A stretch of 64,000 bases of DNA, taken from assembly GCA_009784615.1 (NCBI GenBank), contig WRBJ01000002.1, positions 62,001 through 126,000 of the forward strand, given 5' to 3'. A model generated the notes under the pieces. That model was not told where the DNA came from. It was given only the letters and a program-made list of their open reading frames with translations, and did not search any database. The position numbers and the translations under genes were made by a program. The DNA is from Defluviitaleaceae bacterium (GTDB lineage Bacteria > Bacillota > Clostridia > Lachnospirales > WRAX01). This document shows, in pieces, positions 1 through 64,000 of the stretch (position 1 is the first letter of the stretch; each line of letters starts with the position of its first letter).

Positions 1-593
1 ATGGCGAATTAGTGCCTGTAACTGTTTTGGAAGCAGGACCTTGTGTGGTTGTGCAAAAAAAGACAGTAGAAAATGACGGCTATGCCGCAGTAAAAGTAGG
101 CTTTAAAGAGGCGAGGGTAAATGCCCGTGGCAATGTGTATCTAAACAAACCTGACAGAGGGCAGTTTGATAAAGCTGGCGTGGCTTATAAAAAATATTTG
201 CGTGAATTTAGATTTGAAGATTGCGACCAATATGAAGTTGGTGCTACAATTGACGCTGGTATCTTTGAAGCAGGCGAAAAAGTCGATATAACTGGCACAT
301 CTAAAGGTAAAGGTTATGCGGGTGTTATCAAACGCTACGGCTTTGGAAGAGGTCCAGAAACGCACGGCTCTAAACATCACAGAGCGTTAGGCTCTATGGG
401 TCCTGGTACAACGCCAGCACGTGTGCGTAAAGGCAAACCAATGTCTGGACGTATGGGCGGTGAACAGGTAACCACACAGAATCTGCAAGTAGTGCGTGTA
501 GATGCAGAGCGCAACCTTATTTTGGTAAAAGGTGCAGTACCTGGACCAAAGGGTAAAATGGTTAGCATTAAAAATACAACGAAAAATAAATAA
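1..593 (+). CDS. rplC: 50S ribosomal protein L3 (5' truncated by window edge)
   Basis: Frame reads [20 protein letters not shown]...[33 protein letters not shown]3 signature; frame is open upstream of the listed GTG, so the N-terminus lies outside the window. Confidence 0.97.
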
Positions 594-616
594 TTTTGTA
601 AGAAAGGAGAGTTATT

Positions 617-1243
617 GTGGCTACAGTTGATATATTGAAAATGGACGGCAGTGTTGCTGGCAAATTAGAGCTTAATGATGCAGTTTTTGGCGTTGAACCT
701 AACGAAGACGTTGTACATCTTGCCGTTGTCCAATATTTGGCAAACCAGCGTCAAGGCACACAATCTGCTAAAACAAGAGCAGAAGTGCGTGGCGGCGGAG
801 CTAAGCCTCGTCCGCAAAAAGGTACTGGTCGTGCTAGACAAGGTACTATAAGAGCACCGCATTGGACTGGCGGTGGTGTAGTGTTTGCACCGAAACCACG
901 TGATTATAGCTTTAAGTTAAACAAAAAAGTTAAACGTCTTGCTATGAAAAGTGTTTTGTCCAGCAAAGCGGCAAGCGGCAAAATCTTAGTGATGGACGAG
1001 CTTACACTAGGCGGCGTTAAAACAAAAGATATGGTTAAAGTGCTTGGCAACATAAAAGCTAACAAGCCGTTGATTGTTATGAATGATGACGATAATACAA
1101 AAAATGTAGTATTGTCTGCAAGAAATATTCCCGACGTTAAAACTGCTGGTGTAAACACTATCAATGTTTATGATATTTTAAAACACGATAATTTGGTTAT
1201 TACCAAAGAAGCGGTAAACAAGATTCAGGAGGTGTATGCATAA
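617..1243 (+). CDS. rplD: 50S ribosomal protein L4
   Basis: KTRAEVRGGGAKPRPQKGTGRARQGTIRAPHWTGGGVVFAPKPRDY motif; GTG start with SD; S10 operon position. Confidence 0.97.
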   Translation: MATVDILKMDGSVAGKLELNDAVFGVEPNEDVVHLAVVQYLANQRQGTQSAKTRAEVRGGGAKPRPQKGTGRARQGTIRAPHWTGGGVVFAPKPRDYSFKLNKKVKRLAMKSVLSSKAASGKILVMDELTLGGVKTKDMVKVLGNIKANKPLIVMNDDDNTKNVVLSARNIPDVKTAGVNTINVYDILKHDNLVITKEAVNKIQEVYA

Positions 1244-1545
1244 TGGCTGATTTGAAATATTATGACATCATCTTAAAGCCTGTTATCACTGAAAAATCAA
1301 TGGATACTATGGCTGATAAAAGGTATGCTTTCTATGTTCATCCACAAGCTACCAAAAATCAAGTAAAAGAAGCTGTGGAAAAAATGTTTGAGGGCACAAA
1401 AGTTGAAAAAGTAAACACAATGAACCTTCAAGGCAAGAAAAAACGCCAAAGAAGCTGGAAATACGGCAAAACGGCTAGACGTAAAAAAGCTATTATTCAG
1501 CTTACACAAGGCAGTAAAGATATTGAATTATTCCAAGGAATGTAA
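1243..1545 (+). CDS. rplW: 50S ribosomal protein L23
   Basis: DIILKPVITEKSMDTM...YAFYVHPQATKNQVKEAVEKMF; operon position. Confidence 0.97.
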   Translation: MADLKYYDIILKPVITEKSMDTMADKRYAFYVHPQATKNQVKEAVEKMFEGTKVEKVNTMNLQGKKKRQRSWKYGKTARRKKAIIQLTQGSKDIELFQGM

Positions 1546-1558
1546 TTAAGAAAAGGAT

Positions 1559-2413
1559 GTGAAAATTTTGGGTATTAAACGTTTTAGACCCTATACGCCA
1601 TCCCGCCGTCATATGACAAGTTTGGATTTTGCGGAGATAACAACAAAAAATGCTCCTGAAAAAAGCCTTACAAAGCATTTGAGAAAACATTCGGGACGGA
1701 ATAATCAGGGCAGAATAACCGTTCGTCATCGTGGCGGCGGTCATAAAATTAAATATCGTGTTATTGACTTTAAGCGTACAAAAGACGATATTTTTGCAAC
1801 AGTTAAAACTATTGAATATGACCCAAACCGCACTGCAAACATTGCCCTTTTGGCTTATGCAGACGGTGAAAAGCGCTACATCATTGCTCCTGCCGGACTT
1901 AAAGTTGGCGACAAATTGATGAATGGCGTTAATGCGGAAATACACGTAGGCAACTGTTTGCCAATGACGCATATTCCGCTTGGCTCTACTATTCATAATA
2001 TCGAAATGAAGCCAGGCAAAGGTGCGCAATTGGTACGCTCTGCTGGTAATGCGGCACAGCTTATGGCACGTGAAGGTAAATTTGCCACAGTGCGCTTGCC
2101 ATCGGGCGAAACCCGTATGGTGCCTGTAGAATGCCGTGCAACTCTTGGCACAGTGGGCAACAGCGACCACGAGCTTGTTAAAATTGGTAAAGCTGGGCGT
2201 AAACGCCATATGGGTATACGCCCAACAGTACGCGGTTCTGTAATGAACCCAAATGACCACCCGCACGGTGGTGGTGAAGGACGTGCGCCAATTGGTCGCC
2301 CTGCACCTGTTACGCCTTGGGGCAAACCTGCGTTGGGTTACAAAACCCGTAAGAAAAACAAGCATAGTGATAAATATATTGTTAGCAAACGCAAAAGCAA
2401 AAATCGTAAATAA
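1559..2413 (+). CDS. rplB: 50S ribosomal protein L2
   Basis: [22 protein letters not shown]..., [18 protein letters not shown] motif. Confidence 0.98.
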
Positions 2414-2428
2414 TGCGGAGGTGCTTAA

Positions 2429-2926
2429 ATGGAACCACGTATTGCGAAACTTGATAAAATTGAGTGTGCGGGGTATTTGCTTAAAACTAGTATGACAGAG
2501 GTTGGTGCAAACAACCCAATCCCTGCGTTTTGGGGCGAGATAATGGCTGATGGAAGGTATCAGGCATTGCGCAATATACCACGTACACCCGAAGCTGGAT
2601 GTTTTGGCGATTATGGCGTTTGTATAATGCTTAATGATGACGATATGGATTATGTTATAGCTATGGCTTTGGAGGATGGCGTGGATGTGCCTAGCGATTG
2701 GCACAGATGTACAATACCAGCAGGTGATTATGCCGTTTTTGAAACCACCTTGCCTAATTTAGGCAATACTTGGGGTTATTCTATCGAATGGATGGAGAAA
2801 AACGGCTATACCATAGCCCATTACGTAAGTTTTGAATATTATGACGAGCGTATGTCAAATCCAGACCCAACACAACAAACCATTGATATTTATATCCCTA
2901 TAATCGAACGTAAGCTCAAAAAGTAA
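2429..2926 (+). CDS. GyrI-like / AraC effector-binding-domain small-molecule-binding protein, inserted in the S10 operon
   Basis: ORF with SD (gcggagg) in the rplB-rpsS gap; MEPRIAKLDKIECAGYLLKTSM... and C-terminal TQQTIDIYIPI resemble the GyrI-like/AraC_E_bind fold; family call by eye. Confidence 0.75.
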   Translation: MEPRIAKLDKIECAGYLLKTSMTEVGANNPIPAFWGEIMADGRYQALRNIPRTPEAGCFGDYGVCIMLNDDDMDYVIAMALEDGVDVPSDWHRCTIPAGDYAVFETTLPNLGNTWGYSIEWMEKNGYTIAHYVSFEYYDERMSNPDPTQQTIDIYIPIIERKLKK

Positions 2927-2941
2927 GAGAGGAGGCAAACA

Positions 2942-3226
2942 ATGGCACGTTCTCTAAAAAAAGGACCGTTTGTGGATGACCATTTGATTAAAAAAGTGGA
3001 CGCACAAAACGAAGCTGGCACAAAAACTGTGATAAAAACTTGGAGCAGACGCTCTACAATATTCCCACAAATGATAGGACACACTATCGCCGTACACGAT
3101 GGACGCAAACACGTACCCGTTTATATAAGCGAGGATATGGTAGGGCATAAGTTGGGCGAATTTGCGGCAACAAGAACCTATCGTGGACATACAAAGGACG
3201 AAAAGCGTTCTAAAGTGCGTCGTTAA
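2942..3226 (+). CDS. rpsS: 30S ribosomal protein S19
   Basis: [19 protein letters not shown]...[29 protein letters not shown]. Confidence 0.98.
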
Positions 3227-3233
3227 TGATGGG

Positions 3234-3254
3234 ATTGCGGGTCAAGCCCGCAAT
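3234..3254. repeat. Short palindromic element in rpsS-rplV gap (ATTGCGGG-TCAAG-CCCGCAAT)
   Basis: 8-bp inverted repeat directly after the rpsS stop; same ATTGCGGG.../GCAATGACA core as the element at 12701-12727. Confidence 0.75.
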
Positions 3255-3283
3255 GACAGAAATCTTGGAAGGAGGAAAAGATT

Positions 3284-3688
3284 TTGCCGAAGGGACAATC
3301 AAGAACTCAATATAAAAGAGAAAGAAATAAAACCGAGCGTGATAACAGACCACAAGCACATGCAAAATATATTCGCTTGTCTGATACAAAAGCACGCATT
3401 GTGCTTGACCAAATAAAAGGCAAGGGCATAAAAGAAGCAAGAGCATTGCTTTTATACAACCCACGCTATGCGGCATCTGTTGCATTAAAGGTATTGGATT
3501 CTGCCGTTGCTAATGCAGAAAACAACCTTGGTATGAATGTCGACAATTTGTTTGTACAAGAAGTGCGTGCTAACAAAGGAAGCAGTCATTACAGCCGCTG
3601 GCGTTTAGAGCCTCGTGCAAGAGGTCGTGCAAACCGCAGAGAAATTAAGTTTAGTCACGTAAGCATTATATTGAATGAGAAAAAGTAG
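3284..3688 (+). CDS. rplV: 50S ribosomal protein L22
   Basis: AHAKYIRLSDTKARIVLDQIKGKGIKEARALL...; TTG start with SD. Confidence 0.97.
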   Translation: MPKGQSRTQYKRERNKTERDNRPQAHAKYIRLSDTKARIVLDQIKGKGIKEARALLLYNPRYAASVALKVLDSAVANAENNLGMNVDNLFVQEVRANKGSSHYSRWRLEPRARGRANRREIKFSHVSIILNEKK

Positions 3689-3710
3689 ATAAGATTGGTG
3701 GTGAAAAAAT

Positions 3711-4478
3711 TTGGGACAAAAAGTAAATCCCCACGGTTTAAGAGTAGGTATAAATAAAGAATGGGACAGTGTATGGTATGCTGAAAAAGGCTTTGGCGAC
3801 CAGCTTGTAGAAGATGCTAAAATCCGCAAATTCTTAAAGAAAAAGCTGTTTTTGTCAGGGGTTAGCAGAATAACCATTGCCAGAACACCAAGCAAATGCC
3901 GTGTTGTGGTACACACCGCAAAACCAGGTATTGTTATAGGCAGAAGCGGTCAAGCCATTGCAGAACTTACAGCGCAAGTGCAAAAATTTATAACAGACCC
4001 AAAACAAAAAGCCGCTGTAGATGTGCAGGAAGTACGCAGACCAGAGCTTGCGGCGCAGCTTGTTGCAGAAGATATTGCAAAACAGCTTGAAAATCGTGTT
4101 ACGTTTAGACGCGCAATGAAACAAGCTATGACACGCAGTATGAAATTTGGCGCAAGAGGTATTAAAACAATGGTGTCGGGTCGCCTTGGCGGTGCTGATA
4201 TTGCTAGAAGTGAAACTTATCATGAAGGCTCTATTCCGCTACAAACGCTACGTTCTGATATTGACTATGGTTTTGCAGAAGCCGATACAACCTATGGAAA
4301 ATTGGGCGTTAAGGTTTGGGTATATAAAGGTGAAATTTTGCCAGGTATGAATGCCGCAAAAGAGCCTGATATTCCACCTGCAAGCCAAGAGCGCAGAGGA
4401 AGACGCAACGACCGTGGTGGAAACAGAAACAGCGGTGCAAATCGTGGCGGAAATAACGCAAGAGGAGGCAGGAACTAA
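3711..4478 (+). CDS. rpsC: 30S ribosomal protein S3 with Arg/Gly/Asn-rich C-terminal tail
   Basis: [19 protein letters not shown]...; C-terminus [28 protein letters not shown]. Confidence 0.97.
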
Positions 4479-4960
4479 TGTTAATGCCAAAAAGAGTAAA
4501 AAGACGTAAACAATTCCGTGGTCGCCTTAAAGGCAAAGCGTTGAAGGGCAATAGAATAATCTATGGCGATTTTGGTCTTGTTGCACAAGAGCCTAGTTGG
4601 ATTACATCCAACCAAATCGAGTCTGCTCGTATCGCAATGACCCGTTACATCAAACGTGGCGGTAATGTTTGGATAAAAATCTTCCCAGACAAACCAATTA
4701 CAGCAAAACCTGCTGAAACACGGATGGGTAAAGGTAAAGGTGCACCAGATTATTGGGTAGCAGTTGTTAAGCCTGGTCGTGTAATGTTCGAGCTTAACGG
4801 TGTTGCCGAAAGCACAGCAAGAGAAGCATTGCGTCTTGCTATGCACAAATTGCCTATTAAATGCAAAATCTACGGCAGAGAAGAACTAGACAAAGAACTT
4901 GACCAAAAAGCAGCTGACCAGCTTGCAAAAGCTCAAGAGAAGCAAGCTATTAATGAATAA
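4478..4960 (+). CDS. rplP: 50S ribosomal protein L16
   Basis: [25 protein letters not shown]...[20 protein letters not shown]. Confidence 0.98.
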
Positions 4961-4980
4961 AAGGAAGATGGTGAATAGCG

Positions 4981-5190
4981 GTGAAAAGTAGAAACTATCT
5001 TGAGGAATTGTCAGCAAAGTCCCCAAAAGAGCTGCAAAGCGAGCTTGTGAACGCAAAAAAGGAGCTATTTAATCTAAGGCTTCAAAATGCCACAAATCAG
5101 CTAGACAACACCGCAAGAATAAAAGAAGTGAAACGCAATATTGCCAGAATTAATACAGTTATAACCCGCACAGAGCGTGGTTTGGCATAA
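4981..5190 (+). CDS. rpmC: 50S ribosomal protein L29
   Basis: [44 protein letters not shown]. Confidence 0.96.
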
Positions 5191-5233
5191 AGAGATTGCG
5201 AAGGGGATATAACCCTTGTAAAGGAGGTTAAAC

Positions 5234-5503
5234 GTGGCTCAAACCGAAGTTTCCAGAAATTTGCGTAAAACACGTATTGGCACAGTTACAAGCGACAAAA
5301 TGGACAAAACCATAGCTGTTGCTGTTGAAATTAACTTGCGCCATCCAAAGTACAAAAAAATTGTAAAGCGCACCTATAAACTTAAAGCCCACGACGAAAA
5401 TAACGATTGCGGTATTGGCGATAAAGTCCGTGTTATGGAATGTCGCCCGCTTTCAAAAGACAAACGTTGGCGTTTGGTTGAAATATTAGAAAGAGCGAAG
5501 TAA
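5234..5503 (+). CDS. rpsQ: 30S ribosomal protein S17
   Basis: [23 protein letters not shown]...; GTG start. Confidence 0.97.
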
Positions 5504-5548
5504 TCCCTTGGTCGCCTTATGGCGGAGCGGGAAAGGAGAAAATCGAAT

Positions 5549-5917
5549 ATGATTCAACAACAAACAAGACTTGTTGCGGCAGATAACAGCGGTGCAAAAG
5601 AAATTATGTGCATACGTGTTATTGGCGGTAGTGGTCGTAGATATGCCGGTGTTGGCGATATTATTATCGCATCTGTAAAAGATGCAACACCCGGCGGCGT
5701 TGTAAAAAAAGGCGACGTTGTAAAAGCCGTTGTGGTACGCACCAAAAAAATGGTTGGTCGTGCAGATGGTAGCTATGTTCGTTTTGACGACAATGCGGCA
5801 GTCATCATCAAAGATGACAAAAATCCACGTGGCACAAGAATCTTTGGTCCGGTAGCAAGAGAGCTTCGTGATAAGCAATATATGAAGATACTTTCTCTTG
5901 CACCAGAAGTCTTATAA
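5549..5917 (+). CDS. rplN: 50S ribosomal protein L14
   Basis: [33 protein letters not shown]; start moved in from 5519 to the ATG after ggag. Confidence 0.97.
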
Positions 5918-5931
5918 GGAGGTTATAAAAA

Positions 5932-6264
5932 ATGGCTAGTAAAATTAAGCGTGGCGATAACGTCATTATAACCACCGGCAAAGACAAGGGCAAACAAGGC
6001 ACAGTTATGGCGGTGGATCACAAAAACCAAAAGGTTATGGTTGAAGGTGCTAATATGATTAAAAAGCACACAAAAGCCAACCAACAAAATCCGCAAGGCG
6101 GAATTATTGAAAAAGAAGCGTTTTTACACATTTCAAACGTGGCATATATGCACAAAGGCAAACCGTCAAAAATCGGTTTTGTGGTTGAAATGACAGAGAA
6201 AAATGGCAAAAATGTTAAAGTTAAAAAGCGTGTTGCAAAGTCAACAGGCGAGGTAATTGACTAA
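5932..6264 (+). CDS. rplX: 50S ribosomal protein L24
   Basis: [25 protein letters not shown] motif; operon position. Confidence 0.97.
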
Positions 6265-6314
6265 GAAACTCATCCGAACTTTGGTATTTTCCCAAAGCTG
6301 AAAGGAGAAAAACC

Positions 6315-6860
6315 GTGACAAGATTTAGACAAATGTACGAAAGCGATATTGTTCCTGCTATGATGGAAAAGTTTGCGTACAAAAATAAAATGGCTGTGCC
6401 AAAGATTGAAAAAATCGTTGTAAACGTAGGTCTTGGTGAAGCAAAAGAAAATAATAAGGCAATGGAAGCCTGTCTTGGTGATATAGCCACAATAACAGGT
6501 CAAAAACCAGTGCCAACACTTGCCCGTAAATCTGTTGCAAACTTCAAATTGCGTGAAGGTATGCCTATTGGCGTAAAAGCAACATTGCGTGGTGATAAAA
6601 TGTATAGCTTTTTGGATAGAGTGATTTCTGTGGCATTGCCGCGTGTGCGTGACTTTCAAGGTGTTTCTGGCGAAGCATTTGATGGTCGCGGTAACTACAC
6701 ATTAGGCATTAAAGAGCAAATCATTTTCCCAGAAATTAGCTATGAAAAAATTGATAGAATCCGTGGTATGAATGTAATCATCGTTACCACTGCAAAAACT
6801 GACGAAGAAGCTCACGAGCTACTAAGACTCTTTGGTATGCCGTATAAGCGCAACCAATAA
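6315..6860 (+). CDS. rplE: 50S ribosomal protein L5
   Basis: [58 protein letters not shown]. Confidence 0.98.
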
Positions 6861-6874
6861 GGAGGTCGTAATCT

Positions 6875-7060
6875 TTGGCTAAGAAAGCAATGGTTGTTAA
6901 ACAACAACGCAAACAAAAATTTAGTGTAAGAGAGTATACACGCTGCAAACTTTGCGGCAGACCGCACTCTGTATTGCGTAAATACGCCATATGCCGTATC
7001 TGTTTTAGAGAATTGGCATACAAAGGGCAAATCCCTGGCGTTCGCAAAGCCTCTTGGTAG
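6875..7060 (+). CDS. rpsZ: 30S ribosomal protein S14 type Z (zinc-binding)
   Basis: [38 protein letters not shown]; CxxC...CxxC. Confidence 0.97.
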
Positions 7061-7106
7061 TAGGGGCAAAAATGCACAAGCAACAACTCTATAAGGAGGT
7101 AAAAAA

Positions 7107-7508
7107 ATGGCAATGAGCGACCCTATTGCAGATATGCTTACGCGCATACGTAATGCTAATTCTGCAAGGCATAGCACTGTTGATATTCCTGCATCCAGCA
7201 CAAAAGAAGCCATCACCAAAATTTTGGTTGACGAAGGCTATGTTAAAGGCTACGAGATTGTAGGCGATGCTGTAAAGAAAAACATCCGCATTACCTTAAA
7301 ATACGGCCGTGATAAAAATGAGAAAGTTATAAGCGGCATCAAGCGCATATCAAAGCCGGGCTTGCGTGTTTACGCTGGTTCTGCGGACATCCCAAGGGTT
7401 TTAAATGGGTTAGGTTGTGCTATTGTTTCTACAAACAAAGGCCTACTTACTGACAAACAAGCACGCACAGCGGGCGTTGGCGGCGAAATTGTGGCGTATG
7501 TTTGGTAG
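7107..7508 (+). CDS. rpsH: 30S ribosomal protein S8
   Basis: [34 protein letters not shown]... Confidence 0.98.
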
Positions 7509-7572
7509 AATATTAATTATTAATTAAAGAGCCTTGTGCATTGACAGAAAGCAAGGCTGAAAGGAAGTTATT

Positions 7573-8115
7573 ATGTCAAGAATTGGAAGAATGCCTATTA
7601 CTATTCCTGCTGGCGTTGAAGTTAAGTTGGAAAATGGCAATTTTATGACCGTTAAAGGTCCAAAAGGCACATTAAGCCGCCAATTAACACCTGAAATTAC
7701 AATCACAATTGATAATGGTGTTATGGAAGTAACCCGCCCGAACGATTTGAAAAAATATCGTTCTTTGCACGGTTTGACCAGAACCCTTATTGACAATATG
7801 GTTGTTGGTGTTACTGTCGGCTATAAAAAGTCTTTAGAGATTATTGGTACTGGTTATCGTGCCGCAAAAGCTGGTAATAAACTTACTTTGACCCTTGGTT
7901 ATTCTCATCCTGTAGAGATGGAAGACCCAGAAGGCATTGCATCTGAAGTGGAGGGCAACACAAAAATCCACGTATCGGGTATTGATAAAGAAAAAGTAGG
8001 GCAATATGCCGCAAACATTAGAGCTAAGAGAGCTCCAGAGCCATATAAAGGCAAAGGTATACGCTATCAAGGCGAACAAGTACGCCGCAAGGCTGGTAAA
8101 TCTGGCAAGAAATAA
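7573..8115 (+). CDS. rplF: 50S ribosomal protein L6
   Basis: [21 protein letters not shown]...[26 protein letters not shown]. Confidence 0.98.
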
Positions 8116-8166
8116 TTATTAACTTAGTAATTATTAATTGCAACTGAAAGGAGCTAACGTAGCCAT

Positions 8167-8535
8167 ATGATAAAGAAGCCTGCTCGCAAGATTGCGAGAA
8201 AAAAACGGCATCTGCGGATAAGAAACAGCGTGCAAGGCACAGCCACACAGCCACGTTTGAATGTTTTCCGCTCTAATATGCATATGTACGCGCAAATTAT
8301 AGACGACACAAAAGGGCATACCCTTTGTGCCGCAAGCACAATGGAAAAAGACATTGTTGCTAAATTGCAAAAGACCTCTGATATAGAGGCAGCCAAAATT
8401 GTCGGCGAGGCAATTGGTAAAAAGGCGCAGGCGTTGGGCATTACAAGTGTAGTGTTTGATAGAGCGGGATATAAGTATCACGGCAAGGTTCAAGCCTTGG
8501 CAGATGCCGCCCGCGAAGCCGGTCTTAAATTCTAG
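8167..8535 (+). CDS. rplR: 50S ribosomal protein L18
   Basis: [31 protein letters not shown]...[25 protein letters not shown]. Confidence 0.97.
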
Positions 8536-8544
8536 GGAGGTAGT

Positions 8545-9048
8545 ATGGGTAAAAAAATTGATGCTAATGCCTTAGATATTATGGATAGAGTGGTAGCAAT
8601 TAAACGTGTTACCAAAGTAGTAAAAGGCGGTAGAACAATGAGCTTTAGCGCATTAGTGGTTGTCGGTGACGGCAAAGGACACGTGGGTTATGGACTGGGC
8701 AAAGCCGCCGAAACAACAGAAGCTATCCGTAAAGGCAGAGAAGATGCCAAGAAAAATATGATTTATGTAGAGCGCGATGAAAACGACAGCGTTTTCCATA
8801 GAAATGTTGGTCATTATGGAGCATCTGAAGTGGTTATGCGTCCTGCACCAGCTGGTACAGGTATCATCGCTGGTTCGCCAGTGCGTGCGGTTATGGAGCT
8901 TGCAGGTATTAAAAATATCGTAACAAAATGCATAGGCTCCAGGACCAAACACAATGTAGTAGCGGCCGCTTTTGATGGTTTAAGAAATCTTAAAACACCG
9001 CAACAAATTGCCCGTTTGCGTGGCAAAAATGTTGAAGATTTGGTGTAA
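8545..9048 (+). CDS. rpsE: 30S ribosomal protein S5
   Basis: DRVVAIKRVTKVVKGGRTMSFSALVVVGDGKGHVGYGLGKA. Confidence 0.98.
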   Translation: MGKKIDANALDIMDRVVAIKRVTKVVKGGRTMSFSALVVVGDGKGHVGYGLGKAAETTEAIRKGREDAKKNMIYVERDENDSVFHRNVGHYGASEVVMRPAPAGTGIIAGSPVRAVMELAGIKNIVTKCIGSRTKHNVVAAAFDGLRNLKTPQQIARLRGKNVEDLV

Positions 9049-9069
9049 CAAAGCTGGGAGGATAACGAA

Positions 9070-9249
9070 ATGGCTGAATTAAAAATCACTTTGGTGAAAA
9101 GTTTAATCGGCACCAAACCCAAACAACGTCTTAATGTTAAGGCTTTGGGGCTGGGTAAAGTAAACTCCAGCGTGGTGCAAAAAGACAATGCCGCTATACG
9201 TGGTATGATAAAAAAGGTTAGTCACCTTGTAAAAGTAGAAGAAGCATAA
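9070..9249 (+). CDS. rpmD: 50S ribosomal protein L30
   Basis: Not in the ORF track (59 aa); [59 protein letters not shown], between rpsE and rplO. Confidence 0.97.
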
Positions 9250-9270
9250 CATACGTACGGAGGTGAAATT

Positions 9271-9711
9271 ATGCAACTAGGTCAGCTAAAACCTGCCGCA
9301 GGCTCTAAAGAAAAGGCTTGGAGAAAGGGCAGAGGGCACGGTAGCGGCAACGGCAAATTGGCTGGACGTGGACGTGATGGTCAAAAATCACGTTCTGGTG
9401 GCGGCACAAGACCTCTTTTTGAGGGTGGTCAGCTTCCATTATTCCGTCGTTTGCCAAAGCGTGGTTTTAAAAACCGCAATAGTCTTGAAATCGTTACATT
9501 AAATATCTTCCATTTGGATGTATTTGAAAACGGTGATACGGTAGATTTTGTGTCATTAAAGTCAAAGGGTCTTGTTTCTAACCCTAGAGATGGCATTAAA
9601 ATTCTAGGCGAAGGCGAAATGAAGAAAAAGTTAAATGTAAAAGTAAACTATTATAGCGAAACAGCGAAAGAAAAAATTGAGGCTGCAGGCGGCACAGCAG
9701 AGGTGATTTAA
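9271..9711 (+). CDS. rplO: 50S ribosomal protein L15
   Basis: LKPAAGSKEKAWRKGRGHGSGNGKLAGRGRDGQKSRSGGG. Confidence 0.97.
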   Translation: MQLGQLKPAAGSKEKAWRKGRGHGSGNGKLAGRGRDGQKSRSGGGTRPLFEGGQLPLFRRLPKRGFKNRNSLEIVTLNIFHLDVFENGDTVDFVSLKSKGLVSNPRDGIKILGEGEMKKKLNVKVNYYSETAKEKIEAAGGTAEVI

Positions 9712-10949
9712 TGTTTGGAACATTTGCAAACGCTTGGAAAATTAAAGATATTCGCAACAAGCTGTTGTACATCTTGCTGGTGCTTTTGATATTTAGAATC
9801 GGTTCGCATATACCTGTTCCTGGTATTAATATGGATTATTTAACAGGCGGTGGCGGTGGCATACTTGGTATGCTTGTCGGCGGCGAATGGGGAACAATCT
9901 TTACAATGGGTATCGGTCCTTATATCACAGCCAGCATTATAATGCAGCTTCTTGCTGTTGCTGTACCACGTTTAGAGCAAATGAAAAAAGACGGTGCAGA
10001 AGGTCGCAAAAAAATCAACCAAATCACACGCTATTTAGCTGTAGTTATGGCGGTTGGTCAAGCATATGGTATGACATTTGCTTGGCGTGAAGCCTTCCCG
10101 TTTGGCAACTTTTATGTGTTTTTTGTAGCGGGTTTGACAATGGTTGCTGGTACAATTTTCATTATGTGGTTATCTGAACTTTTAACAGAAAAAGGTATGG
10201 GTAATGGTGCGTCCTTCATTATCTTTGCTAATGTCCTATCCTCATTGCCACGTGGCATTATTACATTATACGACCATTCTATCGGCTCTGTATTTAATGT
10301 GGTATCGGTCATTATCGTTATGCTACTGTTTGTTATAATGGTAGGTTTTGTAGCGTTGATTTCGGAAGGGCAAAGAAAACTACAGGTGCAGTATTCTAAA
10401 AAAATGGTGGGTCGCCAAATGTATGGCGGACAATCCAGTTTTATACCTGTAAAGGTTAATTTGGCTGGTGTTTTGCCTATCATCTTTGCTATGAGCATCT
10501 TGGGTTTTCCAGAGCAATTGGCTATGTTTTTCCCAAATTGGGCGTGGTTAGAAAGAGCGTCTGAGATTCTTAGTATTTCGGGAGCAATTGGCGCACCAAT
10601 TTATATCGTATTAATATTTGTCTTTACATTCTTCTATGCATCATTTTCTATCAATCCGGTGGAAATGGCAGAGAATTTAAAGAAAAATGGCGGATTTATC
10701 CCAGGTATACGTCCAGGTAAACCGACCAGTGATTTTATCAAGCGCACTGTAAACCGTATGAGCTGGGTTGGTGCCGCATCATATGCAATAGTAGCTATTG
10801 CACCAATTGTTATGGAGTGGATTTTCCGTATTCCAATCGGTTGGGGCGGTACGACCATCATCATCGTTGTAGGTGTAGCTCTTGACATCATTAAAAAAAT
10901 AGAATCCCAATTGCTAATGCGCAATTACAAAGGATTTTTAGCACAGTAA
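9711..10949 (+). CDS. secY: Protein translocase subunit SecY
   Basis: SHIPVPGIN..., GIGPYITASIIMQLL, ADNLKKNGGFIPGIRPG-like motif; multi-TM. Confidence 0.98.
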   Translation: MFGTFANAWKIKDIRNKLLYILLVLLIFRIGSHIPVPGINMDYLTGGGGGILGMLVGGEWGTIFTMGIGPYITASIIMQLLAVAVPRLEQMKKDGAEGRKKINQITRYLAVVMAVGQAYGMTFAWREAFPFGNFYVFFVAGLTMVAGTIFIMWLSELLTEKGMGNGASFIIFANVLSSLPRGIITLYDHSIGSVFNVVSVIIVMLLFVIMVGFVALISEGQRKLQVQYSKKMVGRQMYGGQSSFIPVKVNLAGVLPIIFAMSILGFPEQLAMFFPNWAWLERASEILSISGAIGAPIYIVLIFVFTFFYASFSINPVEMAENLKKNGGFIPGIRPGKPTSDFIKRTVNRMSWVGAASYAIVAIAPIVMEWIFRIPIGWGGTTIIIVVGVALDIIKKIESQLLMRNYKGFLAQ

Positions 10950-11005
10950 CCAAATACCGAAGGGTCGCCCAAAAAGCGGCGACCCAAACGTGAGCGAGGG
11001 ATACT

Positions 11006-11665
11006 ATGAGATTAGTCATTTTAGGGCCATCCGGTGCTGGCAAAGGTACGCAAGCAAAAGCTATTGTAGAGCATTTTGGTATGAAGCATATCTCTACGGG
11101 CGATGTTTTGCGTGAAGAAGTTAAAAAGGACTCGGTTTTGTGCAAAGCCGTTAAAAGGTTGATGGACAGAGGCGATTTGGTTCCTGACGAGCTGATGCTG
11201 TCTGTGGTTGAAGGCATTTTGGCAGAAGAAAGCAATTTTATATTGGATGGTTTTCCACGCACATTCTCGCAGACATTGGCACTTGATGCTATTTGTAACA
11301 GAATTGGAGCACCGATAGAGGTTGCCGTAAACATCACTTGCCCTGACGACGAAATTATCCAGCGCATAACAGGACGTGTTGTTTGCCCAAAATGTACAGA
11401 AATGTTTCACAATGTGTTCTTGCCGCCTAAAAAGCACGGCATTTGCGACAAATGTGGTACAGAGTTATACCAAAGACCGGACGACACAATGGAAACAGTA
11501 AAACGCCGTCTGCAATTGTTCCACGACCTTACAGACCCAATTATCGATTTTTATCGTAGAAAAGGCATTTTGGTAAGCATTAACGGCGTGGGTGATATTA
11601 GCGAAATTACAAAACAGCTTATTAAAGAGCTAGAAGAGAAGTTTGGCGATGTCAATAATAATTAA
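11006..11665 (+). CDS. adk: Adenylate kinase
   Basis: MRLVILGPSGAGKGTQAKAI P-loop; FILDGFPRT; zinc-lid CPKCTEMFH...CDKCG. Confidence 0.98.
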   Translation: MRLVILGPSGAGKGTQAKAIVEHFGMKHISTGDVLREEVKKDSVLCKAVKRLMDRGDLVPDELMLSVVEGILAEESNFILDGFPRTFSQTLALDAICNRIGAPIEVAVNITCPDDEIIQRITGRVVCPKCTEMFHNVFLPPKKHGICDKCGTELYQRPDDTMETVKRRLQLFHDLTDPIIDFYRRKGILVSINGVGDISEITKQLIKELEEKFGDVNNN

Positions 11666-12401
11666 AAATGCAAAGCAAATAGAAAAAATGCGGGCATCGT
11701 GCCAATTGGTGAAGCAGACTTTTGACCTTTTGGAAAACATAATTGTGCCGGGCGTTGCCACAAAAGAGCTGGATGAGATTGTTGTTAAATTTTTGAAAAA
11801 AAATGGCGCAAGACCTAGTTTTAAAAATTATCGTGGCTATCCAAAATCTATTTGCACATCTATTAACGAAGTGGTTATCCACGGCATACCAAGTCCGCAA
11901 AGGCTTGAAGAAGGCGATATTATAAGCATTGATATAGGTGCGTATAAAGGTGGTTTTCACGGTGATGCGGCAAGGACTTTTGCTGTTGGAAAGGTTTCTG
12001 ACGAAGCGCAAAGGCTGATGGATATAACCAAGCAAAGTTTTTTTGAAGGTGTGAAGTACGCCAAGGTCGGCGAATTTTTGGGCAATATTTCAGGAGCTAT
12101 ACAGGATTATGTAGAAAACCAAGGTTATAGCGTTGTGCGTGATTTTGTAGGACACGGCGTTGGTGCAAGCCTTCACGAAGCACCCGAAGTTGCAAATTTT
12201 CGTGACCCAAAGCAAGGTCGTGGACCAAGGCTGTCAGCTGGTATGACATTGGCGATAGAGCCTATGGTTAATGTCGGCACACACGAAGTAGTTATTTTGT
12301 CTGATGGTTGGACGGTGATAACAAAGGACAAAAAACTGTCCGCGCATTATGAAAACACTGTGCTAATAACATCAGGCGAAGCGGAGATTTTAACAATATG
12401 A
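11649..12401 (+). CDS. map: Methionine aminopeptidase, type I
   Basis: Overlaps adk end; VIHGIPS, GDIISIDIGAYKGGFHGDAARTF, FVGHGVG, AIEPMV. Confidence 0.97.
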   Translation: MSIIIKNAKQIEKMRASCQLVKQTFDLLENIIVPGVATKELDEIVVKFLKKNGARPSFKNYRGYPKSICTSINEVVIHGIPSPQRLEEGDIISIDIGAYKGGFHGDAARTFAVGKVSDEAQRLMDITKQSFFEGVKYAKVGEFLGNISGAIQDYVENQGYSVVRDFVGHGVGASLHEAPEVANFRDPKQGRGPRLSAGMTLAIEPMVNVGTHEVVILSDGWTVITKDKKLSAHYENTVLITSGEAEILTI

Positions 12402-12754
12402 TTAATCCCGTATCGAAAATGGATTTACAAATTGGGCAAATTGTGTATTCTAAAGCTGGACGTGATAAAGGTGAATGTTTTGTGGTTGTTGCCACAGAGG
12501 GCAGTTTTGCACATTTGGTGGACGGTCGCAACAGACCCATCGAAAGACCGAAATTAAAAAAGCGTATGCATATTCAACACACAAACACAGTTGATAAGCA
12601 ATTGGCGCAAGCCATCATAAGCGGGGCGCATTTGAAAAATAGCGATTTTCGTACCGCTATAAAAAATGCTACGCAACGCTTAAATGATGAGATACAAGAT
12701 GTCATTGCGGGTTGCGCCTGCAATGACAGTGTTGGCGAAACCGAAAACGGGTAG
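12398..12754 (+). CDS. KOW-domain RNA-binding protein (map-infA interval)
   Basis: QIGQIVYSKAGRDKGECFVVVATEGSFAHLVDGRNRPIERPKLKK; RPL14e-like KOW protein common at this locus in Clostridia. Confidence 0.85.
   Translation: MINPVSKMDLQIGQIVYSKAGRDKGECFVVVATEGSFAHLVDGRNRPIERPKLKKRMHIQHTNTVDKQLAQAIISGAHLKNSDFRTAIKNATQRLNDEIQDVIAGCACNDSVGETENG
12701..12727. repeat. Palindromic element (GTCATTGCGGG-TTGCG-CCTGCAATGAC) inside the 3' end of the KOW gene
   Basis: 11-bp inverted repeat with one G:T pair; same core as the 3234 element. Confidence 0.75.
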
Positions 12755-12767
12755 GAGGTAAAGGAAT

Positions 12768-12986
12768 ATGCCTAAAGACGGCGCAATAGAGGTTGATGGT
12801 ATTATTGTGGAGAAGCTCCCTAACGCCACGTTTAAGGTGGAGCTAGAAAATGGACATATTATCACAGCACACATCTCGGGCAAACTGAGAATGAATTATA
12901 TTAGGATAATCCCTGGTGATAAGGTGCTTATTGAAATGAGCCCTTATGACCTAACAAAAGGAAGAATTATTTGGCGGGATAAATAA
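12768..12986 (+). CDS. infA: Translation initiation factor IF-1
   Basis: [47 protein letters not shown]. Confidence 0.97.
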
Positions 12987-13022
12987 AACTTGCCGCCGCA
13001 TCAAACATTGGAGGTATTCACT

Positions 13023-13136
13023 ATGAAGGTAAGACCATCGGTTAAACCAATGTGTGAAAAATGTAAAATTATACGCAGAAAGGGCGCAGTCCGTGTGATT
13101 TGCGAAAACCCTAAGCATAAGCAAAGACAAGGCTAA
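13023..13136 (+). CDS. rpmJ: 50S ribosomal protein L36
   Basis: Not in the ORF track (37 aa); [37 protein letters not shown]. Confidence 0.98.
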
Positions 13137-13150
13137 TCAAGGAGGTAACT

Positions 13151-13519
13151 ATGGCTCGTATAGCTGGTGTAGATTTGCCACGTGAAAAACGTGTAGAAAT
13201 AGGCTTGACTTATATTTTCGGCATTGGTCGTTCTAGCTCTAACAAACTCTTGAGCGTTGCAGGGGTAAACCCTGATACAAGAGTAAGAGATTTAACAGAC
13301 GACGAAGTGGCGAAGATTCGTTCTGCCATCGAAGCTAACCAAACAGTAGAGGGCGACTTGCGTCGTGAGCTTGCCCTTAATATCAAAAGGCTTACAGAAA
13401 TTGGATGTTACAGAGGCATTCGTCATCGCAAAGGTTTGCCTGTGCGTGGACAACGTACAAAAACAAATGCCCGTACAAGAAAAGGTCCACGCCGTACAGT
13501 GGCGAATAAGAAGAAATAG
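13151..13519 (+). CDS. rpsM: 30S ribosomal protein S13
   Basis: [34 protein letters not shown]. Confidence 0.98.
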
Positions 13520-13534
13520 GAGGGATGTCGTTAA

Positions 13535-13936
13535 ATGTCTAAACGTGTAGTCAAAAAAGGTACGACCAGACGACGTCGTGAAAAAAAGGTCGTCAATTAT
13601 GGGCAAGTGCATATTCAAGCAACTTTTAACAACACAATTGTAACCATAACTGACCAAAACGGCAATGCATTAGCGTGGGCATCTGCTGGCGGTTTGGGCT
13701 TTAGAGGTAGCCGTAAATCCACCCCATATGCGGCACAAATGGCGGCAGATACTGCGGCAAACAGCGCAAAAGAATTTGGACTTCGCTCTGTTGAAGTATT
13801 TGTAAAAGGTCCGGGGTCTGGTCGTGAAGCGGCAATCCGTGCGTTATCAGCCGCTGGGCTTGAAGTGTCAATGATAAAAGACGTAACACCTGTACCGCAT
13901 AATGGTTGCAGACCACCAAAAAGACGTAGAATCTAA
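13535..13936 (+). CDS. rpsK: 30S ribosomal protein S11
   Basis: [44 protein letters not shown]. Confidence 0.98.
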
Positions 13937-13954
13937 TAAGGAGGCAGATTAAAA

Positions 13955-14551
13955 ATGGCAATTGACAGAACACCTGTAATGAAAAGAGCTAGAAGTCTTG
14001 GCATCGAAGCCGCTTTTACTGGCTCCACTAAAAAATCAAAAATTAAACCTGCTATTTCACGCAAAAAAGTGTCAGAATATGGCTTACAGCTTAAAGAAAA
14101 GCAAAAAGCAAAATTCTGCTATGGCGTACAAGAAAAGCAGTTTAAAGGCTATTACAACAGAGCGTCAAAAATCCGTGAAGGCATCACGGGCGAAAACCTT
14201 TTGATGCTTTTGGAAATGCGCCTTGATAATGTGGTTTACCGTATGGGTTTGGCTCGCACACGTCGTGAAGCTCGCCAATTAGTAAGCCATAAGTCAATTA
14301 CTGTAAATGGCAGAAAAATTAACATCGCGTCCTTCCACACCAAGCCAGGCGATGTTGTTGCTGTAACTGAAAAAGCCAAAGAAAGCGTACGCTTTAAAGA
14401 TATTTTGGCAGCAACAGACGGCAGACGTGTAGAAAGCTGGCTTGATGTTGATTTAAAAAATCTTCAAGGTACAGTTATAACAACACCAACAAGAGAACAA
14501 ATTGACACGCCAGTGAATGAAACCTTTATCGTAGAGCTATACTCTAAATAA
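13955..14551 (+). CDS. rpsD: 30S ribosomal protein S4
   Basis: MRLDNVVYRMGLARTRREARQLVSHKSITVNGRKINIAS S4 domain. Confidence 0.97.
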   Translation: MAIDRTPVMKRARSLGIEAAFTGSTKKSKIKPAISRKKVSEYGLQLKEKQKAKFCYGVQEKQFKGYYNRASKIREGITGENLLMLLEMRLDNVVYRMGLARTRREARQLVSHKSITVNGRKINIASFHTKPGDVVAVTEKAKESVRFKDILAATDGRRVESWLDVDLKNLQGTVITTPTREQIDTPVNETFIVELYSK

Positions 14552-14632
14552 TACTTGTGTTCGTTGGAAATTTATGGTATTATTAGAGAGATGCTATCCT
14601 GCATCTATACGCATAAGGGAGGTTATTTCATA

Positions 14633-15586
14633 ATGATTGGTTTTCAAAAGCCTCATATTGATATTGCAGAAAAGACAGATTTTTACGGTAGGTTTGTAAT
14701 TGAACCGCTAGAACGTGGCTATGGCACAACGCTGGGTAATAGCTTGCGTCGTATTTTGCTTAGTTCACTACCGGGTGCTGCATTTTCCAATATCAAAATA
14801 GAGGGAGTTGTGCACGAATTTGGCTATATAGAGGGCGTTACAGAAGATGTGTGCGAGCTTGTCCTTAATTTAAAAGGCGTTGCAATTAAAAATACTGCCA
14901 ATGCTGACGAACCGAAGAAGGCTTATATCGAAATTTCGGGTAGCGGCGAGCTTAAAGCTGGCGATATTAAAGTTGATGCTGATGTCGAGATTTTAAATCC
15001 CGATTTGCATATAGCCACATTATCTGGTGCAGATTCACGCTTTGCGGCAGAATTAAGCATCACACGTGGTCGTGGCTATGTGTCGTCTGAAAAAAACAAA
15101 TCGCATAGTCAAGGCATTGGTGTTATTCCTATAGACTCTATTTTCACGCCTGTAACACGTGTTAATTTTCACGTAGAAGATACACGTGTAGGGCAGGTAA
15201 CGGACTATGACAAACTTATTTTAGAAGTTTGGACAAATGGAACGCTAACGCCGGATGAAGCAGTGTCACTTGGTGCCAAAATTTTCAACGCCCATTTGGA
15301 CTTGTTTATCAATTTAACAGACAATGCCAAAGAAGCCACTATCTTGACTGAAAAAGAGGACAGCAATAAGGAAAAAATCCTTGAAATGTCTATTGAAGAA
15401 ATGGATTTAAGCGTGCGCTCTTACAACTGCTTGAAACGTGCGGGCATTAATACCGTTGAAGATTTGGTAAGCAAAACAGAAGAAGAAATGATAAAGGTAA
15501 GAAACCTAGGGCGCAAAAGCCTTGAAGAAGTTCTTCATCGTCTGGAGGATTTTGGGCTTCATCTTAAGCCCGGGGAAGAAGTTTAG
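14633..15586 (+). CDS. rpoA: RNA polymerase alpha subunit
   Basis: [48 protein letters not shown]; start moved in from 14555 to the ATG behind ggaggt. Confidence 0.97.
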
Positions 15587-15625
15587 TATTATGAAGTTTA
15601 TTAAAACAAGTTAGGAGGTATCACA

Positions 15626-16162
15626 ATGCCTGGTTATAGAAAACTTGGACGTGCATCCGATGTGCGTAGAGCGATGTTGCGCAGTCTTGCAACAAATCTT
15701 TTGTACCACGGACGCATTAAAACCACTGAAACACGTGCAAAAGAGGTGCGTAAAATAGCCGAAAAGCTAATCACCCTTGCTGTTGCAGAAAAAGACAATT
15801 ATACAGAAGTTACAAAGTCTTACAAAGTGCCACAAAAAGACGCATCTGGTAGCCGTGTTAAAGAGGATAAAAATGGCAAACGTGTAACTATTTTTGATAC
15901 TGTAGAGCGTACAGTGCGTGTGGATAACCCATCACGCCTTGATGCCCGCCGTAAAATGCTCTCTATTTTGTACCCTGTTACAGAAGTGCCAGCAGACGGT
16001 CGCAAAAAGCGCAGTGAATCAAAAGTAGTCAATATGCCTGAAAAAATGTTCAGCGAAATCGCTCCGCGATACGAAGGACGTACAGGAGGCTACACCCGCA
16101 TCGTCAAAATTGGCAAACGCAAAGGCGATGGCGCAGAAGAAGTATTTATTGAATTGGTATAG
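15626..16162 (+). CDS. rplQ: 50S ribosomal protein L17 with internal insertion
   Basis: [75 protein letters not shown]. Confidence 0.96.
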
Positions 16163-16168
16163 CATATT

Positions 16169-16199
16169 AAAATCCCCCTTGTGGGGGATTTTTGTTTGT
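16169..16199 (+). terminator. Rho-independent terminator of the ribosomal protein superoperon
   Basis: aaaatccccc-ttgt-gggggatttttgttt directly after rplQ. Confidence 0.9.
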
Positions 16200-16200
16200 C

Positions 16201-16229
16201 TTGACAAAATACGGATTTTATTGTATAAT
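16201..16229 (+). promoter_or_regulatory. Sigma-A-type promoter for the DUF4145-like gene
   Basis: TTGACA (16201-16206), 17 bp, TATAAT (16224-16229). Confidence 0.85.
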
Positions 16230-16264
16230 TTTGCTACAATGCTTATAAGAAAAGAGGGATTTAT

Positions 16265-16960
16265 GTGTTTTTACAAAGAAAATTACCCCTTAGTAGTAAC
16301 TCTAATATAGTTTGTAATTTTGAAATATCTAATATTTGTCCACATTGCGGTGTAATGATAGACCCTACAACTTCACTTCATAGTTGTGGTCGAAGCGTAT
16401 TCATATCTTTTATGGACTGCACAAATGTAAATTGCAAAAAAATGTTTTTCTCTGTATATATTGGAGTGGGAAAAGACAGCAAGAACTTATATACAGTTTT
16501 GAAAATGCTATATACTTATCCAGAGCCATTTCAGTCTGAATTATCCGAACAAATCCGCAATTTATCACCGAGATGTGTTGATTTGTACAGCCAAGCGGCA
16601 TCCGCCGAACGCTTAGGGCATCTCGACTTGGCGGCGTGCGGCTATAGAAATGCGATAGAAGCATTAGTAAAAGATTATGCTATTAAATATAAGGACATTA
16701 AAGCAGATGAAAAGCTAATGCGCAAGCGGTTGCAAGAATGTATAGCGGACTATCTTGATGGGATTGATGAAGCGGTTTCGGCATATATGATAAAGGAATT
16801 TGGAAACTCGGCAACCCATTATCCATTGCTTGGTCATCCTTTCGATTTTCAAGAGCAAAGAGAATACTTAGAGATATTTATGCGATTTATGACAGATAAA
16901 ATTAGAATTCAAGAAGTTGCGAAAAGGCTGCCGGCAAAACATACTGATAAATTTAAGTAA
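16265..16960 (+). CDS. DUF4145-like domain protein with N-terminal Cys-rich putative zinc ribbon
   Basis: CPHCGVMIDPTTSLHSCG...CTNVNCKK, then AAGYRNAIEALVKDY-type helical region (AACGYRNAIEALVKDYAIKYK); family call by eye. Confidence 0.65.
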   Translation: MFLQRKLPLSSNSNIVCNFEISNICPHCGVMIDPTTSLHSCGRSVFISFMDCTNVNCKKMFFSVYIGVGKDSKNLYTVLKMLYTYPEPFQSELSEQIRNLSPRCVDLYSQAASAERLGHLDLAACGYRNAIEALVKDYAIKYKDIKADEKLMRKRLQECIADYLDGIDEAVSAYMIKEFGNSATHYPLLGHPFDFQEQREYLEIFMRFMTDKIRIQEVAKRLPAKHTDKFK

Positions 16961-16988
16961 TTCTTATGTTTCAATGGATTTCTTTTGA

Positions 16989-17017
16989 TTGACATAATGC
17001 GTCATTTGTGGTATGAT
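16989..17017 (+). promoter_or_regulatory. Sigma-A-type promoter immediately upstream of rsmB
   Basis: TTGACA (16989-16994), 17 bp, TATGAT (17012-17017); ATG at 17024. Confidence 0.8.
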
Positions 17018-17023
17018 TGCGCT

Positions 17024-18382
17024 ATGGGTAAAAATAACAAGGAAATTAACGAAAGAGAAGTCGCCGTGCTGGTTTTGGGTGAAGTGATAGACGGCAGGGC
17101 TTATAGCAATGTAGCTTTGCGGCGGTTTTTGGCGGTGCAGGGTCATTTTTCCCGTGGGCAAAAGGCTTTTGTTACCGAGGTTGTTTCGGGGACATTGCGC
17201 AATTTGTTGCTTATCGACCATATTATCGGCAGTTTTTCAAAAACGCCGATTAAGCGGATGAAACCAGTTATTGTAAATATTTTGCGCTCGGCGGTTTATC
17301 AATTAAAATTTATGAACGAGCAACCTGTTTTTGCCATTTGCAATGAAGCCGTAGAGATGGCAAAAATACAGGGCTTTGGTGGGTTATCGGGCTTTGTAAA
17401 CGGAGTTTTGCGCAATATTGCACGCAGTGGCGATATAGGGATTATTGGGATTGATAAGGATGTCGTGGCGCATTTGTCGTTGAAATTTTCGACGCAAGAT
17501 TGGATTGTGCGACATTTTTTGGATGAATTGGGATTGGAAAAGACGCAGGCATTGCTTGAAAATATTATGCAACCGCCCGAAATTAATATTTGTGTAAATA
17601 CGATAAAAACAACCACGGCGGATTTGTTGCGGATTTTGGAAGATGAAGGCGTGGAGGTTTCGGCAGGGATTTTGCCAAATACGCTTAAATTAAGCAAAAC
17701 ATCGGATTTGTCGGGGTTACAGTCTTTTAAAAGTGGATTATATCACATTATGGACACAGCGGCGGCTTTGGCGGTGCGTTGTACAGGTATTGCAGATAAT
17801 GCCCATATAATCGACCTTTGTGCCGCACCGGGTGGCAAGGTGTTTTTGGCGGCTTATTCGGCTGGCGATAAAGCGAAGATTGTTGCTAGGGATGTACATC
17901 CTCATAAAATCAAGCTACTAAAAGACGGGGCTAAACGTCTTGGCTTAGGGAACTTGACGGCAGAGCTCGGCGATGCTCGCGTTTTTGATGAAAGGTTAGA
18001 AAATACGGCAGATTTGTTAATTTTAGATATGCCTTGCAGTGGGCTTGGCACATTGCGGCGTAAAGCGGATATTAAGTTAAATAAAACAGCAGATAGCCTT
18101 GATGTGCTTGCAGAAATTTCACGTGAGATTTTGATAACGGCGCATAGATATGTCAAGATTGGCGGAAAAATGTTGTTTTGTACCTGCACCATTAGCAGGG
18201 CAGAAAATGAGGATAATTTTAACTGGATATTGAAAAACCTGCCTTTTAGGGCAGTGGATTTTTCTGACAAACTGCCGCAAAATTGGGGCGTTAAGACGGC
18301 GAAAGATGGATTTTTGCAAGTGCTACCACAGGAGTACGGCACTGATGGATTTTTTATATCAGTTTTGGAAAGGATAAAGTAA
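17024..18382 (+). CDS. rsmB: 16S rRNA (cytosine-C5-)-methyltransferase RsmB
   Basis: N-terminal NusB-like domain; DLCAAPGGKVFLAA, LILDMPCSGLGTLRRKADIK, FCTCTISRAENEDN. Confidence 0.95.
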   Translation: MGKNNKEINEREVAVLVLGEVIDGRAYSNVALRRFLAVQGHFSRGQKAFVTEVVSGTLRNLLLIDHIIGSFSKTPIKRMKPVIVNILRSAVYQLKFMNEQPVFAICNEAVEMAKIQGFGGLSGFVNGVLRNIARSGDIGIIGIDKDVVAHLSLKFSTQDWIVRHFLDELGLEKTQALLENIMQPPEINICVNTIKTTTADLLRILEDEGVEVSAGILPNTLKLSKTSDLSGLQSFKSGLYHIMDTAAALAVRCTGIADNAHIIDLCAAPGGKVFLAAYSAGDKAKIVARDVHPHKIKLLKDGAKRLGLGNLTAELGDARVFDERLENTADLLILDMPCSGLGTLRRKADIKLNKTADSLDVLAEISREILITAHRYVKIGGKMLFCTCTISRAENEDNFNWILKNLPFRAVDFSDKLPQNWGVKTAKDGFLQVLPQEYGTDGFFISVLERIK

Positions 18383-18388
18383 TGATAT

Positions 18389-19432
18389 ATGGAAAAATTT
18401 GACTTACGGTCGGCAAAACTTGAGGCTATTTGCAATTTTATAGAAAATCTGGGTGAGAAACGCTTTCGTGGTGAACAAATTTTTGTATGGATTAACGAAA
18501 AGTTTGTTGAAAGTATTGACGAAATGACCAATTTGTCGCAAGAATTGCGGCAAAAACTTATGCAATATGCCGAAATTTCGCAAATTGATATTGAGCGACT
18601 TCAAGAATCGAAAGATGGCACAAAAAAATTCTTGTTTAAATTGCAAAATTATGGTATGATGGATGGAGAAGGTGTTAATGTTGAGGCTGTATTGATGGAA
18701 TACCGCCACGGGTTAAGCGTTTGCCTATCTAGCCAAGCAGGGTGTCGTATGGGTTGCGACTTTTGCGCCACTGGCACCACGGGGCTTATTCGCAATTTAA
18801 CAGCGGGCGAAATTGCCGCACAGCTTTATAAAATAAGCAAACACACAGGTCGGCGCATATCGAACATTGTTTTGATGGGGATGGGCGAACCTTTGGATAA
18901 TTATGATAATATTATAAAATTTATCCATTTAATAAATCATCCAAAGGGTGTTAATATCGGACAACGCCATATAACCCTGTCAACAAGCGGTTTGGTAGAT
19001 AAAATTGCTGATTTGGCAAACGAAGATTTGCAGATAAATCTTGCAATCTCTTTACACGCACCCAATGACCAAATACGACGACAAATTATGCCGATTGCTC
19101 GTAAATACAGCATCAAAGAAACAATTGATGCTTGTCGGGAATATTCTAAAAATGGTCGCCGCATCACATTTGAATATATTATGCTTGATGGAATTAATGA
19201 TACGATGGCTAATGCGCAAGAGCTTTCAAAGCACCTTAAAGGCATTAACTGCCTTATTAATTTGATACCCGCCAACGAAATTCCATATAATGGGTATAAA
19301 AAAAGCAAGCCGCACAAAGTGGTAGAATTTAAAGAAACACTAGAAAAGGCGGGTCATACAGTAACACAACGCAGAGAGCTTGGGGCGGATATTTCTGCCG
19401 CTTGTGGGCAATTGCGAAACGAACACAAATAA
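18389..19432 (+). CDS. rlmN: 23S rRNA (adenine-C2)-methyltransferase RlmN (radical SAM)
   Basis: CRMGCDFCATGTTGLIRNLTAGEI; SNIVLMGMGEPLDNYDN. Confidence 0.97.
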   Translation: MEKFDLRSAKLEAICNFIENLGEKRFRGEQIFVWINEKFVESIDEMTNLSQELRQKLMQYAEISQIDIERLQESKDGTKKFLFKLQNYGMMDGEGVNVEAVLMEYRHGLSVCLSSQAGCRMGCDFCATGTTGLIRNLTAGEIAAQLYKISKHTGRRISNIVLMGMGEPLDNYDNIIKFIHLINHPKGVNIGQRHITLSTSGLVDKIADLANEDLQINLAISLHAPNDQIRRQIMPIARKYSIKETIDACREYSKNGRRITFEYIMLDGINDTMANAQELSKHLKGINCLINLIPANEIPYNGYKKSKPHKVVEFKETLEKAGHTVTQRRELGADISAACGQLRNEHK

Positions 19433-19455
19433 TAGCCGTAATAAAAGAGGTAATT

Positions 19456-20217
19456 ATGCAAATGGTGGGTGTAGGAAAAAGCCATATAGGGCAGGTTAGA
19501 AGTCAAAATCAAGATGCCATTTTTATTTGCAATGATGGCTTGCCGCCGCTTGCAAATCTTTATATTGTGGCGGATGGGCTAGGTGGGCATAGTAGCGGCG
19601 AAGTAGCAAGCCGCCGTGCTACAGAGGCATTTTGCAGTTTTTTTAACAGCTTTGTTTGTGATGACGAAAATTTGTCAAAACCACCGCAAAATGTGTTGGC
19701 AGAGGCTTTGGCATATGCTAATCTGCAAGTATACGATGATTCCATAAAGAACAAAGAACACGAAGGAATGGGGACGACCTTTTCTGCGGCAACAATTGTG
19801 CAAGGCAATTTACATTTTGTACACGTTGGTGACAGCCGCATTTATCTTGTGGGGAATGATGGCGGCATTATACAAATGACAACAGACCATTTATCCATTA
19901 CAGCAGAACTTTTAGAGCAGGGATTAATAACACAGGAAGAAGCAAGAAAATATCCCGCAACCGTATTATCTAGGGCAATTGGAACAGATACCGCAGTCGA
20001 GATTGATATTGGGCAATCGTCGCTAGATGGTATGAAATATGTAGTTTTATGCAGTGATGGACTGTATAATATGTTAGACGACAATCAAATATCGAAAATT
20101 ATTAATGAAGAAAATAATTTGGAAGAAATGGCGAAAAAACTGACCAAAGCAGCGAATGCCGCAGGCGGTCTTGACAATATTTCGGTAATAGTGATAGGGT
20201 GGGGTGATGTATTATGA
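19456..20217 (+). CDS. PP2C-family Ser/Thr phosphatase (PrpC/Stp-like)
   Basis: VRSQNQDAIFI, VADGLGGHSSGEVAS, HVGDSRIYL, LCSDGLYNML, DNISVI. Confidence 0.95.
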   Translation: MQMVGVGKSHIGQVRSQNQDAIFICNDGLPPLANLYIVADGLGGHSSGEVASRRATEAFCSFFNSFVCDDENLSKPPQNVLAEALAYANLQVYDDSIKNKEHEGMGTTFSAATIVQGNLHFVHVGDSRIYLVGNDGGIIQMTTDHLSITAELLEQGLITQEEARKYPATVLSRAIGTDTAVEIDIGQSSLDGMKYVVLCSDGLYNMLDDNQISKIINEENNLEEMAKKLTKAANAAGGLDNISVIVIGWGDVL

Positions 20218-22271
20218 TTTTATCTATCGGTAGTATTATTTCGGGAAGATATGAGATTTTAGAACAAATTGGCTCTGGTGGAATGTCCTATGTTTATCGG
20301 GCTTTAGACACAAAATTGCAACGTGATGTAACATTTAAGGTGTTGCGGGAAGAGTATGTAACCGATGCAAACTTTTTGGCACGCTTCGATACAGAAGCAC
20401 GTGCGGTCGCCAGCCTTAACCATCCAAACATCGTTAATGTATACGACGTTGGGCGTGAAGACGACATTAAATATATTGTAATGGAATATGTGCACGGCAA
20501 AACCCTTAAAGAACTGATTAACGAACGTGCACCTTTTTCTAACGAAATTATGCTTGGTGTTGCCGAGCAAATTACGCTTGCGCTTGTTCACGCTCACGAA
20601 AATGGCATTGTGCATAAGGATATAAAGCCCCAAAATATTTTGGTGATGAGCAATGGCACGGTAAAAGTAACAGATTTTGGCATTGCTGACGATAAAAATT
20701 CGCGTCGGGCTATTGTTGAAGAAGGCTCGACAATGGGTAGCGTGCATTATATTTCACCCGAAGCGGCAAGCTCTGCGGAAGTTGACCCTAGAAGCGACCT
20801 ATATTCGCTTGGCATTACTATGTTCGAGATGATGACGGGTGTTTTGCCTTTTGACAGCGAGGATGTTGACGAGATACCTGTTATGCATATGGAAGCTCCG
20901 CTACCAAGCATAACCAAATTTAACCCCCAAACTTTGCCAAAGGTGCGGGAGATAATTGTAAAATTAACTAGCAAAGCAACTTATAAGCGTTATCAAAGCG
21001 CAAACTCTTTATATAAAGATATTCAGCAAGCGATACATGAATGTGCGAAATATCAACAATTAGAGGCTGGTGATGAAGGCGGAGGTGAACGTTATCAAGC
21101 CCGTCATCAAAATGACACGCCTGCACCACGCAAGCCGCAACCACGACCACGAAAAACCGAAAAAGACAAATTGCGTGACAAAATTTTTATAACAGGCGGA
21201 ATTGCCGCCGCAGTGGTTGTTTTGGTTGGCTTGGGTTTTTTGATAAGCTGGATTGTTGGGCTTTTTGGCGATGATGATACAGATATGGTTTTTGTACCTA
21301 TGCTTGATGGTATGCATATTGATGCCGTGCGTGATTTGGGTCTGACCCTTGACGAATCCTTTGAATACAGCGATGATGTAGGCTTTAATTATATAATCTG
21401 GTCTAGTATTGTCGAGGCGGGTTATATGGAAATTGGGGCTAATGTTGAAGTTGTAATTTCGCAGGGTTCGGAAGATGACCAAAGAATCACAGTGCCTGAC
21501 ATTACAGGGCTTTCTATCACTGCCGCACGTGATATTATAACAAATTTAGGACTACAGCTTAATGAAGAAGAAGCAATTTTTTCGCTTACTGTGCCTGAAA
21601 ATCATATAATATCGCAAAACCCTGCATATCCCGAAGAAGTACCGTTTGGCACAGCTATATATATTGTGTGGAGCTTGGGGCAGGAAACGCAGATGGCCAC
21701 CGTGCCTAATTTGATAAGCCTAACACAATTACAAGCACAATCGCAAATTTTGGCGGCAGGGTTGACTTTAGGCGAGGTTTCTGTGGAACAAGACGCAGTT
21801 TTCCCTGCTGGAACGGTAATCCGTCAATCTGTACCAGCTAATCAATTGCGCCATAATGGCACAGCGATTGATATTACGATTTCAAACGGAAATATTCCGG
21901 TTGAAGGTGCCGAACCTACAACGCCACCAGTAGAAACGATAACTACACCGCCTACAGAGCAACCAACGACCGAGCCGCCTACCGAAGCACCAACGCAACC
22001 TAATGGCGAAGACCCAACCGAGCCAGACGAGCCAACAACACCCGTGATTTCGACACGTGTTGTACCGCTTAATCCTGTTTTGCCTGAAGGGGAGGTGTCG
22101 AATTTGACATTTGCACGCCGCAATCCTGACGGCAGTTTGACGACCATAGCAAGCAGAACTGCAACGCCTGATGATATGCCGTGGAGCATTACCGTGCAAG
22201 GTAGCGGAACGGTTGAGTTTGTGCTACTTGTTAATGGTGTAGAGTTTTCGCAGGTGATAAATTTTGATTAA
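20214..22271 (+). CDS. Ser/Thr protein kinase with PASTA repeats (PknB/PrkC-like)
   Basis: IVHKDIKPQNILV, DFGIAD; TM segment; three PASTA-like repeats; Thr/Pro-rich linker (EPTTPPVETITTPPTEQPTTEPP) and extra C-terminal domain. Confidence 0.95.
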   Translation: MILSIGSIISGRYEILEQIGSGGMSYVYRALDTKLQRDVTFKVLREEYVTDANFLARFDTEARAVASLNHPNIVNVYDVGREDDIKYIVMEYVHGKTLKELINERAPFSNEIMLGVAEQITLALVHAHENGIVHKDIKPQNILVMSNGTVKVTDFGIADDKNSRRAIVEEGSTMGSVHYISPEAASSAEVDPRSDLYSLGITMFEMMTGVLPFDSEDVDEIPVMHMEAPLPSITKFNPQTLPKVREIIVKLTSKATYKRYQSANSLYKDIQQAIHECAKYQQLEAGDEGGGERYQARHQNDTPAPRKPQPRPRKTEKDKLRDKIFITGGIAAAVVVLVGLGFLISWIVGLFGDDDTDMVFVPMLDGMHIDAVRDLGLTLDESFEYSDDVGFNYIIWSSIVEAGYMEIGANVEVVISQGSEDDQRITVPDITGLSITAARDIITNLGLQLNEEEAIFSLTVPENHIISQNPAYPEEVPFGTAIYIVWSLGQETQMATVPNLISLTQLQAQSQILAAGLTLGEVSVEQDAVFPAGTVIRQSVPANQLRHNGTAIDITISNGNIPVEGAEPTTPPVETITTPPTEQPTTEPPTEAPTQPNGEDPTEPDEPTTPVISTRVVPLNPVLPEGEVSNLTFARRNPDGSLTTIASRTATPDDMPWSITVQGSGTVEFVLLVNGVEFSQVINFD

Positions 22272-23136
22272 TTCTATATTGCAAGGAAGAATAACCAAAG
22301 GCGTTGGCGGATTGTATACAGTCGCAACGTCTTTTGGCGATTTTGCGTGTCGTGCTAGGGGGTTGTTTAAAAAGTACGAAATTACGCCTCTTGTAGGCGA
22401 TTTTGCAGAGATTTCTATTATTGACAAAGAAGCAAAAACGGGCTATGTGCAAGAATTGTTGCCAAGGCATAATGAGCTAATGCGACCAAAAGTGGCTAAT
22501 ATAGACCAAGTTATAGTGGTTTGCTCTATTCGTCCTGCGATAAATGTGCATATGCTAGATGCCTTTTTGATTAGCTGTGAGTTGCAAAATGTAGATGCTG
22601 TTTTGTGCATCAATAAGGTAGATTTGGATGCGGACGATAGCCATAAAGAGTTTATTAATGTATACGAAATGGCTAAATATAAGGTTATAGCAGTGTCGGC
22701 GCAAACGGGGCAAGGTACGGATGATTTGCGAGATTTACTGACAGGCAAAACAAGCATTTTTGCCGGAGCAAGCGGCGTTGGCAAATCCAGCATTATCAAC
22801 GCCCTTTTTTCTGATTTAGAACTGGCTACGGGTGGTTTAAGCGAGAAGATTGGGCGTGGTAAGCATACCACACGCCACACGTCGCTGATTAGGGTGGATG
22901 ATGATACCTATGTGGTGGATTCTCCAGGCTTTACATCCATCAGCATTGGAACGATTGCAAAGCGTGAATTGCAGGAATATTACCCCGAATTTGAGGCGTA
23001 TCGTTTTAGTTGTTTTTTCAATGCCTGCATACATATAACCGAGCCCGACTGTGCCGTAAAGCAACAAGTGGGCATTGCGATACACCCGAAAAGATATGAA
23101 CAGTATGCTAAATTTATAGATAAGGAGTGTCAATGA
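22264..23136 (+). CDS. rsgA: Ribosome small subunit-dependent GTPase A
   Basis: Circularly permuted GTPase: CINKVDLD, GASGVGKSSIINAL, DSPGFTS, CxxxxCxHxxxxxC-type tail (CFFNACIHITEPDCAV). Confidence 0.95.
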   Translation: MINSILQGRITKGVGGLYTVATSFGDFACRARGLFKKYEITPLVGDFAEISIIDKEAKTGYVQELLPRHNELMRPKVANIDQVIVVCSIRPAINVHMLDAFLISCELQNVDAVLCINKVDLDADDSHKEFINVYEMAKYKVIAVSAQTGQGTDDLRDLLTGKTSIFAGASGVGKSSIINALFSDLELATGGLSEKIGRGKHTTRHTSLIRVDDDTYVVDSPGFTSISIGTIAKRELQEYYPEFEAYRFSCFFNACIHITEPDCAVKQQVGIAIHPKRYEQYAKFIDKECQ

Positions 23137-23790
23137 ATGATACTTTCTCCATCAATTTTATCGGCAGACTTTGCTAGGTTAGGCGAAGGTTTGCAACAGA
23201 TTGCTACAGGCGGTGCAAAATATGTACATCTTGATGTAATGGACGGGCATTTTGTACCAAATATTTCCTTTGGAATACCTGTCATTGCTTCTTTGCGCAA
23301 ATTTGCTGACGAAGCAGGACTTGAGCTTATTTTTGATACGCATTTAATGATAAGTGAACCAGAAAAATATATCGAAGATTTTGCAAAGGCTGGGGCGGAT
23401 ATTATTACCTTACACATCGAAGCCTGCAAAAGCGATTTAGAGGCATTGGCGATTGCGAAAAAAATACGCAATTTGGGCAAAAAGACGGGTATTGCGATAA
23501 ATCCCGCAACGCCGATTGAACAAATTGCCACAATTGTAGGAGAATTTGATATGGTGCTTGTAATGAGTGTTGTGCCGGGTTTTGGCGGACAGGGATTTAT
23601 GGCGGAAACCCTATCAAAAACCCAATTTTTGCGTCAAAACTATCCCGAAATTGATATACAAATGGACGGCGGCATTACCCTTTTAAACCTACAATTAACC
23701 CTTGACGCTGGCGCAAATGTTATTGTTGTAGGCTCTGCGATTTTTGGCAAAGATGATGTAACTGCCGAAACAGCAAAATATTTACAGTAG
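23137..23790 (+). CDS. rpe: Ribulose-phosphate 3-epimerase
   Basis: LSPSILSADFARLGEG, VHLDVMDGHFVPNISFG, VMSVVPGFGGQ, MDGGI. Confidence 0.97.
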   Translation: MILSPSILSADFARLGEGLQQIATGGAKYVHLDVMDGHFVPNISFGIPVIASLRKFADEAGLELIFDTHLMISEPEKYIEDFAKAGADIITLHIEACKSDLEALAIAKKIRNLGKKTGIAINPATPIEQIATIVGEFDMVLVMSVVPGFGGQGFMAETLSKTQFLRQNYPEIDIQMDGGITLLNLQLTLDAGANVIVVGSAIFGKDDVTAETAKYLQ

Positions 23791-23800
23791 GAGAAAGTAT

Positions 23801-24565
23801 ATGCAAAAATGGGAAATGGCGGCAAGAGATTTTGTTGATAATTGCAGCTTTAAAAGCGATATTGACGCTGTGATTTTAACAGGAAACTATGCTTCGGGCA
23901 ATGCGGACGAATTTTCGGATGTTGATTTGGATATTGTGTTAAATGACAATGTTGATTGGCGTGAACGCGGCAATAAGCGGGTTAATGGCTTTTTAATTGA
24001 ATATTTTGCAAATCCTGTGCGACAGATTAAGAAATACATAGATGATGCCCATAATGTTGCGCAAATTGCCGATATAAATATGCTACTTAGTGGCATTGTG
24101 CTTTTTGATAAAAATAATACTGTAGATGAGCTGATTAAATACTGCAAGCAAAAATTGGCGGAAGATTTTCCTAAAATGAGCGAATTTCATATGAAAATGG
24201 GATTGTATCATTTGTGGGATAGTTTTGACGAGCTGGGCAAAGCATATGCGACTAATTCGGCTGATTTTACGGCGCAGTTTTGGTATTTTGTTAAATATGC
24301 TTTTGAATTTTATTCACGTTACAAATGTTGCCCTGTGCCTAATTTTCCTAAATTATACAGATGGTTGACGGATGATAGTTATTTTAACAAATATGGTTAT
24401 CCTGTTCATAAAGATGAAGAATTTGTGCAGATGATTAAAAGGGCTTTTGAGTGTGTGGCAGATGCTGATGAAATGCACGATTTAACAGAGGAAATTTACC
24501 ACCATATAGTCAACAATATGGGAGGATTTGACATCAATGATTTTGACTTACGTGGAAGGTTATGA
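23801..24565 (+). CDS. Pol-beta-fold nucleotidyltransferase domain protein
   Basis: ILTGNYASGNADEFSDVDLDIVL matches G-S/N-x-A-x-G...S-D-x-D-L nucleotidyltransferase motif. Confidence 0.75.
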   Translation: MQKWEMAARDFVDNCSFKSDIDAVILTGNYASGNADEFSDVDLDIVLNDNVDWRERGNKRVNGFLIEYFANPVRQIKKYIDDAHNVAQIADINMLLSGIVLFDKNNTVDELIKYCKQKLAEDFPKMSEFHMKMGLYHLWDSFDELGKAYATNSADFTAQFWYFVKYAFEFYSRYKCCPVPNFPKLYRWLTDDSYFNKYGYPVHKDEEFVQMIKRAFECVADADEMHDLTEEIYHHIVNNMGGFDINDFDLRGRL

Positions 24566-25022
24566 AATTAGAATATTAAACCCTGATGATTATGACGTTG
24601 TGGCTAAAGTTTATGAAACTAATAAAAATTATTTAGATACATACGAAAAAGACATATCACCGCAAAAGTATTTTTTGACGACTTGGGAGCGATTGGTGGA
24701 TGGATATGATGCGGTATGGCAATTGTTTTTTGCTTTATGCAAAGATGGTTTTACGGTGGCGGTTGTAGAGATTTTGCCGCATTTTCCCAATCAAGGCGTG
24801 CTTTGGTTTAGCGAAATAATAATACACGGAGATGTAAAGGGCTGTGGACTGGGTTCAAAAATTGTAAAAGCTGTGATTGAAGCGGTGCGTAAAGACGGCG
24901 GACATAATCAAATAAAGCTGGGCATAGCTAAGGAAAACCCCGACGCAAAAATATTTTGGCAAAAAATGGGCTTTATCATTGAACAAGAATATGATGATAT
25001 GATAGGGCTTTATTGCATATAA
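24537..25022 (+). CDS. GNAT-family N-acetyltransferase
   Basis: GDVKGCGLGSKIVKAVIEAVRK acetyl-CoA motif; IAKENPDAKIFWQKMGF. Confidence 0.85.
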   Translation: MILTYVEGYEIRILNPDDYDVVAKVYETNKNYLDTYEKDISPQKYFLTTWERLVDGYDAVWQLFFALCKDGFTVAVVEILPHFPNQGVLWFSEIIIHGDVKGCGLGSKIVKAVIEAVRKDGGHNQIKLGIAKENPDAKIFWQKMGFIIEQEYDDMIGLYCI

Positions 25023-25039
25023 TGCCAAGGGGTGTTTTT

Positions 25040-25198
25040 ATGAAACGACCAGTGCGCCCTGCGGCTTTTCGCCGTGTTTGGGGTTTGGCTATGATGTGTA
25101 TGGCGGCGGGTATGGTTTTTGCTTGGTTCTTCTTGGTTTTTTCCTTTGTTTTGGCGGCTTTGCTTGTTGTGGGTGGGTTTTATTTTCTTTTTATGTAG
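25040..25198 (+). CDS. Small membrane protein of unknown function (52 aa)
   Basis: MKRPVRPAAFRRVWGLAMMCMAAGMVFAWFFLVFSFVLAALLVVGGFYFLFM: basic N-terminus then hydrophobic helices. Confidence 0.5.
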   Translation: MKRPVRPAAFRRVWGLAMMCMAAGMVFAWFFLVFSFVLAALLVVGGFYFLFM

Positions 25199-25237
25199 GG
25201 TGTAATAAAAAATTTTTATATTTTTGTAAAGTTTTGC

Positions 25238-25266
25238 TTGACAAAGGTGGATTAATGTGGTAGTAT
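25238..25266 (+). promoter_or_regulatory. cspA-like promoter
   Basis: TTGACA (25238-25243), 17 bp, TAGTAT (25261-25266), then a ~55-nt leader. Confidence 0.75.
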
Positions 25267-25327
25267 GACGGAGTATAGAGCGAAAAGCTCACAAAAGTAT
25301 TTTTTTCACTATCTAGGAGGATGTAAC

Positions 25328-25528
25328 ATGAAAAACGGCACAGTTAAATGGTTCAACGCGGAAAAAGGTTTCGGTTTTATCTCTGTTGAGGGCGAAGACG
25401 ATGTTTTCGTACACTTTTCAGCTATCAACACTGATGGCTATAAAACCCTTGAAGAAGGTCAAGAGGTAGAATTTGAAGTTGTAGATGGCGCAAAAGGACC
25501 TCAAGCTGCCAATGTTTCTCGTATCTAA
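25328..25528 (+). CDS. Cold-shock domain protein
   Basis: [33 protein letters not shown] (RNP1/RNP2); ORF-track start moved in to the ATG behind aggagg. Confidence 0.97.
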
Positions 25529-25614
25529 TTTAAGAGCGAAAAACCAATTTGCTTTTAAATTCACATAGTAAAACACTTAGTTTGGTTTTGATATAGTGGT
25601 TTATAAAGCACAGT

Positions 25615-25650
25615 GCCTCCCTATGGCAAACCGTAGGGAGGCTTTTATTA
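25615..25650 (+). terminator. Strong hairpin plus U-rich tract just upstream of purK
   Basis: gcctccctatgg-caaa-ccgtagggaggc followed by ttttatta. Confidence 0.75.
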
Positions 25651-25665
25651 TACAGGAGGATGAAA

Positions 25666-26832
25666 ATGAATACAAATACACCACTTGCTACAAAGATTGG
25701 TATTATTGGCGGCGGTCAGCTTGGTAAGATGATGATATTGGAGGCTAAAAAGATGGGTTTTTACATCAATGTGCTTGACCCTGACCATACTTGCCCGTCA
25801 TCCAGCATTTGCGACACGCTAATTGTGGGCGGTCTTAAAGACCGTGATGCTATTTTAAAACTTGCCGAAATTTCTGATGTTATAACATATGAAATTGAAC
25901 ATATAAATGTGGATGCATTGTACGAGATTGAAAAAAGTGGAAAACCCGTGTATCCAACGCCTGCAAGCCTTGCGGTTATTCAAAACAAGCTATCGCAAAA
26001 GCGTACTTTGCTTGAAAAAGGCGTGCCTTGTCCCGATTTGATGGAGGTCAACAGCGTGAAAGATTTGCTTGAGGCTGGTGAAAAATTTGGCTATCCTATG
26101 ATGGTTAAGGCTTGTTTGGGCGGGTATGATGGCAAAGGCAATTTCTTGTTGCGCTCTGCTGACGGGGCGCAAGAGGCATTTGATGCTTTGGGTGGTAGTA
26201 AAACCCCGCTAATGGTGGAATCTTTTGTGGATTTTGAAATGGAAATTTCTGTGCTTGCTTGCCGTGGGCAAAATGGCGATATTGCTGTTTATCCAGTTGC
26301 GCAAAACGACCACAAAAACGAAGTGCTGGATTTAACACGTGTGCCTGCAAATATTTCCTCGGAAATAAGCCAAAAGGCGATGGACGTTGCTCGCAGGGTT
26401 ATGGAAATCTTTGGCGGCGTTGGTATGTTTTGCGTCGAAATGTTTGTAACAAAAGACGGCGGCATTAGCGTTAATGAAATAGCCCCAAGACCGCATAATA
26501 GTGGACATTATACTATAGAGGGATGCTCGTCAAGCCAATTTGACAATCATATACGTGCGGTGGCTGGCTTGCCGCTTGGTTGTACAAAACTGATAAAACC
26601 GACCGTGATGAAAAATATTCTAGGAGAAGAAGGCGAAAACGGCAAAGCGGTGGTAACAGGTGCCGATAAAGTGCTTGCAATTGCTGGCGCAAAACTGCAT
26701 ATTTACGGAAAAGCAGAAACGGTGCCAAAGCGCAAAATGGGTCATATAACCGTAACAGCAGACACGCTTGATGAAGCTGTAAAGCTGGCTAACCAAGCAC
26801 ATTTGGATTTGAAGATAAAAGGTGGTAAATAG
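25666..26832 (+). CDS. purK: 5-(carboxyamino)imidazole ribonucleotide synthase
   Basis: [24 protein letters not shown]-grasp; [31 protein letters not shown]. Confidence 0.96.
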
Positions 26833-26833
26833 T

Positions 26834-27349
26834 ATGAAAAAGGTTGCAATAATAATGGGAAGTGATTCCGACTTGCCAATAATGAGTGGTGCGGCAGATA
26901 TTTTAGGGCAATTGGGTGTGCCATATGAACTTACGGTTGTGTCGGCACACCGCACACCACAGCGTATGTTTGATTTTGCCAAAGATGCCGTAAACAATGG
27001 CTTTGGTGTTATTATAGCAGGGGCTGGCGGTGCGGCGCATTTACCAGGTATGGTAGCGTCTATTACACCGTTGCCTGTTGTTGGTGTGCCGGTAAAATCT
27101 GCTAATTTAAGCGGATGGGACAGCCTTTTATCCATTGTGCAAATGCCACCTGGCATACCTGTTGCAACGGTTGCTGTTAATGGTGCATTAAATGCTGGCT
27201 TGCTTGCGGCAAAGATTTTGGCAACGGGCGATAAGGGACTGCTTGCAAAGATAGCTGATTATGCCGCAGGGCTTGAAAAAATGGTGCTGACAAAAGCCGA
27301 AAAGCTCGAAAATATAGGGTTTGGAGAGTATTTGGATTTGATGAAGTAA
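26834..27349 (+). CDS. purE: 5-(carboxyamino)imidazole ribonucleotide mutase
   Basis: [35 protein letters not shown]. Confidence 0.97.
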
Positions 27350-27362
27350 AGATAATTTTGAT

Positions 27363-27739
27363 AACGAGTAAGACGGGCAATTGCGCTAATGTTATGCATT
27401 GGTGAGGAAAGTCCGAGCTCCGCAGGGCAGGATGCCGTGTAACGCACGGCGAGGGCGACCTTAGGGATAGTGCAACAGAAATAAACCGCCCAGCACACTT
27501 ACGCCTCTTTAGGCATATAGTGTGCTGGGTAAGGTTGGAAAGGTGTGGTAAGAGCGCACCGCACCGTTGGCAACAATGGTGGCATATGTAAACCCCATCC
27601 GGTGCAAGGGAGAAAGCGCAAAGGGCTGCCCGCCCTGCTTTCGTAGTTCCGCAACAGCCACGCTGGCAACAGGTGGCGCAGATAGATGATTGCCGCACGC
27701 TATGCGTGATACAAAACTCGGCTTATAGTCTTGCTCGTT
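27363..27739 (+). ncRNA. rnpB: RNase P RNA (bacterial type A-like)
   Basis: gaggaaagtccgagctccgcagggcaggatgcc...gagggcgaccttagggatagtgcaacagaaataaaccgcc; P1 pairing aacgagtaagac/gtcttgctcgtt. Confidence 0.96.
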
Positions 27740-27774
27740 ATTTTATTAGAATGTATTAGGCAAACTTTTTCGAT

Positions 27775-29334
27775 TTACAAACTAACAACCTCCGTTGCTA
27801 TATTTCTGCAAAATTCCGCATCGTGTTCTACAAAAACCATTGTAGGCTTTAGTGCAATAATCGCTTCACTTAATTGTTTGCGAAAATATATATCGGTGAA
27901 ATTTAACGGTTCGTCCAAAATAAGCAAATTATGTGGGGTGGCAAGTGATTTGGCAATATCAATCTTCTTGCGTTCGCCATCGCTCATAAAATGCCAAGGT
28001 CTTTGTACATAATCCACTTTTAAATCAAAAACCGTCAGCAAATACTTAAATTTTTCCATAGCATCTTTATTATTTTCCAAAGTTTCGTAATAATTTTCGC
28101 AAAATATTGGGATTTGCTTGCTATAGCTAATTTGCAAGGCTTTGTTAATATGCAAACTGCCTTGTTGCAGACCGGTTTGCCCTGTAATAATGTTTAGTAG
28201 CGTACTTTTACCCGTGCCGTTTGCTCCGCTTATTAAAACCCTATCATTAGCACTAATTTCGAACGAAAGCCCTTTAAACAAGAATTTGTCTAAATAAGCA
28301 AAGTCTAAATTTTCGACAGCAATCATAACATCACCTTTAAAAGCAATTTGCGAAAACTGCAAAGGTCTTGTTTCTTCATAATTGGTAAGCATAGTGCTTA
28401 TTTTATCAATATTTTTAGTAATATTTTTTTCGGCAGTAATGGCACTTTTCATTATACGCAAAGACCTATTTCGGTTATGTCCCGCATAAGGATATTTTTT
28501 TGTATTTGAATTATCGGACCATTTTCTGCTATTTTCTGCCGCTTTTTCAAGTTGAACCATCTTATTTTCTAGGTTTTTCTTTTGGCGTTTTTCATATTCC
28601 TCATAATTATCTTTATTTGCCTTCCAACTGGTAAAATTACCTTTTTCGATGTAGATATTAGATTTATTTATGGATAATATGTGTTTTATAGTTTTATCCA
28701 AAAACTCTATATCGTGCGAAACAATAATATAACCTTGCTTTTTTTGTAGATAACTCGCCAAATCATTCCGCCCTTTGGCGTCAAGATGATTTGTGGGTTC
28801 GTCCAACAATACAAAATCGGGATTTTTTAAAAACAAAATGATTATCATAATTTTTGTTCTCTCGCCGCCCGAAAGCGTTTCCCAATCTCTGCGCAAAATT
28901 TCGCTGTTCAGTCCCATACGATAAAATTCTTTTTCAATGTCGGCTTCAATCGTACCTCCGCCATCTTCATAATATTTTGCTAATTTCTCAATATACAGTG
29001 GGTCGCTTGTTTGCTCATTTTTTTCATAATGTTTTATGGCATCCTCTGCGCTTTTAAATTTGCCCACATTTTCTTTAATAAAATCTGCAACATTCTCGTA
29101 TGTTCTATTTATGTCATATGGAAAAAGCTCCGTACTTACGCTAGAAGCGATTTGCCCGCCAGTGGGTTTTAATATGCCGTGTAGTAATTTTAATAATGTT
29201 GTTTTTCCTCTTGCGTTTCTGCCTATAAGCCCCAGTTTCCAAGATGCGTCAATCTCAAGATTTACATTATCAAAAAGTGGTGAATAGTAATCGCTATAAG
29301 CAAAGGTAAGATTGTGCAATATAAATTTACTCAT
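27775..29334 (-). CDS. ABC-F ATP-binding protein, Lsa-like (ribosome-protection type)
   Basis: Two ABC cassettes (GRNARGKTTLLKLLHG/LSGGERTK; SGANGTGKSTLLNIITG), no TM; overall style WKLGLIGRN...LDEPTNHLDAKGR, LDEPLNFTDIYFR, VEHDAEF resembles Lsa-type ABC-F. Confidence 0.85.
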   Translation of the reverse strand: MSKFILHNLTFAYSDYYSPLFDNVNLEIDASWKLGLIGRNARGKTTLLKLLHGILKPTGGQIASSVSTELFPYDINRTYENVADFIKENVGKFKSAEDAIKHYEKNEQTSDPLYIEKLAKYYEDGGGTIEADIEKEFYRMGLNSEILRRDWETLSGGERTKIMIIILFLKNPDFVLLDEPTNHLDAKGRNDLASYLQKKQGYIIVSHDIEFLDKTIKHILSINKSNIYIEKGNFTSWKANKDNYEEYEKRQKKNLENKMVQLEKAAENSRKWSDNSNTKKYPYAGHNRNRSLRIMKSAITAEKNITKNIDKISTMLTNYEETRPLQFSQIAFKGDVMIAVENLDFAYLDKFLFKGLSFEISANDRVLISGANGTGKSTLLNIITGQTGLQQGSLHINKALQISYSKQIPIFCENYYETLENNKDAMEKFKYLLTVFDLKVDYVQRPWHFMSDGERKKIDIAKSLATPHNLLILDEPLNFTDIYFRKQLSEAIIALKPTMVFVEHDAEFCRNIATEVVSL

Positions 29335-29357
29335 TTTATTCCTCCATTTCTGCAATC

Positions 29358-29385
29358 AAAAAGGACACAACCCAAAGTCGTGCCC
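29358..29385 (-). terminator. Attenuator terminator in the ABC-F leader
   Basis: Minus strand gggcacgac-tttgg-gttgtgtcc followed by ttttt; ends ~24 nt before the ABC-F ATG. Confidence 0.8.
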
Positions 29386-29462
29386 ATAATAAATTATTCA
29401 CGTCAAGTTGTTATTTCGACGCAACAAAATAACAATATATCTTGTGCGCCATATTCAGTTAG

Positions 29463-29492
29463 CTACGCAACCACACTGATTCTGTCAAACAT
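29463..29492 (-). CDS. Putative 9-aa regulatory leader peptide MFDRISVVA upstream of the ABC-F gene
   Basis: Minus strand aaaggagaatttaggt-ATGTTTGACAGAATCAGTGTGGTTGCGTAG; good SD; lies between a TTGCAA-17-TAGACT promoter and the attenuator. Confidence 0.65.
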   Translation of the reverse strand: MFDRISVVA

Positions 29493-29606
29493 ACCTAAAT
29501 TCTCCTTTCAAAACCACTACAAAGAGTCTATCACAAAATAACTAGCATTGCAAGTTTTTTATTTTATTTCACTATTGTTGCCTATTAAATTGAGAATGGC
29601 ACAGAT

Positions 29607-30557
29607 TTAACTCTTTTCAAAAAGCAACGAAATTAGCGGAACGGTGGCTAGGCATAACAGGTCGCTTGCCACGGTTAGCTTTAGGGCGATGCCTGTGTCG
29701 GCTTTGTGTTGCTCTGTGAAGATGATTGTGATGGTTGCCACGGGCATTGCGCCCAGCGTGATGATTGCGCCCAGTTGTATAGGGTCTGTGATGAAGTTGC
29801 GGATGATGAAGTAGGCAACGAGAGGTATGGCGACTAGACGCAGGATGACGAGCGGGTAAATGCGCCAATCTGCAAAGAGTTTTGCAATGCCGAAGGCGGA
29901 TATGTATTTTGAAAGGAGCGAACCCATTAGAAGCATTGCAAGCGGCGTTGTAACAGCGGCGAACATCGAAATGGCATTTTGAAGCGGGGCGGGTATTGGT
30001 AAATTCATCACGAAAAAAATAATACCAATATACATAGCTACAAGGGCGGGCGATAATAAAATTTGCTTTGTAGAGGCGGCTTTTGGTTGCTCGTTTTCGA
30101 CAGAAGATTTAATAAGATATGCCCCAAACGTAAAAACAAGTATGTTAAACGCCATTGCTGACATAGATGCGTGTATCATTACATTATCGCCAAAAACCGA
30201 TTGCACTATTGGAAAGCCTATGTATACGACATTTGGAAACATAAGCGAAAATTGCCAAATGCGTTTCTCGGCTTGGGTTGCTTTTACAAGTTTTGCAAAA
30301 ATGCTTGCGGCTGAATATCCTAGAAAGTATATAATCGTCATAATGCCCAGCGTTATAAGACTTTCGAGCAATAGCTCGCGTGAAAATGAGCGCATTGTTA
30401 TGGAAGCAAAGACCGTGGCGGGTAATGTGAATTTTACCAAAAGCGTTGCCATTGCGTCGTTTGCGTTGTCGGATAAAAAGCCGAGCTTGCGCCCGACGAA
30501 GCCTATAAATACACAGACCACAAGGGTTGACATACTGCCTAAAAATACATTAAACAT
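29607..30557 (-). CDS. AEC (auxin efflux carrier) family transporter
   Basis: MFNVFLGSMSTLVVCVFIGFVGRKLGFLSDNANDAMATLLVKFTLPATVFASI; multi-TM; start trimmed to internal Met. Confidence 0.85.
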   Translation of the reverse strand: MFNVFLGSMSTLVVCVFIGFVGRKLGFLSDNANDAMATLLVKFTLPATVFASITMRSFSRELLLESLITLGIMTIIYFLGYSAASIFAKLVKATQAEKRIWQFSLMFPNVVYIGFPIVQSVFGDNVMIHASMSAMAFNILVFTFGAYLIKSSVENEQPKAASTKQILLSPALVAMYIGIIFFVMNLPIPAPLQNAISMFAAVTTPLAMLLMGSLLSKYISAFGIAKLFADWRIYPLVILRLVAIPLVAYFIIRNFITDPIQLGAIITLGAMPVATITIIFTEQHKADTGIALKLTVASDLLCLATVPLISLLFEKS

Positions 30558-31458
30558 CTGCAACACCTCTATTTTTTGATACAAAACTTGTTAAAAGATT
30601 TGTTAAATGTGATGGCGCAAAGCCTTTTTTTAATACATAGTAAAATTTGCGTTGTGGTAGCTCGCACGACAGTTTTACCTGCGTTACAAGCCTTTTGTCA
30701 ACATAGGTTTTTGCCGCAAATTTGGACACAATAGCGACACCAAGACCATTAATGACGGCATTTATAATACTTTGTGTATTATCAAAATGCGAAACAATAT
30801 TAATTTTTTCACTATTGATTTTATTGATATTGATAAAATTTTCATACTCACTTTTTGTGCCAGAACCCGTTTCACGCCCGATAAATGGGTGGCTGTACAA
30901 AATTTCTGCAAGACTGTAAATCTTCGGTGCGTAAATTTCGCCCCCAATAGGTGCAATTAACACCATTTCTTCTGTTGCAAATTCGTTAAAATCGCATTTT
31001 TCGTTATCTATAATTCCGCCGCAAAAACCAATTTCAGCATCACCAGCCGCAATGCCGCTTACAACACGCATTGTATCGGCTTGCCTTACATTAAAGATAA
31101 TTTTGAGATAAATTGCACGAAAATCTGCAATAATTTGTGGCAATAGATATTGCGAAGGAACGCTGGACGCTAGAACATTGATTTTGTCACTGAAATTGCC
31201 CTCGATACTGCGAATTTGTGCCATTGCATTTTCCTTTAAGGCGAGCAATTGTTTCGCACTTTCAAGAAACAATTTGCCAGCGTGGGTTAGCGCAACCTCT
31301 TTTGTAGAGCGGTTTAACAGCGGTTGACCTAATTCTTTCTCAAGCGCAGATATGTAAAGGCTAACTGATGGCTGTGAAAGAAAAATAGCATCTGCCGCCT
31401 TTGAAAAACTGCGCAATTCTGACACTTTTGCAAATGCTTCTAATTGTCTAAAATCCAT
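30550..31458 (-). CDS. LysR-family transcriptional regulator
   Basis: MDFRQLEAFAKVSELRSFSKAADAIFLSQPSVSLYISALEKELGQPLLNR HTH. Confidence 0.95.
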   Translation of the reverse strand: MDFRQLEAFAKVSELRSFSKAADAIFLSQPSVSLYISALEKELGQPLLNRSTKEVALTHAGKLFLESAKQLLALKENAMAQIRSIEGNFSDKINVLASSVPSQYLLPQIIADFRAIYLKIIFNVRQADTMRVVSGIAAGDAEIGFCGGIIDNEKCDFNEFATEEMVLIAPIGGEIYAPKIYSLAEILYSHPFIGRETGSGTKSEYENFININKINSEKINIVSHFDNTQSIINAVINGLGVAIVSKFAAKTYVDKRLVTQVKLSCELPQRKFYYVLKKGFAPSHLTNLLTSFVSKNRGVADV

Positions 31459-32588
31459 TTTATACTCCTTGTTATATAATCAATATCGTCTATTGTGTTA
31501 AAATATCCGAATGAGAAGCGCACAGTACCATTTGGATATGTACCCAAAGTTTTATGTGCGGCAGGTGAACAGTGCAAGCCACAACGTGTCATTATACCGA
31601 AACGCTCGTCTAAAATGGCGGAAATTTCTGCATTGTCGTGGTTTTTAAAATCTAATGAGACTGTGGCGGTTCTGCCAACTGTACTTTTTTTGCCGATACT
31701 ATTAACGCCGTCGAAGCCACTAATTTGTGTAAGGAAACGCTGTGTAAGCTCCATTTCTTTGGCAAAAATCTTGTCAATGCCTATGCGGTTAATATAACCC
31801 AATGCTTCACGTAATCCGATAATTGCGGGGGTATTTGGTGTCCCGGCCTCAAATTTATCAGGCATTTTTGTGGGGTGAGCATAATTATGCGAGCCGCTTC
31901 CTGTGCCGCCTGTGATTATGGGGTTAATAAGTGCCGCAAAATCGCTTTTTATTAACATTCCACCAAGACCAGGCGATGATAAAAGCCCTTTGTGTGCCGT
32001 AAAACACAGTGCGTCAATATCTTCTTTCATACTAATGCGTACAGAACCTGCTGTTTGTGCAGCATCTAATATAAATTTGATACCGTGGGTTTTACAAATT
32101 TGGGACACTTCCTGTATAGGTAAAATTGTGCCGCAAACATTGGAAGCGTGCGTCATTACAACCGCCTTGGTTTCGGGTTCTATCAGTTTTTTAACATCTT
32201 TTGGGTCAAGCGTACCTTCGCTATCGCACTGCGCAATGTCTATTTTTACGCCGTTTTTTGCCAAATCGTGCAGTGGGCGCATTAATCCGTTGTGTTCCAT
32301 TGACGTGGTTATTATATGGTCGCCACGCCCCAAAAATCCACGTAAAATCATATTTAACGAATATGTAACGCTGGGTGTAAATACAGCATTGCGTGGCGTG
32401 TCAAAACCAAAAAAATCGCATAACATCTGCCTTGTTTCTGCCACGGTTGTTGCCACGTCATAAGCTGCTGCATAACCACCACGGTTGATGTTAGCGGGCG
32501 AACAATCTAAAAATGCTTTTATAGCATCCGATACGCTCGGTGCCTTAGGAAATGACGTTGTGGCGTTATCTACATATATTTTTCTCAT
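31440..32588 (-). CDS. Class V aminotransferase / cysteine desulfurase-like protein (EF2568-type)
   Basis: MRKIYVDNATTSFPKAPSVSDAIKAFL...FILDAAQTAGS, FTAHKGLLSSPGLGGMLI (PLP Lys); RCGLHCSPAAHKTLGT. Confidence 0.9.
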   Translation of the reverse strand: MRKIYVDNATTSFPKAPSVSDAIKAFLDCSPANINRGGYAAAYDVATTVAETRQMLCDFFGFDTPRNAVFTPSVTYSLNMILRGFLGRGDHIITTSMEHNGLMRPLHDLAKNGVKIDIAQCDSEGTLDPKDVKKLIEPETKAVVMTHASNVCGTILPIQEVSQICKTHGIKFILDAAQTAGSVRISMKEDIDALCFTAHKGLLSSPGLGGMLIKSDFAALINPIITGGTGSGSHNYAHPTKMPDKFEAGTPNTPAIIGLREALGYINRIGIDKIFAKEMELTQRFLTQISGFDGVNSIGKKSTVGRTATVSLDFKNHDNAEISAILDERFGIMTRCGLHCSPAAHKTLGTYPNGTVRFSFGYFNTIDDIDYITRSIKWILDN

Positions 32589-32607
32589 AGCCACCTCTTT
32601 ATTAAAA

Positions 32608-32643
32608 TTTTTAATTAATCTCATTATACATATTAATTAAAAA
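32608..32643. promoter_or_regulatory. Perfect inverted repeat TTTTTAATTAAT-N12-ATTAATTAAAAA in divergent intergenic region
   Basis: Read directly; lies between the aminotransferase start (32588, -) and the yedE-like start (32707, +), just upstream of TTGCAA-17-TATAAT (32646-32674). Confidence 0.7.
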
Positions 32644-32706
32644 TATTGCAAGTGCTTTGTTTTCAAAGTATAATGTGAATATAATCACGGTCTTAGGAGG
32701 ATATTT

Positions 32707-33768
32707 ATGTTAAAAAAACTTAAACTGCCTTTGGTTGGTGTGTTTTTGGGGCTTGTGTCGCTTGCGTTGGTAGCGCACGGCAACCCGGGCAATATGGGCT
32801 TTTGTATCGCCTGTTTTTTGCGTGATACATCAGGCGCACTTGGCTTACATAACGGACCCAGCTATGCGCGACCAGAGGTAATAGGGCTTATTTTAGGTGC
32901 AATGATTGTGTCTTTGATAACAAAAGAATTTTCGCCAAAAGGCGGCTCTGCACCCATTACACGCTTTGTGCTTGGTGCTTGTGTTATGGTCGGTGCGTTG
33001 GTGTTTTTGGGTTGTCCAACACGTATGGTTATACGTATGGCGGGCGGCGACCTTAATGCGCTTGTGGGCTTGCCGGGTTTTGTCGGCGGCATATTGGCGG
33101 GTATGTTTTTCCTTAACAAAGGTTTTACGCTTAAACGTACACAAAAAGTGGCTAAAACAGATGGTTTTGCGTTGCCCGTCATAGCTGTGTTGCTTTTGTT
33201 AGGTTTGCTTTTTGTTCCAGCTTTGCTTAGCACGTCAGAAACAGGACCGGGTTCAATGCACGCTCCATTATGGATTGCGCTTGCAATTGGCTTGGTTGTA
33301 GGCGGCGTGGGCTTTATCAGCCGTATGTGTTTTGTAGGCGGCATACGTGATAGTATTATGTTTAAAAACTTTTCGATGTTATCTGCATTTGTTGCCTTGC
33401 TTGTTGTTATGATAATTGGTAATTTGATTATGGGCAATTTTAATTTGGGCTTTGAAGGGCAACCTGTTGCGCATAATGATGGTTTGTGGAACTTTTTGGG
33501 GCTTGGCTTGGTTGGTTTTGGCTCTGTTTTGCTTGGTGGTTGCCCGTTTAGGCAGGTTGTGCTTGCAGGTAGCGGAAATACAGATTCTGTTGCGGCTGTT
33601 TTTGGTATGACCTTTGGTGCGGCTTTGGCACATAACTTCAGCCTTGCGTCATCGTCTGCGGGTGTAAGCGAAAATGGCCCTTGGGGCTTTGCAATTGCCG
33701 CAGTTATTGCAGTTGCCATAGCTGTATACAATACATTTTTTAACAAGAAAGGAAGTGCAAATGCATGA
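32707..33768 (+). CDS. YedE-family membrane protein (selenium/sulfur transport type)
   Basis: GNMGFCIACFLRDTSGALGLH, FLGCPTRMVIRMAGGDLNA, GFISRMCFVGGIRD, LLGGCPFRQVVLAGSGNTDS. Confidence 0.88.
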   Translation: MLKKLKLPLVGVFLGLVSLALVAHGNPGNMGFCIACFLRDTSGALGLHNGPSYARPEVIGLILGAMIVSLITKEFSPKGGSAPITRFVLGACVMVGALVFLGCPTRMVIRMAGGDLNALVGLPGFVGGILAGMFFLNKGFTLKRTQKVAKTDGFALPVIAVLLLLGLLFVPALLSTSETGPGSMHAPLWIALAIGLVVGGVGFISRMCFVGGIRDSIMFKNFSMLSAFVALLVVMIIGNLIMGNFNLGFEGQPVAHNDGLWNFLGLGLVGFGSVLLGGCPFRQVVLAGSGNTDSVAAVFGMTFGAALAHNFSLASSSAGVSENGPWGFAIAAVIAVAIAVYNTFFNKKGSANA

Positions 33769-33974
33769 AAACGATAGACGCAAGGGGCTTTTCTTGCCCA
33801 GAGCCGCTTTTAATGCTTAAAAATGGGCTAAAATCTGACGAAGACATACTTTTGATGACGGATAGTAAAAATGCCACACAAAATTGTGAAGATTTTGCGA
33901 AAAAGAAAGGCTTTTCTGTGGATGTAACGCAAACAGAAGGCGATTATCATTTGCAGATTAGGAAGGCAAAATGA
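33765..33974 (+). CDS. TusA/SirA-like sulfurtransferase (YedF N-terminal-like)
   Basis: MKTIDARGFSCPEPLLMLKNGL: CPxP motif; overlaps yedE-like stop. Confidence 0.92.
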   Translation: MKTIDARGFSCPEPLLMLKNGLKSDEDILLMTDSKNATQNCEDFAKKKGFSVDVTQTEGDYHLQIRKAK

Positions 33975-34201
33975 AGTATATAGCCACGTTTTATAGCCAA
34001 TATGACGCAATAGTATTTTTAAAGGTATTAAAAGACAAAAATATCAATGCAAAAGCAATGCCAACACCCCGCAAGCTATCTGCTTCTTGCGGGATTTGTG
34101 TGGTGTTTGACAACCAGCCCAATTCGGATTATAATGATTATGAGGTGGATGCCGTTTATATCGAAGAAAACGGCAAATACACCGCAATTTTTCAAAACTA
34201 A
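33971..34201 (+). CDS. DUF3343-like protein
   Basis: MKYIATFYSQYDAIVFLKVLKDKNINAKAMPTPRKLSASCGICVVF; typical partner of YedE/YedF. Confidence 0.85.
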   Translation: MKYIATFYSQYDAIVFLKVLKDKNINAKAMPTPRKLSASCGICVVFDNQPNSDYNDYEVDAVYIEENGKYTAIFQN

Positions 34202-34214
34202 TTGGTGGTGTGTT

Positions 34215-34874
34215 ATGCACAAAATCTTGCTTGTTGAAGATGATACAATAATCGCTTCGGGTTTGGTCTATGCCCTTGAAAAAGAGGGTTTCTTTGTGGT
34301 TCATTCGGCAACAATTACGGCGGCTGTTGCGGCTGTGTCTGCGCATAAGTTTGATGCGGCAGTGCTTGATGTAGGCTTGCCCGACGGCATTGGTTTTTCG
34401 CTTGTAGATGGTTTGCGGGCTATTGGTGCGTCGGTGCTTTTTTTAACTGCGGTGGATGACGAGGGCAATATCGTGCGGGCTTTTGAGGCAGGTGCAGAGG
34501 ATTTTGTTACAAAGCCTTTTAGGCTTGGCGAGCTTATGGCACGTATTAAAGCAATTTTGCGGCGCAGGTCTGGCGGCGGCAATATGATAACGTTGGGTAA
34601 GGTTAGTATTAACATTAGCGAAGGAAAGGTCTATACAAATAATGTAACGATTGAGCTAACTGCGTTAGAATATCGCCTTTTATTGGTGTTTGCAGGGCAT
34701 AAAGGGCAAACGCTTACACGTGGTCAAATTTTAAATTTGATTTGGGATAGCGAAGGGATTTTTGTAGAAGATAATACGCTGACGGTTTATATAAAAAGGT
34801 TGCGAGAAAAATTGGGTACAAATGTAACGATTGAAACCGTGCGTGGTGTGGGGTATCGTGCTAATGATAATTAA
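34215..34874 (+). CDS. OmpR-family response regulator
   Basis: HKILLVEDDTIIASGLVYAL, DAAVLDVGLPDG, winged-helix C-terminus TVYIKRLREKLG...TVRGVGYR; start moved in from 34047. Confidence 0.95.
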   Translation: MHKILLVEDDTIIASGLVYALEKEGFFVVHSATITAAVAAVSAHKFDAAVLDVGLPDGIGFSLVDGLRAIGASVLFLTAVDDEGNIVRAFEAGAEDFVTKPFRLGELMARIKAILRRRSGGGNMITLGKVSINISEGKVYTNNVTIELTALEYRLLLVFAGHKGQTLTRGQILNLIWDSEGIFVEDNTLTVYIKRLREKLGTNVTIETVRGVGYRANDN

Positions 34875-35691
34875 ACGAAGTGAAATAGAACGGCTTTCAA
34901 GTGATGTTAGGCGGATTATTGACGGTGAAGTGGTGGATTTGCGGGATAATCTTGAGGGACGGCTTTCTATATTAAAAAATGACATCCATACCTTGGCGGG
35001 ACGGCTTAACGAGCAAGCGACGACGTTAAAGAATGATAAAATAGCCCTTGCGGATACTTTGGCAGATATTTCTCATCAGCTTAAAACGCCTCTTACAGCT
35101 ATGGAATTAATGGTAGAGCTTTTAGAAGGTGCGCCGCCCGAAAAACAAGCAGAATTTAGGCAAAACCTAAGACAGGGATTGATACAAACTAGTTGGCTTG
35201 TTAATTCGCTGTTAAAGATGGCGAAGCTGGATAGCGGCACGGTAGAATTTAATATTGTAGAAACAACGGCGAAAGAGATTATAAATGCGGCATTACAACC
35301 GCTTGCTGTGTTGCTGGATATTAAAAACCAAAGGGTAGAAATTAACGGAGATATTGCTATAAAATGCGATAAAAACTGGACGGCGGAAGCGTTGACGAAT
35401 ATAATTAAAAACGCAAGCGAACATTCGCAAAAAGATAGTACGATAATGATAAATGTAGGACAAAACCCCATTTGCGGCTGGGTTACCGTGGCGGATATGG
35501 GCGGCGGGATGACAACGGCGCAAATTAAAAATGCCTTCAAGCGTTTTGATAATTCGCAAAAAGGCACGGGTATTGGTTTGCCGCTTGCTTTTGCTATAAT
35601 GCAAGGGCAAAATGGCGATATTGAGATAGATGGCGGCAAAGATGGGCTAGGCGCAACATTTACTCTTAAATTTTACAAGCCTTTTAAGTAG
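34864..35691 (+). CDS. Histidine kinase without obvious TM segments
   Basis: ISHQLKTPLTAMELMVELLE H-box; GTGIGLPLAFAIMQ G-box; overlaps RR stop. Confidence 0.93.
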   Translation: MIIKRSEIERLSSDVRRIIDGEVVDLRDNLEGRLSILKNDIHTLAGRLNEQATTLKNDKIALADTLADISHQLKTPLTAMELMVELLEGAPPEKQAEFRQNLRQGLIQTSWLVNSLLKMAKLDSGTVEFNIVETTAKEIINAALQPLAVLLDIKNQRVEINGDIAIKCDKNWTAEALTNIIKNASEHSQKDSTIMINVGQNPICGWVTVADMGGGMTTAQIKNAFKRFDNSQKGTGIGLPLAFAIMQGQNGDIEIDGGKDGLGATFTLKFYKPFK

Positions 35692-35698
35692 TTTTTTA

Positions 35699-35870
35699 CT
35701 GGATTACTTCGGGCTTGTTGTGTATTGCTATACGTATTTAGTAACCCTCGCAATGACGGAGCGTGTTGTTATCGTCATCCCTTGATGAGTATTGTCTGAT
35801 ACCAAGGGAAGTCGTAATTGCGAGGGACGTTCCTACGATAAGATGTGAAGCGAACCCCGAAGTAGCACCC
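35699..35870 (+). repeat. Dispersed palindromic repeat, copy 1
   Basis: ctggattacttcgggcttgttgtgtattgc...agtaaccctcgcaatgacgg...aattgcgagggacgttcctacgataagatgt; homologous to the reverse complement of copy 2. Confidence 0.85.
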
Positions 35871-35889
35871 CTCGCTCGTCATCAACAAC

Positions 35890-36801
35890 TTAACATTCTA
35901 CACTTGCACTTGTCTGTGTTTCTTGTTTTGCAGGGTTTACGTGTACTGTGCAATGTGTTACTTTTGGAAATTTGTTTTGAATTGCGTCTTGCACATCGTG
36001 TGCGGCATCGTGTGCTTTTTGCAGGGTATAGTCTGCATCCACGCTAATTTCTAGGTCTATATGGATTTTATTGCCAAAAAGACGGGTTTTTAATTGGTCT
36101 ATCGACACTACACATTCGTGCTTTAATATAATTTTGCGCATTTCATCCAAAGTTTCGTCATCGGCCGCCCTGTCGGTCATTTTTTTAAGTGCATCAACAC
36201 CAATGCCAATGGCGGTTCTGATAATAAACGCAGATATGATTATCGCGGCGATAGAGTCCATTATCGGAAAACCCAACATAGCGCCTAAAATGCCAATAAA
36301 GCTACCAATGGATGACAAGCCATCAGCGCGAGAATGCCAAGCATCTGCCATTAGTGCGGTAGAATCTATTTTTTTTGCGGCGGCACGCATATACCAATAC
36401 ACGCCTTCTTTAACGCCGATAGATACAACGGCGGCAATAAGAGCAAGTATGCCCGGCACGGCAATATCGCCAAAATTACCCGCTATAACCCGCTGTATAC
36501 CAGCCCAGCCAATGCCAATACCAACCGAAAGCACAAGCACCGCCAAAATAAGGGTTGCGACACATTCAAAACGCTCGTGTCCGTATGGATGGTCTTTGTC
36601 GGCTTCTTTGCCCGCCAGTTTTATGCCTATCAAAGCAACCACGGTTGAAAATAGGTCGGCGATGGAATGCACAGCGTCTGAAATCATTGCGGCAGAATTT
36701 GCAAATATACCCGCAAATAGCTTAAACGCCGAAAGGATTATGTTAATGATGATACTGTTGCGTCCTGCACGCATTGCGATTTGTTGGTTTGTTTTGTTCA
36801 T
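35890..36801 (-). CDS. Cation diffusion facilitator family metal exporter (CzcD/FieF-like)
   Basis: AAMISDAVHSIADLFSTVVALIG, DKDHPYGHERFE, MADAWHSRADGLSS. Confidence 0.95.
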   Translation of the reverse strand: MNKTNQQIAMRAGRNSIIINIILSAFKLFAGIFANSAAMISDAVHSIADLFSTVVALIGIKLAGKEADKDHPYGHERFECVATLILAVLVLSVGIGIGWAGIQRVIAGNFGDIAVPGILALIAAVVSIGVKEGVYWYMRAAAKKIDSTALMADAWHSRADGLSSIGSFIGILGAMLGFPIMDSIAAIIISAFIIRTAIGIGVDALKKMTDRAADDETLDEMRKIILKHECVVSIDQLKTRLFGNKIHIDLEISVDADYTLQKAHDAAHDVQDAIQNKFPKVTHCTVHVNPAKQETQTSASVEC

Positions 36802-36839
36802 TTTAACTACCTCCTAAATTATATTATGTTTCCGAAGGT

Positions 36840-36955
36840 AATAAAAAAGTACCTGCGGAACAATTTGTTGTCCCACAGATACAAAAATCCGTAATCTGCT
36901 GCCGTAATAGCCCGACTGCACAAATCTTATTAGACTTGCCGCCTGTTCAACTTAT
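36840..36955 (-). promoter_or_regulatory. NiCo (czcD) riboswitch with overlapping intrinsic terminator upstream of the CDF gene
   Basis: Minus strand AACAGGCGGCAAG...GCAGTCGGGCTATTACGGCAGCAGATT...ATCTGTGGGACAA, then TGTGGGACAA/TTGTTCCGCA terminator and TTTTTT; located in the CDF 5' leader. Confidence 0.82.
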
Positions 36956-36997
36956 AATCTACCATATGCAACCAAGGTTTGTCAATAGTATTTTTTA

Positions 36998-37531
36998 TTA
37001 AATTCCAAAATCTATAAAAATCGCCATCAAGCCGTATATTATTAACGCTCCGCCTGATATTATATGGCTTATTGCAATTGGTATACGCTTTACGTATTTT
37101 GTGCGTGCAAGGAAAAACGATAGTGCAGAGTAGCCAAAATGAGCAAAAGCGACGGCAAGCGGTATGACGAATGTGGAATTAGGGATGAATATAAGGGTTA
37201 TGCCCATTGTAATAAGCATTGCCTCAAGGCTCATTACAAGCCCGACCAAAACTATTGTTTTGCCGCTTTTGGCGTGTTTTGACACGAAGTATTGTATTAT
37301 ACACCAAGACCCTAATGTGATGAACGAGATGCCAACTACAATATCTGTTTCAAAATTAATAACACTATAAAGCTCCACTGCCAAGAAAAAGCCGATTATG
37401 CATAATACCAAAAGAACTATATTTATTATTACAAGATGCACAAACCTGCATTGTTTTTGCAATCCAAGCGATAAACCGATAAAAAATGCATCAACAGACA
37501 CAATAAGCCCTGATAATATTGATAAAAACAT
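36998..37531 (-). CDS. MntP/YtaF-family membrane protein (putative manganese efflux)
   Basis: MFLSILSGLIVSVDAFFIGLSLGLQ...GLVMSLEAMLITMGIT: duplicated D/E-containing helices, six TM. Confidence 0.8.
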   Translation of the reverse strand: MFLSILSGLIVSVDAFFIGLSLGLQKQCRFVHLVIINIVLLVLCIIGFFLAVELYSVINFETDIVVGISFITLGSWCIIQYFVSKHAKSGKTIVLVGLVMSLEAMLITMGITLIFIPNSTFVIPLAVAFAHFGYSALSFFLARTKYVKRIPIAISHIISGGALIIYGLMAIFIDFGI

Positions 37532-37666
37532 ACAATCTCCCTGTTTAACCATTTACGCCATAGTATGCAATTATGACAAAACTGTCACTTAAAAATCTGA
37601 TTTAGTCACCGTGCAGTCATATTTAAGATTTATAATGAGGTTAATAAATCGAGAGGGGAATAAAAA

Positions 37667-38347
37667 ATGAGCATTTTAAAAGTAGAGAATTTGACAAAGA
37701 CATATGGTGAAGGTAGCTCGCAGGTTAAGGCGTTGGATGGTGTTAGCTTTGCGGTAGAAAAAGGTCAGTTTGTAGCAATTATTGGTGCATCTGGCAGTGG
37801 CAAATCTACGCTATTGCATTTGTTGGGCGGTGTGGATAGACCAACGGCAGGCAAGGTGCAGATTGACGGGCAGGATATTTTTGCAATGACAGAAAGCAAT
37901 ATGGCTATTTTTAGACGGCGTAATATGGGTATCGTTTATCAATTTTATAACCTTATCCCAACGCTTACAGCAGAGGAAAATATTATGTTGCCGTATTTGC
38001 TTGACAATAGAAAACCCGAGGCGGCTATGCTTGCGGATTTGTTAAGCGTAACAAGATTAGCAGAACGTGCAAAGCATTTGCCAAGCGAATTATCGGGCGG
38101 ACAACAACAGCGTGTTTCTATAGCAAGGGCTTTGATAAATAGTCCTGCTGTTATTTTGGCAGACGAACCAACGGGCAACCTAGACAGCAAGGCAAGCAAA
38201 GAGATTATGGAGCTATTAACAATGGCGAACAAACGATATAACCAAACGCTTGTTATGATAACCCACGACGAAAAAATTGCTCTGCAAGCCGATAGAATTA
38301 TCACGATAGGCGACGGAAAGATTTTACGTGATGAGGAGGTGCGATAA
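37667..38347 (+). CDS. ABC transporter ATP-binding protein (MacB/LolD/BceA type)
   Basis: GASGSGKSTLLHLLGG; LSGGQQQRVSIARALINSPAVILADEPTGNLD. Confidence 0.96.
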   Translation: MSILKVENLTKTYGEGSSQVKALDGVSFAVEKGQFVAIIGASGSGKSTLLHLLGGVDRPTAGKVQIDGQDIFAMTESNMAIFRRRNMGIVYQFYNLIPTLTAEENIMLPYLLDNRKPEAAMLADLLSVTRLAERAKHLPSELSGGQQQRVSIARALINSPAVILADEPTGNLDSKASKEIMELLTMANKRYNQTLVMITHDEKIALQADRIITIGDGKILRDEEVR

Positions 38348-38349
38348 TA

Positions 38350-40224
38350 ATGCGAAAATTAACAATAAAACTAGCGTCGCAACATCTTAAAAACACAAAA
38401 CGTCATAGCCTTTGGACACTGGTTAGCATTGTGCTTGCGGTTGGTATGTTGGTTGCTATAGGTGGCTTTGGAACATCTGCTATGGTTGCGTTAAACGACC
38501 TAACAACCAATGTGGATGGTTGGACAGGTGGTGCAACAAACATAATATCTTATGGTCTTTCGTCCTTTTTTGGCGGCATTGTTGCCTTTGCGGGCATTGT
38601 GGTTATATCCAATGCTTTTAGAATATCGGCAGGCGAGCGCACAAGGCAGTTTGGAATTTTAAAAAGCGTTGGTGCAACAAAAAAGCATATTAAGGCAACG
38701 GTTTTGGCAGAAGCGACAATCCTTTCTGCAATAGGTATTCCGTTAGGTTTTGCGCTTGGTTTTTTGATGTACTATCTATCTATGGCGGCAATGAATATAT
38801 TTGTGGATTTAAATTTTATGAGCGAAAATCTGCAGTTTAGTATGCATTTTCAACCAATTATTCTTTTAATAGCATTGATATTGTCGTTGATAGTAATATT
38901 TACTTCGGCGTGGCTTCCTGCTAGAAAAGCGGCAAAAACACCCGCAATAAATGCTATACGTGGTATTGGTGAAGTAAAGAAGCATACAAAAAGGATTGGC
39001 GGCGGCAAAATTGTAGGCAAAATATTTGGCTTTGAAGGACTTTTGGCGGCAAAAACCTTGCGTCGAAACCGCAAGCATTTTAGGGCAACGGTTATTTCTA
39101 TTAGCGTTAGCTTGATTTTGATATTAACGGCAGTAAGCCTTAATTGGCATATGACACGCTTGTTAGATGGCAGGATGGAACAAATTGATATGCCAAACAT
39201 CGGTTTGCTGTTTACATCAAACCCTAATGACAGAAGCAATACAAACTTTAATGCGGCTACAGCAACAAAAATTACTGAAGAATTGCAACAATTTGCCGAC
39301 ACAAGGGTTAATGGTATGGGGTTTAGCTATGGTAGCCGTGTGCCGTATGCGCCACGCTCTGCCTTTGACGCATTGTGGATAATGACATTAAATGATACCG
39401 CATATACCGAAATTGTCGAACTTGCAGGTGTGCCTTACGGCTCTAATGTGCTTGTTAATGTACGGCTTAATATTGATACAAACGGCGTGTTTACGCAAGA
39501 AAGGCTTTTTGATTTTGAAGATGGCGATGTTATACGTAAATATTCGCTTGAAGGCGAATTTGTTGAAGAAATTACTGTACACGGGCAGGTTTTAGAGTTG
39601 CCCCGTCATCTGTACTTTTTAGCCGAAGGCGTTAAAACCATTGTAATGCCCGACGGCGATATATGGATGTATCAATGGAATATAAATACAGCAGAACCCG
39701 AAGGCTTTGCGAGCTTTGCACGTGATGTTTTTGAAAGCCATTATATACTTGGTGAATATGAAGAATTTACCGAAATGGATTGGACAGAAGGCTTTTTGCT
39801 AATGCAGGCAATAGTTAGCACAATTTCCACATCCATTGCTATTTTTTCGACAATGCTTGCGTTGTTGGGGCTTACCAATGTTATCAGCACTATTGTAACA
39901 AGCATACAGATGCGCAAGCGGGAATTTGCCGTGCTTACCAGCATTGGTATGGATAAAAAGGGACTGCGCAATATGCTTGCGCTTGAAAGTATATTAAGCT
40001 CTGCAAGGGCGTTGCTGTTTGGCTTGCCGCTGGGTTTTGCGGCGGCTTATGTGGTATATCTTTCAGTAGAGCCGAGCAATCCTGTAGGAATGGCGTTTTA
40101 TCCGCCGTTTATGGCAATGGCTATATGCACCGTGGCGGTTTTTGCCGTAACATTTGTTATAATGCAAGCGGCGATTGGGGGAATAAAAAAGGATAGCGTT
40201 ATTGACACTATCCGAGGGGTGTAA
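38350..40224 (+). CDS. ABC transporter permease, FtsX-like, with large extracytoplasmic domain
   Basis: RTRQFGILKSVGATKKHIKATVLAEA; two FtsX-like modules flanking a soluble domain. Confidence 0.92.
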   Translation: MRKLTIKLASQHLKNTKRHSLWTLVSIVLAVGMLVAIGGFGTSAMVALNDLTTNVDGWTGGATNIISYGLSSFFGGIVAFAGIVVISNAFRISAGERTRQFGILKSVGATKKHIKATVLAEATILSAIGIPLGFALGFLMYYLSMAAMNIFVDLNFMSENLQFSMHFQPIILLIALILSLIVIFTSAWLPARKAAKTPAINAIRGIGEVKKHTKRIGGGKIVGKIFGFEGLLAAKTLRRNRKHFRATVISISVSLILILTAVSLNWHMTRLLDGRMEQIDMPNIGLLFTSNPNDRSNTNFNAATATKITEELQQFADTRVNGMGFSYGSRVPYAPRSAFDALWIMTLNDTAYTEIVELAGVPYGSNVLVNVRLNIDTNGVFTQERLFDFEDGDVIRKYSLEGEFVEEITVHGQVLELPRHLYFLAEGVKTIVMPDGDIWMYQWNINTAEPEGFASFARDVFESHYILGEYEEFTEMDWTEGFLLMQAIVSTISTSIAIFSTMLALLGLTNVISTIVTSIQMRKREFAVLTSIGMDKKGLRNMLALESILSSARALLFGLPLGFAAAYVVYLSVEPSNPVGMAFYPPFMAMAICTVAVFAVTFVIMQAAIGGIKKDSVIDTIRGV

Positions 40225-40243
40225 GTATAGAGTGTAAGTTATT

Positions 40244-40421
40244 GATGTCAAGCGAACTGGATTGCTTCGAGGTTCGCTTGACATCTTATCGTAGGAATGT
40301 CCCTCGCAATGACGGCTTACCTTGGCGAGGATTGACCGATACCAAGGACTATCGTCATTGCGAGGGTTACTAAATACTTAAAGCAATACACATCAAGCCC
40401 GAAGTGAGCCAGCAAAGGGTC
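40244..40421 (-). repeat. Dispersed palindromic repeat, copy 2 (inverted relative to copy 1)
   Basis: Contains gatgtcaagcgaac (40244-40257)/gttcgcttgacatc (40272-40285) and cgtcattgcgagggttactaaatac...aagcccgaagtgagccagcaaagggtc. Confidence 0.87.
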
Positions 40422-40425
40422 TTTC

Positions 40426-41559
40426 TTACCCCTTTATAACACCTAGCGGCATTAATTCTATCGCAATATCCGCCAAATCTTGCTGTTCCTGCATTACTAC
40501 ATCAATATTTTTATATGCGCTTGCGGCTTCGTCTAAATCTTTTATGCCACGTATGCCGTGCAAAATACCTAATTTATCTAATTTTTCAATTTCTTCTTGC
40601 AAATTAAGCGTGCGTTCGGCTTGCTTACGTCCCATAACACGCCCTGCGCCGTGGCTACAGCTTTCAAAAGACAGCGGGTTGCCCTTGCCTTTAATAATAT
40701 ATGACTTTGTGCCTTGTGAGCCGGGTATAATGCCTGTTTGCCCTGCTTTTGCGCTTGTTGCACCCTTGCGGTGTACCCAAACGTCTTTGCCAAAGTGATG
40801 CTCAAGATTGGCGTAATTGTGGTGAATGTTTACGCTGTCAATTACTTTTGCACCCGTTTCGTTTTGTAAAATATCGGAAATAATCTGTGACATTACATCA
40901 CGGTTGCGTTTTGCAAAACGTAGGCAATATTCCATTTCGATAATATATTGTTGCCCCGTAACGCTATCCGCTTTAAGATAAGCCAAATCCCAATTTTTAG
41001 GAATATCTTTCGATTGCTCTTTCGCCAAACGGTTATAATGGTCGCAAACCTGCTTGCCTAAATTGCGGCTGCCAGAATGAACCATAAACCAAATATGCCC
41101 ATCGCTTCCCCGCTGAAACTCGATAAAATGGTTGCCGCCGCCCAATGTGCCTACTTGAAAACGTGCTTTTTTGTGTTGGTCGGCAACAATGGGTGCATTT
41201 TTTGGCACAGGCTCTATATCCAATGCTTCTTTGCGGTGGTTAAAGCCTAGTGGAATAGACTTTCTTATACCGCCCAGCACATTTTTAAGCACGGCGGTGT
41301 CTATTTCTGTTAATGATGTTTTTGTAGCAATCATCCCGCAACCAATGTCAACTCCAACGGCATTGGGTATAATATGACCAACAGCCGCCAAAACGCCGCC
41401 AATGGGCATACCAAAGCCTTGATGCGTGTCTGGCATTAGGGCAATATGATTGTGCGCAAAGGGCAGTGCGGCAATATTTTTGGCTTGCTCTATCGCTCCT
41501 TCTTCAGGGTTCATAGCCCAGCACAAAATATCCAATCCATCAGTTTTAATCGTTTGCAT
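40426..41559 (-). CDS. rtcB: RtcB-family RNA ligase
   Basis: VGVDIGCGMIATKT, GTLGGGNHFIEFQ, MVHSGSRNLGKQVCDHYN, SCSHGAGRVMGRKQA. Confidence 0.95.
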   Translation of the reverse strand: MQTIKTDGLDILCWAMNPEEGAIEQAKNIAALPFAHNHIALMPDTHQGFGMPIGGVLAAVGHIIPNAVGVDIGCGMIATKTSLTEIDTAVLKNVLGGIRKSIPLGFNHRKEALDIEPVPKNAPIVADQHKKARFQVGTLGGGNHFIEFQRGSDGHIWFMVHSGSRNLGKQVCDHYNRLAKEQSKDIPKNWDLAYLKADSVTGQQYIIEMEYCLRFAKRNRDVMSQIISDILQNETGAKVIDSVNIHHNYANLEHHFGKDVWVHRKGATSAKAGQTGIIPGSQGTKSYIIKGKGNPLSFESCSHGAGRVMGRKQAERTLNLQEEIEKLDKLGILHGIRGIKDLDEAASAYKNIDVVMQEQQDLADIAIELMPLGVIKG

Positions 41560-41631
41560 ATAAAACCCTCTCTCCGATTATAAGGAAAACTTTTTTCGCC
41601 TTTAGCGAAAAATCATTCCACTACAGCGCAC

Positions 41632-42498
41632 TTAAAGCTGTGCGCTATCCGTTACACTGTTTGAGTGGTCGTGGCTATGGTCGTGTCCGCCGTGGTCGTG
41701 CGGTAGTACCGTATGTAATATAAGCATAGCCATAACACCCAAAATTATGCCGATTGTGGCAAGCGAACTACGTTTTTCCCCACATTCGCATTTTTGGCTT
41801 TCCGGTATAAGCTCGTGTACAGCAACCCAAACCATAGCACCGCCCGCAAAAGCCATAATAAACGGCATAAAATCGTCCATACCTGCGGCAAGCAAAAAAC
41901 CACCTATACCAAAAGCAAAACCAATAAAACCCGATATTTGCCCCAAAAAGAAGGCTTTAACACGCCCCATACCTTCCTTGCGCCAAGCCACGGACAATAC
42001 ACTGCCTTCAGGCAATTTGTGCAAGCCGACGGCTATAACCATTGGTAAAATTGTCCATAACTCATCCATATTAAAATGCGACCCTAGTATGCCAAGCATT
42101 AGCCCCAGCGTAAAGCCTTCAGGTATGTTGTGGAAGGACAGCGCAGAAGCCAAAACAACGCTTTGGCGGTATTTAAAGCCACCTTGCCCCGCAACCTTTT
42201 TGCTATGTGCTTTTTTATGTACAAATGTGTCAAGCCCAAAAATGAACAAAAAGCCCAGTATAAAGCTACCCGGCACGGCTACCCAAGCTGGCATAGCCAA
42301 ATATTCTGCCAGATGCATTGATGGGTACAATAGCTCGAAAAATGTTACAGCCAGTATTACACCCGCCGCAAAACCCATCACAATGCGGGATAATGTCAAA
42401 TTTTTTTCCTTAAAAAATGCTACAATAGCCGCACCCAATGCCGCCGCAATCCACGTACCCAAAGCCAAAACCAATATCGCCATCAAAACATTGTTCAT
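41632..42498 (-). CDS. ZIP-family metal transporter with His-rich C-terminus
   Basis: ALSFHNIPEGFTLGLMLG, GLHKLPEGSVL; tail PHDHGGHDHSHDHS. Confidence 0.93.
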   Translation of the reverse strand: MNNVLMAILVLALGTWIAAALGAAIVAFFKEKNLTLSRIVMGFAAGVILAVTFFELLYPSMHLAEYLAMPAWVAVPGSFILGFLFIFGLDTFVHKKAHSKKVAGQGGFKYRQSVVLASALSFHNIPEGFTLGLMLGILGSHFNMDELWTILPMVIAVGLHKLPEGSVLSVAWRKEGMGRVKAFFLGQISGFIGFAFGIGGFLLAAGMDDFMPFIMAFAGGAMVWVAVHELIPESQKCECGEKRSSLATIGIILGVMAMLILHTVLPHDHGGHDHSHDHSNSVTDSAQL

Positions 42499-42601
42499 AA
42501 AGTTCTCCCAAATTTTATTTTTTGCACTTTGTTAAATAATATCATATATCCCAAAAAAATGCAAGCACGTAAAAACGAATAACAGACCTGTTCGTAAAGG
42601 C

Positions 42602-42630
42602 TTGAAAATATCGTAAACATATGATATAAT
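42602..42630 (+). promoter_or_regulatory. uvrC promoter
   Basis: TTGAAA-17-TATAAT 18 nt upstream of uvrC. Confidence 0.75.
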
Positions 42631-42646
42631 CTCAAAAGGTGATTAG

Positions 42647-44491
42647 ATGTTTGACTTTCCAACAGAATTAAAAAAACTGCCGCAAAAGCCTGGCGTTTAT
42701 ATGTTTATTGGCTCTGCCGAAGAAATTATTTATGTTGGCAAGGCTATTAATTTGCGTTCTCGTGTACGCTCTTATTTCACCGAAGCAAATTTAATACATA
42801 CAAAAATACGCAATATTAGGGGGACAGCACAGCGGTTTGAGTATATTATTACCGATACAGAAACAGAGGCGCTGGTGCTGGAATGTAACCTAATAAAAGA
42901 ACATCAGCCAAAATACAATGTTTTATTAAAAGACGACAAATCTTACCCATACATAAAAGCAACTATCAACGAGGATTTCCCCCGTGTTTTTTCAACCCGT
43001 GATTATATAGAGGACGGCGGCAAATATTTTGGTCCATACACATCCAGCTTTGCTGTTGACCAAACCTTGGAGCAAATCCTTAAAATATGGCCGTTGCGCC
43101 GTTGCACCAAAAAGATTGTAGCGGGTGAAAAAAGCGGCCGCCCTTGCCTTAATTACCACATTGGGCTATCCCCTGGTGCTTGCGGTATGCATATTTCTAA
43201 AGAAGATTATAACGAGCGTGTGCGTAATATATTAGAATTTTTAGGCGGCAAGCACGCCGATGTTGTGCGACAGCTAAACATACAAATGAACGAAGCCGCA
43301 GAAAACCTAGAGTTTGAACGTGCGGCAGATTTGCGTGACAAAATATCCGCAATAAAACGTATTAACGAAAAGCAACAAGCACAGCGCATATCAAAAGGCG
43401 ACCAAGATGTGGTGGCTTTTGCCATAAACGCCGACGAAGCGTTGTTTCAGGTGTTTTTTATACGTGATGGCAAAATGACAGGACGAGAGCATTTTATGGT
43501 ATCGGGCGTTACAGATGCTGACGAAACCGCCATTATGACGCAGTTTGTAACACAATTTTACAGCGGTACGCCCTTTGTGCCAAAAGAGCTTGTACTGTCG
43601 CACGCAATAGAAAACGAAGAAATAATTGCGGCGTGGCTGGAAGCAGAGCGTGGCAAAAAGGTAACGATAACCGTGCCGATAAAAGGCGAAAAGCTAAAGC
43701 TGGTAAAACTGGCACATAGCAACGCCATCATCCAAATGGAACAATTTGGTAAACATATTAAAACCGAAGCCCAGCGCACCACAGGCGCATTGGACGAAAT
43801 ACGCACGGCATTAGGCATAGAAGCACCAATAAACCGTATAGAAGCCTACGATATATCAAATATACAGGGTTTTGAAAACGTTGGCTCTATGGTTGCTTTT
43901 GAAGGCGGCAGGGCAAGACGCAACGATTATCGCAAGTTTAAAATAAAATCGCTGATGCGGGGCGAAGCCAACGATTATGCCGCTATGCAAGAAATATTGC
44001 ACAGGCGGTTTAAAAGACACGAAACCGAGGCAACAGGCTCTTTTTCCCGTTTGCCTGATGTTATTTTTATTGACGGTGGCAAAGGACATATTGCCGCCGC
44101 TAGCGAGGTTTTGCACGATATGGGCATAAACATCCCAATATGCGGTATGGTTAAGGACGACAAGCACCGCACAAGGGCACTTTTGTATAACGACAAAGAA
44201 GTGCCGCTAAAGCTGACAAGCGAAGGCTTTAGGCTTGTTGCCCGTGTTCAAGAAGAAGTACACCGCTTTGCGATAGAATACCATAGAAAACTGCGCCAAA
44301 AAACCGTTACAAAATCGGTGCTGGACGACATAACGGGCATTGGCGACACCCGCCGCAAAGCCCTAATGATGCGCTTTGGCACGATAGAAGCCATAAAATC
44401 CGCAACGCTAGAAGATTTGGCAACAACCACGGGGATGAACAAAAAAGCCGCCGAAGCGGTTTACGAGTTTTTTCAGGCACAACGTCAATAA
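42647..44491 (+). CDS. uvrC: Excinuclease ABC subunit C
   Basis: LPQKPGVYMFIGSAEEIIYVGKAINLRSRVRSYF; UVR motif; DISNIQGFENVGSMVAFEGG; C-terminal HhH. Confidence 0.97.
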   Translation: MFDFPTELKKLPQKPGVYMFIGSAEEIIYVGKAINLRSRVRSYFTEANLIHTKIRNIRGTAQRFEYIITDTETEALVLECNLIKEHQPKYNVLLKDDKSYPYIKATINEDFPRVFSTRDYIEDGGKYFGPYTSSFAVDQTLEQILKIWPLRRCTKKIVAGEKSGRPCLNYHIGLSPGACGMHISKEDYNERVRNILEFLGGKHADVVRQLNIQMNEAAENLEFERAADLRDKISAIKRINEKQQAQRISKGDQDVVAFAINADEALFQVFFIRDGKMTGREHFMVSGVTDADETAIMTQFVTQFYSGTPFVPKELVLSHAIENEEIIAAWLEAERGKKVTITVPIKGEKLKLVKLAHSNAIIQMEQFGKHIKTEAQRTTGALDEIRTALGIEAPINRIEAYDISNIQGFENVGSMVAFEGGRARRNDYRKFKIKSLMRGEANDYAAMQEILHRRFKRHETEATGSFSRLPDVIFIDGGKGHIAAASEVLHDMGINIPICGMVKDDKHRTRALLYNDKEVPLKLTSEGFRLVARVQEEVHRFAIEYHRKLRQKTVTKSVLDDITGIGDTRRKALMMRFGTIEAIKSATLEDLATTTGMNKKAAEAVYEFFQAQRQ

Positions 44492-44611
44492 ACAGGTCTG
44501 CTAGGTTGGTATTTTAAAAAACTCCATTCATTATGTGCCCTCATAATATTATTCTTTCACAATATCAGTATAGCACATATGCGACTAACAAACAATCTCA
44601 TCTTTTGCAAT

Positions 44612-44974
44612 CTACCACAAATCTTTATCCCTGTATTGCAACCTGCTTAAAACCAGCATACTGTCATCTACATAATATACGCATATTCTTTCGCCCAACC
44701 TATTTTCTGCCACCTTCCAACCCATTTCGTCCCTTAACCCCTTAGACAAAACAAACCTTCCCGCTGGACCAATTGTTGATTTAATTATTTTGTGCGGTGC
44801 CAATTGCTGGCTTATATTAGGCTTGTCTTCTTCTAATTTTTGTAAGATGACAATGCCGCCCATTGATAATAGGGTTATGGTGTCGCCTACTTCCAAATCC
44901 AACATACGCCTTAAATTAATCTGTAGCTGAATTTTGCCTAAATCGTCTATGGCTTTTATAGAATACCTTAGCAT
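44612..44974 (-). CDS. Protein with two tandem AbrB/SpoVT-like domains
   Basis: IKAIDDLGKIQLQINLRRMLDLEVGDTITLLSMGGIVILQKLE, then STIGPAGRFVLSKGLRDEMGWKVAENRLGERICVYYVDDSMLVLSRL. Confidence 0.75.
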   Translation of the reverse strand: MLRYSIKAIDDLGKIQLQINLRRMLDLEVGDTITLLSMGGIVILQKLEEDKPNISQQLAPHKIIKSTIGPAGRFVLSKGLRDEMGWKVAENRLGERICVYYVDDSMLVLSRLQYRDKDLW

Positions 44975-45018
44975 AAAAAAATACCACCTTTTAGGTTATT
45001 GTCTTTTAAAAGAAGTGC

Positions 45019-45058
45019 TTGACGAATAGACCTAAATGTGATAATATCATCTTAGGTC
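45019..45058 (+). promoter_or_regulatory. Promoter overlapped by GACCTAA-N16-TTAGGTC inverted repeat
   Basis: TTGACG (45019-45024), 17 bp, TAATAT (45042-45047); dyad GACCTAA (45029-45035)/TTAGGTC (45052-45058) surrounds the -10. Confidence 0.75.
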
Positions 45059-45124
45059 TTCGGACTGGTGTGGGTGCTTGTTGGGGTGTTGTCTGTCACG
45101 ATTTTTGCCCCAACAAGCATTTTT
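45054..45124 (+). ncRNA. Putative orphan small RNA (~70 nt) ending in a strong intrinsic terminator
   Basis: After the promoter: GUC-UUCG-GAC hairpin, then TGCTTGTTGGGG (45075-45086)/CCCCAACAAGCA (45108-45119) + TTTTT; no + strand gene until 46426. Confidence 0.6.
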
Positions 45125-45247
45125 ATACCAATCCTATATATACTAATCTCCCATCACCGATTATACAATATTGCTCGGTGTTTGTCAAGGGGGTTTTTTG
45201 TTTTGTTGTATAATCCTTGGCAAGGGTCGTATAACACCAACAGGCTA

Positions 45248-45317
45248 CGTCATTGCGAGGGCTACTAAATGCGTAGGGCATTACACATAAAGCCCGAAGC
45301 AATCCAGCAAAGGGTCT
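45248..45317 (-). repeat. Dispersed palindromic repeat, partial copy 3
   Basis: cgtcattgcgagggctactaaatgcgtagggcattacacataaagcccgaagcaatccagcaaagggtct, close to one end of copy 2; abuts the cheB stop. Confidence 0.85.
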
Positions 45318-46296
45318 ACACAAGCTCTGCAATTTTATTAGCAATTTGATTAAGCGGCAATTGATAATCAACAATACCTAAATCATAAGCGGCTTTTGGC
45401 ATACCGTATACAACACTGCTTTCTTTGTCTTGCCCTATAATGGTCGCACCTTTTTTCTTCAGCTTCATCAAACCACGTGCGCCGTCAGCACCCATCCCTG
45501 TCAGCACAACACCTATTACGTTTCTGCCTGTAAAATCTGCCATTGTGTCAAACAATATGTCTGCGGCGGGGCGTACGCCGTGCATTTTTTCGCCTTGAAA
45601 ACATTCCAAAAGCAGTTTTTTATCACGCATAACCGCCTTCATATGATAATCGCCAGGGGCGATAAGGGCTACGTTTTTCTTTGCCATATCGTTCATTGCG
45701 GCTTCTTTAACGGTAAACCTTACCGCAAGGTTAAGGCGGGTTGCAAACTGATACGTAAACATACTGGGCATATGTTGCACGATAAGGATAGGCGGTACTT
45801 GTGCCGGCAAACCGGTTAGAACAGTGTGCAAAGCGTCCGTGCCGCCAGTAGAAGCCGCAATGGCAATTATTTTTTCGTCAACACCTGCCGCCGCAGTTAT
45901 ATTTGCAATGCCACGTGGTGAAGCATTGCGCATAAAAAGCTCTATTCTATCTAAAATATTGCGTACAAAAATACGCCGCACAAATTCTGTGTCGCCGTCG
46001 GGTTTTGATAATGCACCTTTTATGCCCGCTATTTGGTATGGTGCGGAATTTTTAATACCTAAAAGTATAGTAGAAAGATTTTTAATATCAGCTAAAAATT
46101 TGATAGCGGCGGGCATTGCAACGGTTGTGTCGGTGTCTAATACCAATACATTAGCCTTGCCTATATCCATAGCCGCCTGCACACCAAAAATGGAATTGAC
46201 CTTGATGTTGACCAAAAAACCCTCTTTTGCAAGCATAGAAGACAAAAAGGCTTTTAATGTTAAGTCTGCGGTTAAAATCATTACATTCGCTTGCAT
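45316..46296 (-). CDS. CheB-like protein-glutamate methylesterase with degenerate receiver domain
   Basis: IIAIAASTGGTDALHTVLTGLP, VQHMPSMFT, LIAPGDYHM, VVLTGMGADGARG; start trimmed to internal Met. Confidence 0.92.
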   Translation of the reverse strand: MQANVMILTADLTLKAFLSSMLAKEGFLVNIKVNSIFGVQAAMDIGKANVLVLDTDTTVAMPAAIKFLADIKNLSTILLGIKNSAPYQIAGIKGALSKPDGDTEFVRRIFVRNILDRIELFMRNASPRGIANITAAAGVDEKIIAIAASTGGTDALHTVLTGLPAQVPPILIVQHMPSMFTYQFATRLNLAVRFTVKEAAMNDMAKKNVALIAPGDYHMKAVMRDKKLLLECFQGEKMHGVRPAADILFDTMADFTGRNVIGVVLTGMGADGARGLMKLKKKGATIIGQDKESSVVYGMPKAAYDLGIVDYQLPLNQIANKIAELV

Positions 46297-46425
46297 ATGC
46301 CACCTCCATTTTCGCTTGTCTACATTATAACAAATGTTGTAGAATATTTCAAGCATACAAATGATTATTTTTTTGGATATGTGAGAAGATAATTCCAGAT
46401 ATTATTTATGAAGGAAGTGTTTAAT

Positions 46426-47151
46426 ATGGATGCATTTCATCAAACAAACGAAGAAGAAAATGTACAAAGCTCGCCGCCGTCAGATAATTTGGAAAAATAT
46501 GGTCAGGTTGATGCTTTGATGGGTTTGCCGCAATGCGAAAATAATCCACGTGGAAATATATGGTATTTGCCTATAATTGGGCATATAGAAGGGCATCACG
46601 TAATGCCACCAGGGCATAAAACAACGAAGTACGAACACATAATACCAATGCTTTTGCACGCCGCACAAAGCCCTAATGTTGACGGGCTGTTGGTTGTGTT
46701 AAACACAGTGGGCGGTGATGTGGAAGCAGGGCTTGCTATAGCCGAGCTTATATCGCATTTTTCAAAACCTACTGTGTCGCTTGTTTTGGGTGGCGGCCAT
46801 TCTATTGGTGTGCCGCTTGGGGTTTGTGCCAATTATTCTTATATAGCAGCTTCGGCGGCGATGACAATACATCCCGTGCGGATGAACGGCACAATGGTCG
46901 GTGCACAGCAAACCTATGATTATTTTAACAAGATGCAGGATAGGGTGCTGGAGTTTGTAATAAACCATTCTAAAATATCAAAAGAGCGGCTGAAAGAACT
47001 GATGATGGACACTGCAACATTGGCAATGGATATGGGAACATTTTTAATAGGTGAAGAAGCCGTAAAAGAAGGATTGATTGACGAAGTAGGGGGGCTAAAC
47101 GCCGCAATGGAAACACTGTATGAAATGATTGCCAAAGCTCGGGAAATATGA
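46426..47151 (+). CDS. ClpP-family serine protease, TepA-like
   Basis: LNTVGGDVEAGLAIAELI, LGGGHSIGVPLGVCANYSYIAASAAMTIHPVR. Confidence 0.88.
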   Translation: MDAFHQTNEEENVQSSPPSDNLEKYGQVDALMGLPQCENNPRGNIWYLPIIGHIEGHHVMPPGHKTTKYEHIIPMLLHAAQSPNVDGLLVVLNTVGGDVEAGLAIAELISHFSKPTVSLVLGGGHSIGVPLGVCANYSYIAASAAMTIHPVRMNGTMVGAQQTYDYFNKMQDRVLEFVINHSKISKERLKELMMDTATLAMDMGTFLIGEEAVKEGLIDEVGGLNAAMETLYEMIAKAREI

Positions 47152-47172
47152 TACAATGCTTTTGGTGATATT

Positions 47173-47616
47173 ATGACATTCGATAGCTATTCTCAAAAAG
47201 ATACAGAAGATTTTGCGGCAGAGCTTGCAAAAAAAGCCGTCGCAGGTGATTTTTTTGCGCTTGTTGGCGGTTTGGGCGCAGGCAAAACCGCTTTTGCCCG
47301 TGGTTTTGCCCGTGGGCTTGGCGTTGTGGCACATATAACAAGCCCTACTTTCGCTATAATAAATGAATACAGCGGAAATTTGCCGCTGTATCATTTTGAT
47401 GTGTATCGAATTAACAACGCAGACGATATGTACGACACAGGCTTTGAAGAATATTTTTATGCCAGCGGTGTTTGTTTGGTAGAATGGGCAGATATGATAA
47501 CAGAAATATTGCCGCCAAATGCGAAAATAGTAAGGTTTGAACAAGATTTGGCAAAAGGCGAACAATATAGAAAGATTACTATAGGGGGGCAAAATTTTGA
47601 TACTATTAGCAATTGA
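47173..47616 (+). CDS. tsaE: tRNA t6A biosynthesis ATPase TsaE
   Basis: VGGLGAGKTAFARGFARGLGV, SPTFAIINEY, LYHFDVYRI, LVEWAD. Confidence 0.96.
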   Translation: MTFDSYSQKDTEDFAAELAKKAVAGDFFALVGGLGAGKTAFARGFARGLGVVAHITSPTFAIINEYSGNLPLYHFDVYRINNADDMYDTGFEEYFYASGVCLVEWADMITEILPPNAKIVRFEQDLAKGEQYRKITIGGQNFDTISN

Positions 47617-48280
47617 AACATCTGGCAAAGTAGCGTCTGTTGCATTGGCAACCAAAAGCAAAATTATTGCCGAATATACGATAAGAAACGACCTAACACA
47701 TTCCGAAACCTTAATGCCGATGGTAGAACAAATGCTTGCCACAAGCGGCGTTGACAAACGTGAAATTGGGATGTTAGCTTGCTCAAACGGTCCTGGGTCT
47801 TTTACAGGCTTGCGCATTGGTGCGGCAACGGCAAAAGGGCTTGCAATGGGGCTTAACTTTAAAATTGTACCTGTTTCAAGCCTTGTTGCGTTGGCATATA
47901 ATGCGTATGGGCAAAACGCACTAATAGCCCCTATAATGGACGCACGCAGAAACGAGGTTTACACGGCATTATATTCCTTTGTCGGCGAGGATTTAAAATG
48001 TTATATCCAGCCGAAGATTTGTCCATTTGACGATATGCTAAACTCGGCGGCAGATATAAGCGAAAGCATTGTGTTTTTGGGCGATGCTACGTCGCTACAC
48101 GCAGAAAAAATTTTGTCAGAAGGTTTTGAAATAGCCCCGCCGCATAAACTGCTACAATCGGCGGCAAGCGTTGCAATGACGGCTTTTAAGCATTTGGATA
48201 AAGCAGTGGATGTTAATGACTTTAAGCTGGATTACATACGCCTGTCGCAAGCCGAAAGGATAATGCTTGGCTATGAATAA
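47597..48280 (+). CDS. tsaB: tRNA t6A biosynthesis protein TsaB
   Basis: LLAIETSGKVASVAL, HSETLMPMVEQML, GPGSFTGLRIG. Confidence 0.96.
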   Translation: MILLAIETSGKVASVALATKSKIIAEYTIRNDLTHSETLMPMVEQMLATSGVDKREIGMLACSNGPGSFTGLRIGAATAKGLAMGLNFKIVPVSSLVALAYNAYGQNALIAPIMDARRNEVYTALYSFVGEDLKCYIQPKICPFDDMLNSAADISESIVFLGDATSLHAEKILSEGFEIAPPHKLLQSAASVAMTAFKHLDKAVDVNDFKLDYIRLSQAERIMLGYE

Positions 48281-48749
48281 CATATTGCGGGTAAAGCCCG
48301 CTGAAATAGGGATGTTGCCGCAAATATTTGCAATAGAAAAAGAATGTTTCACAGACCCGTGGACGGTTAATATGCTGCGTGAGGTAATAGCAGACCAAGA
48401 AGAAAATACAAGCGTTGTCTGTTTTTTAAATGACCAAATTATAGGTTTTGCCTTTTTATGGGTGTATAAAGAAATTAAAGAAGCCCATATTGAAAATATA
48501 GCCGTAAAGCCTGATTTTAGAGGGTTTGGCGCAGGCGAAACAATGCTTGTGCATTTGCTGGATGTATGCCTCAAAAAAGGTGTTGCCACAGTGTTTTTAG
48601 AATTGCGAAAAAGCAACACAATTGCACAAAAAATGTACGAAAAACACGGATTTGTTGCGAATGGGTTGCGAAAAGAATACTATACAAAACCAAAAGAGGA
48701 TGCAATTTTGATGAATAAAGTTTTGGAGGATGGCAATGAAAAGGCTTGA
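48273..48749 (+). CDS. rimI: Ribosomal-protein-alanine N-acetyltransferase RimI-like
   Basis: IFAIEKECFTDPWT, IAVKPDFRGFGAGETMLVHLLD; tsaE-tsaB-rimI order. Confidence 0.92.
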   Translation: MNNILRVKPAEIGMLPQIFAIEKECFTDPWTVNMLREVIADQEENTSVVCFLNDQIIGFAFLWVYKEIKEAHIENIAVKPDFRGFGAGETMLVHLLDVCLKKGVATVFLELRKSNTIAQKMYEKHGFVANGLRKEYYTKPKEDAILMNKVLEDGNEKA

Positions 48750-51117
48750 ATATAACGAATTAAAAAGGTTTTGCGATGTAAACACGCTAGGTTTTGATAC
48801 AACGGCAGATTTGGACTGTAGTCTTGATATGGAAATAATAGGGCAAACCCGTGCCGTAAGCGCATTTAACTTTGGGCTAGGCACACGCCGTAGCGGCTAC
48901 AACATTTATGTTGCAGGCGTTTCGGGTAGCGGCAAAACCACATTTGCGGCGCATTTTGCCAAAGAAGCCGCCAACAAAGAAGCCGTACCGCAAGATTTGG
49001 CATATGTCTATAACTTTAAAGAGCCTAAAAACCCAAAGCTACTAGCAGTTAAGGCGGGCAAAATTGCAGTTTTTAAAGAGGATTTGCAAGAGCTTTTGGA
49101 CATCCTTACGACCGAAATACCAAAAATACTAGAAGACCCAAATTTTGAAGAGCAAAGAAACGACATAGCCAAAAAGTTTGAAAAAGAGCGTGACCAAATT
49201 TTTGACGTGTTTGCAAAATTTGCTAGAGAATACGATTTTGAAGTACAAATAAATGACAAAGGTATGACATTTGCACCAATTATTGACGGCGAACCAGTTA
49301 GTATCGACGACTTTAAAAAGTTAGATGAAGCCCTAAAAGAAACCATTGTTGCAAAATCTGAAACAGTGCAGGAAGAAGCAACGGATGTAATGACAAAGGT
49401 GCGTACGCTAGATTTGGCGGCACGCAAGCAAATAGACGATTTGGAATATAATATACTTTTCTTTGCCGTAGGCGAAAAAATGGCGCGCCTTCAAGAAAAA
49501 TATGAATGTGAAGAATGTATTTTAGAGTACCTAGGGCATCTTAAAGAAGATATTTTAGAAAATATAGGCAACTTTTATACCTCTCACGAAGTAGATGATG
49601 ACGACGCTATTGCCAATTTAATACCGTGGGTGTCTAAAAAAACAAAGGATGATGTGTTAAACAACTATCGTGTTAATATAATTGCCGACAATAGCGGGTG
49701 TGATTGTGCACCTGTTAAAATCGCCGTAAACCCCACATTTGCCAACATTATGGGCGAAATAGAATACGATAGCGAAATGGGCAACCTTGTTACAGACTAT
49801 ATGAAGATAAAAGGCGGACTAATACACGCTGCAAACGGCGGATGCCTTATTTTGCAAGCAAAAGACGTGCTTACCATCCCATTTTTATGGGAAGCACTAA
49901 AGCGCACTATTCGCACAAAAGAGATTGTTGTAGAAAACCCAAAAGAACATCAAAACGTGCCAGTGTCAACCATCCGCCCAGAACTTGTGGCGTTTAACAC
50001 AAAAATAATACTTGTAGGCTCAAATTACTATCACGACATATTGCGTGCATATGATGAAGATTTTGTAGATTTGTTCAAAGTGTCTGCATTTTTTGACTAC
50101 GAAATGAATTATAATGAAGAAAATATAACACAAATATGCCGCTTTGTAAAACGCTTTGCCAGTGAAGAATGCACTCTTGACTTTTCGGCAGATGCCGTTG
50201 CGGTTGTTATAGAACATTCCGTACGCCTTGCAGGTAGCCAAAAGAAGCTAACCAGCCGTTTTGACCGCATTTCAGAACTTTTGTGTGAAGCGGATATTTG
50301 GGCAAAACGTGATAATTCCCAAATTGTGCTTGCCAAACACGTAAAAGAAGCCATAAAACAACGTGATTACCGCTATGGTTTGTATGAAGAAAAAATGACA
50401 GAGCTTATAGAAAGCGACGTTATAATGATAGACACCGACGGCACAAAAATAGGGCAAATAAACGGACTTGCGGCACTTGATACTGGTGATGCCGTGTTTG
50501 CAAAACCCACAAAAATAACCGCAACAACATATGTTGGCAAAGCGGGTATTATAAATATAGAAAACGAAGTGGAAATGAGCGGTGAAATACATTCAAAAGG
50601 CGTGCAAATCGTCATTGGCTATCTTGGGCAAAAATACGCCCAAAAGTTTCCGCTGTCATTATCTTGCCGCATTGCCTTCGAGCAAAGCTACAGCGGCGTA
50701 GACGGTGATTCTGCGTCGTCTACTGAGCTTTACTGTATAATAAGCTCTCTTTCGGGCTTGCCAATAAACCAAGGCATAGCCGTATCGGGCTCTATTAACC
50801 AACGTGGCGAAATACAAGCCGTTGGCGCAATTACGGCAAAAATCGAAGGTTTTTTTGACCTATGTAAAAATCGAGGCTTAACAGGCACACAAGGCGTAAT
50901 AATTCCGCAACAAAACATAACCGATCTAACCCTTAACGATGATGTGATAGAAGCTGTAAAAGACGGCAAATTTCACATCTACCCAATAGCTCATATTGAT
51001 GAAGGCTTAGAAATTTTGCTAAACACAAAAGCAGGCGATATAGATACCGAAAACACAATACACGCAAGGGTTTACAACCGCCTGCACGACTTCCACAAAG
51101 CGGCGGCAGACGAGTAG
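48736..51117 (+). CDS. AAA+ ATP-dependent protease, Lon-like family (LonB-type)
   Basis: GVSGSGKTTFAAHFAKEA; C-terminal Lon protease domain with GDSASSTELYCIISSLSGLPINQGIAVSGSINQRGEIQAVGA. Confidence 0.92.
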   Translation: MKRLEYNELKRFCDVNTLGFDTTADLDCSLDMEIIGQTRAVSAFNFGLGTRRSGYNIYVAGVSGSGKTTFAAHFAKEAANKEAVPQDLAYVYNFKEPKNPKLLAVKAGKIAVFKEDLQELLDILTTEIPKILEDPNFEEQRNDIAKKFEKERDQIFDVFAKFAREYDFEVQINDKGMTFAPIIDGEPVSIDDFKKLDEALKETIVAKSETVQEEATDVMTKVRTLDLAARKQIDDLEYNILFFAVGEKMARLQEKYECEECILEYLGHLKEDILENIGNFYTSHEVDDDDAIANLIPWVSKKTKDDVLNNYRVNIIADNSGCDCAPVKIAVNPTFANIMGEIEYDSEMGNLVTDYMKIKGGLIHAANGGCLILQAKDVLTIPFLWEALKRTIRTKEIVVENPKEHQNVPVSTIRPELVAFNTKIILVGSNYYHDILRAYDEDFVDLFKVSAFFDYEMNYNEENITQICRFVKRFASEECTLDFSADAVAVVIEHSVRLAGSQKKLTSRFDRISELLCEADIWAKRDNSQIVLAKHVKEAIKQRDYRYGLYEEKMTELIESDVIMIDTDGTKIGQINGLAALDTGDAVFAKPTKITATTYVGKAGIINIENEVEMSGEIHSKGVQIVIGYLGQKYAQKFPLSLSCRIAFEQSYSGVDGDSASSTELYCIISSLSGLPINQGIAVSGSINQRGEIQAVGAITAKIEGFFDLCKNRGLTGTQGVIIPQQNITDLTLNDDVIEAVKDGKFHIYPIAHIDEGLEILLNTKAGDIDTENTIHARVYNRLHDFHKAAADE

Positions 51118-51202
51118 GAACACAATATATTGTGTCTCTAACAATATAAGTATCACTATACAACCTTACCATAATTTTTCTAAAACAACAAGTATAAAAC
51201 GC

Positions 51203-51231
51203 TTGAAAACCTACCGGATATGTGCTATAAT
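51203..51231 (+). promoter_or_regulatory. Promoter of the signalling module
   Basis: TTGAAA (51203-51208)-17-TATAAT (51226-51231). Confidence 0.8.
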
Positions 51232-51262
51232 ATGTCGAATACATTTGGGAGAGTAGCATTTT

Positions 51263-52282
51263 ATGAAGATTATATTTATAGTTGACGACAGCGACACAAA
51301 TTTGATGTGGGCAAAAAATGCGTTGGAAGGCGCATATAAAACATACGCTTTGCCATCTGCCGAGCGTATGTTTAAATTGTTGCAAAAAATTACGCCCGAC
51401 CTTATTCTTCTTGACGTTGATATGCCGCAAATGGATGGTTACGAGGCTCTGATGACATTAAAAGCAGACGCAAGGTTAAAAGATATTCCCGTAATATTTC
51501 TTACAGCCCGTAGCGATTCTGCTTCAGAAATACGAGGATTTGAAATGGGTGCGTTAGATTTTATAAGCAAGCCATTTTCGCCGCCTGTATTATTAAAACG
51601 TATAGAAACACATATAGAACAAGACAAATTGCTAAAGCAAGCCACGCATAAACTGCGTGAACTACATAATGCAACAATAAGCGTTATTGCAGATATGGTA
51701 GAAAATAGGGACGAAGTAACAGGCGGGCATATAAACCGTACACAAGCATATCTTGAAATATTAATTAACGAGCTTTTGCGCAATGGTACATATGCGGACG
51801 AGATGGGCAATTGGGATTTATCCATAGTTCTGCCGTCAGCCCAATTGCACGACGTAGGCAAAATATCAATAAGTGATGTTATATTAAACAAACCCGACAG
51901 GCTAACCAACGAAGAATTTGAAAAAATAAAAACACATTGCATAGAAGGCGAGCGTATTATAGACCAAATTATATCACGTACAGAAGACGACGGGTTTTTG
52001 CTACACGCAAAACGCTTTGCCTTCAGCCATCACGAAAAATGGAACGGCACGGGCTATCCCCGTGGTTTGTCTGGTACAGATATTCCGTTAGAAGGGCGGC
52101 TTATGGCCATTGTGGACGTTTATGACGCTTTGCGCTCTTGGCGGCCATACAAAGAACCATTTTCACACGAAAAAGCAGTAGAAATTTTGGTCAAAGACAG
52201 CGGCACACATTTTGAACCTGTTTTAATAGACGCATTTGTAAACATAGCAGACGAATTTGCGGCAATTACCGAAGCTAATTAA
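51263..52282 (+). CDS. Response regulator with HD-GYP-type phosphodiesterase domain
   Basis: FIVDDSDTNLMWAK, DLILLDVDMPQMDG; LHDVGKISI, HHEKWNGTGYPRGLSG. Confidence 0.95.
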   Translation: MKIIFIVDDSDTNLMWAKNALEGAYKTYALPSAERMFKLLQKITPDLILLDVDMPQMDGYEALMTLKADARLKDIPVIFLTARSDSASEIRGFEMGALDFISKPFSPPVLLKRIETHIEQDKLLKQATHKLRELHNATISVIADMVENRDEVTGGHINRTQAYLEILINELLRNGTYADEMGNWDLSIVLPSAQLHDVGKISISDVILNKPDRLTNEEFEKIKTHCIEGERIIDQIISRTEDDGFLLHAKRFAFSHHEKWNGTGYPRGLSGTDIPLEGRLMAIVDVYDALRSWRPYKEPFSHEKAVEILVKDSGTHFEPVLIDAFVNIADEFAAITEAN

Positions 52283-52304
52283 CCCACCTAGGAGGAAATC
52301 TAAA

Positions 52305-53468
52305 ATGACAAAAACATTCGTAATCTCTACAGTAGAAATTGACGACCCAATTATTGCTTTGGACGAAATTAAATCACAAATCAATCTTGAAACCGACCTT
52401 TTAACAAACTCTATCGGTATAATTTCTTGCCATTACGAATTTGTAATTTCAGGCGTTGCCAAGGCTGTTTGCGAAGCCCTGCCGTTTGATGTAGCAGGCA
52501 TTGTGGCATCGCCAATGTCCGACGGCACACAGGCAGACTCTTTGCTTTTAACCGTGATGGTAATAACCAGCGACGACACCGAATTTATTAAGATTGTAAC
52601 ACCATCAATTGCAGAAAATGCCAGCGATATAATAGCACAAAGCTACAAAACCGCAACGAACCACACGGGTGACAAACCAACGGCAATTTTTGCCTTTGCA
52701 CCATTTATGCCACAAAATTCGGGCGACAATTATGTCAATGTTTTAACAGACATTTCAGAAGGTGTGCCTGTATTTGGCTCATTAGCCGTGGACGATACAG
52801 CAGATTTTAGCAATTGCTTCACAATATCAAACGGCGAAAACCACAACGACAAAATGATGATGATACTAACATACGGCAACTTTAACCCCAAATTTTATAT
52901 GTGCAATATTTCGGACGAAAGGGTTTCTGACGAATCTGCGGTTGTTACAAAAAGCGAAGGGCATATTGTAAAAGAAGTAAATGGAATACCTGTTTTGGAA
53001 TATTTTGATACGCTTGGTCTTTCACAAGCCGCCGAAACACAGTACGCAATGAGCATGCTGCCGTTTTTGGTAGATTATAAAGACGACACACCAATGGTGG
53101 CAAAAATCTTTATAGGTCTAACACCCGAAAATCATGCACTTTTTGGCGGTATCGTGTCAGAAGGCAACGACATACATATAGCATTAACCGATAAAAACGA
53201 TGTTTTAATGACAACAGGCAAATTGGTTGACCAGATTTTAGAAGAAAACCCCAACGCCTCGGGCTTATTAGTATACTCTTGCGTAGCACGGGCTATGGCA
53301 ATGGGTGTAGAACAATATAGCGAAATGGAGCTTGTAAACGAAAAACTAGCAAACAAGTTACCAATTTTAATGTCTACATCAGGCGGCGAAATGTGCCCAA
53401 CGCAAATTTCAGATAATAATGCAATCAACCGTTTCCACAATAACACATTTGTGGCTTGTGTATTTTAA
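52305..53468 (+). CDS. FIST-domain sensory protein
   Basis: VFGSLAVDDTADFSNCFTISNGE; VYSCVARAMAMG...KLPILMSTSGGEMCPTQ; adjacent to a hybrid kinase. Confidence 0.85.
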   Translation: MTKTFVISTVEIDDPIIALDEIKSQINLETDLLTNSIGIISCHYEFVISGVAKAVCEALPFDVAGIVASPMSDGTQADSLLLTVMVITSDDTEFIKIVTPSIAENASDIIAQSYKTATNHTGDKPTAIFAFAPFMPQNSGDNYVNVLTDISEGVPVFGSLAVDDTADFSNCFTISNGENHNDKMMMILTYGNFNPKFYMCNISDERVSDESAVVTKSEGHIVKEVNGIPVLEYFDTLGLSQAAETQYAMSMLPFLVDYKDDTPMVAKIFIGLTPENHALFGGIVSEGNDIHIALTDKNDVLMTTGKLVDQILEENPNASGLLVYSCVARAMAMGVEQYSEMELVNEKLANKLPILMSTSGGEMCPTQISDNNAINRFHNNTFVACVF

Positions 53469-53492
53469 TTACTATAATAGCGGGGTGCTTTT

Positions 53493-55850
53493 GTGAGCGA
53501 AGCAATTAACTTTGAAGCGGAAAATATCGAGCTAAAGGCGGAAATAAACCGCCTTAATATCGAGAATAGAAAACTATCACGTGAAATTCGTGTGCAGAAA
53601 AATTTTATGGACCGTACAAGAAAATCTGCTGATGCAAAAGAGGCGCTGTCTACTGCGCTTTCGCTTGAAAATTCCCGCCATAAGGCTCATACTGATATGC
53701 TTTTAGAAAGTTGCCCAAGCATAATAATGCTTTTCGATTCCAGCGGGATGCTTGTTTTAACGACAAATCAATTTTTCCGTGAAACCGGTATACCAAACTT
53801 TGGTTTTGTAAAAAACCATACATACACTGATGTTTTATCAAAGTTTCTATCAAAATCTACAATGGAAAAATTTACACAAAATATAGAAATGGTTGTGCAG
53901 GATAACGGTATAGCCGCTTTTGATGCGTGGATTGACTTTAAAGGCACGGGCGATTTTGAATTTTACGGTATAGAACTGCAAAGAACCGACGGAACAACCC
54001 GTGTCGCAGGTATAGAAGGTGTTTCGGCAGGTACGCTTGTAATAATGAACAATCTTAACGAATTTATGATGGAAAAATTCCGTGCAGATGCTTCAAACCG
54101 TGCAAAATCAGACTTTTTGGCGGTTATGTCGCACGAAATCCGCACGCCGCTAAACGCCATTTTAGGACTTTCGCAAATAGAAATTCAAAGCGGAGATTTG
54201 TCCGACCGCACAACAGAATCTTTATACAAAATAAATTCGTCGGGCAACCATCTTTTGGGCATTGTAAACGATATTTTAGATTTAAGCAAAATAGAAACAG
54301 GCAAGCTAGAGCTTCTGCCAAACAATTATGATGTGCCAAGCCTTATAAACGACGCAATACAGCTTAATTTGGTTCGTATAGGTTCAAAACCTATTAAATT
54401 CGAGCTGGAAGTAGACGAAAATCTGCCGTCAATTCTTTATGGTGACGAACTACGGCTAAAACAAGTGTTAAACAATCTATTGTCAAATGCAATAAAATAC
54501 ACTGACGAAGGTATTGTAAAACTGACCGTAAGTCATAAAAATATGGGCGAACAGATTTTGTTGCGTTTTTGCGTCAGCGACACAGGGCAGGGGATTCGCC
54601 CAGAAGATTTGGAAAGGCTTTTTCACGAATATGTACGCCTAAACACTGATGTAAACCGTATTACAGAAGGCGCAGGGCTTGGTCTAAACATTACAAAAAA
54701 GCTCGTAGATATGATGGATGGCAAAATTGATGTTGACAGCACTTGGGGCGAAGGCACATCCTTTACCGCAACCCTAATGCAAGACGCTGTAGAATGTACA
54801 CCAATCGGCACCGAAGTTGTCGAAAGCCTTATGCGCTTTGACTATCTAAACAGCGGGCAATTTGACGGTTTAAAATTTAAGCACGAGCTAATGCCGTATG
54901 GGCGTGTTTTGGTTGTGGATGATGTCGAGGTTAATCTTTTTGTCGCACGTGGCTTGCTTGCGCCTTATGGTATGCACGTGCAAACTGCATTAAGCGGCTT
55001 TGACGCTATAGAAAAAGTAGAATCCGGCGAGGTTTACGACATTATTTTTATGGACTTTATGATGCCAGTAATGGACGGCGTAGAAACCACGCAAAAACTG
55101 CGCAAAATGGGCTATGACAAACCGATAATTGCATTAACGGCAAATGTGCTTGCAGGAAGCCAAGAAATGTATGCAGATAACGGCTTTGACGGCACGGTTG
55201 CAAAGCCCATAGACGCAATGTTTTTAAACAGTGTGTTGGTTAAGCATATAAGAAACAAATATCCAGAAGAAGCCGAAAAATACAAAGGTGTAGAGATTGC
55301 AACAAAAGCTGATTTTGGGCTAGATTCCCGCCTTTTGCAAATCTTTTGCCGTGATGCCGAAAAGGCTTTGCCTGTATTGCTTCAAACACTTGAAAATGGG
55401 GATTTAAAGCTGTTTACTATCACCGTACACGCTATGAAATCTGCCCTTGCAAATGTGGGTGAAGCCGAAGCGTCAGGTCTAGCCGCAACCCTAGAAGATG
55501 CCGCAAGAATAGGGCTTTTGGATATAGTGAAAGAAAACGCCCCCGAATTTATTGCAATTTTAGGGGATATTGTAAAAAAATTTAAACCAGCCGATGATGA
55601 AAGTACAACAAATAGCACGAAAAATATAGAACAAGACAATAGACTATTAATAGAAAGTTTGCAAAAAATAATAGCTTTTTGTGATGAATATGACGATGGG
55701 CAAGCCTTTGTTGAGCTTGACGAAATTTCCACAAAACCGCTTGACGCAATAACAAAATCCACAATTGACGAAATACATCAAACACTATATCTGCACAGCG
55801 ATTTTGAAAAAGCCGCCGAAATTTGTATAAAATTAATAAACTCGCTTTAA
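53493..55850 (+). CDS. Hybrid histidine kinase (coiled coil, PAS-like, HisKA, HATPase, REC, Hpt)
   Basis: MSHEIRTPLNAILGLSQ; GAGLGLNITKKLVDMM; REC IIFMDFMMPVMDGVE; Hpt TVHAMKSALANVGE. Confidence 0.94.
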   Translation: MSEAINFEAENIELKAEINRLNIENRKLSREIRVQKNFMDRTRKSADAKEALSTALSLENSRHKAHTDMLLESCPSIIMLFDSSGMLVLTTNQFFRETGIPNFGFVKNHTYTDVLSKFLSKSTMEKFTQNIEMVVQDNGIAAFDAWIDFKGTGDFEFYGIELQRTDGTTRVAGIEGVSAGTLVIMNNLNEFMMEKFRADASNRAKSDFLAVMSHEIRTPLNAILGLSQIEIQSGDLSDRTTESLYKINSSGNHLLGIVNDILDLSKIETGKLELLPNNYDVPSLINDAIQLNLVRIGSKPIKFELEVDENLPSILYGDELRLKQVLNNLLSNAIKYTDEGIVKLTVSHKNMGEQILLRFCVSDTGQGIRPEDLERLFHEYVRLNTDVNRITEGAGLGLNITKKLVDMMDGKIDVDSTWGEGTSFTATLMQDAVECTPIGTEVVESLMRFDYLNSGQFDGLKFKHELMPYGRVLVVDDVEVNLFVARGLLAPYGMHVQTALSGFDAIEKVESGEVYDIIFMDFMMPVMDGVETTQKLRKMGYDKPIIALTANVLAGSQEMYADNGFDGTVAKPIDAMFLNSVLVKHIRNKYPEEAEKYKGVEIATKADFGLDSRLLQIFCRDAEKALPVLLQTLENGDLKLFTITVHAMKSALANVGEAEASGLAATLEDAARIGLLDIVKENAPEFIAILGDIVKKFKPADDESTTNSTKNIEQDNRLLIESLQKIIAFCDEYDDGQAFVELDEISTKPLDAITKSTIDEIHQTLYLHSDFEKAAEICIKLINSL

Positions 55851-56485
55851 AAAAACTCAAGGCTTTTAAGCTGCAAATCAACATTTTGTTGCAAAAATAA
55901 CAATGCATATTGTTGCAATTCGTTCATCACATCTGATGATACTCTAAAATTAAACACTCTTTTAATTGGGGTGGATAGTATGTAGTTTATTGCGGCATTT
56001 GCTTCTTTGCTAATGTTCATAAAATCGGGGTTTTCGGTGCAGTGTTCGCCAAAAAACCCCTCTTTTTGTAGCAATTTTAATGTAAAAACTGCCTGTACAA
56101 GACTGGGCAAAGCCGCCTTTTCAAGCCGATAAAAAGCCATCAACACAAGGTTAAGCGTATCGAGAGCTTCCATATTTTCTAGCATAATTTTATCCGACAA
56201 TTCTAAAATAAAATTAGCCACGCAAAAAGCGTTATAATCTAAAGGAATATTGGCAAATTGCACTATAGGCGAGCATTGTGTCAAGCTAAAAAACTGCCCG
56301 CCGTCATAAATTACAAACTCGTTGTAGGATAATTTGTTTGCGGATAGTTTGCTTTTCGCACCTTTTGCCCCACGAGCAAAAACCACGACCTTGCCGTGGT
56401 TTTTTGTTAGCAAAACCAAACGCTTGTTGGTTTCGCCCGCTATATTCTCCCGCAAAACAATGCCACAATCTTTAATGATAGACAT
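55847..56485 (-). CDS. recO: DNA repair protein RecO (short form)
   Basis: MSIIKDCGIVLRENIAGETNKRLVLLTKNHGKVVVFARGAKGAKSKLSA OB-fold; locus yqzL-era. Confidence 0.88.
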   Translation of the reverse strand: MSIIKDCGIVLRENIAGETNKRLVLLTKNHGKVVVFARGAKGAKSKLSANKLSYNEFVIYDGGQFFSLTQCSPIVQFANIPLDYNAFCVANFILELSDKIMLENMEALDTLNLVLMAFYRLEKAALPSLVQAVFTLKLLQKEGFFGEHCTENPDFMNISKEANAAINYILSTPIKRVFNFRVSSDVMNELQQYALLFLQQNVDLQLKSLEFF

Positions 56486-56594
56486 TAAAACCCCTGTCGC
56501 CGGGCAAATGCCCAAGCGTTAAATAATACTTATAGTCCAAAAACGCATCTATGCTACCTGTTTCTAAAAAAATACCCCAAAGCAATTCTTGCAT
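56472..56594 (-). CDS. YqzL-like small protein (40 aa), overlapping the recO start
   Basis: Not in the ORF track; MQELLWGIFLETGSIDAFLDYKYYLTLGHLPGDRGFNVYH with GGGGGCG-like upstream; YqzL-type 'W..F..TGSIDAYL.YK' pattern between era and recO. Confidence 0.75.
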   Translation of the reverse strand: MQELLWGIFLETGSIDAFLDYKYYLTLGHLPGDRGFNVYH

Positions 56595-56674
56595 TTTGTC
56601 GCCCCCAATCTTATTTCAATTAGGGTTTGCTTGGAAAGAAAAAATATGCTGGTAAATTAATCTTGCCTAGTGAG

Positions 56675-57580
56675 CTAATCAACTTTGAAGCCGAAATTGC
56701 GCATAAAAAAGTCAGAATCCCGCCAGTTTTCCTTAATTTTAACCCAAGTTTTAAGGTTTATTTTTTCTTCATATAACCTTTGTATATCCCGTCTTGCTCG
56801 TATGCCAATTTCTTTTAGCATAGCCCCGCTTTTGCCGATAATCATACCTTTGTGTGAATTTTTTTCGCAATAAATTGTCGCTTCAATGTCAATAATTTCC
56901 TTATTTTCCCGCTTTTTAAGCGAATTTATTTCCACGGCAATACCGTGTGGGATTTCTTCTTGTAGCATATACAAAGCCTTTTCACGTATCATTTCCGCCA
57001 CAATAAAAGCATCAGGAGCATCCGTCATCATTCCCTCAGGAAAGTATTTTGGTCCTAAAGGCAGATATTTTTCAATCGCTTCCCGCAAAATAAGCAAGTT
57101 TTCGCCCTTTAATGCCGATATTGGCAGGGTTTCATCAAAAGCACATATCTTGTTATAAGTGTCTGTAATAGGCAAAATTCTGCCCTTATCAATGGTATCA
57201 ATTTTGTTAATAACAAGAAACTTCTTTGTCTTTACACCCGACAATTGTGCTAAAATATCATTATCGGCAGGGTGAATATCGCTTTTTTCGGACGGTGAGG
57301 TTATAAACAGCACAACATCCGCATCTTTTATAGAATTTTCTGCCATCTTTACCATATTTTCTGACAACTTGTCCTTAGGTCTATGCATACCAGGCGTATC
57401 AATAAAAATAATCTGCGTATTATCAGTTGTAATTATACCCCGCACAATATTGCGAGTTGTCTGCGGCTTGTTGGTAATAATTGCAATCTTTTCGCCCATT
57501 ATAGAATTTAATAATGTAGATTTGCCTACATTAGGACGACCAACAATAGCAACAAAACCCGATTTAAATGTATCTTTCAT
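56675..57580 (-). CDS. era: GTPase Era
   Basis: GFVAIVGRPNVGKSTLLNSIMGEKIAIITNKPQTTRN, DTPGMHRP, NKID; KH domain. Confidence 0.98.
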   Translation of the reverse strand: MKDTFKSGFVAIVGRPNVGKSTLLNSIMGEKIAIITNKPQTTRNIVRGIITTDNTQIIFIDTPGMHRPKDKLSENMVKMAENSIKDADVVLFITSPSEKSDIHPADNDILAQLSGVKTKKFLVINKIDTIDKGRILPITDTYNKICAFDETLPISALKGENLLILREAIEKYLPLGPKYFPEGMMTDAPDAFIVAEMIREKALYMLQEEIPHGIAVEINSLKKRENKEIIDIEATIYCEKNSHKGMIIGKSGAMLKEIGIRARRDIQRLYEEKINLKTWVKIKENWRDSDFFMRNFGFKVD

Positions 57581-57590
57581 TTTCAACCTC

Positions 57591-57773
57591 CTATGTATAA
57601 ACAACAAAATCTGCTAATAAAATTATTATATAAAGTATTGCAATCAAAATCGTAATCATCCGCATTTTCGTAAAAATACGCCTATCCCGACCTCTATAGG
57701 CATAATCTCTCCACGCAAACACCGTCGAAACTACCAGAATTATTACCGCTACGGGCATAAACCAATGTATCAT
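57591..57773 (-). CDS. Small two-TM membrane protein of unknown function between ybeY and era
   Basis: MIHWFMPVAVIILVVSTVFAWRDYAYRGRDRRIFTKMRMITILIAILYIIILLADFVVYT; start overlaps ybeY stop. Confidence 0.65.
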   Translation of the reverse strand: MIHWFMPVAVIILVVSTVFAWRDYAYRGRDRRIFTKMRMITILIAILYIIILLADFVVYT

Positions 57774-58246
57774 ACTGCACCTCGTGTTATTCCCATTTGT
57801 GTTAAAATTTCTTCTTGAATGAAAAACATCTCATTTTCATCTTTATGACCTGTTTCGTGGTCATAGCCCAATAAATGCAATGTAGAATGTACCACCAAAA
57901 AACCTATTTCTCGGGTTATACTATGGCTATATTCATCGGCTTGTTCCTGCACTTTTTCAATATTAAGTACAATATCACCCAACACGATATAATCATCGCT
58001 TGGTATATTTACAATTTCCTGCGGTTCGTATTGTGGAAAAGACAATACATCAGTAGTGGTATTTTTACCACGATGTGTATTATTTATCTCTTGCATTTCG
58101 TCGTTTCTAACAATAACCACAGAAACCTCACCAAAAAACTTAATTTTTTGGTGCAAAATAGTTACCAAAAATGCCTTTTCGATAATCTCATCCATTTTTA
58201 CAATCTCAACACCTGTTTCATTTTCTAACAAAACTTTCCATTTCAT
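57770..58246 (-). CDS. ybeY: Endoribonuclease YbeY
   Basis: HRGKNTTTDVLSFP, HSTLHLLGYDHETGHKDE. Confidence 0.96.
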   Translation of the reverse strand: MKWKVLLENETGVEIVKMDEIIEKAFLVTILHQKIKFFGEVSVVIVRNDEMQEINNTHRGKNTTTDVLSFPQYEPQEIVNIPSDDYIVLGDIVLNIEKVQEQADEYSHSITREIGFLVVHSTLHLLGYDHETGHKDENEMFFIQEEILTQMGITRGAV

Positions 58247-58250
58247 ATTA

Positions 58251-60386
58251 TCACCCACGTTTTGTTACCTCGTCAAGCATTTTATCCTTAGCGTCCACAG
58301 ACTCTGGCTTGGTTCCGCTGGGATATGGTATGCGTTCGTGGTGCATCCCTTTAAACACCCGCATAAAGGACAGCGCAATTGTATCCAAATCTTTAATGCT
58401 TAAACCAGATTCATTTAACTGCCCGTCATCTAGCTTGTCCTTTATCAGCTTGCGTACAAAGCCTTCCATCTCGCCCAAATCCTTATCGCCTTTGGAATAT
58501 ACTGCACGCACAGCCGCCTCGCAAGTGTCCGCCAGCATAACTACCGCTGTTTCGGGATTTTGCGGTATGCGGTGCGGATAACGAAAAGCCTTTTCGTCCA
58601 CATCAGCATCAGGGTTTGCGGTGCGTGTTTTATGCAAAAATACTTTCATCAAAGATGTGCCGTGATGTTGTTCTATAAAATCCATAACTTGCTCAGGCAA
58701 TTTATGTTGGCGTGCTAATGCCAAACCGCCCGTTACGTGTTCGTTAATAACCTCAACGCTGGTCGTTGGTGGCAGATGGTCGTGTGGGTTAGCTTCTGTT
58801 TGATTCTCTGCAAAATATTGCGGATACTTCATTTTACCAATATCGTGATAATAAGCCCCAACCCTTGCCAATACGTGGTTTGCACCAATATCGTAACAAG
58901 CCGCTTCTGCCAAATTTGCCACAACAAGCGAATGATGATATGTGCCAGGTGTTTCTATCAAAAGCCGACGTAATAGCGCATTGTCGGGGTTTGTGAGCTC
59001 TAATAATGTGTTTTGTGTTATCACGGAAAAAAGAGATTCCCACAACGGAAGCGAGCCATATGCCAATGTTATTGTCATAACTCCGCCAACCATAGCAAGC
59101 AAAGCAGATGTCAACGCCGCTTCACCAAACCCCGCACCAAAAAGGAAGTAGTTGGCAAAAACCGTTAAAGCATTAACTAAAACGAAAGCAATAGCCGCCG
59201 ACCACATATTAGACCGCACAATAATGCGCCGTGCTATCATAGCCGCAAAAATACCATTAACAATTACATATGTGATAAACATTGTATTTGTAGGATCCAT
59301 TACAATGGTGATAATGCTGACCGCCACCGTTAAAACGGCAGAAAGCCGCATATCTATCAAAATTGCACACAACATAGCAAAAAGCATAATAGGCGTGAAA
59401 TAAAATGCTAATGGTACCATAACACGTGCAAGCACCAAGACCATCATATACAGCGTAAACAGCAACACAATTTTCTTTTTGTCCAAAGCCATTTCTTTCA
59501 TAAACAAATGTATAAAGAAAATTGATATGGTAAAAACAACTGTAACTGCCAAAAATGACCCTAAAATTCTTGAAAAAATAGCCGCAAAATTTGTGCCAAC
59601 ATATCCCAGTTCGACCAAAGCCGCATAATGCTCTTCGGTAATAGGTTCACCAGCACGCACAATCATTTGGTTCATTTGAAAAGTTATTGGAGTAACTGCT
59701 GCACGTGCTTCTTGACGCATACGTTCAGTATCCACTTCGTTTGGCACCAAATTTGGATGTAAAAACGCCGTGGCAACTTCAAAACCGATTTGCCCCAAAA
59801 ATTCGCCACGGTCTTCGGTTAGCTCGTTTCGCAATACAATTATGCGGTTTTCCATAACATTCGTCGCAGACAATTGTTCTTCTAAAATTTCCTCTATGCC
59901 CTGCACCAAATCAATTCTAAATGGTGTAAGAAAACTAGAGCCAACTTCTACCAAATATATCAACTGCTCGTCGGTTAATTCTACTAAAAGTCCGTCGTGC
60001 GTTGGTACAAATGGTCTAGCTTCCTCTGCTTCTTCGTAATCAAAAGGCGATATTATAGGCATATTTTGCGCACGCATAGCGGATATTTGTGCAAAAAAAT
60101 CATTAACATTTTGTAAAATTTCATTGGTAAGAACATAATCAACCTGCCATTGCGGTGCTATTGCCGCCGCCGCCGCATCACGTGCATTATTTGTCAAAAA
60201 AGTGTTTTCAATTTGCCTTGTCGCACTAAAATCAACTGGGGCAATCATACCAACCGTTATATCGTGCGTTTGCGGTGCGATATAATCAAAGCCAATCACA
60301 ATCAAGCTAACGACATATGCAACAATCGTTAGCACGGTGATGTACAGCGGAATTTGCCGCTTTTTCTTCTTTTGCCTATCTCTCAT
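58251..60386 (-). CDS. PgpH-like 7TM-HD (HDIG) phosphodiesterase
   Basis: N-terminal extracytoplasmic domain, multi-TM, HHSLVVANLAEAAC, YYHDIGKMKYPQYFAENQ; ybeY-phoH locus. Confidence 0.95.
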   Translation of the reverse strand: MRDRQKKKKRQIPLYITVLTIVAYVVSLIVIGFDYIAPQTHDITVGMIAPVDFSATRQIENTFLTNNARDAAAAAIAPQWQVDYVLTNEILQNVNDFFAQISAMRAQNMPIISPFDYEEAEEARPFVPTHDGLLVELTDEQLIYLVEVGSSFLTPFRIDLVQGIEEILEEQLSATNVMENRIIVLRNELTEDRGEFLGQIGFEVATAFLHPNLVPNEVDTERMRQEARAAVTPITFQMNQMIVRAGEPITEEHYAALVELGYVGTNFAAIFSRILGSFLAVTVVFTISIFFIHLFMKEMALDKKKIVLLFTLYMMVLVLARVMVPLAFYFTPIMLFAMLCAILIDMRLSAVLTVAVSIITIVMDPTNTMFITYVIVNGIFAAMIARRIIVRSNMWSAAIAFVLVNALTVFANYFLFGAGFGEAALTSALLAMVGGVMTITLAYGSLPLWESLFSVITQNTLLELTNPDNALLRRLLIETPGTYHHSLVVANLAEAACYDIGANHVLARVGAYYHDIGKMKYPQYFAENQTEANPHDHLPPTTSVEVINEHVTGGLALARQHKLPEQVMDFIEQHHGTSLMKVFLHKTRTANPDADVDEKAFRYPHRIPQNPETAVVMLADTCEAAVRAVYSKGDKDLGEMEGFVRKLIKDKLDDGQLNESGLSIKDLDTIALSFMRVFKGMHHERIPYPSGTKPESVDAKDKMLDEVTKRG

Positions 60387-60511
60387 TTTACACCTCTTAA
60401 CCCCATTATATAGCTAATGCCCTCTCAATCAGTGAATGACTGCGCCCCAAAACTCGGTCGGTTTGCCATCGAGCTTTTGTGGCTTACATTCACTATTTCG
60501 AGGTTCGTTCG

Positions 60512-61495
60512 CTATAGGCGTTTTCTCACAACCATAGCTCGTTTTTTCCTCTGTTCTTTATATTCCGCCTTGCTTTCTGCTTTATCATAAGCGGCTATAA
60601 TACGCTGTACAAGCGGATGACGGACTACGTCCTTGTTTGTAAGCATAGACACCCCAATGCCTTCAACATCCCGCAAAATAGGCAATGCATCCTTTAAGCC
60701 CGAATTTTGTGTGCTTGGCAAATCTATCTGCGTAATATCGCCCGTAATAATTGCCCTAGACCCAAAACCAATGCGTGTCAAAAACATCTTCATCTGTGCA
60801 GGCGTGGTATTTTGCGCTTCATCCAGCACAATAAAGCTATTTTCAAGCGTGCGCCCACGCATATAAGCAAGCGGTGCAACCTCAATTAGCCCTTTTTCCA
60901 TATTGCGTGCCATAGCTTCGGGTCCCATAATTTCAAACAAAGCGTCATATAACGGGCGCAAATATGGGTCTACCTTTTGTTGCAAATCACCAGGCAAAAA
61001 GCCCAATTTTTCACCTGCTTCAATAGCGGGGCGTGTCAAAATTATGCGTGAAACATCGCCCCGCTTAAACGAAGCAATAGCCGCTGCCATAGCCAAATAG
61101 GTCTTGCCCGTACCAGCAGGACCAACGCCAAAGATAACGGTGTTTTTATTAATTAGTTCAACATATTTTTCCTGCCCCAATGTCTTTGGTTTTATCGCCT
61201 TGCCGCTACAGGTTATTGCGACGGTGTTTCCGTTTGTATTTTTTGCAACCTGCTGTATCGTGCCGTCGTCAAGAGAATCTAACAAATATTTAACTGCCAT
61301 ACCATCAATCTCTTTGCCTTCTTCTGCCATTGCTTGCATTTTTTGCAATATTTGTTGTGCGGCATCCCTATTTTTTCCAGACACAACAACCTGCCCTGCA
61401 CGGTTTATTATGCTTACGTCAAGGGCTTTTTCAATTTGTATTATATTTTCGTCTAATTGCCCAAAGATTATAGGCAAGGTCTTTTCATTCGTCAT
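60512..61495 (-). CDS. phoH: PhoH-family ATPase
   Basis: GVGPAGTGKTYLAMAAA, ILTRPAIEAGEKLGFLPGDLQQKVDPYLRPLYDAL. Confidence 0.96.
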   Translation of the reverse strand: MTNEKTLPIIFGQLDENIIQIEKALDVSIINRAGQVVVSGKNRDAAQQILQKMQAMAEEGKEIDGMAVKYLLDSLDDGTIQQVAKNTNGNTVAITCSGKAIKPKTLGQEKYVELINKNTVIFGVGPAGTGKTYLAMAAAIASFKRGDVSRIILTRPAIEAGEKLGFLPGDLQQKVDPYLRPLYDALFEIMGPEAMARNMEKGLIEVAPLAYMRGRTLENSFIVLDEAQNTTPAQMKMFLTRIGFGSRAIITGDITQIDLPSTQNSGLKDALPILRDVEGIGVSMLTNKDVVRHPLVQRIIAAYDKAESKAEYKEQRKKRAMVVRKRL

Positions 61496-62729
61496 TTTCT
61501 TCCCTTATGACCTGTGCCGGCTGTATAGACTGCGTTTGGTCAATTCTTTCTATAGTTATCAAAAAAACTTGCGCCGTAAGCGACCTTTCACCTTCGTTAA
61601 AAACAATTTGTTTATCGACAATCTCGTTGTCTTCCCCAATTTCTTCGGCAATACGGCGGTTAGCAAATTCTATTGCAAAATCTTTGGCAACATCCACACT
61701 GCGGTTGCGCAAATGCCGCACCAGCTCGTATTGCAAGGTGGTAGTGTGTGATAACGGCAATGGATAATTTTCCCCAATGCTTGCCTGCCAACGCCTCTCA
61801 ATTGTTTCGTAATAAACAAAATCATCTCCCCTAAAAATTCGAGGCAAATCAAAGCTAAAATTACCAATGTTTATAGTATAACCCCTAGACACCCTATTTG
61901 TAAAGGTTTTTTCAAAATATGTAAGAGGAATTTCAAAATCCATTGTGTAATAAACCCTGCCCCAAACCTCTGAAATAGCGTGAGTATAGGCATAAGACAG
62001 GTTTCCTTCTTCCGCAGAACCTAGCACCAACTGTCCCGCAACAATGGTTTCGCCAGCCGCCACAACATCGCCTGCTCTAAATTGTGGTTGCCCTGCAGTC
62101 GTTGCTATATAAACAATAATTGCATCTTTAACCGCTACAACATCAGCTGGTAATGACGTGTCGATAATCTCGGTTGGCACAATGCTTTCGGCGATGCTGA
62201 CAACAGCCCTAGTACCCGTTATGCTAAACGAAACCCAAGCAATATCGCTAAATTGTAAGCGCATAGCGTCCTCGATTTCACGATAATCAAAACCATATCT
62301 AAAACTGCCTATGTACAACCCTTTTTGCTCTAAAAATGCTGTAATATCGGTGTAATTAATGCGATGTGTTCCTTCGATATCAATCCGCCAAACAAAAGAT
62401 GTTAAAAAAACCATCCCTGCCGCAAACAAAAATCCACCAATTAGCAAAAACAACCGCCGCTTTAAATGCGTTAAAATCTGCGGTAAGCCATAAAACCCCA
62501 ACGCCGCAACCTTTGTCCCTGTTTTTTGCGCAAAAAATTCTGCCGCGCTAAAATGCTTGCGTGAAATATGTGCGTAAAACTTTGCACCATCCCTGCGCAT
62601 ATCCCAAAAAATAACACCTGCGGCTATAGCCTGTGAAACAAACCGCTCCACGGAAAAACCTGACACCTCTATTTTAACATATCCCGCCAAAAAATTCCAT
62701 ACCTTTAGAAACAATTTTATGCCTCCCAC
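61485..62729 (-). CDS. yqfD: Sporulation protein YqfD family
   Basis: GYVKIEVSGFSVERFVSQAIAAGVIFWDMRRDG; single TM; adjacent to yqfC. Confidence 0.93.
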   Translation of the reverse strand: MGGIKLFLKVWNFLAGYVKIEVSGFSVERFVSQAIAAGVIFWDMRRDGAKFYAHISRKHFSAAEFFAQKTGTKVAALGFYGLPQILTHLKRRLFLLIGGFLFAAGMVFLTSFVWRIDIEGTHRINYTDITAFLEQKGLYIGSFRYGFDYREIEDAMRLQFSDIAWVSFSITGTRAVVSIAESIVPTEIIDTSLPADVVAVKDAIIVYIATTAGQPQFRAGDVVAAGETIVAGQLVLGSAEEGNLSYAYTHAISEVWGRVYYTMDFEIPLTYFEKTFTNRVSRGYTINIGNFSFDLPRIFRGDDFVYYETIERRWQASIGENYPLPLSHTTTLQYELVRHLRNRSVDVAKDFAIEFANRRIAEEIGEDNEIVDKQIVFNEGERSLTAQVFLITIERIDQTQSIQPAQVIREENDE

Positions 62730-63019
62730 AAAACTTTTTCTATTTTGCCTGCTATTGCAATATTTTCGTGCGTCATTTGCCGCAAAAGCAATTCTTCACC
62801 ACAAACCCGCAAAACCCCAACGCTTGTTGCAATCCTAATATGTGCCACACTATATTCCAAAATCCCTTTATGATTGTCCACAAAAATTTCTTCGCCGCCC
62901 ATCATATTAACCACAGGCAAGCCCAGCGTTACATCCTTGGGTAGCTCTAACGCCGTTACAAGCCGCCTTTTTATGCCGTTTTTATCAAATCTGCGCATAA
63001 TTTCCTTATCCCCCATCAC
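62717..63019 (-). CDS. yqfC: YabP/YqfC-family sporulation protein
   Basis: LELPKDVTLGLPVVNMMGGEEIFVDNHKGILEYS. Confidence 0.92.
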   Translation of the reverse strand: MMGDKEIMRRFDKNGIKRRLVTALELPKDVTLGLPVVNMMGGEEIFVDNHKGILEYSVAHIRIATSVGVLRVCGEELLLRQMTHENIAIAGKIEKVLWEA

Positions 63020-63102
63020 ACAATTTTATGCAAACCTTTAAAAATATATTGCAATCTCCCGCAAAATGTTGTAAAATATACAAAAGCTGATAGGGGGATA
63101 TG

Positions 63103-63561
63103 ATGAAAATCGCAGTAATACACGGCGCAAACCTTAATTTTACAGGCATACGCCAACCCGAAGTTTACGGCAACACCACCTTCGAGCAAATATGCGAGCA
63201 TATAGAAAAAGCCGCAAGCCGCATAGCTACAGCATCTGGTTCAGTTTTGGGGTTAAATCAATTCCAATCCAACAGCGAAGGCGAAATAATCGACTTCATC
63301 CAAATGTGCCATATAGAAGGCTTTGACGGCATTGTGCTAAATGCTGGCGCATACACGCATTACAGCTATGCAATAGCCGATGCGGTAGCAGGCTGCAACC
63401 TGCCTGTCATCGAGGTGCATTTATCAAATATATTCGCTCGTGAAGATTTTAGGCAAAAATCCGTCATAGCTCCGTATTGCATTGGCACAATATCAGGCTT
63501 TGGTGTTGATAGTTATTTGTTAGCAATCAATCATTTAATATATTTAGGAGGAACAAAATAA
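63103..63561 (+). CDS. aroQ: Type II 3-dehydroquinate dehydratase
   Basis: [44 protein letters not shown]. Confidence 0.95.
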
Positions 63562-64000
63562 TGATTTCTGCAGGTGAATTTAGAAACGGCATTACAATCG
63601 AATACGAAGGTGATATTTACACCATCGTTGAATTTCAGCACGTTAAACCAGGCAAAGGTGCCGCTTTTGTCCGCACCAAAATCAAAAATATTGTAACGGG
63701 TTCTGTAACAGAAAAAACCTTCCGTCCACAAGAAAAAATGCCACGTGCGCATATAGAGCGTCAAGATATGCAATATCTCTATAACGACGGCGACATCTAT
63801 CATTTTATGAACCTTGAAACTTTCGAGCAAGTGGGCATTAACGCATCTGATGTGGGCGATTCTTTAAAATTTGTGCGTGAAAACGATAACGTCAAAATCC
63901 TATCTCACAATGGCAATGTCTTTGGTATAGAACCCGAGATTATCGTACAATTAGCTGTAACCGATACAGAACCAGGCTTTGCCGGCAACTCGTCAGGTAA
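63561..64000 (+). CDS. efp: Elongation factor P (3' truncated by window edge)
   Basis: Not in the ORF track because it runs off the end; [43 protein letters not shown]. Confidence 0.97.

Follow-up and report, generated by a model that had tools for sequence, protein, structure and literature searches.

A probable ribosome-mediated attenuator leader before an ABC-F gene and other ribosome-acting genes in Lachnospirales

Most descriptions of the attenuator leaders of resistance genes deal with one gene at a time. In the vmlR leader of Bacillus subtilis, the upstream open reading frame (uORF) is MIN, and sensing occurs at translation initiation (PMC9226507). The tiaA and are5sc leaders of Streptomyces coelicolor carry the uORFs MVGDDDISG and MLV, respectively, with start-codon stalling caused by lincosamides, streptogramin A, and pleuromutilins (PMC12421871). 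In Clostridioides difficile, the cplR leader has the uORF MRI and a terminator hairpin that sequesters the Shine-Dalgarno (SD) sequence of the ABC-F gene (PMC10201436), while the hflXr (rli80) leader of Listeria has a uORF with an RLR macrolide motif. Both uORF attenuators of ABC-F genes and, for HflXr, the placement of a GTPase paralogue under such an attenuator are already known (PMC6310831).

We analyzed a leader upstream of an ABC-F gene in a 64,000-nucleotide stretch of DNA (the window) from a member of the Lachnospirales that is known from metagenome assemblies. We conclude that this leader is probably a ribosome-mediated transcription attenuator and that it belongs to a family found before several ribosome-acting genes in this order of gut bacteria; by analogy, an attenuator mode of the vmlR or tiaA kind is the most likely one. 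The elements of the leader and the gene that follows it are listed here in the direction of transcription.

29525..29553, minus strand: promoter, with -35 TTGCAA (29553-29548), a 17-nt spacer, and -10 TAGACT (29530-29525)
29502..29508, minus strand: SD sequence of the uORF, AAAGGAG, by direct reading
29463..29492, minus strand: uORF of 9 codons, MFDRISVVA*, read as ATG TTT GAC AGA ATC AGT GTG GTT GCG TAG
29455..29479, minus strand: predicted hairpin P1, pairing 29479-29469 (second half of the uORF) with 29464-29455 (up to the bases just 3' of its stop)
29418..29450, minus strand: hairpin P2, GGCGCA...TGCGTC
29433-29427 and 29416-29410, minus strand: the complementary segments gttattt and aaataac
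29399..29411, minus strand: segment E, ACAACTTGACGTG (family consensus CAACCTTTCGTGAATAC), a plausible pivot and the 5' arm of the predicted antiterminator
29358..29385, minus strand: intrinsic terminator, with stem-loop 29385-29363 (GGGCACGACTTTGGGTTGTGTCC) and T-run TTTTT (29362-29358)
27775..29334, minus strand: ABC-F gene, 519 amino acids, with SD sequence GGAGG and Walker A and B motifs in both nucleotide-binding domains

The promoter, the SD sequence, the MFDRISVVA uORF, the TTTTT terminator, and the ABC-F start codon at 29334 all lie where the original prediction had placed them, and its reading of the region as an attenuator-like leader, complete with a uORF, ahead of a ribosome protection-type ABC-F gene is supported by the evidence below. 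Direct reading of the leader also showed that the -10 element is preceded by TG, making it an extended -10 (TG-N-TAGACT). The terminator was the top match of our pattern scan; its stem has 10 pairs, including a terminal U-G, where 9 bp had been claimed, and its T-run ends 23 nt before the ABC-F start codon, not about 24. The alternative stem that had been proposed, gttattt/aaataac, is present, but the conserved hairpin is P2 instead. Of the window's 62 gene starts, only that of the ABC-F gene combines the two elements; taken singly, a terminator at most 70 nt upstream and a uORF with an SD sequence each occur at four. In addition, none of 2,000 dinucleotide shuffles of the leader contained both elements.

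We compared the leader with that of its sister species, represented by contig WRBU01000222.1 (G001), a Defluviitaleaceae metagenome-assembled genome that is the nearest public relative of the host and that we take to be of termite-gut source. The ABC-F proteins are 89% identical, and the leaders are 78% identical at the nucleotide level over about 232 bases, with the match between the two loci starting at about the promoter. The sister retains the promoter (TTGCAA-17-TAAACT), the SD sequence, the start and stop of the uORF, hairpin P2, and the terminator. Its uORF has 8 codons and reads MFEIWFAK, so that the peptide is not conserved, while a 3-nt gap keeps the frame. For hairpin P2, at most 1 in 1,000 shuffles folded as well in the window and in the sister alike (p<=0.001 in both species). 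P1 is predicted in both ABC-F leaders, with one two-sided C-G/U-A change and p values against shuffles of 0.14 in the window and 0.001 in the sister; the Tet-like leader described below does not show it in this form. A second ORF that spans the terminator is open in both species (MGTTLGCVLFDC... in the window and MDTTLGCVLFDC... in the sister), and it was set aside as lacking an SD sequence.

The same comparison bears on a simpler account of the locus, in which the terminator merely ends the transcript of the upstream transporter gene, or a spurious transcript, the uORF is there by chance, and expression of the ABC-F gene either depends on an unseen promoter of its own or is low. The upstream gene (29607-30584) does share the strand, with 222 nt between its end and the terminator, and a uORF with an SD sequence arose by itself in 11% of shuffled leaders. 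However, the gene upstream in the sister is a different one, encoding orotidine-5'-phosphate decarboxylase where the window has a Mem_trans (AEC-type) transporter, yet the promoter, uORF, and terminator are kept, and homologous uORF leaders also precede unrelated genes. We consider a chance arrangement of this kind to be very improbable indeed; because the elements are kept in the sister despite the different upstream gene, promoter, leader, and gene form one unit.

In its architecture, the leader resembles that of vmlR, since both have a uORF with an SD sequence, an anti-antiterminator and an antiterminator (putative in the window), and an intrinsic terminator before an ABC-F gene. The two also differ: the uORF has 9 codons here and 3 in vmlR, no fourth hairpin that would sequester an SD sequence is evident in the window leader, and the leader is common to several genes here, while that of vmlR serves one (PMC9226507). 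It shares with tiaA a uORF of 9 codons and, putatively, with the tiaA and are5sc leaders a uORF ribosome-binding site that overlaps the antiterminator; those leaders come from another phylum and precede two ARE5 paralogues, in contrast to three unrelated gene families here (PMC12421871). As with cplR, a uORF and a terminator precede an ABC-F gene of Clostridia, but the ABC-F SD sequence lies beyond the terminator in the window (PMC10201436).

To search for further copies of the leader, we used a covariance model (R1) that spans the uORF stop to the T-run and was built from the two ABC-F leaders only, these being the only known ABC-F leaders of the family (n=2), and a second model (R2) of three leaders. 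The three genes of the RsgA and Tet-like groups in the host genome (G000) that matter here are the following.

G000:C29:4501-4659 (L066 4659-4501), minus strand: leader before a Tet(M)-like gene, with a 9-codon uORF, MRIKMVICA
G000:C24:21448-21607 (L090 1449-1608), plus strand: leader before an RsgA-like GTPase gene, with uORF MAYKNENRGAGK
22264..23136 of the window, plus strand: housekeeping rsgA, with genes for a pknB-type kinase and an rpe-like product next to it

R1 matched the leader of the Tet-like gene at G000:C29:4616-4501 (44 bits; E value of 2.2e-4). Outside the span of R1, this leader also matches that of the ABC-F gene in having a TTGCAA -35 element at the same distance (within 1 nt), a 9-codon uORF, and an identical 13-mer, GTTTTGAAAGGAG, whose window copy lies in the SD region of the uORF. 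The gene behind this second leader is Tet-like but is not filed as Tet: family NF012153 (tetracycline ribosomal protection) was the best of all families for its product, with a score of 663.1 bits that falls below the cut-off of 775. A Tet-like gene with a similar leader (uORF MLYAVIFN) was also found in G011, from a second genus of the family, while the leader is absent from the Tet-like homologues of G086, G108, G150, and G232.

The third leader in the host genome is more distant and was found by R2 (E value of 0.0016), a model that includes the Tet-like leader. In other families, R2 likewise picked out leaders of RsgA-like genes (L082, L083, and L087). A protein-first search for RsgA-like genes showed that many of the nearest loci, including that of the sister (L103), have the following elements upstream in this same order: an SD sequence, a short uORF in which GGTGATT often stands close to the end, P2, the conserved pivot CAACCTTTCGTGAATAC, and a terminator of the form GATACGA...TCGTGTC-TTTTTT. 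Eight loci of this set have R2 matches with E values of <=0.1 directly upstream. When the leader model was run on 42 other ABC-F loci, there was one stray match. In addition, no such leader was recognisable at the model matches L063 and L065 (G013) and L085, L086, L088, and L089, which we took as chance; because of these matches, the E values of the leader models are to be read as optimistic. Judged from sequence, one leader family thus is found before three unrelated ribosome-acting genes (ABC-F, Tet-like, and RsgA-like) in one genome, and the copies before the Tet-like and RsgA-like genes are a feature that the original prediction had missed.

We aligned 14 members of the family, fitted to the model structure (alignment A6). 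Compensatory changes are seen in P2, in which pair 96-166 occurs as CG, UA, UG, AU, and GC, and the terminator also shows two-sided changes across these members. The better conservation of P2 and the terminator than of the uORF peptide would fit a ligand-binding riboswitch or a protein-responsive attenuator in which the uORF is incidental. Against this stand the uORF of 8 to 15 codons that every family member read has in the same place, downstream genes whose sole common trait is action on the ribosome, and the lack of an Rfam match at any useful score (nothing of use appeared either at the gathering thresholds or at E<=10), so that we regard a riboswitch or protein-responsive element as very unlikely. 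As had been suggested, the leader seems to be undescribed, since it matches no Rfam family and is unnamed in the papers found.

We found that segment E can pair with terminator bases 29382-29379 and 29375-29367, which cover the 5' arm, loop, and 3' arm, to give an antiterminator of 13 bp. The gain from this pairing was -10.2 kcal/mol in the window and -11.1 kcal/mol in the sister, compared to -12.7 and -13.3 kcal/mol, respectively, for the terminator, and pair-penalty folding against shuffled spacers gave p values of 0.007 (window) and 0.005 (sister). Two one-sided changes in the sister leave all 13 pairs intact. These models support a conserved antiterminator that would be mutually exclusive with the terminator and nearly as stable. 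Naming the arms of P2 A and B and those of the terminator C and D, each of the three leaders examined could also form an alternative antiterminator A:D (-7.0, -12.1, and -8.6 kcal/mol). We rejected A:D and B:C as the main switch, as P2 beats A:D in every leader, and A:D is kept as a possibility only.

The original prediction had called for folding of the leader with and without a stalled ribosome, and the outcome depended on the type of folding. In equilibrium folding with a ribosome footprint placed on each codon, the terminator formed with a probability of 0.7 to 1.0 at every position, with no switch. We also simulated cotranscriptional folding with a home-made script, and these kinetic results are suggestive only. 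For the window leader, they gave an antiterminator fraction of 0.34 without a ribosome and of 0.6 to 1.0 with a ribosome on codons 2 to 3 or 5 to 10, while there was no antiterminator with the ribosome at the AUG and 8% at codon 4, where the terminator formed instead; two other parameter sets pointed in the same direction. In the sister leader, the antiterminator mostly prevailed whatever the position of the ribosome. A ribosome at the AUG raised the antiterminator from 0.01 to 0.74 in the host's own Tet-like leader, and no antiterminator was obtained for the G011 Tet-like leader. We also assessed pairing of E with the uORF ribosome-binding site, which was strong in the G011 Tet-like leader (-18.6 kcal/mol; p<=0.001), moderate in the host's own Tet-like leader (-12.6 kcal/mol; p of 0.07), and not significant in the window leader (-5.6 kcal/mol). 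Across the family, neither of the two pairings of E was significant against broad shuffles (Fisher p values of 0.06 and 0.10).

In the mechanism that we propose, transcription would start at 29518 or so in the absence of a drug, the uORF would be translated and released, and the RNA would fold into the terminator, stopping transcription before the ABC-F gene. In this off state, E may be held by the uORF ribosome-binding site, a proposal that draws on the strong pairing in the G011 Tet-like leader, the weaker one in the host's own Tet-like leader, and the weak one in the window. If ribosomes were stalled on the uORF, E would stay free and could pair with the 5' arm, loop, and 3' arm of the terminator, and this antiterminator would let RNA polymerase read into the gene. 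On this reading, the switch would be a ribosome on the uORF, and the signal would be a ribosome-targeting drug. The two ABC-F leaders encode different peptides, so that a general stall, or one at the start codon or close to it, is likelier than a stall that depends on the peptide.

Peptide-specific sensing, in which the nascent uORF peptide would arrest the ribosome together with a macrolide-like drug, was nevertheless weighed as an alternative. The Ile and Val positions of the window uORF presumably match those of ErmAL1, and V-[IVM]-x-x* or something similar closes most of the family uORFs that were read; most RsgA-like leaders have V-I or V-V close to the end. The ISVV of the window resembles IAVV, which is the arrest motif in the erm(A) leader (PMC12698558). 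However, the V-V/V-I motif is lost in three leaders, namely, that of the sister ABC-F gene and the RsgA-like leaders of the host genome (MAYKNENRGAGK) and the sister (MANYIVLRGGRL), and the codons involved read NNG GTG RTT in almost every case, a pattern that suggests a constraint at the level of bases and not of amino acids. These codons stand before the stop in most family uORFs of alignment A6, and GGTGAT is, we assume, complementary to the 16S rRNA 3' end, AUCACC. The leader is thus not clearly a peptide-specific sensor, an arrangement that we consider unlikely, and the earlier proposal that MFDRISVVA itself senses the antibiotic is weakened by a sister uORF that keeps the RNA frame and encodes MFEIWFAK.

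The leader-bearing RsgA-like copy in the host genome and the L083 protein scored 165.3 and 163.4 bits, respectively, against the RsgA family TIGR00157 (cut-off of 100 bits), compared to 229.5 bits for the housekeeping RsgA. No leader was found upstream of the housekeeping gene (22264-23136); since this separate rsgA is present, the leader belongs to a second paralogue. This arrangement recalls hflXr/rli80, where a paralogue of a housekeeping ribosome GTPase likewise lies under a uORF attenuator, although the GTPase is HflX there and RsgA here (PMC6310831). We also observed that, at L106 (G122:C22) and L107 (G108:C6), about 400 nt separate the RsgA-like paralogue from an ABC-F gene that shares its strand, and the two genes possibly form one operon in G122 and G108.

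We did not find a homologous leader before three unrelated ribosome-acting genes of one genome in our search of open-licence papers. That three unrelated genes of one small genome have homologous leaders suggests that switches of this kind spread as cassettes and tie genes together in a common response. We tentatively suggest, as a possibility that we hold somewhat short of even, that a portable attenuator RNA was copied before the ABC-F gene, the Tet-like gene, and the second RsgA gene, giving a regulator-free regulon in which all three would be switched on in cis by blocked ribosomes. In that case, the RsgA-like paralogue would be comparable to HflXr, as a factor in ribosome rescue or antibiotic tolerance that has gone unrecognised. 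The leader would also offer a sequence-based handle for new ribosome-protection genes, any gene behind it being a candidate; the first such candidate is the second RsgA-like GTPase, which is directly next to an ABC-F gene in G122 and G108.

The ABC-F protein had been called Lsa-like. Lsa is indeed the nearest named family (ARE3), by profile and by a PDB sequence search in which LsaA was the best match, but the score against the Lsa family (NCBIfam NF000167) was 420.1 bits, far below the curated cut-off of 750. The protein scored 385.7 bits against NF000355 (ribosomal protection-like ABC-F), above its cut-off of 380. In a tree that took in Lsa(E), OptrA, PoxtA, Msr(A), and EttA, and in which long outgroup branches were flagged, it fell into a separate clade of its own beside the one that contains Lsa(E) (support of 96/91 and 100/99). 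It also differs from Lsa proteins in an extra arm-like segment in the first nucleotide-binding domain and in its linker loop. Thus, the window ABC-F is a relative of Lsa and not an Lsa.

Nearer relatives of the window ABC-F have other uORFs, namely, MLIRLRFMLESE (with an R-L-R macrolide-type motif), MRIREK, and MRIC at L038, L008, and L040, respectively, and leaders seem to be exchanged faster than ABC-F genes. A different leader, with the uORF M-x-N-F-S-C* or close to that, precedes Lsa-like genes across Lachnospirales (L014, L016, L022, L023, L026, L028, L029, L030, L033, L034, L045, L046, and L055 340-358), and the bases of this uORF recur in the 3' arm of that leader's terminator. The mobile lsa(E) gene of Enterococcus plasmids carries the same type of leader, with the uORF MYNFSC*, and the Lachnospirales genome G016 encodes an ABC-F that matches lsa(E) in both linker sequence and leader. 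These sequence matches suggest that lsa(E) and its leader may be of Lachnospirales origin.

Two other RNA features lie in the window. A class A RNase P RNA (27365-27741, plus strand) is encoded on the strand opposite the ABC-F gene and ends 33 nt from its stop codon, and a NiCo riboswitch (36866-36960, minus strand) comes with a terminator that lies 50 nt upstream of the gene at 36801-35890.
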